This document shows positions 1 through 64,000 of a DNA stretch of 64,000 nucleotides, one piece after another. The notes beneath the pieces are model-generated. The model did not search any database, was not told the origin of the DNA, and saw nothing but the letters and a program-made list of their open reading frames with translations. Origin of the DNA: Bradyrhizobium sp. SRS-191. GTDB taxonomy: Bacteria; Pseudomonadota; Alphaproteobacteria; Rhizobiales; Xanthobacteraceae. Position 1 is the stretch's first letter. Each line of letters starts with the position of its first letter. A program made the position numbers and the translations under genes. Location of the stretch: assembly GCF_024586915.1 (NCBI RefSeq), contig NZ_JANBVS010000023.1, positions 1-64,000 on the forward strand. The letters run 5' to 3'.

Positions 1-257
1 TCGGCCTTCTTGCCCCCATTTTGCGACAACGCGCCTTTGGCGCGTGCGCGGACCTCAGCATCGAGAGGCCAGGACCACACGACTTCGCCGTCCGCAACGC
101 CTACGCTCGTCTGGCGCAGCCGTCACGTCCATCGCAGCCCACCTCCCGTATCGTGACGACGCGTACGTCCCTCTGCTCGAGGCGGGTTGCAGGGATAAGA
201 CCATGAATTCTGAAAAATAGCAAGATATTTTTACTTCAGCGAACAGGATGGTCGGCG
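1..257. other. Left edge without a supportable gene
   Basis: I see no convincing gene here. Short open frames on both strands overlap each other, lack good ribosome binding sites and look like chance frames of GC-rich DNA. A gene entering from the left cannot be excluded, but no recognisable domain crosses the edge. Confidence 0.4.
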
Positions 258-581
258 TCAGCCGGTCTGGGACTGGCCAGCCCTGTCCTTCAGAACCTCG
301 CGCGCCGCGGCCGCGATGCGCTGACACAGAGACAGCGCGGTCTCCCTGTCCCGGACATGGAAGATCTCGTCGCTGATCAGGCGGTCGTCGAGCCAGGCGC
401 GAAAGGCCTGCTCGCTGTCGAGGGTGAACGTGCCCTCCTCGTAGAGGAAGCCGCTCAGCGGCCCCTCGATCACGAAGTCGGTATCGGCGGCAAGCTGCGA
501 GGCGCGAGCGCATTGCGCCCAGATGCGGCCATCGGGGCCGACGAACGCCAGGACACCGTCGTCACGTTGCTCTACTCGCAT
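258..581 (-). CDS. Hypothetical protein (107 aa)
   Basis: This is a small soluble, acidic protein of unknown function. It starts MRVEQRDDGVLAFVG and has no membrane segment or signal peptide. I chose the ATG at 581, preceded by a GGGGA-type ribosome binding site, over an upstream GTG at 623 that would add 14 arginine-rich residues. It is the last of a group of small minus-strand genes. I recognise no domain; the N-terminal half looks beta-rich and the C-terminal half helical. Confidence rests on reading-frame quality only. Confidence 0.5.
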   Translation of the reverse strand: MRVEQRDDGVLAFVGPDGRIWAQCARASQLAADTDFVIEGPLSGFLYEEGTFTLDSEQAFRAWLDDRLISDEIFHVRDRETALSLCQRIAAAAREVLKDRAGQSQTG

Positions 582-700
582 CTTGGAATTCCCCGCACGA
601 CTATTGAAGCGAACTCTCTCCACGTCATTGCGGGCGGAAACAGATTGCCCTTATCGGCCACCGAGGACGCAGAGAGACAGCGAGCGATGCGCTCGCGCCA

Positions 701-895
701 CTAGCCCTGCTCCGGACAGCGGATCTCCTTGTAGACGGCATCCGCGAAGGCCTTGATGCCGGTGTTGATGCGCAGGGGCGAGGTCAAGGTCTGGTAGGTG
801 ACGATGCCACGGGTGATCGACAGCACCTTGTAGCTCTCGGCGATCCTGGTCTTGTAGCACTTGCCGACCTGGATGGCTTCCTCGGTCAATGGCAT
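701..895 (-). CDS. Small hypothetical protein (64 aa)
   Basis: A 64-residue protein starting MPLTEEAIQVGKCYKT. The ATG is preceded by a very strong ribosome binding site (GAGGAGGG at ideal spacing), which supports real translation despite the small size. There is no signal peptide or transmembrane segment. It has two cysteines, one near residue 13 and one near the C-terminus (IRCPEQG). Function unknown; I recognise no family. It lies downstream of the HicB-like gene on the same strand with a gap of about 40 bp, so it may be cotranscribed. Confidence 0.6.
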   Translation of the reverse strand: MPLTEEAIQVGKCYKTRIAESYKVLSITRGIVTYQTLTSPLRINTGIKAFADAVYKEIRCPEQG

Positions 896-937
896 GATCC
901 CTCCTCCTCGCTCAACCCTTCGGCCTCATGTGACGAC

Positions 938-1171
938 TCACGCCGACGGCGCTGCCGCGCGGCGCGCGCCCGGGACGGGCGGCTCGCGGTCGACGGCCTT
1001 AAGCGCGTCGAGAGCCGCAAGCAGCGCCAACCGTCCGTCGGCGATCGCCTGTTGCGCGGTCTCGCCGATGCCGATGACCCCGGGGATGTCGGGAAAGATG
1101 ACGAGAAAGCCGCCGCCGTCCCCGGCCGCCAACTCCGTCACGTCATAGAGATAAGCGTCGACATCGTTCAT
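938..1171 (-). CDS. HicB-like antitoxin domain protein (77 aa)
   Basis: The sequence fits the N-terminal HicB fold: a beta-strand with YLYDVTELAAGDGGGF, then FPDIPGVIGIGETAQQA and a helix ADGRLALLAALDAL. In HicB antitoxins this RNase-H-like fold binds HicA. It lacks the C-terminal ribbon-helix-helix or HTH DNA-binding domain that many HicB proteins carry, and ends in a short Pro/Ala tail. Its ATG overlaps the stop of the upstream HicA-like gene by 4 bp, so the two are translationally coupled in the canonical hicA-hicB order. The fold is inferred from pattern; antitoxin function is inferred from context. Confidence 0.65.
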   Translation of the reverse strand: MNDVDAYLYDVTELAAGDGGGFLVIFPDIPGVIGIGETAQQAIADGRLALLAALDALKAVDREPPVPGARRAAAPSA

Positions 1172-1767
1172 CGCGCGGCCTCATCCATGCCGTCGATCAT
1201 CGCCACGAAGGCGCGGATGTGCGGCGGCCTGATCGGCGCCTTCAGCGGAATGGTCACGCAATGCGGCACCGAGGGATGCAGGAAGACCTCGTGCGTGCCG
1301 GTGATCTTGCGAAACTTCATCGCATATTGCGAGGCGATGATCTCGAGATCGACCGGCTTCCAGTCGTCACGCGGATTGGCGCGCAGCGCTTCGACGCGTT
1401 GGCTGTGTGTCCTGCCGTGTCGTTTTTCCGACATCGCGCCGGGCAACGGCGCAGCATTGTCGGTCGCAGCGCTGCCGTCCTCGGGCTGGACCAGGCGAAC
1501 AAAGGCCAGGATGAAATCGCCGACGCTGTCGTTGCGATGGGCAAGCCGCCAGTTCTGCGACAACACGAGCCTCGCACCGCTGCGGGCGTTGTGGAGCGCG
1601 GCGAGTTCATCCATCATGGTCAGGACCCTGACGGCGCTGAGATTATAGGGCTCCTGCGTGAACTTGCGCTTGAGGTCGATGCGCTCCTTGCGCAGGCTGG
1701 CGTTCTTGACTAGCCAGTCGACGACCGTTCCGGCCCAGAATGCCTCGGTGTTGACAGCCTCAGACAT
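1168..1767 (-). CDS. Large protein with a C-terminal HicA-like domain (199 aa)
   Basis: The last ~65 residues resemble a HicA mRNA interferase: a helix DLEIIASQYAM, then GTHEVFLHPS (matching the G-S/T-H motif with the catalytic His), a strand VTIPLKAPI and a final helix IRAFVAMIDGMD. HicA toxins are normally 60-80 residues. Here about 130 residues precede the domain (starting MSEAVNTEAFWAG, containing KNASLRKERIDLKRKF) and match nothing I recognise. I chose the ATG at 1767, which has a GGAGAAAGG ribosome binding site, over a GTG at 1785. It overlaps the HicB-like gene by ATGA. It may be a toxin with a fused partner domain, or a domesticated HicA-fold protein. Confidence 0.6.
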   Translation of the reverse strand: MSEAVNTEAFWAGTVVDWLVKNASLRKERIDLKRKFTQEPYNLSAVRVLTMMDELAALHNARSGARLVLSQNWRLAHRNDSVGDFILAFVRLVQPEDGSAATDNAAPLPGAMSEKRHGRTHSQRVEALRANPRDDWKPVDLEIIASQYAMKFRKITGTHEVFLHPSVPHCVTIPLKAPIRPPHIRAFVAMIDGMDEAAR

Positions 1768-1934
1768 GACCTTTCTCCGGACCACGCGCCGTGGGCGCGC
1801 GGCCGCTGCCCGGAGATCGATACAAGACCCATGCCACGGAGTCTCAACTGCCGGGCGGAAGCGCCGGCCCGGCCTATCAGTCCGTCTGCGCGAAGGCTCG
1901 CGCAGACGGCTTGCCGTGCTCCGTCAGCCGAAGC

Positions 1935-2393
1935 TCACCACAACGGGCCGCCCCAAGGTCCGCCACCCCAGCCGCCATAGTAACGGCGCGCATAATAGGG
2001 ACGGCCGTAATAGGGCGCATAGCCGACGCCGACATAGCCGTAGGGGCCGCCGCCATAATAATAGGGGTCGTCGTCGTAGTAATAGGGCGTCGCCGCCGCC
2101 GCGATGCCCGCGCCGAGCAGTGCCCCGGCGGCCAGCGCGCCGCCGCCCCAGCCCCATCCGCCGCCACGCCAGCCACCACCGCGCCAGCCTCCGCCGCCGC
2201 GCCAGCCGCCACCATGCCAGCCGCCACCGAAACCATGGCCGCCATAGCGCACTTGCGTGGTGCCGAGCGGCGCGGCGTCGGGCTTCGCGGCTGCCGACAG
2301 CGCCGTCATCGGAGCAGACATCGCCGGCGCATTCACACCGGCCAGCAGCGCACCCGACAGGGCCAGCGCCGCCACGACATTCAAGCTTCGCAT
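1935..2393 (-). CDS. Glycine/tyrosine-rich secreted protein (152 aa)
   Basis: It begins with a clear Sec signal peptide (MRSLNVVAALALSGALLAG, with cleavage likely near PAMSA). A long Gly-Trp-rich block of repeated GGGWRGGG units follows, then a hydrophobic Ala-rich stretch (GALAAGALLGAGIAAAA), then a Tyr-rich tail with YYYDDDPYYYGGG. The ATG at 2393 has a GAGGAG ribosome binding site; longer frames upstream run into repeats and are not credible. Such proteins are common in Bradyrhizobium envelopes. The Ala-rich segment could be a membrane or amyloid-like glycine zipper. Function unknown. Confidence 0.7.
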   Translation of the reverse strand: MRSLNVVAALALSGALLAGVNAPAMSAPMTALSAAAKPDAAPLGTTQVRYGGHGFGGGWHGGGWRGGGGWRGGGWRGGGWGWGGGALAAGALLGAGIAAAATPYYYDDDPYYYGGGPYGYVGVGYAPYYGRPYYARRYYGGWGGGPWGGPLW

Positions 2394-2598
2394 CACCAGG
2401 ACTCCTCGACTGAGATCATCACGCATGGCGGCACCATCTGGATCGGGTGCCGCTGTCCGCCGCGACCGCGACGGCTTGGAGCACGTGAGTTGCTCGAATG
2501 CTACGAACGGCCGGTCCGCGCGGCCGTTCCACGCAAAGCGCCGGCCGTTGCCGGAACACGGGCGTTTGATGCAGCAGCCTGCCCCACCGCCGGTGCGC

Positions 2599-2636
2599 TC
2601 CCCTCCCCCTTGCGGGGAGGGGTTGGGGGTGGGGGT
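2599..2636 (+). repeat. GC-rich palindromic repeat, family A, copy 1
   Basis: The element has the palindrome CTCCCC-TCCCCCTTGCGGGG-AGGGG followed by TTGGGGGTGGGGG. A near-identical inverted copy lies at 2742-2780, and further copies occur at 49995-50034 and 50173-50215. It resembles the short interspersed palindromic repeats common in Bradyrhizobium genomes and could form a hairpin in RNA. Confidence 0.75.
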
Positions 2637-2741
2637 CTCCGGGCGCTGAACTTCGTCGTGAACAAGGTCCCCTTGACGATAGGAGAGATCACACGAGTGG
2701 CTGACGAGTCCGGTCATCATCACGGAGAGCGCGTTTCCGGG

Positions 2742-2780
2742 ACCTCCACCCCCGCCCCCTCCCCGCAAGGGGGAGGGGAG
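2742..2780 (-). repeat. GC-rich palindromic repeat, family A, copy 2 (inverted)
   Basis: This is the inverted partner of the copy at 2599-2636, reading ACCTCCACCCCCGCCCCCTC and then CCCGCAAGGGGGAGGGGAG. The pair encloses about 105 bp of unique sequence, the same arrangement as the pair near 50.0-50.2 kb. Confidence 0.75.
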
Positions 2781-2865
2781 TTCACTGCCGTTGCGGCTTG
2801 AGCTTGAATCCCAACTCGCTGCGTTGTGAGGGGCGACCAGCCAACAATGCTCACCCCGTCCGGCT

Positions 2866-3192
2866 TCAATGCCGGCCGAGATTGCTGGAGCTCCCGGAAT
2901 TGTCGTCGCCGGTGCTCGGGCTGTTGTTGTTGAGCGAGCCGGTCGCATCATTCGGCGCCGACGGCGTGCGGCCCGATCCATTGCCGGGCGAGGCTGCGTC
3001 GTTCGAACTGCCCTGCCCCATGCCGGTCGTGCCGGTGTCGCTTGGCGCGGTCCCCGGTGCTGCCGTGGGCGCGGGATGCGAGGGCCCTGCGCTGCTGCCG
3101 CCGGTGCCGCTGCTTCCGTCCCCACTGCTCTGAGCCGCTGCGAGCGAGCTCGACAGCACGAGGGCGGCGGATGCGATCAAGATACGTTTCAT
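2866..3192 (-). CDS. Secreted Ser/Gly/Asn-rich low-complexity protein (108 aa)
   Basis: A signal peptide is clear (MKRILIASAALVLSSSLAAA, cleavage after AQ). The mature part is almost entirely Ser, Gly, Pro, Asn, Thr and Ala (for example SGDGSSGTGGSSAGPSHPAP), with no predicted fold, and ends SSSNLGRH. It is probably an intrinsically disordered periplasmic or exported protein. It is downstream of oxyR on the same strand, with a 62-bp gap. I recognise no family and infer no function. Confidence 0.7.
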   Translation of the reverse strand: MKRILIASAALVLSSSLAAAQSSGDGSSGTGGSSAGPSHPAPTAAPGTAPSDTGTTGMGQGSSNDAASPGNGSGRTPSAPNDATGSLNNNSPSTGDDNSGSSSNLGRH

Positions 3193-3254
3193 GAGGACGT
3201 CCTTCGTTCGAGAAGGACGACAAGACAGGCTTGGCCGGGACGTTCCTCGGCGTG

Positions 3255-4184
3255 TCAGCTGCGCCGCTTGCGGCCCTGGCCCGCGGCGGCCTGCTTGCGC
3301 AGGCTCTCGGCGGCGCCGCCGACGATCTCGGAGATCTGCATCAGCTGCTTGGCGAGCGGGCTGGTCTTGCGCCAGACCATGCCGATGCTGCGCTGGGGCT
3401 GCGGCTCGGCGAAGCGCGCCAGCGACACCGAGGCCGAGCGCGTCTCGACGCCGACCGCCATCTCCGGGATCAGGGTCACGCCCATGCCGGCCCCGACCAT
3501 CTGCACCAGGGTGGAGAGCGAGGAGGCATCGAGCATCTCGCGCGGCGCCTGCATGTTGCAGAACGACAGCGCCTGGTCGCGGAAGCAGTGCCCCTCCTCC
3601 AGCAGCAACAGCCGCATCTCGCGCAGGCTCTCGCTATTCGGCACCGCGGTGCCTTCATATTCGGGCGGCCGCACCAGCAGAAAATTCTCCGAGAACAGCG
3701 CCACCTCGGTCAGCGACGGTTCCGACACCGGCAGCGCGACGATGGCGGCATCGAGCCGGCCCTCGACCAGCTCCTCGATCAGCTTCGGGGTCTTGGATTC
3801 GCGGACATGGATGTCGATCTCGGGATGCTTGCGGGTGAGATCGCCGATCACTTTCGGGAGAAGATAAGGTGCGACGGTCGGGATCATGCCGAGCCGCAGC
3901 CGGCCCGTGAGCTTGTCGCGCGAGGCACGCGCGAAATCGCCGAGCTCGTCGACGGAGCGCAGGATCTCGCGGACACGCTCGGCGAGCTGCTCGCCGAACC
4001 GCGTCAGCACCACCTGGCGCGCATTGCGTTCCAGGAGGACCCCCCCGAGCGCGTCCTCCATCTCCTTGATCTGCATCGACAGCGCCGGCTGCGAGATCGC
4101 GCAGGCCTCGGCGGCGCGGCCGAAATGGCCGAGACGCGCCAGCGCGTCGAAATAGCGAAGCTGCCGCATCGTCAGATGGATCAT
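3255..4184 (-). CDS. oxyR: OxyR, LysR-family peroxide sensor/regulator
   Basis: A LysR-type regulator of 309 aa with an N-terminal winged HTH (residues ~5-65, LRYFDALARLGHFGRAAEAC) and a substrate-binding-fold sensor domain. The OxyR signature is visible: EGHCFRDQALSFC, with the peroxidatic and resolving cysteines (about residues 201 and 210) nine apart as in E. coli C199/C208. It is divergent from katG across 229 bp, the classic arrangement for peroxide-induced activation of catalase-peroxidase. The chosen ATG overlaps one copy of a repeated dyad, suggesting autoregulation. An in-frame ATG five codons later is possible. Confidence 0.92.
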   Translation of the reverse strand: MIHLTMRQLRYFDALARLGHFGRAAEACAISQPALSMQIKEMEDALGGVLLERNARQVVLTRFGEQLAERVREILRSVDELGDFARASRDKLTGRLRLGMIPTVAPYLLPKVIGDLTRKHPEIDIHVRESKTPKLIEELVEGRLDAAIVALPVSEPSLTEVALFSENFLLVRPPEYEGTAVPNSESLREMRLLLLEEGHCFRDQALSFCNMQAPREMLDASSLSTLVQMVGAGMGVTLIPEMAVGVETRSASVSLARFAEPQPQRSIGMVWRKTSPLAKQLMQISEIVGGAAESLRKQAAAGQGRKRRS

Positions 4185-4201
4185 CAGATTATCTTATCGT
4201 T
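4182..4201. promoter_or_regulatory. Putative OxyR operator copy 1 (oxyR-proximal)
   Basis: CATCAGATTATCTTATCGTT matches the site at 4296-4315 in 19 of 20 bases, in direct orientation 114 bp away. It overlaps the oxyR start codon and ribosome binding region, so binding there could repress oxyR. Assignment to OxyR is inference from position. Confidence 0.5.
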
Positions 4202-4295
4202 CGTTGCTGCCGAGTCAAACTTTCCTGACCACAATCCCAGGATGCATCGACAACGCACAGTGCCGCGCTGCGTTGGGGCGCCGTCACATCATGTT

Positions 4296-4315
4296 CATCA
4301 GATAATCTTATCGTT
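4296..4315. promoter_or_regulatory. Putative OxyR operator copy 2 (katG-proximal)
   Basis: CATCAGATAATCTTATCGTT contains the near-perfect dyad GATAA-TC-TTATC. It lies about 100 bp before the katG ATG, a sensible place for an activator. Together with the copy at 4182-4201 it is the only conspicuous repeat in the oxyR-katG gap. Confidence 0.5.
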
Positions 4316-4359
4316 ACGATCATCAATCTCAATTTCCCCTGATCGGAGGAGCCGCGTAG

Positions 4360-6594
<2,235 letters not shown>

Positions 6595-6617
6595 GGCAAA
6601 AGCCTGACTGACAACAG

Positions 6618-6649
6618 GCGGCGCTCCAGCGATGGAGCGCCGCTTTTTT
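6618..6649 (+). terminator. Rho-independent terminator of katG
   Basis: An 11-bp perfect GC-rich stem (GCGGCGCTCCA / TGGAGCGCCGC) with a GCGA tetraloop is followed directly by six T residues, 23 bp after the katG stop. Confidence 0.93.
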
Positions 6650-6659
6650 GTTTGTTCAG

Positions 6660-6870
6660 GGGGCCTCATGGTTCGAGACGCGCGCAAAGGGCGCGCTCCT
6701 CACCATGAGGATCAAGAGCCGAGGGCGGCACTGCACACCGACCATGAACACGCCGAGAGGCGTGTTCATGAAAAGGAGTTGGCATTTCGCCGCGAACTCA
6801 GTCCTCGTCCTGAGGAGCCCGCCGGAGGCGGGCGTCTCGAAGGACGGAGGCGAGCACGCTGCCGGCGACA
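6660..6870. repeat. Composite intergenic repeat region with hairpins
   Basis: No gene here. The stretch holds a CCTCATGG...CCATGAGG inverted repeat (from about 6664), a perfect 12-bp hairpin with GAGA loop at 6743-6770 (CATGAACACGCC / GGCGTGTTCATG), and a CCTCGTCCTGAGGAG...CGTCTCGAAGGAC block typical of dispersed Bradyrhizobium intergenic repeats. It lies between katG and the convergent transglycosylase gene. Confidence 0.6.
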
Positions 6871-6895
6871 AGCTCTGCCGTTCCGGAGCAGCCCG

Positions 6896-7711
6896 TCAGC
6901 GCTCCGCGGCGGAGCCGCCGCCGTCGATCTGGCGGCCCATCAATGCGATGGCCTTCTGATAGACGCCGGCGGCGTTCCAGGCTTCGATGGCGGCGAAGTT
7001 CGGCTCGCCCGGCTGATAGCCGGCGCCGGCCTTCCAGCCATTGGCGCGCAGGAAGTTGGCAGTCGAAGCCAGCGCGTTCGCCGCAACGTCGAGATTGCCG
7101 ACGCCATAGGCCAAGATGTTCTTCGGCATGAACTGGGTCTGCCCGACCTCGCCATGCATCGAGCCGCGGGTGTTGCCCGAGAGCACGCCGCGATCGATCA
7201 GCTTGAGCGCGGCATAGAGCTGGTCGGTGAAGAATTCCGGCCGGCGGCAGTCATAGGCCAGCGTCGCGATCGACGACAGCATGTGCTGGTTGCCGCGCTG
7301 GCTGCCGAACGCGCTCTCCATGCCCCAGATCGCAATCAGCGGCCCCGGCGGCACGCCGTAGCGCTGCTCGATCGAGGCGAACATCGCCGCCTGCGACTGC
7401 TTGAGCTGCCGGCCGCGCGCGACGATCGCAGGTGCCCCGCGCTTGGCGAGGAACTGGTCAAGCGACAGTTGGAAGCTGCGCTGGCCGCGATCGGCGGCAA
7501 TGGTGGCCGAGGCGTAGTTCGTCTGCATCAGCGCCGATATCGCGGTGCCGCCGACGCCCTTGGCGCGCGCCTCCTCGCTGAACTCGCGTTTCCACGCCTC
7601 GAAGCCCGCCGGCGACGAGCCGCATTGCGCCGCCTGCGCACCGCCACCGAAAGCCGCGAACAGCGCAGCGACAGCGAGAGGAATCGTGAGAATGGCTCGG
7701 CGCTTGATCAT
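6896..7711 (-). CDS. Lytic murein transglycosylase, MltB/SLT_2 family
   Basis: A periplasmic peptidoglycan lytic transglycosylase that cleaves the MurNAc-GlcNAc bond. The 271-aa protein starts with a Sec signal peptide (MIKRRAILTIPLAVAALFAAF...AQA), with no lipobox. The catalytic Glu is near residue 132 in IAIWGMESAFGS. The characteristic GEVGQTQFMPKNI and a C-terminal NFLRANGWKAG are present. Length and layout match the soluble alphaproteobacterial MltB-like group. It stands alone, convergent to katG and divergent from the patatin gene; the ATG at 7711 has no rival. Confidence 0.9.
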   Translation of the reverse strand: MIKRRAILTIPLAVAALFAAFGGGAQAAQCGSSPAGFEAWKREFSEEARAKGVGGTAISALMQTNYASATIAADRGQRSFQLSLDQFLAKRGAPAIVARGRQLKQSQAAMFASIEQRYGVPPGPLIAIWGMESAFGSQRGNQHMLSSIATLAYDCRRPEFFTDQLYAALKLIDRGVLSGNTRGSMHGEVGQTQFMPKNILAYGVGNLDVAANALASTANFLRANGWKAGAGYQPGEPNFAAIEAWNAAGVYQKAIALMGRQIDGGGSAAER

Positions 7712-8033
7712 CGATGCTCCTGTGGTGGCGTCCGGTCACGCGGGCCTCTGATGACACCGCCCGACATCGCAAGACGCAGCCGCGGCAATATCGGCCGCTG
7801 GGTTGAAACCGCGACAACCTATCGGAAATCGAAAAAAATCATAGCCGGTCACGCCGACCGCCGCGCGAGGTTTGCATGTCGACTGCGTGACACGACGTCG
7901 GCAAGTCTTGTCGACAAGTCTTGTCGGCAAGACTAGCCGGAAAGACTTGCCCGCAGGTTCCCCCACTCCGCTCCCGCAATCGTGATCAGCTCGCAACGGC
8001 GCCGCCGCCTCGCCCTTGATCAATCGGCAATAA
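7712..8033. other. Divergent intergenic region with a dyad repeat
   Basis: This gap between the transglycosylase gene and the patatin-like gene has no supportable coding frame. At 7900-7951 it holds a short tandem/inverted repeat (annotated separately), and at its right end lies a putative operator. Confidence 0.5.
7900..7951. repeat. Tandem and inverted AAGTCTTG repeat
   Basis: GGCAAGTCTTGTC is followed immediately by GACAAGTCTTGTC and then by inverted versions (GGCAAGACT, AAAGACTTGCC). The outer arms GGCAAGTCTT (7900-7909) and AAGACTTGCC (7942-7951) pair perfectly. It could be a regulatory site or a hairpin. Confidence 0.6.
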
Positions 8034-8056
8034 CAATACTATACGGTTCCGTTTAT
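8034..8056. promoter_or_regulatory. Putative TetR-type operator upstream of the patatin gene
   Basis: CAATACTATACGGTTCCGTT is almost the same as the site at 9266-9289 before the PepSY-like gene. The dyad core ACTATACrGT resembles operators of TetR repressors. It lies just upstream of the ribosome binding site at 8063-8067, so a bound repressor would block transcription. Confidence 0.55.
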
Positions 8057-8074
8057 AGCGTTGGGAGTCAGCGG

Positions 8075-9238
8075 GTGCGATCGCGTTCGGTATTTGCGGC
8101 TGGTGGTCTGGCCGGGTTGTGCAGTCTCGTTCTGTTGCTCGGCGGCTGCGCCTCGGTGGAGCAGCGCACGGCCTATTCGGCCGATGATGCGAAGCGCGCC
8201 AGGATCGAAGGCTTCCAGGCGATTCGGATGTGGGCGGACGCTCCGGCCGAGAGCTTCGACAGTGCGTCGTTCAAGCCGCGGCCCCAACCCGGCAAGCCGT
8301 TCGCCTATCTGGCCTTGTCCGGCGGCGGCGGCGATGGCGCGTTTGGCGCCGGCATTCTCAACGGCTGGAGCGAGAGCGGCGCACGTCCGGAGTTCACCAT
8401 CGTCTCCGGCGTCAGCACCGGCGCGCTGATCGCGCCGTTTGCGTTCCTCGGGCCGGCCTACGATCCGACCTTGAAGGAGATGTACACCAGCGGCCTCGCC
8501 AGTTCGTTCGCCGCTTCGCCCAATGCGCTGGGCGCGCTGTTCGGCTCGTCCGTCTTCGACGGCCAGCCGCTCCGCGACGCGATCGCGCATTACACGACCC
8601 CGGAGCTCCTGGAGGCGATCGCGAGGGAGCACGCCAGGGGGCGCCGGCTGTTCGTCATCACCACGGATCTCGACGCCGCGCGGCCGGTGCTGTGGAATAT
8701 GGGCGAGATCGCGTCCGCACGGACGCCACGGTCGTTGCAACTATTCCGCCAAGTGCTGACCGCATCCGCCAGCGTTCCCGTCGCGTTTCCGCCGGCGCTG
8801 ATTGCCGCCTCTTCCGACGGCAAGCCGATCGAGGAGATGCATGTCGATGGCGGCGTCTCGACCCAGGTCTTCACCTTTCCCGATCGCCTGCTGATGCAAA
8901 CGGGATCGTCGCAGCGCCTGGCCGCCAAACCTGCCATCTACATCATCATGAACGGGCGGACGTCGGCTGATTTCCAGCCGGTCGAGAACAGCACCAAGGC
9001 GATCGCGATCCGGTCGCTCGGCATGAAGAGCAAGCGCGAGATCCAAAGTTACCTCTCGGCCACCTACCAGTTCGCCAGGCGCAACGGCATGGCGTTCAAC
9101 ATGACCGCGATCGATCAGTCCGTTCCCGAGAGCCAGGGCATCGGGTTCGATACCGACGACATGCGCGCGCTCTACGCGCTCGGTCACGACAGCGCGCGGT
9201 CCGGCCGGTTCTGGGCGCAGACGCCGCCGCTGCCTTGA
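8075..9238 (+). CDS. Patatin-like phospholipase, predicted lipoprotein
   Basis: A patatin-family serine lipase/acyl hydrolase with the Ser-Asp dyad: oxyanion motif GGGGDGAFGAG, nucleophile Ser114 in GVSTG, and Asp258 in VDGGVST. I prefer the GTG start at 8075 (ribosome binding site GGGAG at 8063). It gives a 387-aa protein with an ideal lipoprotein signal (MRSRSVFAAGGLAGL...LLLGGC), so the protein should be lipid-anchored, probably to the outer membrane. The upstream ATG at 7982 would place the operator-like site inside the gene and bury the signal. A PepSY-like gene with the same operator follows, and a tetR gene lies beyond it. Substrate unknown. Confidence 0.85.
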   Translation: MRSRSVFAAGGLAGLCSLVLLLGGCASVEQRTAYSADDAKRARIEGFQAIRMWADAPAESFDSASFKPRPQPGKPFAYLALSGGGGDGAFGAGILNGWSESGARPEFTIVSGVSTGALIAPFAFLGPAYDPTLKEMYTSGLASSFAASPNALGALFGSSVFDGQPLRDAIAHYTTPELLEAIAREHARGRRLFVITTDLDAARPVLWNMGEIASARTPRSLQLFRQVLTASASVPVAFPPALIAASSDGKPIEEMHVDGGVSTQVFTFPDRLLMQTGSSQRLAAKPAIYIIMNGRTSADFQPVENSTKAIAIRSLGMKSKREIQSYLSATYQFARRNGMAFNMTAIDQSVPESQGIGFDTDDMRALYALGHDSARSGRFWAQTPPLP

Positions 9239-9265
9239 GCTTGACAGCCGCCCGCCACGGAATTA

Positions 9266-9289
9266 CAAAACTATACAGTTTCGTTTTAT
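9266..9289. promoter_or_regulatory. Putative TetR-type operator upstream of the PepSY-like gene
   Basis: CAAAACTATACAGTTTCGTT followed by TTAT contains the near-palindrome AAACTATACAGTTT. It matches the site at 8034-8056 in most positions. It lies about 65 bp upstream of the ATG at 9353, in the 114-bp gap after the patatin gene, indicating a second co-regulated promoter. Confidence 0.55.
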
Positions 9290-9352
9290 CACAACCGTTT
9301 CCCTGGGGATTGCTCTACAAGCACCGACCGAGATCGGAGACAGCAGGCCGCC

Positions 9353-9937
9353 ATGAGACGATTCGCTCTGTTCACCATCATCCTGCTGTCCTGGACGTCG
9401 CTGGCGCACGCGGCCGTCGGCGCCGCCGCGACCGATCCCCAGGCCAGGGATCCGCAAGCCTCCACAGATCCTGCCCTGACCCAGGAGGCGATCGACCGCG
9501 AACTGGACAAGTTCCGCAAGACGGAGGTGTCCTTGCACCAGGCATTGCGGATCGCCGAGAAGATTCATCCGGGCTCCAGGACCGCGGACATCAGCTTCGA
9601 AGGCGGGCTCGACGTCCCCGTCTACAAGGTTCGCACCTTGCAGAGCGGGCAGATCTGGGAGTCCGACATCGATGGCGCGACCGCCAAGGTGCTCAACACC
9701 GCCCTGTTCTCGACCGTGCAGGGCCTGAACGAGAGCGACCGCAGCAGCCTTGCCGCGCTCGACACGATCAGCCTCAACATGTCCGATGCCATCAAGATCG
9801 CGGAGCGGTCCGCCGCGGGCAAGGCCATCAGCGGCGGCCTGACGACCAAGGACGGCAAGGTCGCCTTCATCATCGTCGTGGTCAGCGGCAAGAACCTGAA
9901 GCAGGTCACGCTCGAACCGACGCTGCGGCGGCGCTAA
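9353..9937 (+). CDS. Periplasmic PepSY-domain-like protein (194 aa)
   Basis: A signal peptide is evident (MRRFALFTIILLSWTSLAHA). The mature part has two repeats of a helix followed by beta-strands that look like PepSY units: SLHQALRIAEKIHPGSRTADISFEG...VPVYKVRTL, and MSDAIKIAERSAAGKAISGGLTTKDGKVAFIIVVVSG. PepSY domains often inhibit or modulate periplasmic enzymes, so regulating a neighbouring hydrolase is possible but unproven. It shares an operator-like site with the patatin gene upstream. The ATG has a GGAG ribosome binding site. Confidence 0.7.
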   Translation: MRRFALFTIILLSWTSLAHAAVGAAATDPQARDPQASTDPALTQEAIDRELDKFRKTEVSLHQALRIAEKIHPGSRTADISFEGGLDVPVYKVRTLQSGQIWESDIDGATAKVLNTALFSTVQGLNESDRSSLAALDTISLNMSDAIKIAERSAAGKAISGGLTTKDGKVAFIIVVVSGKNLKQVTLEPTLRRR

Positions 9938-10003
9938 CTCAGTCCGGGCTTCGCGCGGTCGCGGGACGCACGCCGCGACGAATGCCGATCCGGAGCTGCG
10001 ACA

Positions 10004-10696
10004 TCATGACTTGGTATGAAGGGCGAGGAAGATCTTGACTCGTTCTCGCACGAAGCCAGGCATCTCCTTACGGATCGTCTTCTCCTTCACCCCCATCAGC
10101 GCGCGCATCAACAGCGGCAGCACGATGAGGTCGATGAAGATCTCGGCGGACGCTTCCGACGTCTTGGACGGTCCCCGCTTTGCGCTCGCGGACACGCCGA
10201 TCGTCTCTGCCAGCAGCACCGCGACCGGTTGAGTCGCCCGCTTGCGCGAGACCTCGTGAAACTGGCAGCTGAGATCGGGAAAGCGGTAGGCTTCGCCGAT
10301 CGTGACGCGCAACAGTCCAAGCGACTGCTTCAGCACGCGGTCCACGATCGCGATCGCAACCCCAACCAGCTTCTCCTGCACCGTTCCCGGCGGAGGCGTG
10401 TAGGAGGGGCCGAGGTTCATCACCTCTTCGATCGAGCGCTCGACGATCGCGGCAAACAACGCCGGCTTGCCGGCATAGCGCGCATAGATGGTCGGCTTGC
10501 TGGCCGGGGCCCGCTCGGCGATCTCATCGATGCTGGTGCCGTCGAATCCACGCTCCAGGAAGACCTCGCGCGCCGCGTCGAGAATCCGCTCCTCGATGTT
10601 GCCGGCCAGGGCTTTCGGCGGCCGGCCCACCCGGCCGCGCGTCGTCACCGCGCGCGCGACGTCACTTCGTTTAACCTTGGCCTGGGTACGGGCCAT
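10004..10696 (-). CDS. TetR-family transcriptional regulator
   Basis: A 230-aa repressor with a basic N-terminal tail (GRVGRPPKA), a TetR HTH (residues ~30-75: ILDAAREVFLERGFDGTSID...ASKPTIYARY) and a C-terminal ligand/dimerisation domain. The C-terminal half, with helices around LLRVTIGEAYRFPDL, resembles the AcrR/TetR_C group. I chose the ATG at 10696; an earlier TTG would add two residues. It is convergent to the patatin/PepSY genes, whose promoters share a TetR-like operator, so it is the natural candidate repressor. No such site is seen before its own gene. Ligand unknown. Confidence 0.88.
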   Translation of the reverse strand: MARTQAKVKRSDVARAVTTRGRVGRPPKALAGNIEERILDAAREVFLERGFDGTSIDEIAERAPASKPTIYARYAGKPALFAAIVERSIEEVMNLGPSYTPPPGTVQEKLVGVAIAIVDRVLKQSLGLLRVTIGEAYRFPDLSCQFHEVSRKRATQPVAVLLAETIGVSASAKRGPSKTSEASAEIFIDLIVLPLLMRALMGVKEKTIRKEMPGFVRERVKIFLALHTKS

Positions 10697-10846
10697 ACTC
10701 AACGACCTCGACTCGACATGTCCAACATGCCCAGCAAGGGATTACACGTTCTCTGCTGAACGGCAATAGAACGCGTGTATCGGAGCAGCTATGCGCCTTC
10801 TGTCATACATAATAAGCAATGCTTGCATGCCTTTCGATCAGGCACA

Positions 10847-11569
10847 TCAAACAAAGAGCTCGCCGAGATCCTCCAATACCCCGAGCGCGCCATCGAACGT
10901 ATCGTCATGAAAATAGAGGCTGCGCGTAATCAGGACGGGCACGCCGGCGCGGGTGGCGGCCAATAACCCATTACCGGAGTCCTCGATCGCGATGCAGCTC
11001 GCCGCGGGGAGATCGAGCTGCGACAGCACCTCCAGATAGACATCGGGCGCCGGCTTCTTGCGCGCGACGTCATCGGCCGCGACGACCGCGGCAAATCTGG
11101 TTTCCCAATCGCTGCCCAGCACGGGAGCCAGCAACGCGTCGATATTGACGCGCGTGGTGGTGGTGGCGATGGCGACACGCTGCTCGCGCGCCCAGGCGTC
11201 TTCGAGCAGCGCCTTGATGCCGGGACGTAAGGCGCATCCCTTGTCGGCCATCAAGGCGGCAAATCTTTCCGTCTTGATCCGGTGAAGCCTGGCGATCACG
11301 GCGTCGCTCAAGGGCGGACCCGAGCGCCGCATCTGGTCGAAGGCGCGAATGCGTTCCTTGCCGCCGGCGACGCGCAACAGCTCCTTGTAGACCCGCCGGC
11401 CCCAATGCCAGTCGATGCCGACGGCCACGAACGCCTCGTTGAACGCCTCGCGATGGATCTCCTCGGTCTCCGCCATCGTGCCGTCGACGTCGAAGATCAA
11501 GGCGCCGGCATCGGCAATTCTTTGCCGCAGAACATCGAATGGTGAATTCTTCACCAGCGCGAGACTCAT
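10847..11569 (-). CDS. cbbY: CbbY, HAD-family sugar-phosphate phosphatase
   Basis: A haloacid dehalogenase phosphatase (240 aa) with motif [18 protein letters not shown], motif II in [11 protein letters not shown] and motif IV around [14 protein letters not shown]. CbbY of RuBisCO operons removes xylulose-1,5-bisphosphate, a misfire product that inhibits RuBisCO. Its ATG overlaps the cbbX stop by 4 bp, so it is the last gene of the cbb operon. The cap domain and length fit the family. It works with CbbX to keep the RuBisCO active site free. Confidence 0.93.
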
Positions 11570-12513
11570 GACTGGGCCTCCTCCTTGGTCTCACTCTTCA
11601 CCTCGCTCTTGGCGAACACCCGGCTCGCCAGCACGTCGCTGGCCTCGATCGACATCACGTCGTCGGACGTCAGCACCCGGTCGAGCCGCGACACCAGCCG
11701 GTTGGCCTGGCGCAAGCGAATCCGATCCAGCGCATTCCGGATCGAGCGCGCGTTGGAGAACAGGGGCTGGGTGCGACGAACCACGATGTATTTTTCGAAC
11801 GCCGCCCGCGCCTCGGGCGTGAAGCGATAATTCTGCCCCTCCAGCATCATCTCGGAAATCGTCAGCAGCTCGGCTTCGGAATAGTCCGGGAAGTCGATGT
11901 GATGGGCGATGCGCGAGCGGAAGCCGGGATTGCTCTGGAAGAATTTTTCCATCCGGTCGGCATAGCCGGCAAGAATGACCACGAGGTCCTCGCGCTGCGA
12001 TTCCATGATCTGCAGCAGGATCTCGATCGACTCCTGGCCATAGTCGCGCTCGTTCTCGGGACGGTACAGGTAATACGCTTCGTCGATGAACAGCACGCCG
12101 CCCATCGCCTTCTTCAGCACCTCCTTGGTCTTCGGCGCGGTATGGCCGATATATTGGCCGACGAGATCATCGCGGGTGACGCTGATGACATGACCGCGGC
12201 GAACGAAGCCGAGCCGGTGCAGGATGCCGGCCATGCGCATTGCCACCGTGGTCTTGCCGGTGCCGGGATTACCCGTGAACGACATGTGCAGGGTCGGAAA
12301 CGTCGTCGCCAGGCCCATCTTGCGACGGATCCGCTCCATCATCAGCAACGAGGCGATCTCGCGGATTCGCGTCTTGACCGGGGCGAGGCCGACCAGCTCA
12401 CGGTCGAGCTGCTCGAGGACGGGCGCGATCTCGACGCTCTCGAACTCGCGGCGCAGATCGATCGTATCGACCGGCGTTGCCTCCTGGGCGTCCGCCTGCG
12501 TAGCCTGCATCAT
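11566..12513 (-). CDS. cbbX: CbbX, AAA+ RuBisCO activase
   Basis: A AAA+ ATPase (315 aa) of the CfxQ/CbbX family, the activase for red-type form I RuBisCO; it pulls on the CbbL C-terminus to release bound inhibitors. Walker A is [18 protein letters not shown], Walker B is [13 protein letters not shown], and there is an arginine-finger region in [18 protein letters not shown] chose the ATG of [12 protein letters not shown] at 12513 (GGAG ribosome binding site) over a longer frame. It follows cbbS after a 159-bp gap with a strong hairpin and is coupled to cbbY. Confidence 0.95.
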
Positions 12514-12624
12514 GGACTGGTGCTCCGCTTGCCGAAGTTCGCACACGCTGGCGGCAGCTCCTCCCGCGAACTCCGGCAAGCGGGGACGCCGTCAAATCGG
12601 GTCTCAATCAGTGCAGCAGAGCCG

Positions 12625-12664
12625 GTGCTGAAGTCCCCGCCTCGATCGGCAAGGACTTCAGCAC
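12625..12664 (-). promoter_or_regulatory. Hairpin between cbbS and cbbX
   Basis: A perfect 12-bp inverted repeat (GTGCTGAAGTCC / GGACTTCAGCAC) with a 16-nt loop begins 8 bp after the cbbS stop. No U-run follows in the transcribed direction, so it looks more like an mRNA-stabilising or partial-termination element that keeps cbbLS mRNA more abundant than cbbXY. Confidence 0.7.
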
Positions 12665-12672
12665 GGCCGTCT

Positions 12673-13092
12673 TTAGGAGTAGCGCTCGCCTTCGGGCCGC
12701 TCGGCCGCGTAGGACCGCGTCGAGTAACGCTGATTGCGCCCGACGGTTTCCTGACGATCGAGCCGGAAGCCGGGCTCGTTCTTCGGACGGTTGACGATGA
12801 AGGAGAGCCGGATCGACTCCCAGCCGTGGGTGGAATCGAACGCCGAGATCCGGATGTAGCGGTCGCCATAGATCTTCCGGCACTCGGCGAGCTCCCGCAT
12901 GATGCCGGCGGCATCCCGCAGATCGAACATCGGCAGGCCCCACATCTCCCAATAGGTGTTGCGGGGATGCGGGTCGTCGGTGAACTCGATGTTCACGGCC
13001 CAGCCCTTCTCGAGGCAGTACTGGATCTGGGCGGTGATCTGATCGTCGGTCAGATCGGGCAGGAAGGAAAAGCAGCCTTGGGTCACGCGCAT
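12673..13092 (-). CDS. cbbS: RuBisCO small subunit (form I, red type)
   Basis: The small subunit of L8S8 RuBisCO, 139 aa, starting [19 protein letters not shown], with the conserved [11 protein letters not shown] block. The C-terminal extension ending in [12 protein letters not shown] is characteristic of red-type (IC) small subunits, which form a beta-hairpin in the holoenzyme's central pore. The ATG at 13092 has an AGGAG ribosome binding site. It follows cbbL by 73 bp. Confidence 0.97.
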
Positions 13093-13165
13093 GGTGAAAT
13101 CTCCTGATGTTGGGCCGGGCGGGCCGGTGTCCGGCCCGCAGCGCGGCGATGCATCGAACAAGGTT

Positions 13166-15744
<2,579 letters not shown>

Positions 15745-15788
15745 GTTCGTCTCCGTCCCTGTCTCGATGCTCTGTTATGCGGCGCGGC

Positions 15789-17813
15789 TCAGGACGCGCG
15801 CGCCCGGATGATGTTGCGCATGGCTGCATCGGCCACGGCGGCAGGCGTGATGCCGAACTCGCGGTAGAGCACGTCGGCCGGCGCCGAGGCGCCGAAGCCG
15901 TGCATGCCGACGAACTCGCCGGCATCGCCGAGCCAGCGCGCCCACTCGCCCTCGATCGCGGCCTCGACGCCGATGCGCGGCGCGCTGCCGAGCACCTCGG
16001 CGCGATACTCCGCGGTCTGCTTGCGGAACAGTTCGAAGCACGGTGCCGACACCACCGCCGCATGGACGCCTTCGGCCTCCAGCAGCCTGGCCGCCTCCAG
16101 AGCGATCGCCACCTCCGAGCCGGTCGCAATCAGCGTCACGTCGCGACCGCCTTCCGGTTCGACCACCACGTAGGCGCCGAGCGACACCTTGTTGTCAGAG
16201 GCCTCGGTCCGAAACGCCGGCAGCGCCTGCCGCGACAGGCACAGCACCGATGGCGAGGTCTCGGCGCGCAGCGCGCAATCCCAGGCTTCCGCCGTCTCGA
16301 CCGCATCGGCGGGACGGAACACCAGGAGATTGGGAATGGCGCGCAGGCTCGGGACATGCTCGACCGGCTGATGCGTCGGGCCGTCCTCGCCGAGGCCGAT
16401 GGAGTCGTGCGTCATCACATGGATGACGCGGATGCCCATCAGCGCCGCCAGGCGGATCGCCGGCCGGTTGTAGTCGGCAAACGCCAGGAAGGTGCCGCCA
16501 TAGGGAATGAAGCCGCCATGCAGCGCGACGCCGTTCATGGCCGCAGCCATCGCATGCTCGCGCACGCCATAGTGGACGTAGTTGCCGTCCATGGTCGAGG
16601 GCGTCACCGACTTGTGCGTCTTCGCCTTGGTCAGGTTGGAATGGGTCAGATCGGCCGAGCCGCCGAGCAGGTTGGGCAGCACCGTCGCGATCACATCGAT
16701 GACGTTCTGCGACGCTTGGCGGGTGGCGATCTTCGGCCGCTCGGCGGTGAGCTGCGCGATGAACTGCGCCATGCGCTCGGTGTAGGCGGAAGGCAGCTTC
16801 TTGTTCAGCGCATCGTGACAGGGCGAACGGTCCGCGGTGCATTGCTTGCGCGAACGCTCCTTCCAGGCCTGGCGAACGCTGCGGCCACGCGCGCCGATCT
16901 CGCGCCAGCTCACCAGCACGTCGGCCGGAATCTCGAACGGCCGGTGCGGCCAATGCAACGCCGCGCGTGTCTTCTCGACCTCCTCCGGCCCGAGCGGCGC
17001 GCCATGCGCCTTCTCCGAGCCCTGCCGACCCGGCGAGCCGAAGCCGATGGTGGTGCGGCAGGCGATCATGGTCGGGCGATCGCTCTGCCGTGCGGCGGCG
17101 ATGGCGGTCTCGATCGCCTGGGGATCATGGCCGTCGATGCGGCTGGTCGCCCAGCCCGACGCCGCGAAGCGCGCGAGCTGATCGTCGGAGCAGGCGAGGC
17201 CCGTCGAGCCGTCGATCGAGATGCCATTGTCGTCGAACAGCACGATCAGGCGGTTGAGCCGGAGATGGCCGGCGAGCGACATCGCCTCGTGGCTGATGCC
17301 TTCCATCAGGCAGCCGTCGCCGGCGATGACATAGGTGTAGTGATCGACCAGATCGTCGCCATAGCGCGCGTTCATCAGGCGCTCGGCAAGTGCCATGCCC
17401 ACGGCGGTCGCGATCCCCTGCCCGAGCGGCCCGGTGGTGGTCTCGACGCCCGGCGTGTGACCATATTCCGGATGCCCCGGCGTCTTGGCGCCCCATTGCC
17501 GGAACGCCTTGATCTCGTCGATCGTCACCGCCTCATAGCCGGTGAGATGCAGCAGCGCATAGAGCAGCATCGAGCCGTGGCCGGCCGAGAGAACGAAGCG
17601 GTCGCGATCCGGCCAGGCCGGATCGGCCGGGTCGAACTTCATGAAGCGGGAGAACAGCACGGTGGCGACGTCGGCCATGCCCATCGGCATGCCCGGATGA
17701 CCGGACTTCGCCTTTTCCACGGCGTCGATCGCGAGGAAGCGGATGGCATTCGCCATCTCGGCATGCGCCGGATCGGCCTTGACGGCAGGCTTGTGCAGGG
17801 CGTTGGCGGTCAT
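15789..17813 (-). CDS. cbbT: Transketolase
   Basis: A thiamine diphosphate-dependent transketolase (674 aa, normal length) that regenerates pentose phosphates in the Calvin cycle. The N-terminal cofactor domain has [32 protein letters not shown] and the ThDP/Mg motif [20 protein letters not shown]. The pyrimidine domain has [12 protein letters not shown] and the C-terminal domain follows. Its ATG overlaps the cbbP stop by 4 bp. A chromosomal housekeeping copy probably exists elsewhere. Confidence 0.97.
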
Positions 17814-18685
17814 AGCGTGCGCCTCTTTCGGTCCATCAGTTGCATGATCATCGGGGTGAGAATGAGCTGCATGGCGAGGTCGAGCTTCGAGCCATGGATC
17901 ACGATCGAATTGGCGCGCGACATGAAGCTGCCGTGGATCATCGAGAGCAGATAGGGAAAGTCGATGCCGCGCGGGTTCTTGAGGCGGATCACGACCATCG
18001 ACTCGTCCGGCGTCGGGATCCAGCGCGCGATGAACGGATTGGAGGTGTCGACCGTCGGCACGCGCTGGAAGTTGATGTCGGTCTCGGAGAATTGCGGGAT
18101 GATGTAGTTCACATAGTCAGGCATGCGCCGCAGGATCGTGTCGGTGACGGCCTCGGTGGTGTAGCCGCGCGAGGCGCGGTCGCGGTGCAGCTTCTGGATC
18201 CATTCGAGATTCATCACCGGCACGACGCCGATCTTCAGGTCGGCATGCTGCGCGATGTTGACCTTCTCGGTGACGACGGCGCCGTGCAGGCCCTCATAGA
18301 ACAGCAGATCGGACTCAGCCGGCAGCTGCATCCACTCGGTGAAGGTGCCGGGCCGGGCGTCGTAGAGCCGCGCCTCCTCCTCGTCATGCACGTAGTGGCG
18401 CGTGGTGCCGGTGCCGGTCTCGGAATAGTCGCGAAACGTCTTCTCGAGCTCCTCGAACAGGTTGGTGTCGGGGCTGAAATGGCTGAAGTGCTTGTTGCCG
18501 CGCTCGGCCTCCTCGACCATCTTGCGGCGCATCTCCTCGCGGTTGTAGCGATGGAAGGCGTCGCCCTCGATGTAGGCGGCCTTGACGTTCTCGCGGCGGA
18601 AGATGTTCTCGAAGGTCTTCTTGACCGACGTGGTGCCGGCGCCCGACGAGCCCGTGATCGAGATGATGGGATGACGACGTGACAT
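17810..18685 (-). CDS. cbbP: Phosphoribulokinase
   Basis: It makes ribulose-1,5-bisphosphate from ribulose-5-phosphate and ATP. The 291-aa protein is the octameric proteobacterial type with P-loop [14 protein letters not shown], the substrate motif [16 protein letters not shown], Walker [12 protein letters not shown] and the C-terminal [15 protein letters not shown]. It is coupled to cbbT by ATGA and follows cbbF by 50 bp. The NADH-activated prokaryotic form is expected from the family; regulation is not visible in the sequence. Confidence 0.97.
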
Positions 18686-18735
18686 GACTTTTCTCCGGAA
18701 GTCGCGCTGAACGTGGCGCGTTCAGCAGTGTTCGC

Positions 18736-19773
18736 TCAGCGGAACAGGCCGCGGCGGGCGAACAGGGGCGCATCGCTGGTTTCGAACAGCGGCTCGACGC
18801 CCTCATGCAGCTGATCGACATCGCGGACGAGACGGACGTCACCCATGATCAGCGGCGCCCGCTGGTGCGGCGAGCGCGCCGACAATTCGAGGATGCGCGC
18901 GCGGCCGCTCGAGGCCGAGCCGCCGGCCCATTCCATGATCAGCGCCATCGGATGCGCTTCGTACACCAGCCGCAGCCGGCCTTCGCGATAGCCGGGACGA
19001 GAGTCGGCGGGATAGAGAAACACGCCGCCGCGCATCAGGATGCGATAGGCCTCCGCCACCAGCGAGGCGATCCAGCGCATGTTGAAGTCGCGGCCGCGCG
19101 GGCCGGCAGCGCCCGACAGGCACTCGTCGACATAGTTGCGGACCGTGCCGCTCCAGTGCCGGCGGTTCGAGGCGTTGATCGCGAACTCCGGCGTATCCTG
19201 CGGGATGCGGATGCCCGACTTGGCGAGAATGAAGTCGTGCAGGGTCGGGTGCAGCACATAGAGGTCGACGCGATGGTCGATTGCGAGCACGAGGCAGGTC
19301 TGCGGCCCGTAGACGAAGAAGCCGACGGCGAGCTGCGCGGTCCCGGGCTCGAAAAAGCTGGAGAGCACGTCGCGGCCGCGCGGCCGGATCGAGAAGATGG
19401 TGCCGACGGAGATGTTGTTCTGCAGGTTCGAGGAGCCGTCGAGCGGATCGATCGCCACGCAAAGTGGGGCAGCCTCATTGACCGTTTCCGGCCGATCGCC
19501 CTCTTCCGAGAGGATGCCCGCGACCGGCGCCCGGCGCAGCGCGTCGCGCATCAGATTGTCGGCGACGATGTCGAGCGCCTTCTGGATGTCGCCGTCGGTG
19601 TTGACGGTGGCTGCACCTTCGTCGACGCCGGAGAGCGGCGCGATGGCGATCTGGCGCGCGAGCTCGCGCGCGGCGTCGGCGAGGGCCTCGATGACCGCAG
19701 CACAATCGGCGTCCGCGCCCTGCGCAGCCAGATGGGCCTGCAATGTCTGATGATGATCAGTCTGGTCATTCAT
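18736..19773 (-). CDS. cbbF: Fructose-1,6-bisphosphatase, class I
   Basis: A class I fructose/sedoheptulose bisphosphatase (345 aa). The metal-binding motif CVAIDPLDGSSNLQNNISVG and the active-site region FLYPADSRPGYREGRLRL are clear. I chose ATG 19773 (MNDQTDHHQTLQ) with a GAGGGAG ribosome binding site; an ATG six codons earlier has its GAGGAG only 3 bp away. It is the first gene of the cbb operon and faces cbbR across 164 bp. Confidence 0.96.
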   Translation of the reverse strand: MNDQTDHHQTLQAHLAAQGADADCAAVIEALADAARELARQIAIAPLSGVDEGAATVNTDGDIQKALDIVADNLMRDALRRAPVAGILSEEGDRPETVNEAAPLCVAIDPLDGSSNLQNNISVGTIFSIRPRGRDVLSSFFEPGTAQLAVGFFVYGPQTCLVLAIDHRVDLYVLHPTLHDFILAKSGIRIPQDTPEFAINASNRRHWSGTVRNYVDECLSGAAGPRGRDFNMRWIASLVAEAYRILMRGGVFLYPADSRPGYREGRLRLVYEAHPMALIMEWAGGSASSGRARILELSARSPHQRAPLIMGDVRLVRDVDQLHEGVEPLFETSDAPLFARRGLFR

Positions 19774-19868
19774 GGGCCACTCCCTCGCCATCAGCTCCTC
19801 TGCCGGGAACTTGATGAAGCCGCACGAAATGCGTCGTGCCGCACTGCTATGAACACTCGATTTGCCTG

Positions 19869-19903
19869 ATTAGGGAAATTTCAATATCTTTGGATCGACC
19901 AAA
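19869..19903. promoter_or_regulatory. Putative CbbR control region
   Basis: Two dyad-like elements lie in the cbbF-cbbR gap: ATTAGGGAAATTTCAATAT (19869-19887, with GAAATTTC) and TTTGG-ATCGA-CCAAA (19889-19903). LysR regulators bind T-N11-A dyads in such divergent regions. The assignment is positional inference. Confidence 0.45.
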
Positions 19904-19937
19904 GTTTTCCTTATGCGATCGATAGCACGAAGGTTCC

Positions 19938-20858
19938 ATGAGCCGCCACTTCTCCCGCGACCTCACCATCCGCCAGCTTCGCGCGCTGGTAGCCGTCCAG
20001 AACTCGGGATCGGTCACGTCAGCGGCCGGGCGCTTGAACCTGACCCAGCCGGCCGTGACGCTGCAGATTCGCAATCTTCAGGAGCTCGCCGGGCTGCCGC
20101 TGATCCAGCGCACCACAGACGGCATGATCCTGACCGAGGCCGGGCGCAGCGTGCTGGCGCTGGCCGAGCGCGTCGAGGCCGCGCTGCAGGATTGCGAGCA
20201 GGCGCTCGACATTCTCGCGGGGCGCAGCGGCGGCCGGGTGGCGATCGGCGCGGTCAGCACCGCGAAATATTTCGTGCCGTTCGCGATCGCGGAGTTTTCG
20301 CGGCGTTTCCCCAAGATCGACGTGACGTTGCGGATCGGCAATCGCGACAGCCTGCGCGAGGCGTTGCGCGGCTATGATCTCGACATCGCCATCATGGGCC
20401 GGCCGCCGGCGGACATTCCCGTCGACATGCGGCCGTTCGGCAAGCATCCGCACATCATCATCGCGCCGGCGGGCCACCGCCTGGCGCGGCGCAAGCGCAT
20501 CGCCGCTGAGGATCTCGCCGGCGAGGTGTTCATCACCCGCGAGCCGGGCTCGGGAACCCGGCTGCTGATGGAGACCTTCTTTGCCAAGCACGGCCTGCAG
20601 CCCAAGACCAGCATGGAGATGGACAGCAACGAGACCATCAAGCAGGCGGTGATCGCCGGCCTCGGCATCGCCTTCATCTCGCAGCATACGGTGGCGCATG
20701 AGCTCGGCGAGGGACGGCTGGTGATGCTGAAGGTCGCGGGCCTGCCGATCATCCGGCACTGGCACGCCGTGCGGCGCGCCGACAAGCTGCTGCTGCCGCC
20801 GGCGCAGGCGATGCTGGACTTCCTCGGCAAGGAGGGCGCGCGCTTTTTGCCCAAATGA
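19938..20858 (+). CDS. cbbR: CbbR, LysR-family activator of the cbb operon
   Basis: A LysR-type regulator (306 aa). The N-terminal winged HTH (residues ~10-68) reads TIRQLRALVAVQNSGSVTSA and LTQPAVTLQIRNLQELAG, typical of CbbR. The effector domain follows (GGRVAIGAVSTAKYFVPFAI...). CbbR activates cbb genes in response to metabolites such as RuBP or NADPH; which applies here is unknown. It is divergent from cbbF. The ATG at 19938 gives the standard N-terminus. Confidence 0.94.
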   Translation: MSRHFSRDLTIRQLRALVAVQNSGSVTSAAGRLNLTQPAVTLQIRNLQELAGLPLIQRTTDGMILTEAGRSVLALAERVEAALQDCEQALDILAGRSGGRVAIGAVSTAKYFVPFAIAEFSRRFPKIDVTLRIGNRDSLREALRGYDLDIAIMGRPPADIPVDMRPFGKHPHIIIAPAGHRLARRKRIAAEDLAGEVFITREPGSGTRLLMETFFAKHGLQPKTSMEMDSNETIKQAVIAGLGIAFISQHTVAHELGEGRLVMLKVAGLPIIRHWHAVRRADKLLLPPAQAMLDFLGKEGARFLPK

Positions 20859-20918
20859 CCATCTGAATGAGCGCCGGTTCCGAAGCCATGACCTTGTCGC
20901 TTCGGGCATGGCTTGGTC

Positions 20919-21560
20919 TCACCAGTCGATCTCGAAGCGGCAGGCGGAAGCGCCCGCGGCTTCGCAAGCAATTTCACGCGCCCGGGCTTCGGGATGCACC
21001 AGCGTCCTGAACAGTGTCTCGAATGTCGCGGCGTAGAAGTCGCAGATCGCATGATCGCCGTGATGGCCGCGGCACAAAGGACAATGGCTGATCTCGTAGA
21101 CGGTCGGCCGTCCCGCACGCGCGGTGAAAATGCCGGTGCCGGCGAAGGTCCAGGCATGCGCCGAGATCGCGCGCGATAGCGCCCGGCTCGACAGCCGCGC
21201 CGGCAGCAGCCTCAGCACGCGCTGGGCAGCCTTGGGAATGCGATTCGCGAGCAGATAGGCGGCGGTCAGCTGCCCTGCCTTGCCGCTGACAGCGCGCGCG
21301 GTGTCGTCGTCGAGCAGCGTCCGAAGCGCACCATGCAACCTGATGACCTCGGCCTCGTCGACCATCTCGGCCGGCGGCGTGCTGAGATAGTCTTTAAGCC
21401 GCGCGGCTGCGAACACGCGGCCGGTTGCATCCTCGCCCAACAGCAGACGCAAGGCCTCGGCCGTCTGGATGATCGCATTGGGGCCGATACGCCCGGCTGC
21501 ATGATGAGACGCATCGGCAGCGCGCGGCAGCTGAAGGGGCTGGGCGCGCGTGCCGTGCAT
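20919..21560 (-). CDS. bchJ: BchJ, V4R-domain protein of bacteriochlorophyll synthesis
   Basis: A 213-aa protein with a C-terminal V4R domain holding Cys/His residues (EISHCPLCRGHHGDHAICDFYA...CEAAGASACRFEI), a probable small-molecule or metal site. BchJ was once called the 8-vinyl reductase; later work on green bacteria suggests a substrate-handling role instead. It directly follows bchE with one base between bchE stop and bchJ start, so the two are cotranscribed. The start at 21560 is the only well-placed ATG. Confidence 0.9.
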   Translation of the reverse strand: MHGTRAQPLQLPRAADASHHAAGRIGPNAIIQTAEALRLLLGEDATGRVFAAARLKDYLSTPPAEMVDEAEVIRLHGALRTLLDDDTARAVSGKAGQLTAAYLLANRIPKAAQRVLRLLPARLSSRALSRAISAHAWTFAGTGIFTARAGRPTVYEISHCPLCRGHHGDHAICDFYAATFETLFRTLVHPEARAREIACEAAGASACRFEIDW

Positions 21561-21561
21561 G

Positions 21562-23166
21562 TCAATGCACCCTGGTCTCGGCCTCTTCGCTCATCTGCTC
21601 GGTGCCGCCGCCGCAGGCCATCGCCTGCGCCTGCTGCGGTCCGGTCAGCTTGCGATTATGGCTGGTCTTCCATTCGATCTTGCCGGGATCGGCGCGCTTG
21701 CGCGAGTTGTCGAAACCGAAATCGACCTTGCCCTTGGATTGCGGTCCCCAATAATTGACGCGGCCGAGATCGTAGAACTTACGCTCGAAGCCGGACTTCA
21801 GGAACGCCTTGAGGCAACCGAGCAGATAACGCCGGCGCTCGCCGGAGCCGGCCCAGGGATACGAGAACAGCGCCTTGTGCATGTAGAAGCGCCGGTAGTT
21901 GTTCATGACGCCGTCGAGCAGCTCGCCGCGGTCCATCGCGTCGGGCTTCATGATCGGGGTGACGAAATTGTACTTCTCGTAGTCGAAGATCTCGACCTTG
22001 TCGCCGAGGTCGCGGAACAGGTCGGAGAACGGCCATGGCGTGTACATCGCCCAATTGGCGAGGTCCGGCTTCCAGTCGCGCGCCATCTGGTAGGTCTCTT
22101 CCAGGGTCTCGCGGGTCTCGTTCTCCAGCCCGACGATGAACTGCGCCTCGACCACGATGCCGGCGTCGCGCAAGAGCTGGATCGCCTTCTTGTTCTGCGC
22201 GACCGTGGTCTCCTTGTTGAAGCGGTCGAGCTTCATCTGCGCGGCGGCTTCGGTGCCGAGCGAGACGTGGATCAGACCCGCCTTTCGATACAGCGGCAGC
22301 AGCGCCTCGTCGCGCAGGATATCGGTGACGCGGGTGTTGATGCCCCAGAGGATCTTGAGATCGCGGCGGATCAGCTCCTCGCAGAACGCGACGAATTTCT
22401 TCTTGTTGATGGTCGGCTCCTCGTCGGCGAGGATGAAGAAGCCGACATCGTGCTCGCGCATCAGGGTCTCGATCTCGTCGACCACCTTCTTCGGGTCGCG
22501 GATGCGATAGTCGCGCCAGAACTTCCACTGCGAACAGAAGCTGCAGGTGAACGGACAACCGCGCGCCATGTTCGGGATCGCCACGCGCTTGTTCATCGGG
22601 ATGTAGATGTACTTGCTCCATTCGAGCACGCTCCAGTCGGGCGTGATCGCATCGAGATTCTTCACCGTCGGCGCCGCGACGGTTGCCACGACCTCACTGC
22701 CGTCGCGATAGGCGATGCCCTTGATGCTGCGGCGGTCGCTGTCCCAGCGGCCGTCCTCGCGGGCCCGCATCAAATCGACGATGATCTCCTCGCCCTCGCC
22801 GCGCACGATGGCGTCGATCCATGGCGCTTCGGTCAGCACCTGCTGATACATGAAGGTGGCGTGGATGCCGCCGAGCACGGTGAGCGCGTCCGGATGTTCG
22901 TCCCTGGCGATCTCCAGCAGCCGCTCGGCCTTGTAGATCGAGGGCGTGATCGCGGTGCAGCCGATCACATCGGGCTTCTCAGTGCGCAGGATGCTGCGGA
23001 CCTGCTCCTCGGAGAGATCGTTGGTCATCGCGTCGATGAAGCGGAGGTCGGTGAATCCGGCCGCCTTCAGCGCGCCGGAAATATAGGCCGCCCAGGCTGG
23101 CGGCCAGTTTCCGGCGATCTCGGCACCGCCGGAGTGATAATTCGGATGCAGCAACAAAATCCGCAC
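21562..23166 (-). CDS. bchE: BchE, oxygen-independent Mg-protoporphyrin IX monomethyl ester cyclase
   Basis: A radical-SAM/cobalamin enzyme (534 aa) that forms the isocyclic ring using water-derived oxygen. The N-terminal B12-binding region starts [23 protein letters not shown]. The [4Fe-4S] motif GCPFTCSFC (CxxxCxxC) lies near residues 203-211, followed by radical SAM strands ([25 protein letters not shown]). It is the low-oxygen counterpart of acsF about 2.4 kb upstream. The upstream gap carries a FixK-type box and PpsR-like dyads, consistent with anaerobic induction. Confidence 0.97.
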
Positions 23167-23183
23167 GGCGTTCTCCCCCGATT

Positions 23184-23240
23184 ATCAATTTGTACTCCCA
23201 GCTTAACGTCAAGCTGAATTGACAAATTGATCTGGCTCAA
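23184..23240 (-). promoter_or_regulatory. bchE control region: FixK/FNR-type box and PpsR-like dyads
   Basis: On the minus strand a FixK/FNR-type box TTGAGCCAGATCAA (23227-23240; TTGA-N6-TCAA) lies 61 bp before the bchE ATG. An 18-bp PpsR-like dyad TGTCAATTCAGCTTGACG covers 23207-23224, and an overlapping TGT-N12-ACG covers 23191-23208. The whole block is bracketed by a perfect 10-bp inverted repeat ATCAATTTGT / ACAAATTGAT (23184-23193 and 23222-23231). It suggests combined oxygen and redox control. Confidence 0.65.
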
Positions 23241-23265
23241 ACGCCGCGCGAATGATGCGCTGCGA

Positions 23266-24477
23266 TCAGGCCGCCAGGGCGAGACCCATCTCGGCCCAGA
23301 TCTCCGAGAGCGCCGACACCAGGTGCTCGATATCGGCATCGGAGTGATAGGGCGACGGGGTGATGCGCAGCCGCTCGGTGCCGCGCGGCACCGTCGGGTA
23401 GTTGATCGGCTGCACGTAGATGCCGTAGCGATCGAGCAGGATATCGCTGATGCGCTTGCACAGCACGGCATCGCGCACCATCACCGGCACGATGTGGCTG
23501 GGATTGTCGAGATGGCTGACTCCCGCTTCATCCAGACGGCGGCGCAGCCGCGCGACACGGTCCTGATGGCGCGCGCGCTCGACATTGCTGCCCTTCAGAT
23601 GCCGGATGCTGGTGAGCGCGCCGGCCGCCACCGCCGGAGGCAGCGAGCTGGAGAAGATGAAGCCGGAGGCGAAGCTGCGGACGAAGTCGCAGACGGTGTT
23701 GGAGGCCGTGATGTAGCCGCCGATGACGCCGAACGCCTTGGCCAGCGTGCCCTCGATGACGGTCAGCCGGTCCGCGACGCCGTCGCGCTCGGAGATGCCG
23801 CCGCCGCGCGGGCCGTACAGGCCGACAGCATGGACCTCGTCGAGGTAGGTCAGCGCGTTGTATTCGTCGGCGACGTCGCAGATGTCCGAGATCGGCGAGA
23901 TGTCGCCATCCATCGAGTACACGCTCTCGAAGGCGATCAGCTTCGGCACCTTCGGGTCGAGGTCGGACAGCTTGTCCCGGAGATCGGCGACGTCGTTGTG
24001 GCGCCAGATCCTTGTCTCGCAGCGGCTGTGGCGGATGCCCTCGATCATCGAGGCATGGTTGAGCTCGTCGGACAGGATCACGCAGCCGGGCATGCGCGCC
24101 GCCAAGGTCGACAGCGAGGTCCAGTTCGAGACGTAGCCGGAGTTGAACAAGAGTGCCGCCTGCTTGCCGTGGAGATCGGCGAGCTCCTCCTCGAGCAGGA
24201 TGTGATAATGGTTGGTGCCGCTGATGTTGCGGGTGCCGCCGGCGCCGGCGCCGCAGCGGTCGAGCGCCTCGTGCATCACCTCCAGCACCTTGGGATGCTG
24301 GCCCATGCCGAGATAGTCGTTGGAGCACCACACCGCGACGTCACGCTCGCCATGCGGACCGCGATAGGTCGCGATCGGGAAGGCTCCCGCCTTGCGCTCG
24401 AGATCGGCGAACACGCGATAGCGTCCTTCGCGCCTCAGGCCGTCGAGCTGGCGGCGGAAATAGTCTTCGTAGTTCAT
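23266..24477 (-). CDS. hemA: 5-aminolevulinate synthase
   Basis: A PLP enzyme (403 aa) that condenses glycine and succinyl-CoA, the first step of tetrapyrrole synthesis in alphaproteobacteria. Motifs are [13 protein letters not shown], the glycine-rich [28 protein letters not shown] and the Schiff-base Lys near 247 in [13 protein letters not shown]. The ATG overlaps the puhE stop by 4 bp, so it ends the bchF-hemA operon. A longer open frame upstream of the ATG is the shadow of puhE. This is presumably a photosynthesis-dedicated copy. Confidence 0.97.
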
Positions 24478-25511
24478 GGTACTCCCCCCTGTGCTGTCGT
24501 GTTCGGATCGACTCCGGTTGCGATGGATGCGGTCAATCCGGTGATGGTTTGCGCCTGCGCGTCGGCGCGAGACTGGCGATAGGCCTGGCGAAACTGTTCT
24601 TCCAGCCGCTGCCGCGCCAAGGCGGCGGCCGTCTTCTGCGCCGACATGGGGCGCGCCGCCTGCGGCGGAGCCGGCACGACCGCGAGCACCGGCCGCGCCA
24701 ACGGCGTCACCGGCGCGGGCAGGCCTGCGGGAGAGGCCGCGACCGTCGCCATGGCGGGCTCGGCCGGCGCGCTCCAGCGCCACATGTTGATGACGGGCAT
24801 CGGCAGCGCCATGAAGCCGTGTTCGAGCAGGCCCAGCGCGATCAACGATGCCAACAGCGACAGCGCGACGCCGTCGAAGGTCGATTTGGCACCTAGCGCC
24901 GCGGCGGCGACCAGCACCGTGGCGGCTGTGGCGCCGGCGATCGAAAACGGAAACAGCAGGTTGATCGACTTCTTGGCGAAGTAGCTGCGCATGAAGCGCA
25001 CCTGCTGCGGCAGCAGCTCGTCGTTCAGGGTGCGCACGCCGAGGAACAAATTGATCTTCGCGCTTTGCCTGAGCACCAGCAGTGCAGCGAAGGTCCACCA
25101 GCTCAGACGGTTCGGCGCGCCCGACGTCACCGCGAAGACGAGACCCGCCGTCGCGATCAGCGCCAGCTCGTGATAGGCGATCGCCTGCAGCGCGAAGCCG
25201 ACGCGCGAGGCCGGCGTGCAATCCCGCGGACAGGGCTCGGGCCGCGGCCCAGTGATCCAGCCGGCGAGCAGCGACATCTCCACCGTGCCCCACAGCAGGA
25301 TGGCGCAGGTGAAGGCGCAATAGGCATTGGCGTCCTCGGCGGCCTGGCTGGACACCGCGACGCCGGACAGGGCCGCGACGAAGGCCGCGGCCGTGCCCCA
25401 TTTGAACGCGGCCGGATAACGGGCGGCGAGCCCGACCAGCGCCAGCACGGCGCCGGTCGAGAACCACCAGACGAACACGACATAGGGAATGGCAATCGCG
25501 GTCGCGCCCAT
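24474..25511 (-). CDS. puhE: PuhE, photosynthetic complex assembly membrane protein
   Basis: A polytopic membrane protein (345 aa) with about seven hydrophobic segments, starting [20 protein letters not shown]. The conserved [22 protein letters not shown] region identifies PuhE (Orf274 of Rhodobacter), which affects reaction centre/LH1 levels. It has a ~90-residue Ala/Pro/Gln-rich hydrophilic C-terminal tail longer than the classic protein. It lies 13 bp after acsF and is coupled to hemA. Confidence 0.9.
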
Positions 25512-25524
25512 GGCCGGCTCCTTG

Positions 25525-26586
25525 TCACCAGGCGGGTTGCAGCCTGATCTCCCGTGGCAGCGCGTTGCTCTTGGCCGGCAGCAGATACAGCCGGCCGAAG
25601 GTCAGCGCCGCCTTGAGCGGCAGCACGGCACGCTTGATCGTGCCCATGATGCCGCCCTGTGCCTTGGCATCGGCAATCGCTTCCGAAATCTCGCGCAACC
25701 GCTTCAAGCCTTCCCAGAAGCGCGGATTGTCGATGTCGAGCATGACCGGGAAGACCTGGCGCGAAATCTCCGAGGTGATGCGGAATACCCGCATGTCGTA
25801 CTCGTCGACCGGCATGCCCAACGCCTCGTAGAAGGCGGGGCGCATGTGGTCGCGGACATGCATGGTGGCGAACACCGCGAGCAGGAAGAACTTGATCCAG
25901 AGCTTGTTGAGCCCGCTCAGGAGCTTCGGATCGGCGCGCATCAGGAGCGCGAACGCCTCGCCGTGGCGGAACTCGTCGTTGCACCACCGCTCGAACCACT
26001 TGAAGATCGGGTGGAACTGGCGCTCCGGATGCCGCTCCATCTGGCGATAGATGGTGATGTAGCGGGCGTAGCCGATCTTCTCCGACAGATAGGTCGCGTA
26101 GAAGATGAACTTCGGCCTGAAGTAGGTGTACTTCTTTGTCTTGGTCAGGAAGCTCAGGTCGACGCCGATGCCGTGATCCTTGAGGATTTCGTTGATGAAA
26201 CCGGCGTGGCGGGCCTCGTCGCGGCTCATGAACTGGAACAGCTCGCGGATGTCGGGGTTGGTGATCCGCTTCTTGATCTCGGCATAGAGCACGCAGCCGG
26301 AGAATTCAGCGGTCAAGGACGACACCAGGAAGTCCTTGAACTCGGCGCGAAGCGCCTCCGGCAGCTCGTTGAGATCCTTGTCGAACTCCGGCGTGCGCAC
26401 GAAGTGCTTGCGGTTGTGGTCGGCGCGCAGTTCGGCCATCACAGCATCCCATTCGCGGCGCACCAGGTCGACATTGAGCCGGTCCATCGCCGCGAAGTCG
26501 GTGGTGTAGAAGCGCGGCGTGAGGATCGTATCCTCCAGCGCCATCTTGGTGGAGATATTGCCGGATCCGCCTTCCATTGCGATCAT
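25525..26586 (-). CDS. acsF: AcsF, aerobic Mg-protoporphyrin IX monomethyl ester oxidative cyclase
   Basis: A diiron monooxygenase subunit (353 aa) that closes the isocyclic ring with O2. Ferritin-like iron ligands are seen in [20 protein letters not shown] and [16 protein letters not shown]. It is the aerobic alternative to bchE in the same window, fitting an organism that makes pigment in air. Its ATG overlaps the upstream small gene by 4 bp. Some bacteria need a BciE/Ycf54 partner; I see no recognisable one here, though the adjacent 101-aa gene is worth testing. Confidence 0.96.
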
Positions 26587-26888
26587 CTGACCCTCCCGTC
26601 CGAAAAGCTGACGTCGTACAATTCCGTGAGTTCGAGATAGCCCGCGACATGCATCATCATGCGCTTCAGCGGCCCTGCCCGGACCACGGTCGCGGTGCGC
26701 CGCAGGTTGAGCTGCTCGCCGAACTTGACCGTGATCGGGTCACCATGAATGACCACCTCGTCGCCCGGGCGGATGCCGACGTCACGGTCGAGCGTGACAT
26801 GGGCATGCAGGGACTCGGAGGTCTGCTCGACCTCGATGCTGCAGCCGATGTTGAAGCTGCGGGGCTCGTTGGCCCATAATCCTCTCAT
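26583..26888 (-). CDS. Uncharacterised protein between puhC and acsF (101 aa)
   Basis: A small soluble protein, predicted beta-rich, with no signal peptide or membrane segment. It starts [20 protein letters not shown] and contains [22 protein letters not shown]. It is coupled at both ends by 4-bp overlaps (with puhC and acsF), so it is clearly translated with the photosynthesis genes. It occupies the slot of puhD in Rhodobacter but lacks PuhD's hydrophobic character. I recognise no family. A link to AcsF or reaction-centre assembly is inference from position. Confidence 0.8.
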
Positions 26889-27376
26889 CGCGTTTCTCCC
26901 ATCGTCATCAGCTCCGTGAACCGGCGCTTGCTGTCGTTGCCGAACGGCCCGAGATCGACGCGCCGTCCGGTCGACGGATCGTCCAGGCTCATGCGGCCGT
27001 CGGCCCAGCGATTGATCGTAAAGGCCGGCCCCGAGCCGATCGCGTGACGCTGGCGGTCGAACGCCATGCTGCGCAGGACCGTGCGCAGCAGGCCGTCGCC
27101 GCCGGCCTCGACGATTCCGACGACCTTGCCGCTGTCGGGCGACACGACGGAGATGCCGCCGTCGGGACGGTCGACGAAGCGCAGCGCCACGGTCTGCACG
27201 GCGGCGACGTGATCGGTGTGGACGGTGCCTACGCCCGTCCAGCGGCCGGCGCCGGCTGCGACCAGGGAGAAAATGACCAGCGCGAAGGCCGCGCGCAGCG
27301 CGCCCTTCGGAATGACGATCTCAGGTTCGGCGTGAACATCGACATGACGTCCGACATGGCCCTCCGCTTGGCTCAT
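26885..27376 (-). CDS. puhC: PuhC, photosynthetic complex assembly protein
   Basis: A 163-aa protein with one membrane anchor (residues ~26-45, ALRAAFALVIFSLVAAGAG) and a periplasmic domain containing ALRFVDRPDGGISVVSPDSG and INRWADGRMSLDDP. PuhC assists reorganisation of the reaction centre-LH1 core. The ATG at 27376 (MSQAEGHVGRH) has a GAGGAGGG ribosome binding site. It starts 10 bp after puhB and overlaps the next gene by 4 bp. Confidence 0.93.
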   Translation of the reverse strand: MSQAEGHVGRHVDVHAEPEIVIPKGALRAAFALVIFSLVAAGAGRWTGVGTVHTDHVAAVQTVALRFVDRPDGGISVVSPDSGKVVGIVEAGGDGLLRTVLRSMAFDRQRHAIGSGPAFTINRWADGRMSLDDPSTGRRVDLGPFGNDSKRRFTELMTMGETR

Positions 27377-27386
27377 GACACCCTCC

Positions 27387-28040
27387 TCACGCCGCGCTGG
27401 CGACAGCGCCCGCAGGCGACGCGCCTTGCGGCTGTCCATTGCCCGCGGCGATCGGCTGCGCCGCCACCGCGCCATCCGAGGCCGCGACCAGCGCCTTGGC
27501 GAGGATCTCGGCCGCTTCGCGGGCGTTCGCCACGCCGCGCAGCATCGGCTCGACCTCGTTCAGCCGCCAGGGACGCGCATGCGGCCACAGCAGCAGATAG
27601 GACAGCCGCTGCTGGGCGGTGACGCTGAGCGGCAGATCGCCGGAGCCGTCGGAGAACAGCTTCACGTCGGCGCGCGAGACCTGCTTGAACGGCACGTTCA
27701 AGGTCATCGGCAGCACCGCGCCGAACTGCAACAGGACGCGGCGGCTGGTGATGGTGTAGCGCGTGGTACGGCTGTAAAGCACCGCGAGCCCGGTGAGCAA
27801 CACCGTCGCGATCGCCACCGGCATCACCAGCGACGACGCGCTGGCGAGCGAGGCCGCGAGCGGCTGGTGGTCCAGCATGCCCGTCACCACGCGCGCGCCG
27901 AACAGCGCGGCGAAGTAGGCGAGCACCAGGCGCAGGTGGAAGACGCGCAGCAGCAGCGCCTTCACCGTGGGCTGTCCCTGCCAGAGCAGGCGCTCGCCTG
28001 CCGGCAGCATCAGCTGATCCTGGTCCCGACGCGTGCTCAC
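27387..28040 (-). CDS. puhB: PuhB, reaction centre assembly protein
   Basis: A 217-aa membrane protein with a bacterial PH-like domain. Transmembrane segments lie around RLVLAYFAALFGARVV and LVMPVAIATVLLTGLAVLYS, then SRTTRYTITSRRVLLQFGA. PuhB is needed for reaction centre assembly. I chose the GTG start at 28040, which overlaps the puhA stop as GTGA and has a GGAG ribosome binding site; a longer frame into puhA is not credible. The C-terminus is Ala/Gly-rich. Confidence 0.92.
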   Translation of the reverse strand: MSTRRDQDQLMLPAGERLLWQGQPTVKALLLRVFHLRLVLAYFAALFGARVVTGMLDHQPLAASLASASSLVMPVAIATVLLTGLAVLYSRTTRYTITSRRVLLQFGAVLPMTLNVPFKQVSRADVKLFSDGSGDLPLSVTAQQRLSYLLLWPHARPWRLNEVEPMLRGVANAREAAEILAKALVAASDGAVAAQPIAAGNGQPQGASPAGAVASAA

Positions 28041-28816
28041 AGCAGCGGCTCCTGGCGCGCAGCGGTCGCATAGAGGTGTCCGCCGCCATAGTAGCCGACG
28101 ATCTTGTCCTCCTCGAGCTTCGTCACCTGATCGGGCTTCGCGAGGCCGGGCACGTTGGCGAATTGCGAGCCGAGGATGGCATCGACGAGCACCGCCTTGC
28201 GCGACTTGTCGACGACGCACATGGTCATCGGCAGCAGCACGTGACGTCCGACGATGCCGTCGACCTCGACTTCGAGATAGCGGATCAGCATCTCGGCGCG
28301 GTCGACCCAGACTTCGCGGATCTTGCCGCCGAGCCTGCCATCACAGCCGAACACCGGCATGCCGCGCGGATCCGGATCTTCCGTGGCGATGAAGATGCTG
28401 CCGTCGACGCGCAGCGGCACGATCGCCGGGATGTTGTCCATGGTCAGCTCCGGCTCGTCCTTGCGCGCGGCGAAGGAGCCCGGTCCGACGCCGTCAAGCA
28501 TCGGATTGCCGGTCGGCAGATACGGCGTGCCCGGCCAGGCATACATCGGCGTGACCGGCGCATCGGCGCGATCGTTGTCCCAATTCGGCAGGGTCGCGGT
28601 GCGGCCGCCATGCATGTGATAGGTCTTCGGGCTCGGCGGCGTCGGGAAGCCGTTGCCGCTCGAAGGGACCTGCCGGCCGATCCGGCCCTCGAACTGCAGC
28701 GGATAGCCTTCGCGCTTGTCCTCGGTGCGCAGGTAGAAGATCAGGCCTGCGAAGAATATCCAAAAGCCGTAAAGCACGACCTGGGCGACATCGATGTAGC
28801 TCGTGAAAGACGTCAT
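28037..28816 (-). CDS. puhA: Photosynthetic reaction centre H subunit
   Basis: The H subunit (259 aa), which caps the L/M core on the cytoplasmic side and helps proton delivery to QB. It has one N-terminal transmembrane helix (YIDVAQVVLYGFWIFFAGLIFYL region) followed by the PRC-barrel cytoplasmic domain (FIATEDPDPRGMPVFGCDG, VDGIVGRHVLLPMTMCVVD). It starts MTSFTSYIDVAQ. It begins 20 bp after lhaA and is coupled to puhB. Confidence 0.97.
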   Translation of the reverse strand: MTSFTSYIDVAQVVLYGFWIFFAGLIFYLRTEDKREGYPLQFEGRIGRQVPSSGNGFPTPPSPKTYHMHGGRTATLPNWDNDRADAPVTPMYAWPGTPYLPTGNPMLDGVGPGSFAARKDEPELTMDNIPAIVPLRVDGSIFIATEDPDPRGMPVFGCDGRLGGKIREVWVDRAEMLIRYLEVEVDGIVGRHVLLPMTMCVVDKSRKAVLVDAILGSQFANVPGLAKPDQVTKLEEDKIVGYYGGGHLYATAARQEPLL

Positions 28817-28835
28817 GGCTTCCTCCCCGACTGGG

Positions 28836-30263
28836 TTAACCTGGAAATTCCGCTATTCCGAATTGTAGTTGTTGGGGCGCTGACTGGCGCCGCACCAGCG
28901 GCCCGATGACCGCGAGCGTGACGAACAACAGGCCGATCTCGATGTGGTAGACGATGCTGTAGCCGGTCGCGGGACCTGCGAGCGCAACGCCGAGCCGGCC
29001 ATCCAGCGCCAGCTGCGACATCACATCGCGAATGGCGCCACCACCTGCGATGGCCACACCCGCGGCAGTCGCCTGCACCGCGCCCCAGGCGCCGAGCGCA
29101 AGCCCGCTCTCGCCATTCTGCACCAGCGCCATCGCCGCCGTCAGCGTGCCCACGGCGAACAGGCCGCCGCCGAAGCCGATCAGCGTGGTGCCGATCCGGA
29201 ACACCAAGGGCGAGGCGAGCGGTGCCGAGAAGATCACGGCAGAGAAGGCGAACAGGCCGACGAGCCCGCCGAGCGCGGCGATGCGATAGGGATCGGAGCC
29301 CTTGCCGAGCCGGCGCGCAGAGAGACCGAAGCCGGCGAGCGTCCCCGCGGCGAACAAGGCCGTCAGCGCGGTGGTCTCGCCGACGGTGAGATGCAGGATC
29401 TCCGCGCCATACGGCTCGAGCAGGATGTCCTGCATCGTGAATCCGGCAGTGCCGAGCCCGACGGCGACCAGCACGCGCATCGAGCCGCCGGCCGCGCGGA
29501 ACTGGCGCCAGGAATCGCCGAAGCGCGGCCGCTCGCGTGAAGCCGACGTGCGCGAGGGATCACGCGCCTCCTGCTTCCACAGCGCGATGACGTTGAGCAC
29601 CATCTCGGTCAGCGCCGCGCCCTGGATCACCTGGATCAGCCGCATCTCGCTGAAGTCCGCGAGCAGCCCGCCGAAGGTCAGCGCGCTCGCCATCATGCCG
29701 AACATCAGCATGACGTAGAGGAAGGCGACCACGCGCGGGCGCGAGTGCTCCGGCGCGATGTCGGTGGCGAGCGACAAGCCGGCGGTCTGTGTGGTGTGCA
29801 GCCCGGCGCCAACCAGCAGGAAGGCCAATGCCGCGCCGGCGCGGCCGGCGATCACCTGGGCCGGCGCATCGGCCGCGGACAGCAACAGCAGCGCGAACGG
29901 CATGATCGCGAGGCCGCCGAATTGCAGCAAGGTGCCCATCCAGATGTAGGGCACGCGGCGCCAGCCGAGCACGGAGCGATGATGATCGGACTTGAAGCCG
30001 ATCAGCACGCGCAAGGGCGCGAACACCAGCGGCAGGGCCACCATGGTCGCGACCAGCCAGGAGGGCACGCCGAGCTCGACGATCATGACGCGGTTGAGCG
30101 TGCCGTTGAGCAGCACCACCGAAATTCCGATCGAGACCTGGAACAGCGACAGCCGCATCAGGCGCGGCAGCGGCAGCTCGGTCGAGGCGGCATCCGCAAA
30201 CGGCAGATAGCGCGACGACAGCCGCGTCCACAGTTGCAGAACTGATGGTGCGCGCACGCTCAT
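28836..30263 (-). CDS. lhaA: LhaA, PucC-family light-harvesting 1 assembly transporter
   Basis: A 12-helix major-facilitator-like protein (475 aa) required for LH1 assembly. It shows the family's N-terminal LFQVSIGISVVLLNGTLNRVM, the GFKSDHHRSVLGWRRVPYIW loop, and the second half around FTMQDILLEPYGAEIL. The ATG at 30263 (MSVRAPSVLQLW) overlaps the bchM stop by 4 bp; the longer upstream frame is antisense/shadow of bchM. A second PucC-family protein is encoded at 42482-43813. Confidence 0.95.
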   Translation of the reverse strand: MSVRAPSVLQLWTRLSSRYLPFADAASTELPLPRLMRLSLFQVSIGISVVLLNGTLNRVMIVELGVPSWLVATMVALPLVFAPLRVLIGFKSDHHRSVLGWRRVPYIWMGTLLQFGGLAIMPFALLLLSAADAPAQVIAGRAGAALAFLLVGAGLHTTQTAGLSLATDIAPEHSRPRVVAFLYVMLMFGMMASALTFGGLLADFSEMRLIQVIQGAALTEMVLNVIALWKQEARDPSRTSASRERPRFGDSWRQFRAAGGSMRVLVAVGLGTAGFTMQDILLEPYGAEILHLTVGETTALTALFAAGTLAGFGLSARRLGKGSDPYRIAALGGLVGLFAFSAVIFSAPLASPLVFRIGTTLIGFGGGLFAVGTLTAAMALVQNGESGLALGAWGAVQATAAGVAIAGGGAIRDVMSQLALDGRLGVALAGPATGYSIVYHIEIGLLFVTLAVIGPLVRRQSAPQQLQFGIAEFPG

Positions 30264-30961
30264 GACGGGCGAAGCTCCAGCGCTTGCGAGATGTAGAAGC
30301 CGTTGGCGATGCGGCTGCTGCGCGCGCAGCGCCAGTCGGCGAGATCGGGGTGATCGGCGATCAGGCGAGACAGCTTCTGCTCCGCGACCGGCTCGATCGC
30401 CGGGGCGCGATTGCCGCGCGGAAACAGGCCGCCGACGGCATGCATGACGGCCAGCAGCGGCGTCCGCGGGGCATAGGTCATCAGGATCGATTCGGAGGTG
30501 CGCGCCGCGAGGCCTGCGACGATGCGCACCGCATCCTCGGCGCGGTAGTGGATGAACGAATCCATCGCCACGACGAAGTTGAAGCCGCCATGCTTGGGAT
30601 CGAGCATGTCGCCGGCGACGAAGCGGATGGCATTGCGGCTGATGTCGTCGGGCAGCCGGCGCTGCGCGATCTCGATCAGGGTCGGCGAGATATCGACCGC
30701 CACGACCTCGGCGCCGCGGCGTGCCGCCTCGATCGAGAAGCTGCCGGTGCCGCAGCCGGCGTCGAGGATTCGCGCGCCGCGCAGATCGAGCGGCAGCCAT
30801 GACAGCAACGTCCGCCGCATCTCGTCGCGGCCGGCGCGCACGGTGGCGCGGATGCGACCGACAGGCGCGTCCGAGGTCAGCCGCGTCCAGGCGGCGACCG
30901 CGGTGCGGTCGAAATAGGTCTCCACTTCACTGCGGCGGGCGAGATATTCCGCTGTCGTCAT
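30260..30961 (-). CDS. bchM: Mg-protoporphyrin IX methyltransferase
   Basis: A SAM-dependent methyltransferase (233 aa) that methylates the C13 propionate of Mg-protoporphyrin. SAM motif I is ILDAGCGTGSFSIEAARRGA, with AVDISPTLIEIA and ILMTYAPRTPLLAVMHAVGG further on, as is usual for BchM. It lies 13 bp after bchL and overlaps lhaA. Its substrate comes from BchH chelatase; bchD and bchI are not in the window. Confidence 0.96.
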   Translation of the reverse strand: MTTAEYLARRSEVETYFDRTAVAAWTRLTSDAPVGRIRATVRAGRDEMRRTLLSWLPLDLRGARILDAGCGTGSFSIEAARRGAEVVAVDISPTLIEIAQRRLPDDISRNAIRFVAGDMLDPKHGGFNFVVAMDSFIHYRAEDAVRIVAGLAARTSESILMTYAPRTPLLAVMHAVGGLFPRGNRAPAIEPVAEQKLSRLIADHPDLADWRCARSSRIANGFYISQALELRPS

Positions 30962-30974
30962 CGGCTAGCCCCAC

Positions 30975-35444
<4,470 letters not shown>

Positions 35445-35470
<26 letters not shown>

Positions 35471-37001
35471 CGTACAAGGTCTCGAGCGTGATCAGGTTGA
35501 CGTTGCGCTCGCGCGCGTAGCGTTCGGTGTTGCGGCGCGCCTTGCCGCGCACGAAGAAGGGAATCTTGGTCAGCTCGCGCTCGGCGTCGGACGCCCAGGC
35601 GAGCTCAGTGGATGCGACGGTTTCGACGACACGCAGCTGCGGCTGCTGCGGCGGGGCAGCGGGCGCAGCGCCGAGATGCGACGGCGCGTGATCGGCGAAT
35701 TCATGATCCTCGCGGAACATGCCGAGCAGATGCTCCTCCAGGCCCATCATCAGCGGATGCACCCAGGTGTCGAACAGCACGTTAGCGCCTTCGAAGCCCA
35801 TCTGCGGCGAGTAGCGCGCCGGAAAATCCTGCACGTGGGTCGGCGACGAGATCACGGCGCAGGGAATGCCGAGGCGCTTCGCGATATGGCGCTCCATCTG
35901 GGTGCCGAGCACCAGCTCCGGCCTGAGCTCGCTGACGCGGGCCTCGACCTCCAGGTAATCATCGGTAATCAGCGGCTCGACGCCGTAGGTCGCGGCGGCC
36001 TCGCGGATCTCGCGGGCGAACTCACGCGCATAAGTGCCGAGGCCGACGACCTCGAAGCCGAGCTCCTGGGTCGCAACGCGCGCGGCGGCCACGGCGTGAG
36101 TCGCGTCGCCGAAGATGAAGACGCGCTTGCCGGTGAGATAGGTCGAGTCCACCGAGCGCGAATACCAGGGAAGTCTGCTCTCGGCGCGCGACAGAACGGG
36201 CGCTGCATCGACGCCGGCAAGATTTGCGACCTCCTTGATGAAGTCGCGCGTCGCGCCGACGCCGATCGGAATCGTGCGCGTATAGGGTTGGCCGAACTGA
36301 CGCTGCAGCCATTGCGCAGCGGTCGCGGCGATCTCGGGATAAAGCACGATGTTGAAATCGGCTTGCGGCAGGCGGGCGAGATCTGATGGCGTCGCGTTCC
36401 ATGGCGCGACGACGTTGATCTCGATGCCGAGCTCCACAACCTGCCTGGTCACTTCCGCGAGATCATCGCGGTGACGGAAGCCGAGCGCCGTCGGACCAAG
36501 CAGGTTGCAGACTGGACGAGCGCCTGTCTCCTTCTCACGGCGGGGGGAGCCATCAGCGGAAGACGCAGCCAACGCCCGTACAATCCGGTAGAATGTTTCC
36601 GAGGCGCCCCAATTCTCCTTGCGCTGATACGCCGGCAGCTCGAGCGGGATCACCGGAATCGGAAGCTTCAACGCCAGCGCAAGGCCGCCGGGATCGTCCT
36701 GGATCAGCTCGGCCGTGCAGGACGCGCCGACCAGCATCGCCTGCGGCTGGAAGCGCTCATAGGCAGCGCGCGCCGCGCTCTGCAGCAGATCCGCGGTGTC
36801 GCCGCCGAGATCGCGCGCCTGGAACGTGGTGTACGTCACCGGCGGCCGGCGGTCGCGGCGCTCGATCATCGTGAACAGCAGATCGGCGTAGGTGTCGCCC
36901 TGCGGGGCATGAAGCACGTAGTGCACGTCGCGCATCGCGGTCGCGATGCGCATCGCGCCGATATGCGGGGGGCCTTCATATGTCCAGACCGACAGCTGCA
37001 T
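35445..37001 (-). CDS. bchB: Light-independent protochlorophyllide reductase subunit BchB
   Basis: The NifK-like subunit (518 aa) of the BchNB catalytic component, which reduces protochlorophyllide ring D. It starts [20 protein letters not shown], with cluster-region Cys in [19 protein letters not shown]. The C-terminal substrate-gating region is [16 protein letters not shown]. It follows bchN by a single base and runs 26 bp into bchH. A Lys/Glu/Gly-rich insert near residues 150-165 is slightly unusual. Confidence 0.97.
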
Positions 37002-37002
37002 C

Positions 37003-38879
<1,877 letters not shown>

Positions 38880-39035
38880 CGGTGCCCAGTGGTGCGATGA
38901 CGACAACCACAGGGACATTTGTGGTGCACCGCACTCGGTCTGGTCAACGTGACGTTGTGCAGTTTGCAGGTGGCGCATCGCAAATCCCCGGAGTGCGGGC
39001 CCGATGGGGAAAAAGCTAGACCCGGGTCGGAAGAG

Positions 39036-39069
39036 TGTCAACCAAAATTGACGTCAAAGAATATTGACG
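39036..39069. promoter_or_regulatory. Two abutting PpsR-like dyads between bchF and aerR
   Basis: GTCAACCAAAATTGAC (39037-39052) is followed with no gap by GTCAAAGAATATTGAC (39053-39068), both GTCAA-N6-TTGAC. With flanking bases they read TGTCAA-N6-TTGACG and CGTCAA-N6-TTGACG, close to the PpsR consensus TGT-N12-ACA. They lie 40-70 bp before the aerR start and upstream of bchF, so both directions may be controlled. Confidence 0.65.
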
Positions 39070-39107
39070 CAACGAGTGACGTGCGCTCATATGGAGGGGA
39101 GGCGCTT

Positions 39108-40004
39108 ATGACCGAGCTCAATGAAACAGCCCGATTCTCGCGAGCCCGCTTTCGGACGAAGCGTGGCCAGGCCGGCTTTCATCCGCCGGCAGCGCCGCGC
39201 GTCAACATTCCCTTACACAGCACGCGTCATCCCCAGCTGAACGGAGCGATCGAAGCCGAGATCATTCCGCGGCTGGTGATGGCGCATGCCTCCGCGCTCG
39301 AGCGCGTGCCGGCGATCATCACCGCCTCAGCCCAGGACGCCGCCCACTTCGCCGAGCTGGTGCTGGACGCCGACGAGGACGGTGCGGTGGCCTGCATCCA
39401 GGCGCATCGCGACCACGGTGAAACGCTGGAGCGGATCTATCTCGATCTGCTGGTGCCCACCGCCAACCATCTGCGCCATCTGTGGGCCGACGACGAGCGC
39501 GACTTCGCCGATGTCACGCTGGCGCTGTGGCGGCTGCAACAATTGTTGCGCCACTTCAGTCCCGCGTTCTGCGCCGAGCTTGGTGTCCCGCCGACCGGGC
39601 TACGCGTGCTGCTGACGACCGCTCCGGGTGATCGGCGCGAGATCGGCCACATGATGTTCGGCGTCCTGCTCGCGGGCGAGTTCTTCCGCCGCGACGGCTG
39701 GGACAGCTGGATCGAGCCAGATACGGCGGATCGCGGCTTCGTCGATGCGCTTCGCACGCAATGGTTCAACGTCGTCGAGTTTTTCGCCACGAGCGACAAG
39801 AAGCTTGACGATCTCGCCTCAAACATAAGGATGGCCAGGCGCGAGTCCTCCAACCAGGACATCGGCGTGCTGGTCTGCGGTCCTGCGTTTATTGAACGGC
39901 CTGAACTCGTTCTTCTGGTCGGCGGCGACGGTGTCGTCTCCGATCCGAGCAGAGAGGCTTCGCAAGCCCGGCACGTCGTCAGTCTTCTGACCGAACGGCG
40001 ATAG
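39108..40004 (+). CDS. aerR: AerR/PpaA-type cobalamin-binding-domain regulator
   Basis: A 298-aa regulator with a vitamin B12-binding-like C-terminal domain: TTAPGDRREIGHMMFGVLLA, an alpha/beta Rossmann pattern, and LVLLVGGDGVVSDPSREA. AerR/PpaA proteins bind cobalamin and modulate PpsR/CrtJ in Rhodobacter. It directly precedes ppsR1, the same order as ppaA-ppsR. The ATG at 39108 has a strong GGAGGGGAGG ribosome binding site; a longer frame crosses the promoter. The middle region (residues ~50-130) is helical with RDHGETLERIYLDLLVPTANHL. Cobalamin binding is expected from the family, not shown. Confidence 0.88.
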   Translation: MTELNETARFSRARFRTKRGQAGFHPPAAPRVNIPLHSTRHPQLNGAIEAEIIPRLVMAHASALERVPAIITASAQDAAHFAELVLDADEDGAVACIQAHRDHGETLERIYLDLLVPTANHLRHLWADDERDFADVTLALWRLQQLLRHFSPAFCAELGVPPTGLRVLLTTAPGDRREIGHMMFGVLLAGEFFRRDGWDSWIEPDTADRGFVDALRTQWFNVVEFFATSDKKLDDLASNIRMARRESSNQDIGVLVCGPAFIERPELVLLVGGDGVVSDPSREASQARHVVSLLTERR

Positions 40005-40082
40005 CTGAGGGTGCAGTGAAGATGAATGCTGGAACGAGACTTGCCGCGCGAAGGCTCCTTGATTGGGAGGACAACGGCGTTG

Positions 40083-41510
40083 GTGAGGGCGTTCAGAGCT
40101 CCGAAAGAGTCGCTTGGCGATCTCAATGCGGACGTTGCGGCCATGCTGGTGGCCGCAGCCTCCGACATTGCGCTCGCGCTCGACGCCGACGGCAACATCC
40201 AGGACCTGGCCTTTCAGCAGGCCGGCCTACCCCTTGAATTGAGAAACACAGACGAGTGGATCGGCCGATCCTGGCAAGCAACAGTGTCCGAGGAAAGCCA
40301 GACCAAGCCAGAGCTGATGCTCACCGAAGCCTCGGAGCGCAAGGTGTCGCGCTGGCGCGAGGTGCGCTATCCGGCCGCGCGCGGGCCTGACATCCCGATC
40401 CTGTTCGCGGTCGTCGCGATCAAGGGCGCGGCCCGCTACATCGCGGTCGGCCGCGACGTCCGCGCCACGGCCGCGCTCCAGCAGAAGCTGATCGAGGCGC
40501 AGGTCGCGATCGAGCGCGACTATTCGCGCATGCGCAATGCCGAATCGCGCTACCGGATCCTGTTCCAGATCACCGCCGAGCCCGTCCTGATCATCGACGC
40601 GACCAGCCACCGAATCGTCGAGGCCAATCCGGCCGCCGCCACCCTGCTCGACCACGGCGCCGCCAACCTGATCGGCAAGTTGTTTCCGGATGCGCTGCTG
40701 ATCGACGACCTCTCGATGTCGCAATCGCTGTCGCTGACGATTCGCTCGCAAGGCAAGATCGAGCGCGCCAAGGTGACGCTCGACGGCGGCCGCGACTATC
40801 TGCTCGACGGCACCTTCTTCCGCCAGGACACCTCCGCCTTCTTCCTGCTGCGGTTCTCGCCGCAGCATGGGCAGCCGGCGCTGCCCAAGGCGTCCGACGT
40901 CAACACCCAGCTGGTGCAGTTCGTCGAATCGGCGCCCGACGGCTTCGTCATCACCGACATGGACGGGCGGCTGCTGCACGCCAATGCCACGTTCCTGCAG
41001 CTCGCTCAGATCGAGAACATGCACCAGATCATCGGCGAGACCATCGACCGCTGGATCGGCAAGTCGGCGGTCGACTTCTCGGTGATGCTGAGCAACCTGC
41101 GTCAGCACGGCACCTTGAAGCTGTTCTCCAGCGTCGTCCGCGGCGAGCACGGCTCGCCGGTCGACGTCGAGATCTCCGCCACCACCGTCGGCGCGCCCGG
41201 CCAGGCCCGGCTCGGCTTCACCATCCGCAATGTCGGCCCGCGCATCTCCGCCGACGGCGGCGACCACGCCTTCATCCCGCGCTCGCGCGAGCAGCTCGCC
41301 GAGCTGATCGGCCGCGTGCCGCTGAAGGAGCTGGTGCGCGAGACCACCGACGTGATCGAGCGGATGTGCATCGAGACCGCGCTCAAGCTCACCGGCGACA
41401 ACCGCGCCACCGCCGCCGAGATGCTCGGGCTGAGCCGTCAGAGCCTGTATGTGAAGCTGCGGCGCTACGGCCTCGCCGAGCCGAGCGAAGAAGACAGTCA
41501 GTTGGAATAG
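40083..41510 (+). CDS. ppsR1: PpsR1, PAS-domain/Fis-HTH photosynthesis regulator with one Cys
   Basis: A PpsR/CrtJ regulator (475 aa from the GTG). It has an N-terminal PAS-like region, then a coiled segment LQQKLIEAQVAIERDYSRMR, two PAS domains (ILFQITAEPVLIIDATSHRI and FVESAPDGFVITDMDGRLLH) and a C-terminal Fis-type HTH (ATAAEMLGLSRQSLYVKLRR). I chose GTG 40083 because PpsR proteins begin near RAFRAPKESLGDL and the codons before it are atypical; ATG 40026 and TTG 40080 are alternatives. It has a single Cys (about 429, IERMCIETA), just before the HTH. As I recall, ORS278 PpsR1 is redox-sensitive through an intermolecular disulfide. Confidence 0.93.
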   Translation: MRAFRAPKESLGDLNADVAAMLVAAASDIALALDADGNIQDLAFQQAGLPLELRNTDEWIGRSWQATVSEESQTKPELMLTEASERKVSRWREVRYPAARGPDIPILFAVVAIKGAARYIAVGRDVRATAALQQKLIEAQVAIERDYSRMRNAESRYRILFQITAEPVLIIDATSHRIVEANPAAATLLDHGAANLIGKLFPDALLIDDLSMSQSLSLTIRSQGKIERAKVTLDGGRDYLLDGTFFRQDTSAFFLLRFSPQHGQPALPKASDVNTQLVQFVESAPDGFVITDMDGRLLHANATFLQLAQIENMHQIIGETIDRWIGKSAVDFSVMLSNLRQHGTLKLFSSVVRGEHGSPVDVEISATTVGAPGQARLGFTIRNVGPRISADGGDHAFIPRSREQLAELIGRVPLKELVRETTDVIERMCIETALKLTGDNRATAAEMLGLSRQSLYVKLRRYGLAEPSEEDSQLE

Positions 41511-41553
41511 TCGCAGTTGGAAGAGTCGCAGCTGGAAGAGTTGCAGTTGGAAG
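41509..41553 (+). repeat. 15-bp tandem repeat between ppsR1 and bchG
   Basis: Three 15-bp units (AGTCGCAGTTGGAAG, AGTCGCAGCTGGAAG, AGTTGCAGTTGGAAG) follow a partial unit at the ppsR1 stop and end in AGTTGG. They fill the gap up to the bchG start and contain repeated GGAAGAG ribosome-binding-like motifs. Confidence 0.85.
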
Positions 41554-41570
41554 AGTTGGATCGCTTGCCC

Positions 41571-42485
41571 ATGACCGAGATCGCGCCCGTCCCGCTCGTT
41601 TCAAGGCTTCCCTCGAGGCTTCAGCCCGCGGCCGTTCTCGAATTGTTGAAGCCGATCACCTGGTTTCCGCCGATCTGGGCGTTCGGCTGCGGCGTGGTGT
41701 CGTCGGGCGCGCCGCTGGCGCCGCGCTGGCCGATCGTCATTGCAGGCCTGGTGCTCGCCGGCCCAATGGTGTGCGCCACCAGCCAAGCGGTCAACGACTG
41801 GTTCGATCGTCATGTCGACGCGATCAACGAGCCGGGCCGGCCGATTCCCTCGGGCCGCATCCCCGGGCGTTGGGGGCTTTACATTGCACTGATCTGGACC
41901 GTGCTGTCGCTCGGCGTCGCCACTTTGCTCGGCACCTGGGGTTTTGCCGCAGCAGCGCTCGGCCTCGCGCTCGCCTGGGCCTACAGCGCGCCGCCGATCC
42001 GGCTGAAGCAGAACGGCTGGTGGGGCAACAGCGCCGTCGGGCTGTGCTACGAGGGCCTGCCGTGGATCACGGCGGCAGCGATCATGAGCGGAACGGCGCC
42101 GTCCTGGCCCGTGCTCGCGATCGCGCTGCTCTATAGCGCGGGCGCCCACGGCATCATGACTTTGAACGACTTCAAGTCGATCGGCGGCGACCGCGTCAGC
42201 GGCGTCAACTCGCTGCCGGTGCTGCTCGGGCCAGAGCGCGCCGCCCGCCTCGCCTGCATCACCATGGCGCTGGCGCAGGTCGCCGTGCTCATCCTGCTGG
42301 TGATGTGGAGCCGCCCTGCGCATGCCATGATCGTGGCCGCGCTGATCGCGGCCCAGCTGGTGCTGATGCGACGGCTGATGACCAATCCGCGCGAACTCGC
42401 GCCCTGGTACAACGGGACCGGCGTGCTGCTCTACGTGCTCGGCATGCTGGTGACCGCCTTCGCTCTCGCCGGAATGTCGGCATGA
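41571..42485 (+). CDS. bchG: Bacteriochlorophyll synthase BchG
   Basis: A UbiA-family prenyltransferase (304 aa, the same length as Rhodobacter BchG) that esterifies bacteriochlorophyllide with geranylgeranyl or phytyl diphosphate in the membrane. The Asp-rich motifs NDWFDRHVDAINEPGRP and TLNDFKSIGGDRVSG are present, with eight or nine hydrophobic helices. The ATG at 41571 (MTEIAPVPLVSR) lacks a strong ribosome binding site; in-frame TTG codons in the tandem repeat upstream could also initiate. It is coupled to the next gene by ATGA. Confidence 0.96.
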   Translation: MTEIAPVPLVSRLPSRLQPAAVLELLKPITWFPPIWAFGCGVVSSGAPLAPRWPIVIAGLVLAGPMVCATSQAVNDWFDRHVDAINEPGRPIPSGRIPGRWGLYIALIWTVLSLGVATLLGTWGFAAAALGLALAWAYSAPPIRLKQNGWWGNSAVGLCYEGLPWITAAAIMSGTAPSWPVLAIALLYSAGAHGIMTLNDFKSIGGDRVSGVNSLPVLLGPERAARLACITMALAQVAVLILLVMWSRPAHAMIVAALIAAQLVLMRRLMTNPRELAPWYNGTGVLLYVLGMLVTAFALAGMSA

Positions 42486-43813
42486 CGACGGCGCCCGCTC
42501 CCCTCTCCTGGTTCGGCATCATCAGGCTCGGCCTGGTGCAGACCGCGCTCGGCGCCGTCGTGGTGCTGACGACCTCGACCCTGAACCGCGTGATGGTGAT
42601 CGAGCTGGCGCTGCCGGCCATGATCCCCGGCCTTCTGGTGGCGATCCACTATGCGATGCAGGTGCTCAGGCCGTGGCTCGGCCACGGCTCAGATATCGGC
42701 GGGCGCCGCTTCGCCTGGATCGTGGGCGGCATGGCGGTGCTCGCCGCGGGCGGCCTGCTTGCCGCTGTCGCCACCGCGCTGATGGCGAGCCAGCTCGTCC
42801 TCGGCCTCGTCGTTGCGGTGATCGCCTTCATCATGATCGGCATCGGGGTCGGCGCCGCCGGCACCTCGCTCTTGGTGCTGCTCGCCAAGCGCACCGCGCC
42901 AGGGCGACGCAGCGCCGCCGCCTCGATCGCCTGGATCATGATGATCGCGGGATTCATCGTCACCACGGCGGTCGCCGGCAAGGCGCTCGATCCGTTCTCC
43001 GGCGAGCGGCTGATGCTGGTGTCCGGCACGGTGTCGGCCATCGCGATGGTGCTGACCCTGCTCGGCGTCTGGGGCATCGAGCAGCCTGAGATCTCCACCG
43101 AAGCAGCGTCGGCACACGCCCAGGGCGGGGGCTTCATGGAGGATTTCCGCGAGATCTGCCGGGAGCCGCAGGCGCGGCGCTTCGCGATCTTCATCTTCGT
43201 CTCGATGCTCGCTTATAGCGCCCAGGACCTCATTCTCGAGCCGTTCGCCGGCAGCGTGTTCGGCATGACGCCGGGCCAGACCACGCAGCTCTCCTCGGTG
43301 CAGCACATGGGCGCGCTGATCGGCATGATCCTGATGCCGGCCATGGCCAGCCTGCACGCCGACTGGCGGACGCGGCCGCAGCCCTGGATCATCGGCGGCT
43401 GCCTCGCCTCGGCGCTGGCGCTGCTCAGCCTGGTCGCCGCCGCCACCGTCGGCCCCACCTGGCCGCTGCGCGCCTCGGTGCTGCTGCTCGGCATCACCAA
43501 TGGCGTCTACGCGATCGCCGCGATCGGCGCGATGATGAACATGGTCAGCGAGGGCCGCGACAATCGCGAGGGCACAAGGATGGGCCTGTGGGGCGCCTCG
43601 CAGGCGATCTCTTTCGGCATCGGCGGCTTCGTCGGCACCGCAGCGGCGGACGCCGCGCGTCATTTCATGCCGTCGACCGCCTCGGCCTATGCCGCGGTGT
43701 TTGCCGCCGAAGCCGCCCTGTTCGTTCTCTCCGCCTGGCTCGCGATCTGGATCAAGCGCCCGCGCGAGCAGGCCTCGACGCTGCAGGCGCAGCCGGCCAA
43801 TCAGGGAGCCTAG
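42482..43813 (+). CDS. PucC/LhaA-family membrane transporter (Orf428/Bch2 type)
   Basis: A 12-helix PucC-family MFS protein (443 aa) between bchG and bchP, the position of orf428 in Rhodobacter. Motifs include LVQTALGAVVVLTTSTLNRV and MLAYSAQDLILEPFAGSVFG. Members are proposed to deliver bacteriochlorophyll or help assemble antenna; its position by the terminal pigment steps supports handling of finished pigment. The ATG at 42482 overlaps the bchG stop by 4 bp. It is a paralogue of LhaA at 28836-30263. Confidence 0.93.
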   Translation: MTTAPAPLSWFGIIRLGLVQTALGAVVVLTTSTLNRVMVIELALPAMIPGLLVAIHYAMQVLRPWLGHGSDIGGRRFAWIVGGMAVLAAGGLLAAVATALMASQLVLGLVVAVIAFIMIGIGVGAAGTSLLVLLAKRTAPGRRSAAASIAWIMMIAGFIVTTAVAGKALDPFSGERLMLVSGTVSAIAMVLTLLGVWGIEQPEISTEAASAHAQGGGFMEDFREICREPQARRFAIFIFVSMLAYSAQDLILEPFAGSVFGMTPGQTTQLSSVQHMGALIGMILMPAMASLHADWRTRPQPWIIGGCLASALALLSLVAAATVGPTWPLRASVLLLGITNGVYAIAAIGAMMNMVSEGRDNREGTRMGLWGASQAISFGIGGFVGTAAADAARHFMPSTASAYAAVFAAEAALFVLSAWLAIWIKRPREQASTLQAQPANQGA

Positions 43814-43815
43814 CG

Positions 43816-45021
43816 ATGAGCACCTCGTCCGAGACGTTCGATGTCGTGGTGGTCGGCGGCGGCCCCGCCGGCGCCACCGCTGCCAATGATCTGGCGCGCC
43901 AGGGCCACCGCGTCCTGCTGCTCGACAAGGCCGGCCGCATCAAGCCGTGCGGCGGCGCCATCCCGCCGCGGTTGATCAACGAGTTCGAGATTCCCGACCA
44001 TCTGCTGGTGGCGCGGATCTCGTCGGCGCGCATGGTGTCACCGAGCAACCGCGACGTCGCCATGCCGATCGACGGCGGCTTCGTCGGCATGGTCGATCGC
44101 GAGCATTTCGACGAATGGCTGCGCAAGCGCGCCGCGGACAGCGGCGCGATCCGCCTCACCGGCACCTACAGCCATATCGCCCACGATGATGACGGTACGG
44201 CCGTCGTCCACTACGAGCGTCGCATGGACGATGGCAGCCTGCGCGGAGACTGCGTGCGGGCCCGTGCCGTGATCGGGGCCGACGGCGCCGTGTCGGCCGT
44301 GGCGCGCCAGTGCATCCCGGAAGTCGCCGAGATGCGCTACGTCTTTGCCTATCACGAGATCATCCGCTCGCCCGACTGCGGCCATCCGCTGTTCGATGCC
44401 ACCCGCTGCGACGTCGTCTACCGCGGCCAGCTCTCGCCCGACTTCTACAGCTGGGTGTTCCCGCACGGCCCGACCACCAGCATCGGCACCGGCAGCGCCC
44501 ACAAGGGCTTCTCGCTGCGCGGCTCGGTCGCCGCGTTCCGCAAGGCCGCCGCCTTCGACGATCTCGAGACCATCCGCCGCGAGGGCGCGCCGATCCCGCT
44601 GAAGCCGCTGTCGCGCTGGGACAACGGCCGTGACGTCGTGCTCGCCGGCGATGCCGCGGGCGTGGTGGCGCCCGCCTCCGGCGAAGGCATCTACTACGCG
44701 ATGGCTGGCGGCCGCGCCGCGGCCAACGCCGTCGCGCTGTTGCTGAAGACCGGCGACGCCGCGGCGCTCGCCACCGCGCGCAAAGCCTTCATGCGCAAGC
44801 ACGGCGCCGTGTTCTTCATCCTCGGCATGATGCAGCGCTACTGGTACACGAACGATGCCCGCCGCGAGCGCTTCGTCGCGATCTGCCGTGACAAGGACGT
44901 CCAGCAGCTGACTTGGGACGCCTACATGAACAAAGAGCTGGTGAAGGCCAAGCCGCTGTCGCACGTCCGCATCTTCGTCAAGAACATCGCCCACCTGACC
45001 GGGCTCGCGAAGGCGGCCTAG
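43816..45021 (+). CDS. bchP: Geranylgeranyl reductase BchP
   Basis: An FAD-containing reductase (401 aa) that reduces the geranylgeranyl tail of bacteriochlorophyll to phytyl. It has the N-terminal dinucleotide fold FDVVVVGGGPAGATAANDLA, then DKAGRIKPCGGAIPPRLINE, and the C-terminal FAD motif DVVLAGDAAGVVAPASGEGI. The end of the previous gene lies 2 bp upstream and GGGAG precedes the ATG, so it is in one operon with bchG. Length is normal. Confidence 0.97.
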   Translation: MSTSSETFDVVVVGGGPAGATAANDLARQGHRVLLLDKAGRIKPCGGAIPPRLINEFEIPDHLLVARISSARMVSPSNRDVAMPIDGGFVGMVDREHFDEWLRKRAADSGAIRLTGTYSHIAHDDDGTAVVHYERRMDDGSLRGDCVRARAVIGADGAVSAVARQCIPEVAEMRYVFAYHEIIRSPDCGHPLFDATRCDVVYRGQLSPDFYSWVFPHGPTTSIGTGSAHKGFSLRGSVAAFRKAAAFDDLETIRREGAPIPLKPLSRWDNGRDVVLAGDAAGVVAPASGEGIYYAMAGGRAAANAVALLLKTGDAAALATARKAFMRKHGAVFFILGMMQRYWYTNDARRERFVAICRDKDVQQLTWDAYMNKELVKAKPLSHVRIFVKNIAHLTGLAKAA

Positions 45022-45032
45022 CAGCTCACGCG

Positions 45033-45296
45033 ATGGATGAGCTGTTTCGCAGCCCTGAGGTGGTGGACCTGATCCTGCTGGTGGTGGCGGTGGAGTTGAT
45101 CGCCGTCACGCTGGTCTGGCGGCGCTATCGCCGCGGCATCAGCCCGCGGGCGCTGCTGCCTAACCTGCTCGCCGGGGTTTTCCTGCTGCTGGCGCTACGT
45201 TGCGCGCTGACCGGGGCGCCATGGTTCTGGCTGGCAGGCTGTCTGGCCGCCTCGGGCGTTGCCAACATTGCCGATCTGCGGCAGCGGTGGCGATGA
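45033..45296 (+). CDS. Small membrane protein downstream of bchP (87 aa)
   Basis: An 87-aa protein with three hydrophobic segments (VVDLILLVVAVELIAVTLVW, LLPNLLAGVFLLLALRCALT, APWFWLAGCLAASGVANIAD). It starts MDELFRSPEV 11 bp after bchP on the same strand. The ribosome binding site is weak, so it may depend on coupling. I do not recognise the family; position suggests a role with pigment or membrane assembly. Confidence 0.7.
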   Translation: MDELFRSPEVVDLILLVVAVELIAVTLVWRRYRRGISPRALLPNLLAGVFLLLALRCALTGAPWFWLAGCLAASGVANIADLRQRWR

Positions 45297-45376
45297 GGGC
45301 GTGGTGGCCGAATGACCAGGATCGGCAGCTCCGCAGCTGCCGTTCGTAGGTCCCTGCCACCAACGGCACCCAGAGC

Positions 45377-45501
45377 TGTGATTCCGGCGAACCCCGGGAT
45401 CCATAGCCACAGGCGGTCAATTGAGGCACGAAAGGTTCAACGCGCATCGTGCCTCAAGGGAGATCACGCGGTACGGGTCCCGGCGTTCGCCGGGACGACA
45501 C
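45377..45501. repeat. Dispersed intergenic inverted repeat (Bradyrhizobium type)
   Basis: It is bounded by GTGATTCCGGCGAACCCCGG and an inverted end GGGTCCCGGCGTTCGCCGGG. An inner inverted repeat TTGAGGCACGA...TCGTGCCTCAA lies at about 45420-45457. It separates the bchP operon from convergent cycA and may also act in bidirectional termination. Confidence 0.65.
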
Positions 45502-45561
45502 GGGTGCGTGCGGATGGCGCGAGGGCAACTGCTCAGGACCAGAGCGGCGCGCCGTCGCGGC

Positions 45562-45996
45562 TCACTTCTTCTCCGAGAACGTCTTCAGATAGGCGATGAC
45601 GTCCTTGCGTTGCTGCTCGTTGGCGAGCTTGAACACCATCTTGGTCGAGCCGGTGGCCTGATCGGCCTTGCCCTTTTCCGTCAGGTATTTCTTGAGGAAC
45701 GCGCTGGGGTCGACGAGGTATTCGAAGATGTTGTCGTCGGTCCAGACCAGCCCGGCTTCGCCGGCGTGCTTGTTCAGCTCGGAATAGGCAAAGCCCGGAT
45801 AGGTCCCGGTCGGGCGCCCCACGACGCCGGTGAGAACCGGGCCGACGGCATTCTTGGCCTCCGGCCCAATGCGGTGACAGGTCATGCACTGCTTGAAGAC
45901 CTGCTCGCCCTTGGCGGCGTCACCGCCTTCCAGCGCCGACGCGGCGCCTGCCGACGTTGCAATCACGACAGCCGCAACCAAACCTGCCTTCAGCAT
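45562..45996 (-). CDS. cycA: Cytochrome c2-type soluble c cytochrome
   Basis: A periplasmic class I cytochrome c (144 aa) with signal peptide MLKAGLVAAVVIATSAGAASA, heme motif CMTCH (Cys37, Cys40, His41) and the sixth-ligand Met in GSTKMVFKLANEQQRKD. The loop insertions (TGTYPGFAYSELNKHAGEAG) match the long cytochrome c2 group. The ATG has an AGGAGG ribosome binding site. Because the puf operon has no tetraheme pufC, CycA is the likely direct electron donor to the reaction centre. It is convergent with the bchP operon and divergent from ppsR2. Confidence 0.9.
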   Translation of the reverse strand: MLKAGLVAAVVIATSAGAASALEGGDAAKGEQVFKQCMTCHRIGPEAKNAVGPVLTGVVGRPTGTYPGFAYSELNKHAGEAGLVWTDDNIFEYLVDPSAFLKKYLTEKGKADQATGSTKMVFKLANEQQRKDVIAYLKTFSEKK

Positions 45997-46323
45997 GCGT
46001 ATCCTCCTGATGTGCCGTTTCGTTAGTGCATGTAATTTTGCATTACAGCTATCAATGTCATGAACGCTTGTCATGCTCATATGAAAAGAAAGTGAGCGAA
46101 TAAGTCGCAGTTCGACCATGCAATGGGCGCAGGAATACCGACGAAAGTTGGATGCTTGGAAATAAGCCTTGACACTGAAGGCGCTGCGTGGACTAACGAC
46201 ATTCTCAAGACTCTCAATACGTTAGCGGGATGCGGCGCAATACCTTCAAAATGCGCGCCAAACCGATCGGCCGCGATCCTGTGAGCGTCTTTCGAGGGTG
46301 CCAAGATAACGGGTGCCAAGACC
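45997..46323. other. cycA-ppsR2 divergent intergenic region
   Basis: No coding frame is credible here. It is AT-richer than its surroundings near cycA and holds the dyad at 46031-46047. Just before ppsR2 there is a 15-bp direct repeat (GGGTGCCAAGA at about 46297 and 46311) that includes the sequence ahead of the ATG. Confidence 0.6.
46031..46047. promoter_or_regulatory. PpsR-like dyad upstream of cycA with short spacer
   Basis: TGTAATTTTGCATTACA is a TGTAA-N7-TTACA dyad, that is TGT-N11-ACA. It is one base shorter than the PpsR consensus. It lies 35 bp before the cycA ATG in the divergent cycA-ppsR2 gap. Confidence 0.45.
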
Positions 46324-47694
46324 ATGGCCGAGTTTCACGGTCCACGAGCCGACGTGACATTGCTGCTCGACATGGACGGTGTCATCCGTGAGGCGACGCT
46401 GTCTCCCAACATGTCGGCTGAGAATGTCGACGTCTGGCTCGGCCGTCAGTGGTCCGAGATCGTGGATGATGCGAGCGAGAAGATCGAACGCATCATGCAG
46501 GACACCAAGCGGACCGGAATTTCCGCCTTCCGCCAGATCACGCAGCGGTTCCCGAGCGGCCTCGAGCTGCCGATGGAATTCACCACCGTGCTGCTCGGTG
46601 GTCGGGCCGGCATGCTGGCGATCGGCAAGAACCTCCAGGCCGTCGCCGAGTTGCAGGCGCGGCTGATCTCGGCCCAGCAGACCATCGAGCGCGACTATTG
46701 GAAGCTGCGCGAGATCGAGACTCGCTACCGGCTGGTGATTGAGGATTCCAACGAGGCGGTGCTGCTGACCAAGGTCTCGGACCTTCGCATCATCGAAGCC
46801 AATCGGACCGCCGCCGCGGCGCTCGGCGCATCCGCGCGTCGCCGGGACAATCTCGTCGGCCGCGAATTCCTGCATGAAATTCCGCAGAAGGAGCGCGAGC
46901 CGGTCGAGCTGATGCTCAGGCGGGTGCGCGATCAGGGCAAGGCCCCGGGCATCGTGATTCATCTCGGCGAGGACGCCGCGCCCTGGATGCTCCGGGGATC
47001 GCTGATGACCAGCGATACCGCGCCGATGTACCTGCTGCAGATGGCGCCGATCGGCAAGTCGGCGCAGCCGGGACCGGTGTCGGACGACCCGGAAGGGCTG
47101 ATCGACAATCTTCCCGACGCGGTCATCAGCATCGACGGCACCGGCACCATCAAGCGCGCCAACCGCGCCTTCCTGGAGCTCGTCGAGATCGGCTCGAAAG
47201 AGGCCCTGATGGGCGAGAAGCTCAGCCGCTGGTTGACCCGTCCCGGCGCCGACCTGTCGGTGCTGATATCCAACGTCGAGCGCCATGGAACCGTTCGGCT
47301 GCTGTCGACCACCATCCAAGGCGAACTCGGCAGCGAGACCGAGGTCGAGATTTCCGCTGCGGCCCATGGACTGGACGGCCAGCGCCGCATCGGCCTGATC
47401 ATGCGCAACATCGCCCGGCGTTTGTCGCCTGCGGCGGAGCACGACAATCTGCGGGCGGCGCTCGCCGGACTGAACGAATCGGTCGGCAAGACGCCGCTGC
47501 GCGATCTCGTGAGGAGCACCGTCGAGGTCGTGGAGCAGCATTACGTGCGCGCCGCCCTGGAACTGGCCAACGGGAACCGGACATCGGCCGCCGAAATTCT
47601 CGGCCTCAGCCGCCAGAGCCTTTACGCCAAGCTCGATCGGTATAATCTAAGTCAGCTCGAAGAAAGCGACGAGGAAACCGAAAAGGGGAGCTGA
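46324..47694 (+). CDS. ppsR2: PpsR2, cysteine-free PpsR paralogue paired with BphP
   Basis: A second PpsR regulator (456 aa) with the same layout as PpsR1: N-terminal PAS-like region, linker LQARLISAQQTIERDYWKLR, PAS domains (LVIEDSNEAVLLTKVSDLRI and LIDNLPDAVISIDGTGTIKR) and Fis HTH (TSAAEILGLSRQSLYAKLDR). It contains no cysteine; the residue matching PpsR1 Cys429 lies in VEQHYVRAALEL. It therefore cannot use a thiol switch. It ends where the bphP start begins, and in photosynthetic Bradyrhizobium PpsR2 is known as the repressor relieved by bacteriophytochrome. The ribosome binding site is weak. Confidence 0.94.
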   Translation: MAEFHGPRADVTLLLDMDGVIREATLSPNMSAENVDVWLGRQWSEIVDDASEKIERIMQDTKRTGISAFRQITQRFPSGLELPMEFTTVLLGGRAGMLAIGKNLQAVAELQARLISAQQTIERDYWKLREIETRYRLVIEDSNEAVLLTKVSDLRIIEANRTAAAALGASARRRDNLVGREFLHEIPQKEREPVELMLRRVRDQGKAPGIVIHLGEDAAPWMLRGSLMTSDTAPMYLLQMAPIGKSAQPGPVSDDPEGLIDNLPDAVISIDGTGTIKRANRAFLELVEIGSKEALMGEKLSRWLTRPGADLSVLISNVERHGTVRLLSTTIQGELGSETEVEISAAAHGLDGQRRIGLIMRNIARRLSPAAEHDNLRAALAGLNESVGKTPLRDLVRSTVEVVEQHYVRAALELANGNRTSAAEILGLSRQSLYAKLDRYNLSQLEESDEETEKGS

Positions 47695-49869
47695 TTGCCC
47701 GTTCCGCTGACAACGCCGGCCTTCGGCCACGCTACTCTTGCGGATTGCGAGCGCGAACAAATTCACCTCGCAGGCTCGATCCAGCCGCATGGCATTCTGC
47801 TGGCGGTCAAGGAGCCGGACAACGTCGTCATTCAGGCCAGCACCAACGCCGCCGCCTTCCTCGGCGCCAGCTCCGTCGTCGGCCGTCCGCTGCGCGATCT
47901 CGGCGGCGACCTGGCGCTGCAGATCCTGCCTCACCTGAGCGGCCCGCTGCACCTTGCGCCAATGACCCTGCGCTGCAACGCCGGAACGCCGCCGCGCCGG
48001 GTGGACTGCACGATTCACCGGCCCTCCAATGGCGGACTGATCGTCGAGCTGGAGCCGGCAACCAAGATCACTGACATCGCGCCCGCGCTGGACGGCGCCT
48101 TCCACCGCATCACCTCGGCCTCCTCCCTGATCGGCCTGTGCGACGAGACCGCGACCATCTTCCGGGAGATCGCCGGCTACGACCGCGTGATGGTCTATCG
48201 CTTCGACGAAGAGGGCCATGGCGAGGTGCTGTCGGAGCGGCGGCGGCCGGATCTCGAGGCGTTTCTCGGCAATCGTTATCCGGCCTCGGACATTCCGCAG
48301 ATCGCGCGGCGACTCTACGAGCGCAACCGCGTGCGGCTGCTGGTCGACGTCAACTACATGCCGGTGGCGCTTCAGCCGCGCATCTCGCCGCTCAATGGCC
48401 GCGATCTCGACATGTCCCTGAGCTGCCTGCGCAGCATGTCGCCGATCCACCAGAAATATCTGCAGAACATGGGCGTCGGCGCCACCCTGGTGTGCTCGCT
48501 GATGGTGAGCGGCCGTCTCTGGGGGCTGATCGCCTGCCATCATTACGAGCCGCGCTTCCTGCCGTTCGATATCCGCGCCGCCGGCGAGGCGCTGGCCGAG
48601 ACCTGCGCGATCCGGATCGCGGCGCTAGAGAGTTTTGCCCAGAGCCAGTCCGAACTCGTGGTGCGCAGGCTCGAGCAGCGGCTGGTCGAGGCGGTGTCGC
48701 GCGATGGCGAGTGGCAGGCCGCGCTGTTCGACGGCTCGCAATCGCTGCTGCAACCGCTCGGCGCAAGTGGCGCGGCGCTGTTGTTCGAAGGCCAGGTGAT
48801 GACCGCCGGCGACGTCCCGTCGACGCAGCGCATCCGCGATCTCGCCGCCTGGCTCGACCGCCGTCGCAAGACGCCGGACGCGCCGGCGCAGGGGCTGACG
48901 GTGACCGCCTCGCTGACGCTCGACGAGCCGTCCTTCGCCGACATCCGCTCGGTCGCCAGTGGCGTGATCGCCGCGCCGCTGTCGGCAAGCGAGGGCGAGT
49001 ATCTGCTGTGGTTCAGGCCGGAGCAGGTCAGGACCGTGACCTGGGGCGGCGATCCGCTCAAGGCGGTCATCATCGGCGATGATCCCTCCGACCTGTCGCC
49101 GCGCCGCTCCTTTGCGCAGTGGCATCAGCTGGTCGAGGGCAAATCCGAGCCCTGGTCGGCTGCCGAACTCGCCTCGGCGCGAGTGGTCAGCGAGACCGTC
49201 GCCGATGTGGCTCTGCAGCTGCGCTCGGTGCGCATGGTGATCGCGCAGGACCAGCTCGCCACGATCAGCGCCCAGGTGCTGCGCTCGGAGCAGCCGGTGA
49301 TCATCGCCGACGTCGAGGGCCGCATCCTGCTGATGAACGAGGCGTTCGAGCAGCAGCTGCGGGCGTCGCATCCGCATATCCCCTATCTGCGCGATCTCGG
49401 CGCGTATTGCACGGCGCCGGCGGAGTTCCGCGCCAATCTCGACGACCTCATGCGCAACAAGCGCAGCTGGCGCGGCGAGCTGACGCTCACCGGCGGCACT
49501 TCGCCGCAACGGCCTTTGATGGTGCGCGCCGATCCGGTGATCGCGCCTTACGACCGCGTGCTCGGCTTCGTGCTGATCTTCTCGGACCTCACCGAGCGCA
49601 AGACCGCCGAGGAGGCCCGCGCCCGCTTCCAGGAGGAGATCGACAGCGCGCGCCGGCCGAGCCTGCGCCTCGATCAGAGCGCCAGCCTGATCTACAAGGA
49701 GCTCGCCGCATCTACGGTCGAGAACGCGCAACTCGCCGCGCTCGAAGTGACCCACGGCGCCCAGGCCGGCAGCATGCCCGACATGCTGGAGAGCATCCGC
49801 AATTCGACGGCGCGAACGCTGGGCATCCTTGAGCACTTGGTTTGGTATCGCTCGCAAAGCGAGGAGTGA
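47695..49869 (+). CDS. bphP: Bacteriophytochrome controlling photosystem synthesis (kinase-less)
   Basis: A far-red/red photoreceptor (724 aa). The PAS-GAF-PHY sensor has the biliverdin-binding Cys18 (TLADCEREQIHLAGSIQPHG), the GAF motif YPASDIPQIARRLYERNRVR and the chromophore His in MSPIHQKYLQNMGVGATLV. A C-terminal PAS domain (VIIADVEGRILLMNEAFEQQ) and helical tail follow; no histidine-kinase ATP-binding domain is seen. Output is thus probably by direct contact with PpsR2, as known for this family. It begins with TTG immediately after the ppsR2 stop, with GGGGAG upstream, so the two are coupled. Biliverdin could come from HmuO. Confidence 0.96.
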   Translation: MPVPLTTPAFGHATLADCEREQIHLAGSIQPHGILLAVKEPDNVVIQASTNAAAFLGASSVVGRPLRDLGGDLALQILPHLSGPLHLAPMTLRCNAGTPPRRVDCTIHRPSNGGLIVELEPATKITDIAPALDGAFHRITSASSLIGLCDETATIFREIAGYDRVMVYRFDEEGHGEVLSERRRPDLEAFLGNRYPASDIPQIARRLYERNRVRLLVDVNYMPVALQPRISPLNGRDLDMSLSCLRSMSPIHQKYLQNMGVGATLVCSLMVSGRLWGLIACHHYEPRFLPFDIRAAGEALAETCAIRIAALESFAQSQSELVVRRLEQRLVEAVSRDGEWQAALFDGSQSLLQPLGASGAALLFEGQVMTAGDVPSTQRIRDLAAWLDRRRKTPDAPAQGLTVTASLTLDEPSFADIRSVASGVIAAPLSASEGEYLLWFRPEQVRTVTWGGDPLKAVIIGDDPSDLSPRRSFAQWHQLVEGKSEPWSAAELASARVVSETVADVALQLRSVRMVIAQDQLATISAQVLRSEQPVIIADVEGRILLMNEAFEQQLRASHPHIPYLRDLGAYCTAPAEFRANLDDLMRNKRSWRGELTLTGGTSPQRPLMVRADPVIAPYDRVLGFVLIFSDLTERKTAEEARARFQEEIDSARRPSLRLDQSASLIYKELAASTVENAQLAALEVTHGAQAGSMPDMLESIRNSTARTLGILEHLVWYRSQSEE

Positions 49870-49994
49870 GACCAGGCGCGGTCGCATTGGGTGCGTGAGC
49901 GATGTGGGGACATCGTCATTCGACACAGCAGGCGCACGCTGATGATGTGATCCGAGGATTAGGTGACCCGAGATCGTCCCACGATCGCGATGCG

Positions 49995-50034
49995 CCCCCC
50001 TCCCCCTTGCGGGGAGGGGTCGGGGGTGGGGGTC
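49995..50034 (+). repeat. GC-rich palindromic repeat, family A, copy 3
   Basis: It reads CCCCCCTCCCCCTTGCGGGG followed by AGGGGTCGGGGGTGGGGGT, nearly identical to the copy at 2599-2636. An inverted partner lies about 140 bp further on. Confidence 0.75.
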
Positions 50035-50172
50035 CGCGCACTCCGAAGGCAATGGTGGGCGCAACACCTATTCAGGCGCACCACAGCTTACATGGGCGAT
50101 GATCTCTCGATGTCACTACTTCGAGGCACACAAGCGCAAGAATACGGAGATCAATCAGAAGCAGCGCGCCCC

Positions 50173-50215
50173 GTGGACCCCCAACCCCAACCCCTCCCCG
50201 CAAGGGGGAGGGGAG
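50173..50215 (-). repeat. GC-rich palindromic repeat, family A, copy 4 (inverted)
   Basis: It reads GTGGACCCCCAACCCCAACC and then CCTCCCCGCAAGGGGGAGGGGA. With the copy at 49995-50034 it forms an inverted pair around unique sequence, as at 2.6-2.8 kb. Confidence 0.75.
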
Positions 50216-50308
50216 CCGACCTGTCACGGAAGCTGATCGGCTCCAACGAGTTGTGTTCGATCGCGTCGTCGAAACAGCGCCCGGTGTGAGTCTGCCACTC
50301 GCCTGAAC

Positions 50309-50986
50309 CTAACCGCCGAGCCCCGCCGCCACCTGCAGCGCCTGCGAGAGGGTGATGTTCAGCTGAAACGCGATGGCGGCTTCCTCGACGACGTCGTCGT
50401 GATCCGCCATGCCCGCACCGGCCCGCTCCAGCGCGTCGCGGTACTCGGTCTTGAAGCGCGGGATGTCTGCGATGGCTGGAAACTCATAGAACGACAGCGC
50501 CTCGGGCTCCAGTGCGAGCGAGCGCGCCAGAATCTTCTTGATGATCTGGCCGCCGCTGAGATCGCCGAGATAGCGCGTATAAGCATGCCCTAGCAGCGCG
50601 TGGCCCGAGCCAGATCCCGCGTCCTTGACGGCACGGGCATATGCGATCGCTTCGGGCAGCAGCGGCAGATCGCTTGCGTCGAGCGCGGCGAGATCGGCCT
50701 TGATCGCCGGGCACCTGTGCAACTCGGGCCGCACCGTCGGGCCGATCACGGCAGATGACTGATGACGAATGAGCTGCGCTTCGAGCGCCTCATATACCGG
50801 CAGCAGATTGCGCAGCAGCAGCGCGTAAGCCCGAACCGTGCCGCGGCCACGCAGCAGCTCGGCGACGATCCCGGTCCGCTCGGCGGTCACATGCAGCGTC
50901 TTGGTCCGCTCGCGCATCGCTTCCAAAAGACTGGCCGGGCGCGTGCTGCGCCCGGCCATCTCGATCTGTTCAACTCTGTCCAACAT
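50309..50986 (-). CDS. hmuO: Heme oxygenase (biliverdin-forming)
   Basis: An alpha-helical heme oxygenase (225 aa). The proximal heme His lies in KTLHVTAERTGIVAELLRG, and the distal helix glycine motif is HAYTRYLGDLSGGQIIKKIL. It opens heme to biliverdin, CO and iron. It lies 17 bp after pufM on the same strand, replacing the pufC or pufX position, so it is probably cotranscribed with the reaction centre. Biliverdin is the BphP chromophore, so expression of antenna/reaction centre and photoreceptor chromophore would be linked. An alternative start is MAGRSTRP nine codons later. Confidence 0.93.
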   Translation of the reverse strand: MLDRVEQIEMAGRSTRPASLLEAMRERTKTLHVTAERTGIVAELLRGRGTVRAYALLLRNLLPVYEALEAQLIRHQSSAVIGPTVRPELHRCPAIKADLAALDASDLPLLPEAIAYARAVKDAGSGSGHALLGHAYTRYLGDLSGGQIIKKILARSLALEPEALSFYEFPAIADIPRFKTEYRDALERAGAGMADHDDVVEEAAIAFQLNITLSQALQVAAGLGG

Positions 50987-51003
50987 CTCTCGACCTGAAG
51001 GAC

Positions 51004-51930
51004 TTAGCGCGGCGGCGCCAGCCCGTGTTTCACGCCCCAATCGAACCAATTGTCGACGACGGTGCCCGACAGTAGGATACCGATGCCGCCGGTCAAGGTG
51101 CAAAGCACGGCGAACCACCAGGCCCAGCGATGGATCGACTCGGCCGTCGCATTGAAGCCCATCGTCCAGCGCCAGAACAGCGCACCGCGTTCGAAGGCCG
51201 TGCCGCGGTCGACGATCTGCTCCAGCTCGCGCTCGCCGCCGTAACGGCTGATCGCCAGCACCGTCGCACCATGCATCGCGAACAACAGCGCCGACCCGTA
51301 CAGGAAGGCGATCGAGAGCATGTGGAACGGGTTGTAGAACAGGTTGCCGTGGGTGATGGAGAAGTTGTTGGTCCAGTCGAGGTGCGGGAAGATGCCGAAC
51401 GGCACCGCCTCGCTCCAGCTGCCCATGAAGATCGGCCGGATGAAGCCGAGCACCAGGTACAGCCAGATCGCGGAAGCGAACGCCCACGACACATGCGTGC
51501 CGAGGCCGAGGGCGCGAGCGCGGCGATAGGTGCGCGCCCACCACAGCAGGATCGACGTCGTCAGGAAGAAGCCGGCCATCAGCCACCAGCCGCCCTCCTG
51601 CAGCGGCGGGAAGATCTGCAGGCCGTATTCCGGCGCCGGCGGCTGCAAGGACAGCCAGAAGAACTGACGGATGAACTCCAGCGGACTCCAGTTCACCGAG
51701 GCCAGCATGTTGAGACCGATGATCTCGATCGCAACGAAGCCGGACATCAGCGAGGCCAGCCCGAGGAAGCCGAGATAGACCGGGCCGACCTGGGCGTCGC
51801 CGAGCTTGCCGAACCAGTAATTGAAGCTGCCCTTGCCGAGCCGCTCCCAGACGCCGGGCTCGATCGGAATGCCCGGATAGATCGCACTACGGACTTGGAT
51901 CTGCGTGAAGATGTTCTGGTATTGGGCCAT
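51004..51930 (-). CDS. pufM: Photosynthetic reaction centre M subunit
   Basis: One of the two core reaction-centre polypeptides (308 aa), with five transmembrane helices binding bacteriochlorophylls, bacteriopheophytin and QA. The special-pair and iron ligands fall in [20 protein letters not shown] and [20 protein letters not shown]. It ends [12 protein letters not shown], without a long extension. It follows pufL by 18 bp and is followed by hmuO, with no pufC. Confidence 0.98.
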
Positions 51931-51948
51931 GACGACCTCTCCTTGAAC

Positions 51949-52794
51949 TCATTGCGGCGGCGACCAGATCGGGACGTGACGCCACCAATCCCACCAATCC
52001 GACCAGGCATTGCCTTCCGGCATCAGCCAGGCGGGGCCGGAGATGACGATGCAGACGGCGCTGAAGAACACCGCCGAGAGCGCCAGGAACAGGCCCAGGC
52101 GATGGATGCCGAGCGTGCCGATGGAGTAGCCGAGGAGATCGCGGAACATGGTGTTCTCATGCTCCGGCGACTTCATTTCCTGGCCCTTGCCCGGGTTGGC
52201 GGCCGACAGGATCAGCGAGCCGTGCAGCGCGAGCGCGAGACACGTCGTGAAGAAGAACGTGATCGCGATCATGTGCGCGGGATTGTAGTGGAAGTTGCCG
52301 AACTGATAGCCGGTGTTCGACACCCAATCGAGATGGGTGATGATGCCGTAGGGGAAGGCGTAGCTCCACGAGCCCATCAGCACCGGACGGATCACCTCCA
52401 GCGTGAAATAGGCGAAGATCGCAAAGCCGAAGGCGAACGGCACGTGATAGCCGATCGCGAGCTTGCGGCAGATCTCGACCTCGCGCAGCGCCCATGAGAC
52501 GAACGCGCCATGCGCGCACACCGTGATGAGCTGCCAGAAGCCGCCCTCCGTCAGTGGCGCGAACGAGAGTCCGTATTTGGCGTCGGGCGGATTGATGCTG
52601 ATCTGCCATAGGTTCCACGTCGGTCCGAGCGCCGTGGCGTAGAGGATCAGCGCCACGCCGACGAAGGTGAAGAAGATCGTCGTCACGCCGAAGAAGCCGA
52701 CGTAGAACGGTCCGACCCAGAAATCGAAGAGATCGCCGCCGATCAACGTGCCGCCGCGGACGCGGTATTTTCGTTCAAAGCTGAGCATTGCCAT
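51949..52794 (-). CDS. pufL: Photosynthetic reaction centre L subunit
   Basis: The L core subunit (281 aa), starting [20 protein letters not shown], with five transmembrane helices. Ligand regions include [20 protein letters not shown] (special-pair His) and [20 protein letters not shown] (iron His). QB is bound in this subunit. The ATG has a GGAGG ribosome binding site 8 bp upstream. It follows pufA after a 180-bp gap holding a strong hairpin. Confidence 0.98.
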
Positions 52795-52908
52795 CGGTCC
52801 TGCCTCCGCTGCCCGTCGCTCGATATATGACGTGTCGTATCGCGAGGTCGTGAACTCGGAGAGCCCCAGAAGAGTTGGAGCCCTCGAGATTTGAAAGCGT
52901 CAAAGATT

Positions 52909-52957
52909 TGGGAAGCGGGCGAGCAAGGTCTGCCGCCGAGCCTGCGCCCGCTTCCCA
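52909..52957 (-). promoter_or_regulatory. pufA-pufL intercistronic hairpin
   Basis: A perfect 13-bp inverted repeat (TGGGAAGCGGGCG / CGCCCGCTTCCCA) with a 23-nt loop lies between pufA and pufL. Equivalent hairpins in Rhodobacter protect the pufBA segment from 3' decay and give more antenna than reaction centre protein. No U-run follows. Confidence 0.85.
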
Positions 52958-52974
52958 TTGTTGGAGCCGAAGCT

Positions 52975-53163
52975 CTAGGTGAGCTTCACCGGCGTGACCG
53001 GAGCGGAGATCGACGACGTCTTCGCCGCGCGAGGTCCTTCCAGCCAGTTGAAGCGGTTCGTGCTGAGCAGGATGAAGTGAATCACCAATGCCAGACCGAA
53101 CAGGAAAACCCCGAGAGCCACGAGAACTCTGCGCGGATCGAACAGCAACCACAAGCGCCACAT
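52975..53163 (-). CDS. pufA: Light-harvesting 1 alpha polypeptide
   Basis: The LH1 alpha chain (62 aa), starting [19 protein letters not shown], with a single transmembrane helix. The bacteriochlorophyll ligand is His29 in [18 protein letters not shown]. The ribosome binding site AAAGGAG is good. It follows pufB by 16 bp. The C-terminal tail ([16 protein letters not shown]) is typical of the group. Confidence 0.97.
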
Positions 53164-53179
53164 AGTTTTCTCCTTTCGA

Positions 53180-53407
53180 TCAGGTCAGGTAGGAGATCGC
53201 GAGAGTGGCGTAGTGGGTTGCCCCTTCCAGCGCCGCCTTGTAGCCAGTCGGTCCGGGCAGCCATGGACGCCACATCCAGGCGAGAATGTGGGCGACGATC
53301 GCAACCGCCGTGAAGACCACAAAGCTCGTCATGAAGATGCTATGGAATTCCCTAGCCTCCGATTCGGTCAGCCCCGACAGAGAGCCTCCCTTGTTTGGTT
53401 CCACCAT
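53180..53407 (-). CDS. pufB: Light-harvesting 1 beta polypeptide
   Basis: The LH1 beta chain (75 aa), with [20 protein letters not shown] and the bacteriochlorophyll ligand His40 in [17 protein letters not shown]. The ATG at 53407 has an AGGAGG ribosome binding site. The C-terminus ([20 protein letters not shown]) extends about 20 residues beyond classic LH1 beta chains, which usually end near the PWLP motif; this tail deserves notice. Confidence 0.95.
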
Positions 53408-53580
53408 AGTAGTACCTCCTGGTGTTGGCCTTTCGGCCGGATGCCGCTCACCGAGATGAGCGGCGTCGAAGCGCCACCCCGTTGCCGGGATGACATCCGT
53501 GCGGCGAGCCGCACGAATTCCTTGCAAGACTTGCGGAGCTCGAACTCACAGCCCCGAGACTCGAAACCGCAGGGCGCGCG

Positions 53581-53808
53581 TCACAGCCCCATGAAGGACG
53601 AGGTCGCGCAGTTCGCCGCCTTGAGCCGCGCCTCGCCGAAGATCGTGCCGAGCGGCGCCGGACGATGGCCCGTGATGATCGAGCCGACCCGGCGCAGCAC
53701 GCCTTCGACCATCAGCACGGCGAAGCACACCGCGTAGACGAGAAGATAGTCGATCCGCTCGCGCGATTTCGGCGCGACGTCACGATCCATGCGTTCGTAT
53801 AACGACAT
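53581..53808 (-). CDS. pufQ: PufQ-like small membrane protein (75 aa)
   Basis: A 75-aa protein with one hydrophobic helix (RIDYLLVYAVCFAVLMVEGV) and a short polar C-terminal part (FGEARLKAANCATSSFMGL). It sits between bchZ and pufB, exactly where Rhodobacter has pufQ, whose EYxxYFxxIF helix and length it loosely resembles. PufQ promotes bacteriochlorophyll formation or delivery. The ribosome binding site (AGGGAGAGG) is strong. Similarity is weak by eye, so the name is tentative. Confidence 0.65.
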   Translation of the reverse strand: MSLYERMDRDVAPKSRERIDYLLVYAVCFAVLMVEGVLRRVGSIITGHRPAPLGTIFGEARLKAANCATSSFMGL

Positions 53809-53839
53809 CGTCCTCTCCCTCTCCGCCTCGTCCCCTTGC

Positions 53840-55294
53840 CTACGCTGCCTGGCCCGTTGCGAGCCGTGACCGCGCCTGCGCGAGAACGTCCTCCGTCACC
53901 GTGTCTAGCCCCGCCTGGCGCGCGCCGCGCTCAGCCGCGTCGCGCAGCCGCTTCGCCGCCGAAATCCGCACCAGCACCGGCTGTGTCTCGATGATCTGGT
54001 CCAGCGCCAGCCTGGCGCCGTCGTCCCATGGCAATTCGCGCTCGAGACGCGCGGGGGTCGCCGCGATCTGATCGAGCTGGGTTGCGAGCGGCAGGATGTT
54101 GAACAGCGCATCGAACAGCGCGTTGCAGACCTCCTGCACGATGTAGGTCGCGCCGGCATAGCCCATGAACGGCGTGCCAGTGTGGCGGCGGATCACCGTG
54201 CCCGGGAACGAGGCCGGGATGTAGATCGCGCGGTTTCCCGCTTCCGCCGCATACATGCGCTCATTGTAGCTGCCGAACAGCACCAGCGGCGGCCGCTCGT
54301 GGATCATCTTGCGGATCGCGTCATTGTCGGTCTTGGCGCCGGCGCAGCGGGAGATCGCGAAGTGGCAGGGCAGCCCGAGCTCGGTCTCCAGGAAATTGCG
54401 CAAGCCCCGTGCGTAGGTCTCGGAGGCGACGATGCCGAAGCTCGCGGTGCCGAAGAAGTCCTGCGTCACCGAGCGCCAGAGATCCCACACCGGCTTGATG
54501 GTGGTGTGCTTCTCACGCGCAATGAACGGCTCGGGATCGAGCCCGAGCATCTCGCCCAGCGTGCGCAGGAACTTGGTCGTCGAATGCAGCCCGATCGGCG
54601 CCTGCAGATACGGCCGCTCCAAGGTCTCGCACAGCAGCCGGCCGAACTCGCGATACATACAGATGTTGACGTCGGCGTTGACCAGCTTCGACACGTCGGC
54701 GAGGTGACTGCCGAGCGGGAAAACCATGTTGATCTCGGCGCCGATGCCCTCGACCAGGCGGCGGATCTCGGCGAGATCCGACGGCATGTTGAAAGTGCCG
54801 TAGATCGGCCCGATGATGTTCACGCGAGGCTTCTCGCCCTCGGCGCGCGGCTCGCGCTCGGGGATCTTGCGCGAGCCGTATTCGCTCCATAGCCAGCTCA
54901 GCGCGCGGTTGGCGCTCTGCCACTGGTCCTCGTCGATGGTGCGCGGCAGGAAGCGCTTGATGTTGGAGCCTTCGGGCGTGACGCCGCCGCCGATCATCTC
55001 GGCGATCGAGCCGGTGACGACGACCGCCGGCAAATCCGGATCGAGCGCGGCGCGGGCGCGCTTCATCGCCTGCTCGGTGCCCTTCTGGCCGAGCTCGTCC
55101 TCGCCGAGGCCGGTGACGACGATCGGCAGCTCGTGCGGCGGCAGGCCGTCGGTGTAGTGCAGCACCGAGGTCACCGGCAGGTTTTCGCAGCCCACGGGGC
55201 CATCGATGATCACCTGCAGGCCCTTGATCGCGGTGAACGCGTAGACCGAGCCCCAATAGCCGCCGGCGCGATCGTGGTCGAGGATCAGCATCAC
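53840..55294 (-). CDS. bchZ: Chlorophyllide a reductase subunit BchZ
   Basis: The NifK-like subunit (484 aa) of chlorophyllide reductase, which reduces ring B to the bacteriochlorin state. It starts [20 protein letters not shown], with the cluster region [20 protein letters not shown] and [20 protein letters not shown] further on. It is coupled to bchY by ATGA and to the PufQ-like gene by a 31-bp gap. Confidence 0.97.
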
Positions 55295-56838
55295 ACCATC
55301 TCCTCGGACTTGCGCTTCTTGGCCTGCGCCGCGACCGCCTTGCGATACTTGTCGCGGAAGTCAGGACGCGCGACCGGAGTGCCCTGCCACACGCCCGCAG
55401 TGTCGCCCTCACCGACACCTTCGAAGAACTCGCGCATCTCGTCGAAGCGCGCCTTGCCTGATATCGCGGCATTGACGACCTGCGCCAGCGAGCCGGCGCC
55501 GGAGACGCCGAACAGCGGGCGCGCCGAAATCAGATTGGTGAAGTACAGCGACGGAATCGCGCGCGCCTTGGCCTTCTGGACGACCGGCGTGGTGCCGATC
55601 GCAAGATCCGGCGCGAATTCATCGACCGCGGCGAGATCCTGCTCCAGCGAGGCACGATATTGCACGCGCACGCCGCGCTGTTCGAGCCAGGCACAGTCGG
55701 CCTCCGACCAGCGCGTGCGCGGGCAGGCGGTGCCGACATAGCGCAGATCGGCGCCGCTCTCGACCAGCAGACGGCCGACCAGAAGCTCGGAGCCTTCGTA
55801 ACCCGACAGCGTGATGCGGCCGCGGATCGGCTTGTCAGCGAGCGCGCCGCGGATCGCCGGCAACACCGCATTCTTGGCAGCATCGATCTGCGCGCGTCCG
55901 ACGCCACAGACACTGCCGACCGCCTCGAGCCAATCCGCGGTGCCATCGCAGCCGACCGGCGCCGAGCCGATGATCGGCCGTCCCGCCGCCTCGAACTCGC
56001 GGATCGAGGCCGTGTAGAACGGATGGATTGCCGCGACCGCCGCGCAGTCGAGCGCGCCATACAGCTCGCGCCACTCGCGCGTCGGCACCGTTGGTCCGGC
56101 GGCGAGGCCCAGCGGCGCCAGCAGCATGCCGACGCCGACGGGATCGGCGGGGAACATCTCGCCCAGCAAGGTGATCGTCGGCTTGTCGCCGCGCGGCGCG
56201 CGTGGCGCCTGCACCGGCCCCTGCTCCGCCTCGCGCCGCGCATAGTTCAGCATCGCACCCGCAAGCACGTCCTTGGCCTCGGCATGGGTCGGCACGCCGA
56301 AGCCGGGCACGTCGATGCCGATCACGCGCACGCCGTTGATCTCCTTCGGGAGAATCTGCAGCGGCACGCCGGAGGCGGTGGGAACGCAGAGATTGATGAT
56401 GACGACGCAGTCGTAGTTCGCAGGGTCCGCGAGCTTGAACACCGCGTCGCGGATGTCCTCGAACAGTTTTCCGGTGACCAGCGTCTCCGAGTTGAACGGG
56501 ACGTAGCCGACGCTGCGCCGCGCGCCGTAGAAATGCGAGGTGAAGGTCAGGCCATAGACGCAGCAGGCCGAGCCCGACAGCACGGTCGCGGTGCGCCGCA
56601 TGCGCAAGCCGACGCGCAGCGAGCCGAACGCCGGGCACATGCTCTGCGGCTGGTCATGCGGCCCGGCCGGATAGTCGGCCGCGTAGCGCGCGAGCACCTC
56701 GCTCTTGCCGGCCGCCTCGGCGGCCTTCTTGAGCTCGGCCTTGCCGGCGTGGCAGCCAAGCGCCTCGGGCTGCGCCGGCATGACTGCCACCGCGCCGCTC
56801 TCCACGCTTACCGCCTGATGGACCACTGCATCGCTCAT
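55291..56838 (-). CDS. bchY: Chlorophyllide a reductase subunit BchY
   Basis: The NifD-like subunit (515 aa), pairing with BchZ. Cluster ligands lie in [16 protein letters not shown] and [20 protein letters not shown], plus [21 protein letters not shown] chose ATG 56838 ([12 protein letters not shown]); a GTG five codons earlier at 56853 is an alternative, and neither has a strong ribosome binding site. It begins 45 bp after bchX and ends in the bchZ start. Confidence 0.96.
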
Positions 56839-56883
56839 TGCACGAGATTCCACTACTCAATTCCGCTGCTCAGAACGCACCCA

Positions 56884-57894
56884 TCACACATTGTCGTAGA
56901 TCACTTCGAGCGAGGGCTTGGCGACCGCCGTGCTGCCGCACATGTCCTCGAGCGTCGCCTGCTCCAGCACCACGTCGCGGCCGACCTCCGAGGCCTTGAA
57001 CAGGCCGAGCAGGCCGTCCTGCGTCAGGGGATGCGGATGCTGCGGCGGCGCCTCGGCGACGTTGGTCGCGAGCTGCTCGAACAGCGGCGCCCAGGCCGTG
57101 CCGGGCTTGCCGATGATCTGATAGCTCGCACTCTTGCGGCGGATGTCGTCATCGGCCGGGATCGAGGCCAGCACGGGGATGCCGACGGCATCCGCAAATG
57201 CCTGCGCCTCGCCGGTGCCGTCATCCTTGTTGATGACGATGCCGGCGACGCCGACATTGCCGCCGAGCTTGCGGAAATACTCCACCGCCGAGCAGACATT
57301 GTTGGCGACGTAGAGCGACTGCAGGTCGTTGGAGCCGACGATGATCACCTTCTGGCACATGTCGCGCGCGATCGGCAGGCCGAAGCCGCCGCAGACGACG
57401 TCGCCGAGGAAATCGAGCAGGACGTAGTCGAAACCCCAATCGTGGAAGCCGAGCTTCTCGATCAGCTCGAAGCCGTGGATGATGCCGCGCCCGCCGCAGC
57501 CGCGGCCGACCTCGGGCCCGCCGAGCTCCATTGCGAACACGCCGTCGCGCTTGAAGCAGACGTCCCCGATCTTCACCTCTTCGCCGGCGAGCTTCTTCTT
57601 CGACGAGGTCTCCAGGATGGTCGGGCAGGCGCGGCCGCCGAACAACAGCGACGTCGTGTCGCTTTTCGGGTCGCAACCGATCAGCAGCACCTTCTTGCCC
57701 TGCTGCGCCATCATGTAGGACAAATTGGCGAGCGTGAAGCTCTTGCCGATGCCGCCCTTGCCGTAGATCGCGATGATCTGCGTGGCCTTCTTCGGCGCAG
57801 CCGTCACCGGCGCATCCGGCTCGATCGCGGCCTCGGCACGCAGGGCATCCGTCATCGCAGCCATGTTGGCGCTGATCTTGGTCGGGGCGTTCAT
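56884..57894 (-). CDS. bchX: Chlorophyllide a reductase iron protein BchX
   Basis: The NifH-like ATPase (336 aa) that drives BchYZ. The P-loop [20 protein letters not shown] has Phe where BchL has Thr, the usual BchX variant. Cluster Cys lie in VGRGCGGRGIIHG and [15 protein letters not shown]. The ATG at 57894 (MNAPTKISANMA) overlaps the bchC stop by 4 bp. The N-terminal extension of about 40 residues before the P-loop is normal for BchX. Confidence 0.97.
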   Translation of the reverse strand: MNAPTKISANMAAMTDALRAEAAIEPDAPVTAAPKKATQIIAIYGKGGIGKSFTLANLSYMMAQQGKKVLLIGCDPKSDTTSLLFGGRACPTILETSSKKKLAGEEVKIGDVCFKRDGVFAMELGGPEVGRGCGGRGIIHGFELIEKLGFHDWGFDYVLLDFLGDVVCGGFGLPIARDMCQKVIIVGSNDLQSLYVANNVCSAVEYFRKLGGNVGVAGIVINKDDGTGEAQAFADAVGIPVLASIPADDDIRRKSASYQIIGKPGTAWAPLFEQLATNVAEAPPQHPHPLTQDGLLGLFKASEVGRDVVLEQATLEDMCGSTAVAKPSLEVIYDNV

Positions 57895-58832
57895 GCGGCT
57901 GCTCTCCAGTCCAGGACCATCTTGAGACATGACGGATCGTCGAACGCGGTCCGGTAGGCGCTCTCTGCGGAAGACGCTTCCGCGTGATGCGTGATCAGCC
58001 CGTCCAGCGACAGCCGGCCGGTGTCGATCAGATTGCGCACCGCGAGCAGATCCTCATGCTTCCATTCGGCGGCGACGCGGATCGCCGCCTCGCGCATGAA
58101 GGCCGGCGGATAGGAGAAGGTCAGCGGTGCGCTGTAGAAGCCGGCGAGGATGATCTCGCCCCGCGGCGCCAGACGCGCAATGAGACTGTCGAGCATGCCG
58201 GCATCGCCGCTGGCATCGAAGATCAGGCGGTAGTCGCGCTTTTGGTCGTGAGCAGGATCGATGACGCGATAGCCCATGGCGCCGACAGCGCGCTCGGGAT
58301 TGCTCTCCCACACGACCGGCGGGTCGCCGCCCATCGCCACGATCAGCCGCGCGAGCAGACGACCGAGCACGCCATGACCCACCACGCATTCGGCCTGGCC
58401 GTCACCGCCGATCGACAGAGCATGATACGCGGTCGCCGCCAGCGCCATCAGCACGCCGCGCTCGCCGGTCGCCTCGTCGATCGCCACGATGCGTTGGGCT
58501 GGAACGGTGAGACGCGAGGCAGCCGCGCCGAACAGGCTCTTGACCTCGCCGAAGCAGCGCGCCGCGCCCGGCACAAACACCCGCTCGCCCTTCCGAAAAC
58601 CGGAATGCGGTGCAGCCTGCGCGACGCGGCCCACGGCCTCGTAGCCCGGCACGAGCGGATAGCCCATGCCCGGGAACTGCGGCATACGCCCTTCGTACAG
58701 CAACCGCTCGGTGCCGGTGCTGATCGCGCTCCATTCGATGTCGACGGTCAGGCAGTCCGGGGCGTCTGCGAGCACCAGGTGCTGCAGCGACAATTGCCTC
58801 GGCCTCCCTAGTACGACGGCGATCGCGTCCAT
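57891..58832 (-). CDS. bchC: Bacteriochlorophyllide dehydrogenase BchC
   Basis: A medium-chain dehydrogenase-like enzyme (313 aa) that oxidises the 3-hydroxyethyl group to acetyl. It starts MDAIAVVLGRPRQLSLQHLV, with the GroES-like part SAISTGTERLLYEGRMPQFP and the nucleotide-binding part CVVGHGVLGRLLARLIVAMG. The ATG at 58832 has a GGGGAG ribosome binding site. A pair of PpsR boxes lies 37-80 bp upstream, as in Rhodobacter bchC promoters. It is coupled to bchX. Confidence 0.96.
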   Translation of the reverse strand: MDAIAVVLGRPRQLSLQHLVLADAPDCLTVDIEWSAISTGTERLLYEGRMPQFPGMGYPLVPGYEAVGRVAQAAPHSGFRKGERVFVPGAARCFGEVKSLFGAAASRLTVPAQRIVAIDEATGERGVLMALAATAYHALSIGGDGQAECVVGHGVLGRLLARLIVAMGGDPPVVWESNPERAVGAMGYRVIDPAHDQKRDYRLIFDASGDAGMLDSLIARLAPRGEIILAGFYSAPLTFSYPPAFMREAAIRVAAEWKHEDLLAVRNLIDTGRLSLDGLITHHAEASSAESAYRTAFDDPSCLKMVLDWRAAA

Positions 58833-58868
58833 TGCCCAACTCCCCGGCGACGCCCGCTTAGTTACGGG

Positions 58869-58912
58869 TGTCAGGTTAGTCGGACCACACAAAGTGTCAA
58901 TATAAATTTACA
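58869..58912 (-). promoter_or_regulatory. Tandem PpsR boxes at the bchC promoter
   Basis: TGTCAATATAAATTTACA (58895-58912) matches TGT-N12-ACA exactly. A degenerate copy TGTCAGGTTAGTCGGACC (58869-58886) lies 8 bp away. Pairs about 8 bp apart are the known CrtJ/PpsR arrangement at bchC. Confidence 0.85.
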
Positions 58913-58921
58913 TTCCAAGTG

Positions 58922-60067
58922 TCAGCTTTTCGCGACAATCACGCTGGCGATCAAGGGGATCCGCGTGCGAAGCACTCGCACCTGCGAAAAGCCTGCCAGA
59001 TTCAGCAGCTCGCGCAGACGGTTCGCGCTGCGCGGCCGGCCCTGCCCCATCGCGCGGAGATAGATCTCGAAATAGGCGCTGACGCCGTCGCTGCCCCCGG
59101 CCGCGGCGCGCATCGGCTCGCCGAGCAGCAGCACCCCCTCATCGGGCAACGCCGCCCGCACCTTGGCAAGCAGGTGCGCCACCGCGTCGTCGTCGTGATC
59201 ATGCACCACGCGAATCAGCGAGATCACGTCGGCGCCGGATGGCAGCGGATCGTCGTAGAAGCTGCCCGGCGTGATCGTCGTGCGATCGGCCAGCCCGGCC
59301 TTCGACAGGCGCTCCCCGGCAATCGCTGCGACCCCGGGCAGATCGAACAGCTGCAGTTGCAGCTGCGGCGCTGCCCGCGCGGCGGCGGCGAGGAAGCTGC
59401 CGTCACCGCCGCCGACATCGAGCAGGCAGCGATGGCCGGTCAACGGATAGGCTGACAGCACCAGATCCGCGATCATCGGCTGCGACGCCGCCATCAGCGC
59501 CGTGTAGGGCGCGACATCGTCGCGCGTGAGCGAGGCGCCGCCATGGTCGAGCGCATAGGGCCAGTAATGCGCGAGGCGACGCTCGCGATCATGGCCGCGC
59601 AGCAGCGTCAGGGGATCGCCGAGATCGGCGTAGAGCGCGGCGTGATGCCGGACCATCGCGGCAATACCGGGATTGCCGAGCAGCGCCGCACCGAGCGGCC
59701 CGAGGCCATAGCGGGCCGCGCCGCGACGCTCGAGCAACTGCAGGGCGCAGGCGGCCTCGCACAGGCTCTCCATCGACGCGACAGGGATCGCCCCGCGCGC
59801 GGCCAGCGCCGCGAGGTCGCGCGGTCCCGCACGCAGCGTCTCGAACAGATCGAGCTGCACGCAGGCGGAAAGCGTCTGCGAGTAGACGAAGCCGGCGCAC
59901 AGATCGAACAGCTCCGCCGCCCGCCGGCGCGCGATCGGCCGCGTCAACGGAAACGCCGCAGCCCAGCGCTGGAACGCGGCACTCGCCAGCAGCGCATCGC
60001 GCCAGCCGCGCCAGCGATCTCCGAAGCTCTCCGGCGCCGGCGTGTCGTGGCGGATCGCGGCGGGCAT
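58922..60067 (-). CDS. crtF: Hydroxyneurosporene O-methyltransferase CrtF
   Basis: A SAM-dependent carotenoid O-methyltransferase (381 aa) making the methoxy groups of spirilloxanthin-type carotenoids. There is an N-terminal dimerisation/winged-helix part (LFDLCAGFVYSQTLSACVQL) and SAM motif CLLDVGGGDGSFLAAAAR, then LIRVVHDHDDDAV. I chose ATG 60067 (MPAAIRHDTPAPES); a TTG at 60142 would add 25 non-conserved residues. It ends 10 bp before the bchC PpsR boxes and follows crtE after a repeat-filled gap. Confidence 0.94.
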   Translation of the reverse strand: MPAAIRHDTPAPESFGDRWRGWRDALLASAAFQRWAAAFPLTRPIARRRAAELFDLCAGFVYSQTLSACVQLDLFETLRAGPRDLAALAARGAIPVASMESLCEAACALQLLERRGAARYGLGPLGAALLGNPGIAAMVRHHAALYADLGDPLTLLRGHDRERRLAHYWPYALDHGGASLTRDDVAPYTALMAASQPMIADLVLSAYPLTGHRCLLDVGGGDGSFLAAAARAAPQLQLQLFDLPGVAAIAGERLSKAGLADRTTITPGSFYDDPLPSGADVISLIRVVHDHDDDAVAHLLAKVRAALPDEGVLLLGEPMRAAAGGSDGVSAYFEIYLRAMGQGRPRSANRLRELLNLAGFSQVRVLRTRIPLIASVIVAKS

Positions 60068-60145
60068 CGCGCTTAAGGCTCCAACGAGAGAATCTGTGTC
60101 TGCGCTGGCTGGCGCGACTGATTGGCTCGAAAGGATCGACAAACG

Positions 60146-60212
60146 AAGCTGCCCACCCTCCCCTGGAGGGGGAGGGTCGTCGCGCGCAAAGCGCGCGGCG
60201 TGGTGGGGTGAG
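60146..60212 (+). repeat. GC-rich repeat, family B, copy 1
   Basis: It contains CCCTCCCCTGGAGGGGGAGG, then GCGCGCAAAGCGCGC, then GTGGTGGGGTG. A matching inverted copy lies at 60297-60360. The two enclose about 85 bp. Confidence 0.75.
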
Positions 60213-60296
60213 CCCGGAAATAAGTGCGGATGAGGCCAGCGGTTCTCAGTTCTGACTGTCTCCGGTCATGGGGCATCACGAGCACCGCGTGCGCCG

Positions 60297-60360
60297 ATAG
60301 TCTGTCACCCCACCCCGGCGCGCATGCGCGCCGCCCCTCCCCCTCCAGGGGAGGGTGAAC
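60297..60360 (-). repeat. GC-rich repeat, family B, copy 2 (inverted)
   Basis: It reads CACCCCACCCCGGCGCGCAT, then GCGCGCCGCCCCTCCCCCTC, then CAGGGGAGGGTG, the reverse of the copy at 60146-60212 with a slightly different inner palindrome. Confidence 0.75.
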
Positions 60361-60406
60361 ATCGCACGCGTGGCGGGACGTCAACATCCCGGTCCTGTTC
60401 TGATGC

Positions 60407-61276
60407 TCACGCCGCCGACGCCGCGAGGCGGCGCGGCACCAGGCGCTTGGCTTCCTGCTCCATCAGCATGCGCAGCTCGTGCGCGTGGGCGCAGGGCGGC
60501 ATGGTGCGGATGCCCTCGGCGACGAGATCGTGCAGATAGGTGACAGCACCGCTGAGGCCATAGCGCAGCACCGCATTGGGCCGCCCGAGGGCTGCATCCT
60601 GCCCGACCGGCTTGCCCGCCTCCTCCTCGTCGCTGGCCGCATCACGAATGTCATCGGCGACCTGATAAGCCTCGCCGATGGTCTCGCCGAGCGTGCGCCA
60701 CGCCTCCGGATTCTCATGACCCGCCGCGGCGGCGCCCGAGACGGTGGCGGCCGCAAACAAGGCGCCGGTCTTCGACCGGTGATAGCGCGACAGGTCGATC
60801 TCCGGTTCGCATTCCCAGGCCTGTCCGGCGGCGATGCCATGCGGCACGCCGACGGCATCGCCGATGGTAGCAATGAGCTGCGCCAACCGCAGCGGCGAGC
60901 AGCGTGACTTGGCAAGCGTCTGGAAGGCGAGCACGATCAGCGCGTCACCGGCGAGCACCGCGAGCGGCTCGCCGAACGCGGCATGCACCGATGGCCGGCC
61001 GCGCCGCAGCTTGGCATTGTCGAAGCACGGCAGATCGTCATGCACCAGCGAGGCGCAGTGCAACAGCTCGATCGCCGATCCCGCCGCGTCCGTCGCGGCC
61101 GGCTCGTCGTCGCCGCAAGCCGCGGCCACCGCGTGACAGAGTCGGGGCCGCACCCGAGCGCCCTTGGGAAAGACCGCCGCCTGCATCGCCGCTGAGAGCC
61201 GTGGCGGACATCCGGGCCGGTCGGCCAGCGCGACCGCAGCGACGAGGGATTTTTCGATCCGGGCCATCACGTCCAT
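60407..61276 (-). CDS. crtE: Geranylgeranyl diphosphate synthase CrtE
   Basis: A trans-isoprenyl diphosphate synthase (289 aa) supplying GGPP to carotenoids and to the bacteriochlorophyll tail. The first Asp-rich motif is LVHDDLPCFDNAKLRRGRPS and the second is YQVADDIRDAASDEEE. I chose ATG 61276 (MDVMARIEKSLV) with GGGGAGG 6 bp upstream, over an ATG nine codons earlier. It heads the crt/bch/puf superoperon and is divergent from crtD over a pair of PpsR boxes. Confidence 0.95.
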   Translation of the reverse strand: MDVMARIEKSLVAAVALADRPGCPPRLSAAMQAAVFPKGARVRPRLCHAVAAACGDDEPAATDAAGSAIELLHCASLVHDDLPCFDNAKLRRGRPSVHAAFGEPLAVLAGDALIVLAFQTLAKSRCSPLRLAQLIATIGDAVGVPHGIAAGQAWECEPEIDLSRYHRSKTGALFAAATVSGAAAAGHENPEAWRTLGETIGEAYQVADDIRDAASDEEEAGKPVGQDAALGRPNAVLRYGLSGAVTYLHDLVAEGIRTMPPCAHAHELRMLMEQEAKRLVPRRLAASAA

Positions 61277-61321
61277 GCCAGCCTCCCCTGCCGCGAGGCC
61301 CAAGGTATCGAGGGCTCGCTA

Positions 61322-61364
61322 TGTAAATTTCAGCTTACACCCATACTGTAAATCATGCTAGACA
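61322..61364. promoter_or_regulatory. Paired PpsR boxes between crtE and crtD
   Basis: TGTAAATTTCAGCTTACA (61322-61339) and TGTAAATCATGCTAGACA (61347-61364) both match TGT-N12-ACA exactly and are 7 bp apart. They lie in the short divergent promoter region, so one cluster can repress both crtE-crtF-bchCXYZ and crtDC. Confidence 0.9.
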
Positions 61365-61401
61365 TTTCCGGCGTCAAGTCCCGCGGACAGGAGTGCGAGC
61401 A

Positions 61402-62931
61402 ATGGCCGATCACCGCGTGATCGTGGTTGGCGCCGGGATTGCCGGCCTCAGCGCTGCGCTCACCCTCGCCGCGCGAGGAGCCGAGGTGACGGTGCTGGAG
61501 CGCGCGCCCGCGCCCGGCGGCAAGATGCGGCAGGTCGCGATCGGACCCGCGCGCATCGACTCCGGTCCCACCGTGTTCACGATGCGCTGGGTGTTCGACG
61601 AGTTGTTCGACGAGATCGGCACCTCACTCGATGATCATCTCACGCTGACGCCGCTCGACATCCTCGCACGTCACACCTGGACCGATCGCCGCACGCTCGA
61701 CCTGTTCGCCGACGAGGACCGCTCGGCTGACGCGATCGGCCATTTCGCCGGGCGCGGCGAGGCCGAGGGCTATCGCGCGTTCTGCCGCGACGCGCGCCGC
61801 ATCTTCGAAACGCTCAGAGATCCCTTCATTCGCACGCCGGCGCCGAGCATGACGCATCTCCTGCGCAATGCCGGCTTCCGCGACCTCACGGCAATCCGTC
61901 CGTTCCAGACCTTGTGGAAGGCGCTCGGAGGTTATTTTCGCGATGCCCGACTGCAGCAGCTGTTCGGGCGCTACGCCACCTATTGCGGCTCGTCGCCGTT
62001 CCACGCACCGGCGACGCTGATGCTGGTCGCCCATGTCGAGCAGTCCGGCGTCTGGCTGATCGATGGCGGCATGCACGAGCTCGCTTCATGCTTGGCCGCG
62101 CTGGCGCGGCGCCACGCGGTCAGCATCCGCTATGACAGCGAGGTCGCCGGCATCGTCACGCAGAGCGGCCGCGCGACAGGTGTCCGGCTTGCCGATGGCG
62201 AGCAGATCGCGGCCGATGCCGTGATCGCAACCGCCGATGTCGCCGCGCTGGCGCAGGGCCTGTTCGGGACGGACGCGGCGCGCGCCCTGCCCGCGATCCC
62301 GGAGTCGGCGCGCTCGCTCTCGGCCATGACCTGGAGCTGCCTCGCGCGCGCCGACGGCTTTCCGCTCGTGCGACACAACGTGTTCTTCTCGCGCGACTAC
62401 CGCGCCGAGTTCGACCAGCTGATCGAGCGCCTGATGATGCCGGCCGAGCCGACAGTCTACGTCTGCGCGCAGGACCGCGACGACCAGCCGCGCCAGCCCG
62501 GCACGAACGAGCCGCTGTTCGTGCTGATCAACGCGCCCGCGTCAGGTGATCATCATCGCTTCGCTCCCTCGGAGATCAGCCAATGTGCCCGCCAGACCTT
62601 CGACCTGTTGCAGCGCTGCGGCCTGAGCATCGCGACGACGCCGGAACTGACCCGCGTGACGACGCCGGCGGATTTCAACCGGATGTTTCCGGGCACGGGG
62701 GGCGCTCTGTACGGCCGCAGCTCGCACGGCTGGATGGCCTCGTTCCAGCGGCCGGGCGCGCAGACCAGGCTGCCGGGGCTCTATGTGGCGGGAGGCAGCG
62801 CGCATCCGGGACCGGGCGTGCCCATGGCGGCACTGTCGGGCCGGATGGCAGCCAGCAGGGTGATTCTGGACCTCGCTTCGATCGCCCCGTCCCGAAGGAC
62901 GGCTATGCGTGGTGGTATGTCGACGCGCTGA
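61402..62931 (+). CDS. crtD: Methoxyneurosporene (hydroxyneurosporene) 3,4-desaturase CrtD
   Basis: A phytoene-desaturase-family FAD enzyme (509 aa) that introduces C3,4 double bonds. It starts MADHRVIVVGAGIAGLSAAL (FAD fold), with APGGKMRQVAIGPARIDSGP following, and the C-terminal carotenoid desaturase signature GLYVAGGSAHPGPGVPMAAL. It ends in a Ser/Arg-rich tail (SRRTAMRGGMSTR) as usual for CrtD. ATG 61402 has GGAG 9 bp upstream; a GTG three codons earlier is less likely. Its 3' end overlaps the conserved start of crtC. Confidence 0.95.
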   Translation: MADHRVIVVGAGIAGLSAALTLAARGAEVTVLERAPAPGGKMRQVAIGPARIDSGPTVFTMRWVFDELFDEIGTSLDDHLTLTPLDILARHTWTDRRTLDLFADEDRSADAIGHFAGRGEAEGYRAFCRDARRIFETLRDPFIRTPAPSMTHLLRNAGFRDLTAIRPFQTLWKALGGYFRDARLQQLFGRYATYCGSSPFHAPATLMLVAHVEQSGVWLIDGGMHELASCLAALARRHAVSIRYDSEVAGIVTQSGRATGVRLADGEQIAADAVIATADVAALAQGLFGTDAARALPAIPESARSLSAMTWSCLARADGFPLVRHNVFFSRDYRAEFDQLIERLMMPAEPTVYVCAQDRDDQPRQPGTNEPLFVLINAPASGDHHRFAPSEISQCARQTFDLLQRCGLSIATTPELTRVTTPADFNRMFPGTGGALYGRSSHGWMASFQRPGAQTRLPGLYVAGGSAHPGPGVPMAALSGRMAASRVILDLASIAPSRRTAMRGGMSTR

Positions 62932-63806
62932 GCGATGACGGCCGTTTCGGACTCACCATCATCGCCTTCGTCGGCAGCGTGTTCTCGCCGTATTATGCAT
63001 GGGCGCGGCGACGCGGTCCGGCGGATCCGGAAAATCATTGCGCGCTCAACGTCGCGCTCTATGGCGAGCGCGCGCGGCGCTGGTCCATGACCGAGCGCGG
63101 CCGGGGCGCAATCGCGCGCGATCAGTCCCGCTTTGCCATCGGGCCGAGCAGCTTGAGCTGGAACGGCCGCGAGCTGTCGATCGACATCAGCGAGGTCACG
63201 GTGCCATGGCCGCTGCCTCTGCGCGGCAAGGTGCGCGTCGTCCCGACCGCGCTGAACCCGGTCGCGTTCACGCTCGATGCCGAAGGACGCCATCGCTGGC
63301 AGCCGATCGCGCCGTGCTGCCGCGTGGCGGTCGACTTCGATCATCCGGAGCTGCACTGGCGCGGCGACGGCTATTTCGACCTCAACCACGGCGACGCGCC
63401 GCTGGAGCGCGACTTCCAGAGCTGGCAATGGTCGCGCGCCGCAACGCGCACCGGCACGGTGATCTCCTACGACACCGTGGCACGCGCCGGCGCCGACAGG
63501 ACGATCGCCCTGCACGTCGATCCCGACGCGCAGTTGAGGCGCATTGCGCCGCTGGTCGATACTCCTCTGCGCAAGACATTGTGGCGCGTCGACCGTAGCG
63601 CCCGCGCCGATGCGGAGACATCCGTGCGCGTGGCAAGCACCTTGGAGGACGCCCCCTTCTACGCCCGCAGCCACCTCGCCGCCCGCATCCATGGCGAGGA
63701 CACAGCCATGATGCATGAAAGCCTCTCACTCGACCGCTTCCAGATGCCGATCGTCCAGGCCATGCTGCCGTTCAGGATGCCGCGGCGGGCGGGATGGAGA
63801 GGATGA
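62862..63806 (+). CDS. crtC: Carotenoid 1,2-hydratase CrtC (start undefined)
   Basis: The hydratase adds water to the psi end of neurosporene or lycopene. The conserved CrtC sequence is clear from FDRPVPKDGYAWWYVDALSD through TIIAFVGSVFSPYYAWARRR, NHCALNVALYGERARRWSMT and FDHPELHWRGDGYFDLNHGD to the C-terminus (FQMPIVQAMLPFRMP). The frame, however, has no ATG, GTG or TTG between the ATG at 62583, deep inside crtD, and a GTG well inside the domain at about 62967. The 5' boundary given is therefore approximate. It overlaps the crtD end by about 70 bp, so translation coupled to crtD termination is possible. Confidence 0.85.
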   Translation, partial: DSGPRFDRPVPKDGYAWWYVDALSDDGRFGLTIIAFVGSVFSPYYAWARRRGPADPENHCALNVALYGERARRWSMTERGRGAIARDQSRFAIGPSSLSWNGRELSIDISEVTVPWPLPLRGKVRVVPTALNPVAFTLDAEGRHRWQPIAPCCRVAVDFDHPELHWRGDGYFDLNHGDAPLERDFQSWQWSRAATRTGTVISYDTVARAGADRTIALHVDPDAQLRRIAPLVDTPLRKTLWRVDRSARADAETSVRVASTLEDAPFYARSHLAARIHGEDTAMMHESLSLDRFQMPIVQAMLPFRMPRRAGWRG

Positions 63807-63862
63807 CGTTGATAGATTCGCGCCAACGCCACCGGCGCGCGCCACTCGGGTGGTAAACGCTG

Positions 63863-63919
63863 ACTTGAGCGACAAACACTTACTTGTGCGACAAACACTC
63901 GCGTTCGCAACAAACAAAG
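63863..63919 (+). repeat. Three tandem 19-bp repeats after crtC
   Basis: ACTTGAGCGACAAACACTT is followed by ACTTGTGCGACAAACACTC and the diverged GCGTTCGCAACAAACAAAG, directly adjoining. They lie 57 bp after the crtC stop in AT-richer DNA with no gene. Confidence 0.8.
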
Positions 63920-63924
63920 CCGTC

Positions 63925-63976
63925 GTCCCGGACAAGCCGTGATGCGCGCCAGCGCGTCACGGCGCCGATCCGGGAC
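63925..63976. repeat. Inverted repeat near the right edge
   Basis: GTCCCGGA (63925-63932) and TCCGGGAC (63969-63976) bracket an inner hairpin CCGTGATGCGC...GCGCGTCACGG. The CCGTCGTCCCGGACAAG...GATCCGGGACCCATA pattern is like dispersed intergenic repeats of Bradyrhizobium. It may also act as a terminator of crtC. The remaining bases to 64000 hold nothing I can assign. Confidence 0.6.
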
Positions 63977-64000
63977 CCATACGCCGCAGCGGACGTGACG

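Follow-up and report, generated by a model that had tools for sequence, protein, structure and literature searches.

The window analyzed here, a stretch of 64,000 nucleotides from Bradyrhizobium sp. SRS-191, carries a photosynthesis gene cluster in which a short open reading frame separates puhC from acsF on the minus strand. This ORF (26583..26888) starts with ATG and encodes 101 amino acids. On its 5' side lie, on the same strand, puhA coding for reaction centre subunit H (28037..28816; TIGR01150, 346.8 bits, above cut-off), puhB (27387..28010, from the plausible, provisional start MLPAGERL; NF040894, 191.5 bits, above cut-off) and puhC (26885..27376; TIGR03054, 142 bits for a cut-off of 55), whose product has 163 amino acids from the inferred likely start MSQAEGH within a longest ORF beginning at 27475. 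On its 3' side, acsF (25525..26586; TIGR02029, 499.8 bits for a cut-off of 192.5) gives the single match in its genome and is thus its sole acsF. It is followed, again on the minus strand, by puhE (24474..25511; TIGR03055, 244.6 bits, above cut-off) and by bchE (21562..23166; TIGR02026, 818.8 bits), encoding the O2-independent cyclase that performs the same ring closure as AcsF. The identities that the original prediction gave to puhC, acsF and the reaction-centre genes are therefore borne out by family models above cut-off. The window has no match in Rfam. The presence of acsF and bchE in one cluster implies that Bradyrhizobium sp. SRS-191 possesses both routes of ring E closure, and bchE beside acsF fits the PGC1 type with bchEJ known, from passages of a published study, in photosynthetic Bradyrhizobium (PMC10569730).

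The ORF coordinates confirm a 101-aa gene locked between its two neighbours by 4-bp overlaps at both ends, as had been proposed. The puhC ORF, whose end is at 26885, shares an ATGA (26885..26888, minus strand) between its stop and the start of the ORF; the acsF ORF starts at 26586 and a second ATGA (26583..26586, minus strand) is common to the stop of the ORF and the start of acsF. Two Shine-Dalgarno-like motifs can be read on the same strand: GGGAGA (26895..26900), located 6 bases 5' of the ATG of the ORF, and GGGAGGG (26591..26597), located within the ORF 4 bases 5' of the acsF ATG. Among 129 distinct junctions between homologues of this gene and acsF, a 4-bp overlap with the acsF start is available in 126 (87 ATGA, 36 GTGA and 3 TTGA), a count that is partly forced by the reading frame for an overlap with a TGA stop and that may include GTGA and TTGA starts which are not used. 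The remaining junctions consist of two 1-bp overlaps and one short gap. The overlaps suggest that puhC, the ORF and acsF may be translationally coupled.

The slot occupied by the ORF has already received a name. Since passages of a published study give the operon order puhA-puhBC-bciE-acsF-puhE, the slot can be identified as bciE, and the gene of the window lies precisely between puhC and acsF (PMC10576062). The same passages make the term 'uncharacterised' used in the original prediction untenable, and they displace its idea of a role played by BciE elsewhere, as the gene occupies the published bciE slot itself (PMC10576062). Passages in three papers state that alphaproteobacterial AcsF requires BciE, and the literature consulted includes PMC7319587, PMC13297055, PMC7242693 and PMC6052148, and further PMC10443036, PMC7844134 and PMC4944227. 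In Dinoroseobacter shibae, a gene labelled 'hyp' of fewer than 100 amino acids lies between puhC and acsF, in the bciE slot. On nine named plasmids the homologue is labelled 'hypothetical protein' in every case, and the three plasmid records viewed in context place it between puhC and acsF. Homology to the bench-tested BciE of Rhodobacter sphaeroides is indirect: it runs via the slot and via relatives found in the same slot in Roseobacter and Roseinatronobacter (Paracoccaceae), whose proteins share, respectively, 37% and 34% identity with that of the window. BciE was reportedly named in a founding PNAS paper of 2017, to which the other papers refer. The ORF list, the slot, the family and co-divergence with AcsF, presented below, all enter the assignment. 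We conclude, via the slot and the relatives, that the 101-aa ORF is very probably bciE, encoding a helper of the O2-dependent cyclase AcsF in the formation of ring E, the fifth ring of bacteriochlorophyll; it is almost certainly an ordinary copy of that gene left unnamed by automatic annotation. This closes an annotation gap, as the database records examined give a required cyclase subunit the label 'hypothetical protein'.

The distribution of bciE follows that of acsF. In a set of 385 alphaproteobacterial genomes, 27 carry an acsF scoring above cut-off. The BciE profile, for which up to 12 candidates were scored per genome, matched 23 genomes, all included in these 27 (Fisher p 3e-33). The check offered with the original prediction, namely presence of the gene only in acsF-bearing genomes, turned out in its favour since BciE, scored in this way, was found in 0 of the 358 acsF-negative alphaproteobacterial genomes. 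Each of the 23 bciE genes immediately precedes acsF in the same orientation; in genome G198 the neighbour is an acsF fragment located at the end of a contig. Within 100 near relatives, a BciE match with an E-value of 1.1e-20 or better occurred in 15, own genome included, and the same 15 carry acsF; four weaker rows (L016-L019; E 3.6e-4 to 7.9e-4) fell in frames of 676-865 amino acids and were dropped as unrelated. A sample of 398 genomes at the phylum level gave acsF matches in 32, one of them (G694) below cut-off. The BciE search covered these 32 genomes (8 + 20 alphaproteobacterial and 4 others), rows with E >0.02 being dropped as unrelated, and found BciE in 28/28 alphaproteobacterial genomes; it was absent from three genomes outside the class (G497, G699 and G806) and from G694, all four giving only rows with E-values of 0.03 or worse. 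In a scan of genome contigs, at least 568 stretches encode a BciE relative, and in each of the best 80 of them the homologue immediately precedes an acsF of the same orientation.

Four of the 27 alphaproteobacterial acsF genomes (G164, G190, G222 and G227) lack BciE: their clusters comprise puhA, puhB, puhC, acsF and puhE with no BciE ORF between puhC and acsF. The same combination, acsF with no BciE match at E-values up to 10, recurs in five genomes from the genus to which G227 belongs. Because of these 4/27 genomes, the requirement for BciE is not universal in Alphaproteobacteria. Two records encountered during these searches deserve separate mention. A record named 'Frankia sp. RB7' (L028 4001-4300) carries a Bradyrhizobium-type photosynthesis cluster whose AcsF groups with those of bradyrhizobia; it is probably misnamed or mixed. 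A plasmid of Sulfitobacter sp. THAF37 (L201 4001-4744) contains an unannotated acsF piece devoid of about 106 N-terminal residues, accompanied by puhE and hemA and without bciE, a decaying photosynthesis cluster.

Family searches of the ORF and of 18 BciE members returned nothing above cut-off in Pfam or in NCBIfam, and the ORF had no match above cut-off in PHROGs. When the Pfam scan of the 18 members was extended to E-values up to 1, eight families were listed, all of them weak. The FeoA/SH3-like domain family was rejected, as FeoA scored 16.4 bits for a cut-off of 23 in 1/18 members only; membership of the PuhC, PuhB or PuhE families was also set aside, the NCBIfam models giving the ORF only a 0.11 chance match. 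Against PDB sequences, the best match of the BciE profile was ribosomal protein S1 (E 0.019, above no cut-off) and AcsF found no relative (best E 0.15). A structure model built from 32 sequences (mean pLDDT 74, pTM 0.60) contains four strands and one helix; it is of middling confidence and its C-terminal end is unsure, with the last 14 residues at pLDDT <50. Foldseek produced no match to this model at E-values up to 0.001, and the best VIA-align match, to phage tailspike domains (Z 4.2), was taken as a common barrel/sheet arrangement rather than as kinship. In viral contigs BciE was absent, and a cyanobacterial AcsF query gave no match there either. The protein had been described as soluble, which agrees with a GRAVY of -0.24 and with the lack of a long helix in the model.

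Five residues, Cys16, Gly42, Asp43, Leu90 and Phe95, are invariant in 129/129 rows of the BciE family set, which counts the window protein twice. The conservation of Cys16 throughout, together with a need of the AcsF reaction for an electron donor (indicated in the literature) and with a few flavin-binding NADPH-oxidase domains appearing among weak structural matches (Z 2.5-3.0), could be read as the signature of a redox partner handing electrons to the AcsF diiron site. However, these structural matches are at noise level, no redox family of Pfam or NCBIfam is matched, and in the BciE-less enzymes electrons must reach AcsF without BciE. We consider such a redox function improbable. As the family possesses a single invariant cysteine and no recognizable cofactor motif, a structural or loading role of BciE would be likelier than electron carrying.

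The position of bciE inside the puh operon, with its 4-base overlap with puhC, could also denote a factor for the assembly of the reaction centre or light-harvesting complexes, i.e. a further Puh protein merely encoded next to acsF. Co-divergence was used to compare these partners. Out of 89 loci containing bciE, acsF, puhC, puhB, puhA and puhE, 32 representatives with AcsF <85% identical were retained. The partial correlation of pairwise distances between BciE and AcsF was 0.60 (bootstrap 0.41-0.74; 32 representatives), and AcsF had the largest partial correlation with BciE in 1000/1000 resamples. The values obtained with PuhC, PuhB, PuhA and PuhE lay between -0.13 and 0. PuhC constitutes a fair control for mere linkage because its gene overlaps bciE on the other side, and its correlation with BciE is nevertheless close to zero. 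Moreover, the four alphaproteobacterial clusters without bciE retain puhA, puhB, puhC and puhE, and a Thiodictyon plasmid displays the order puhA-puhB-puhC-puhE-bchE with neither an acsF nor a BciE match on the plasmid itself. An assembly function, which the original prediction had listed as its alternative, is disfavoured by these observations and appears very unlikely, whereas its first proposal of an AcsF partner is strongly supported by both co-occurrence and co-divergence with AcsF.

Compared with its nearest relative, bciE differs at 23, 19 and 44 first, second and third codon positions with a dN/dS of ~0.25, and for this reason the ORF is under purifying selection. That it would be a chance open frame in GC-rich DNA and no gene has practically no probability left: the opposite strand is indeed also open (100-aa frame, 26577..26879, plus strand), but the excess of third-position differences and the low dN/dS do not suit a chance frame, and the conservation of the minus-strand protein, with its homologues in at least 568 contig stretches, already refutes it.

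Having BciE as an AcsF helper raises the question of the AcsF enzymes found without it. An AcsF tree was computed from 83 sequences (71 with BciE and 12 without) comprising every fourth of 80 named loci and others. In a quick tree, 11 of the 12 BciE-less rows fall on one side of a branch with an SH-aLRT of 93, which is not a starred branch. This block, seen in the quick tree only, includes three proteobacterial genomes from outside the class; G222 (L106) stands apart, and two changes of the BciE label are needed. Grouping all 12 BciE-less rows together gave a likelihood 19.6 above that of the quick tree (AU p 0.75). In a careful tree retaining 64 of the 83 rows, the same grouping was 24.9 worse (AU p 0.074) and the starred branches force two changes; L104, L105 and L106 form long branches in the AcsF tree. 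From these sequence comparisons, membership of the BciE-dependent class seems to track the lineage of AcsF more closely than it does taxonomy, and at least one further loss of BciE is likely. The AcsF of G222, separate from the other BciE-less rows, could represent an independent loss.

A scan of all AcsF positions singled out position 252 (window AcsF numbering) as the only one fully separating the two groups, with Phe in 71/71 sequences accompanied by BciE and Leu or Met in 12/12 without it, the twelfth being the Leu of G222. In a larger AcsF set, Phe252 was present in 131/131 rows with BciE and another residue in 12/13 rows labelled as lacking it; the thirteenth (L179, Phe252) belongs to G198: it holds the acsF piece of this genome, in which bciE resides on another contig (L178). 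Shared ancestry accounts for 11 of the 12 BciE-less cases, with G222 as the only second event. We tentatively put forward, as a doubtful proposition, that whether a helper is needed depends on the lineage of AcsF itself and not on taxonomy, that Alphaproteobacteria with a BciE-less acsF mostly carry the lineage also found in BciE-less proteobacteria of other classes, that at least one more lineage (G222) lost BciE separately, and that residue 252 marks or sets the switch, Phe denoting helper-dependent and Leu or Met stand-alone enzymes. The AcsF of the cyanobacterium Kovacikia has Phe at this position (one sequence). Should the proposition hold, this cyanobacterial Phe252, in the Ycf54 class, means that a single residue could signal reliance on BciE or on Ycf54. 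A plasmid of Kovacikia minuta (L200 1001-2026) carries an acsF-like gene ~41% identical to the window AcsF.

These elements can be assembled into a putative mechanism. BciE, presumably a small beta-rich subunit, would be made just before AcsF from the overlapping genes and would bind the nascent or mature diiron AcsF, the surface around residue 252 being a candidate contact. It may then keep AcsF active and stable, a part comparable to that of Ycf54 in oxygenic phototrophs. Together BciE and AcsF would allow ring E to be closed in the presence of oxygen, alongside the O2-independent BchE of the same cluster.

The function of BciE is essentially known and the novelty of the present analysis is modest; it resides in the BciE-less alphaproteobacterial exceptions, in the co-divergence with AcsF alone and in the candidate AcsF residue. 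BciE-less alphaproteobacterial enzymes and one discriminating residue offer a testable entry into why some AcsF need a helper. With respect to known systems, BciE shares with the assembly proteins PuhB, PuhC and PuhE a common operon; these proteins match their own families above cut-off whereas BciE matches none, and they do not co-diverge with it. Ycf54 of oxygenic phototrophs resembles BciE as a small soluble protein needed by AcsF, but it is described in the literature as a four-stranded sheet with five helices, compared to four strands and one helix in the BciE model, and among the families listed at E-values up to 1 in Pfam and NCBIfam, that of Ycf54 was matched by none of the 18 BciE members. 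With BciE, the auxiliary subunit of the alphaproteobacterial cyclase, no difference emerged among the features compared, and the likeness encompasses the slot between puhC and acsF, the alphaproteobacterial distribution, the small size and the tie to acsF.
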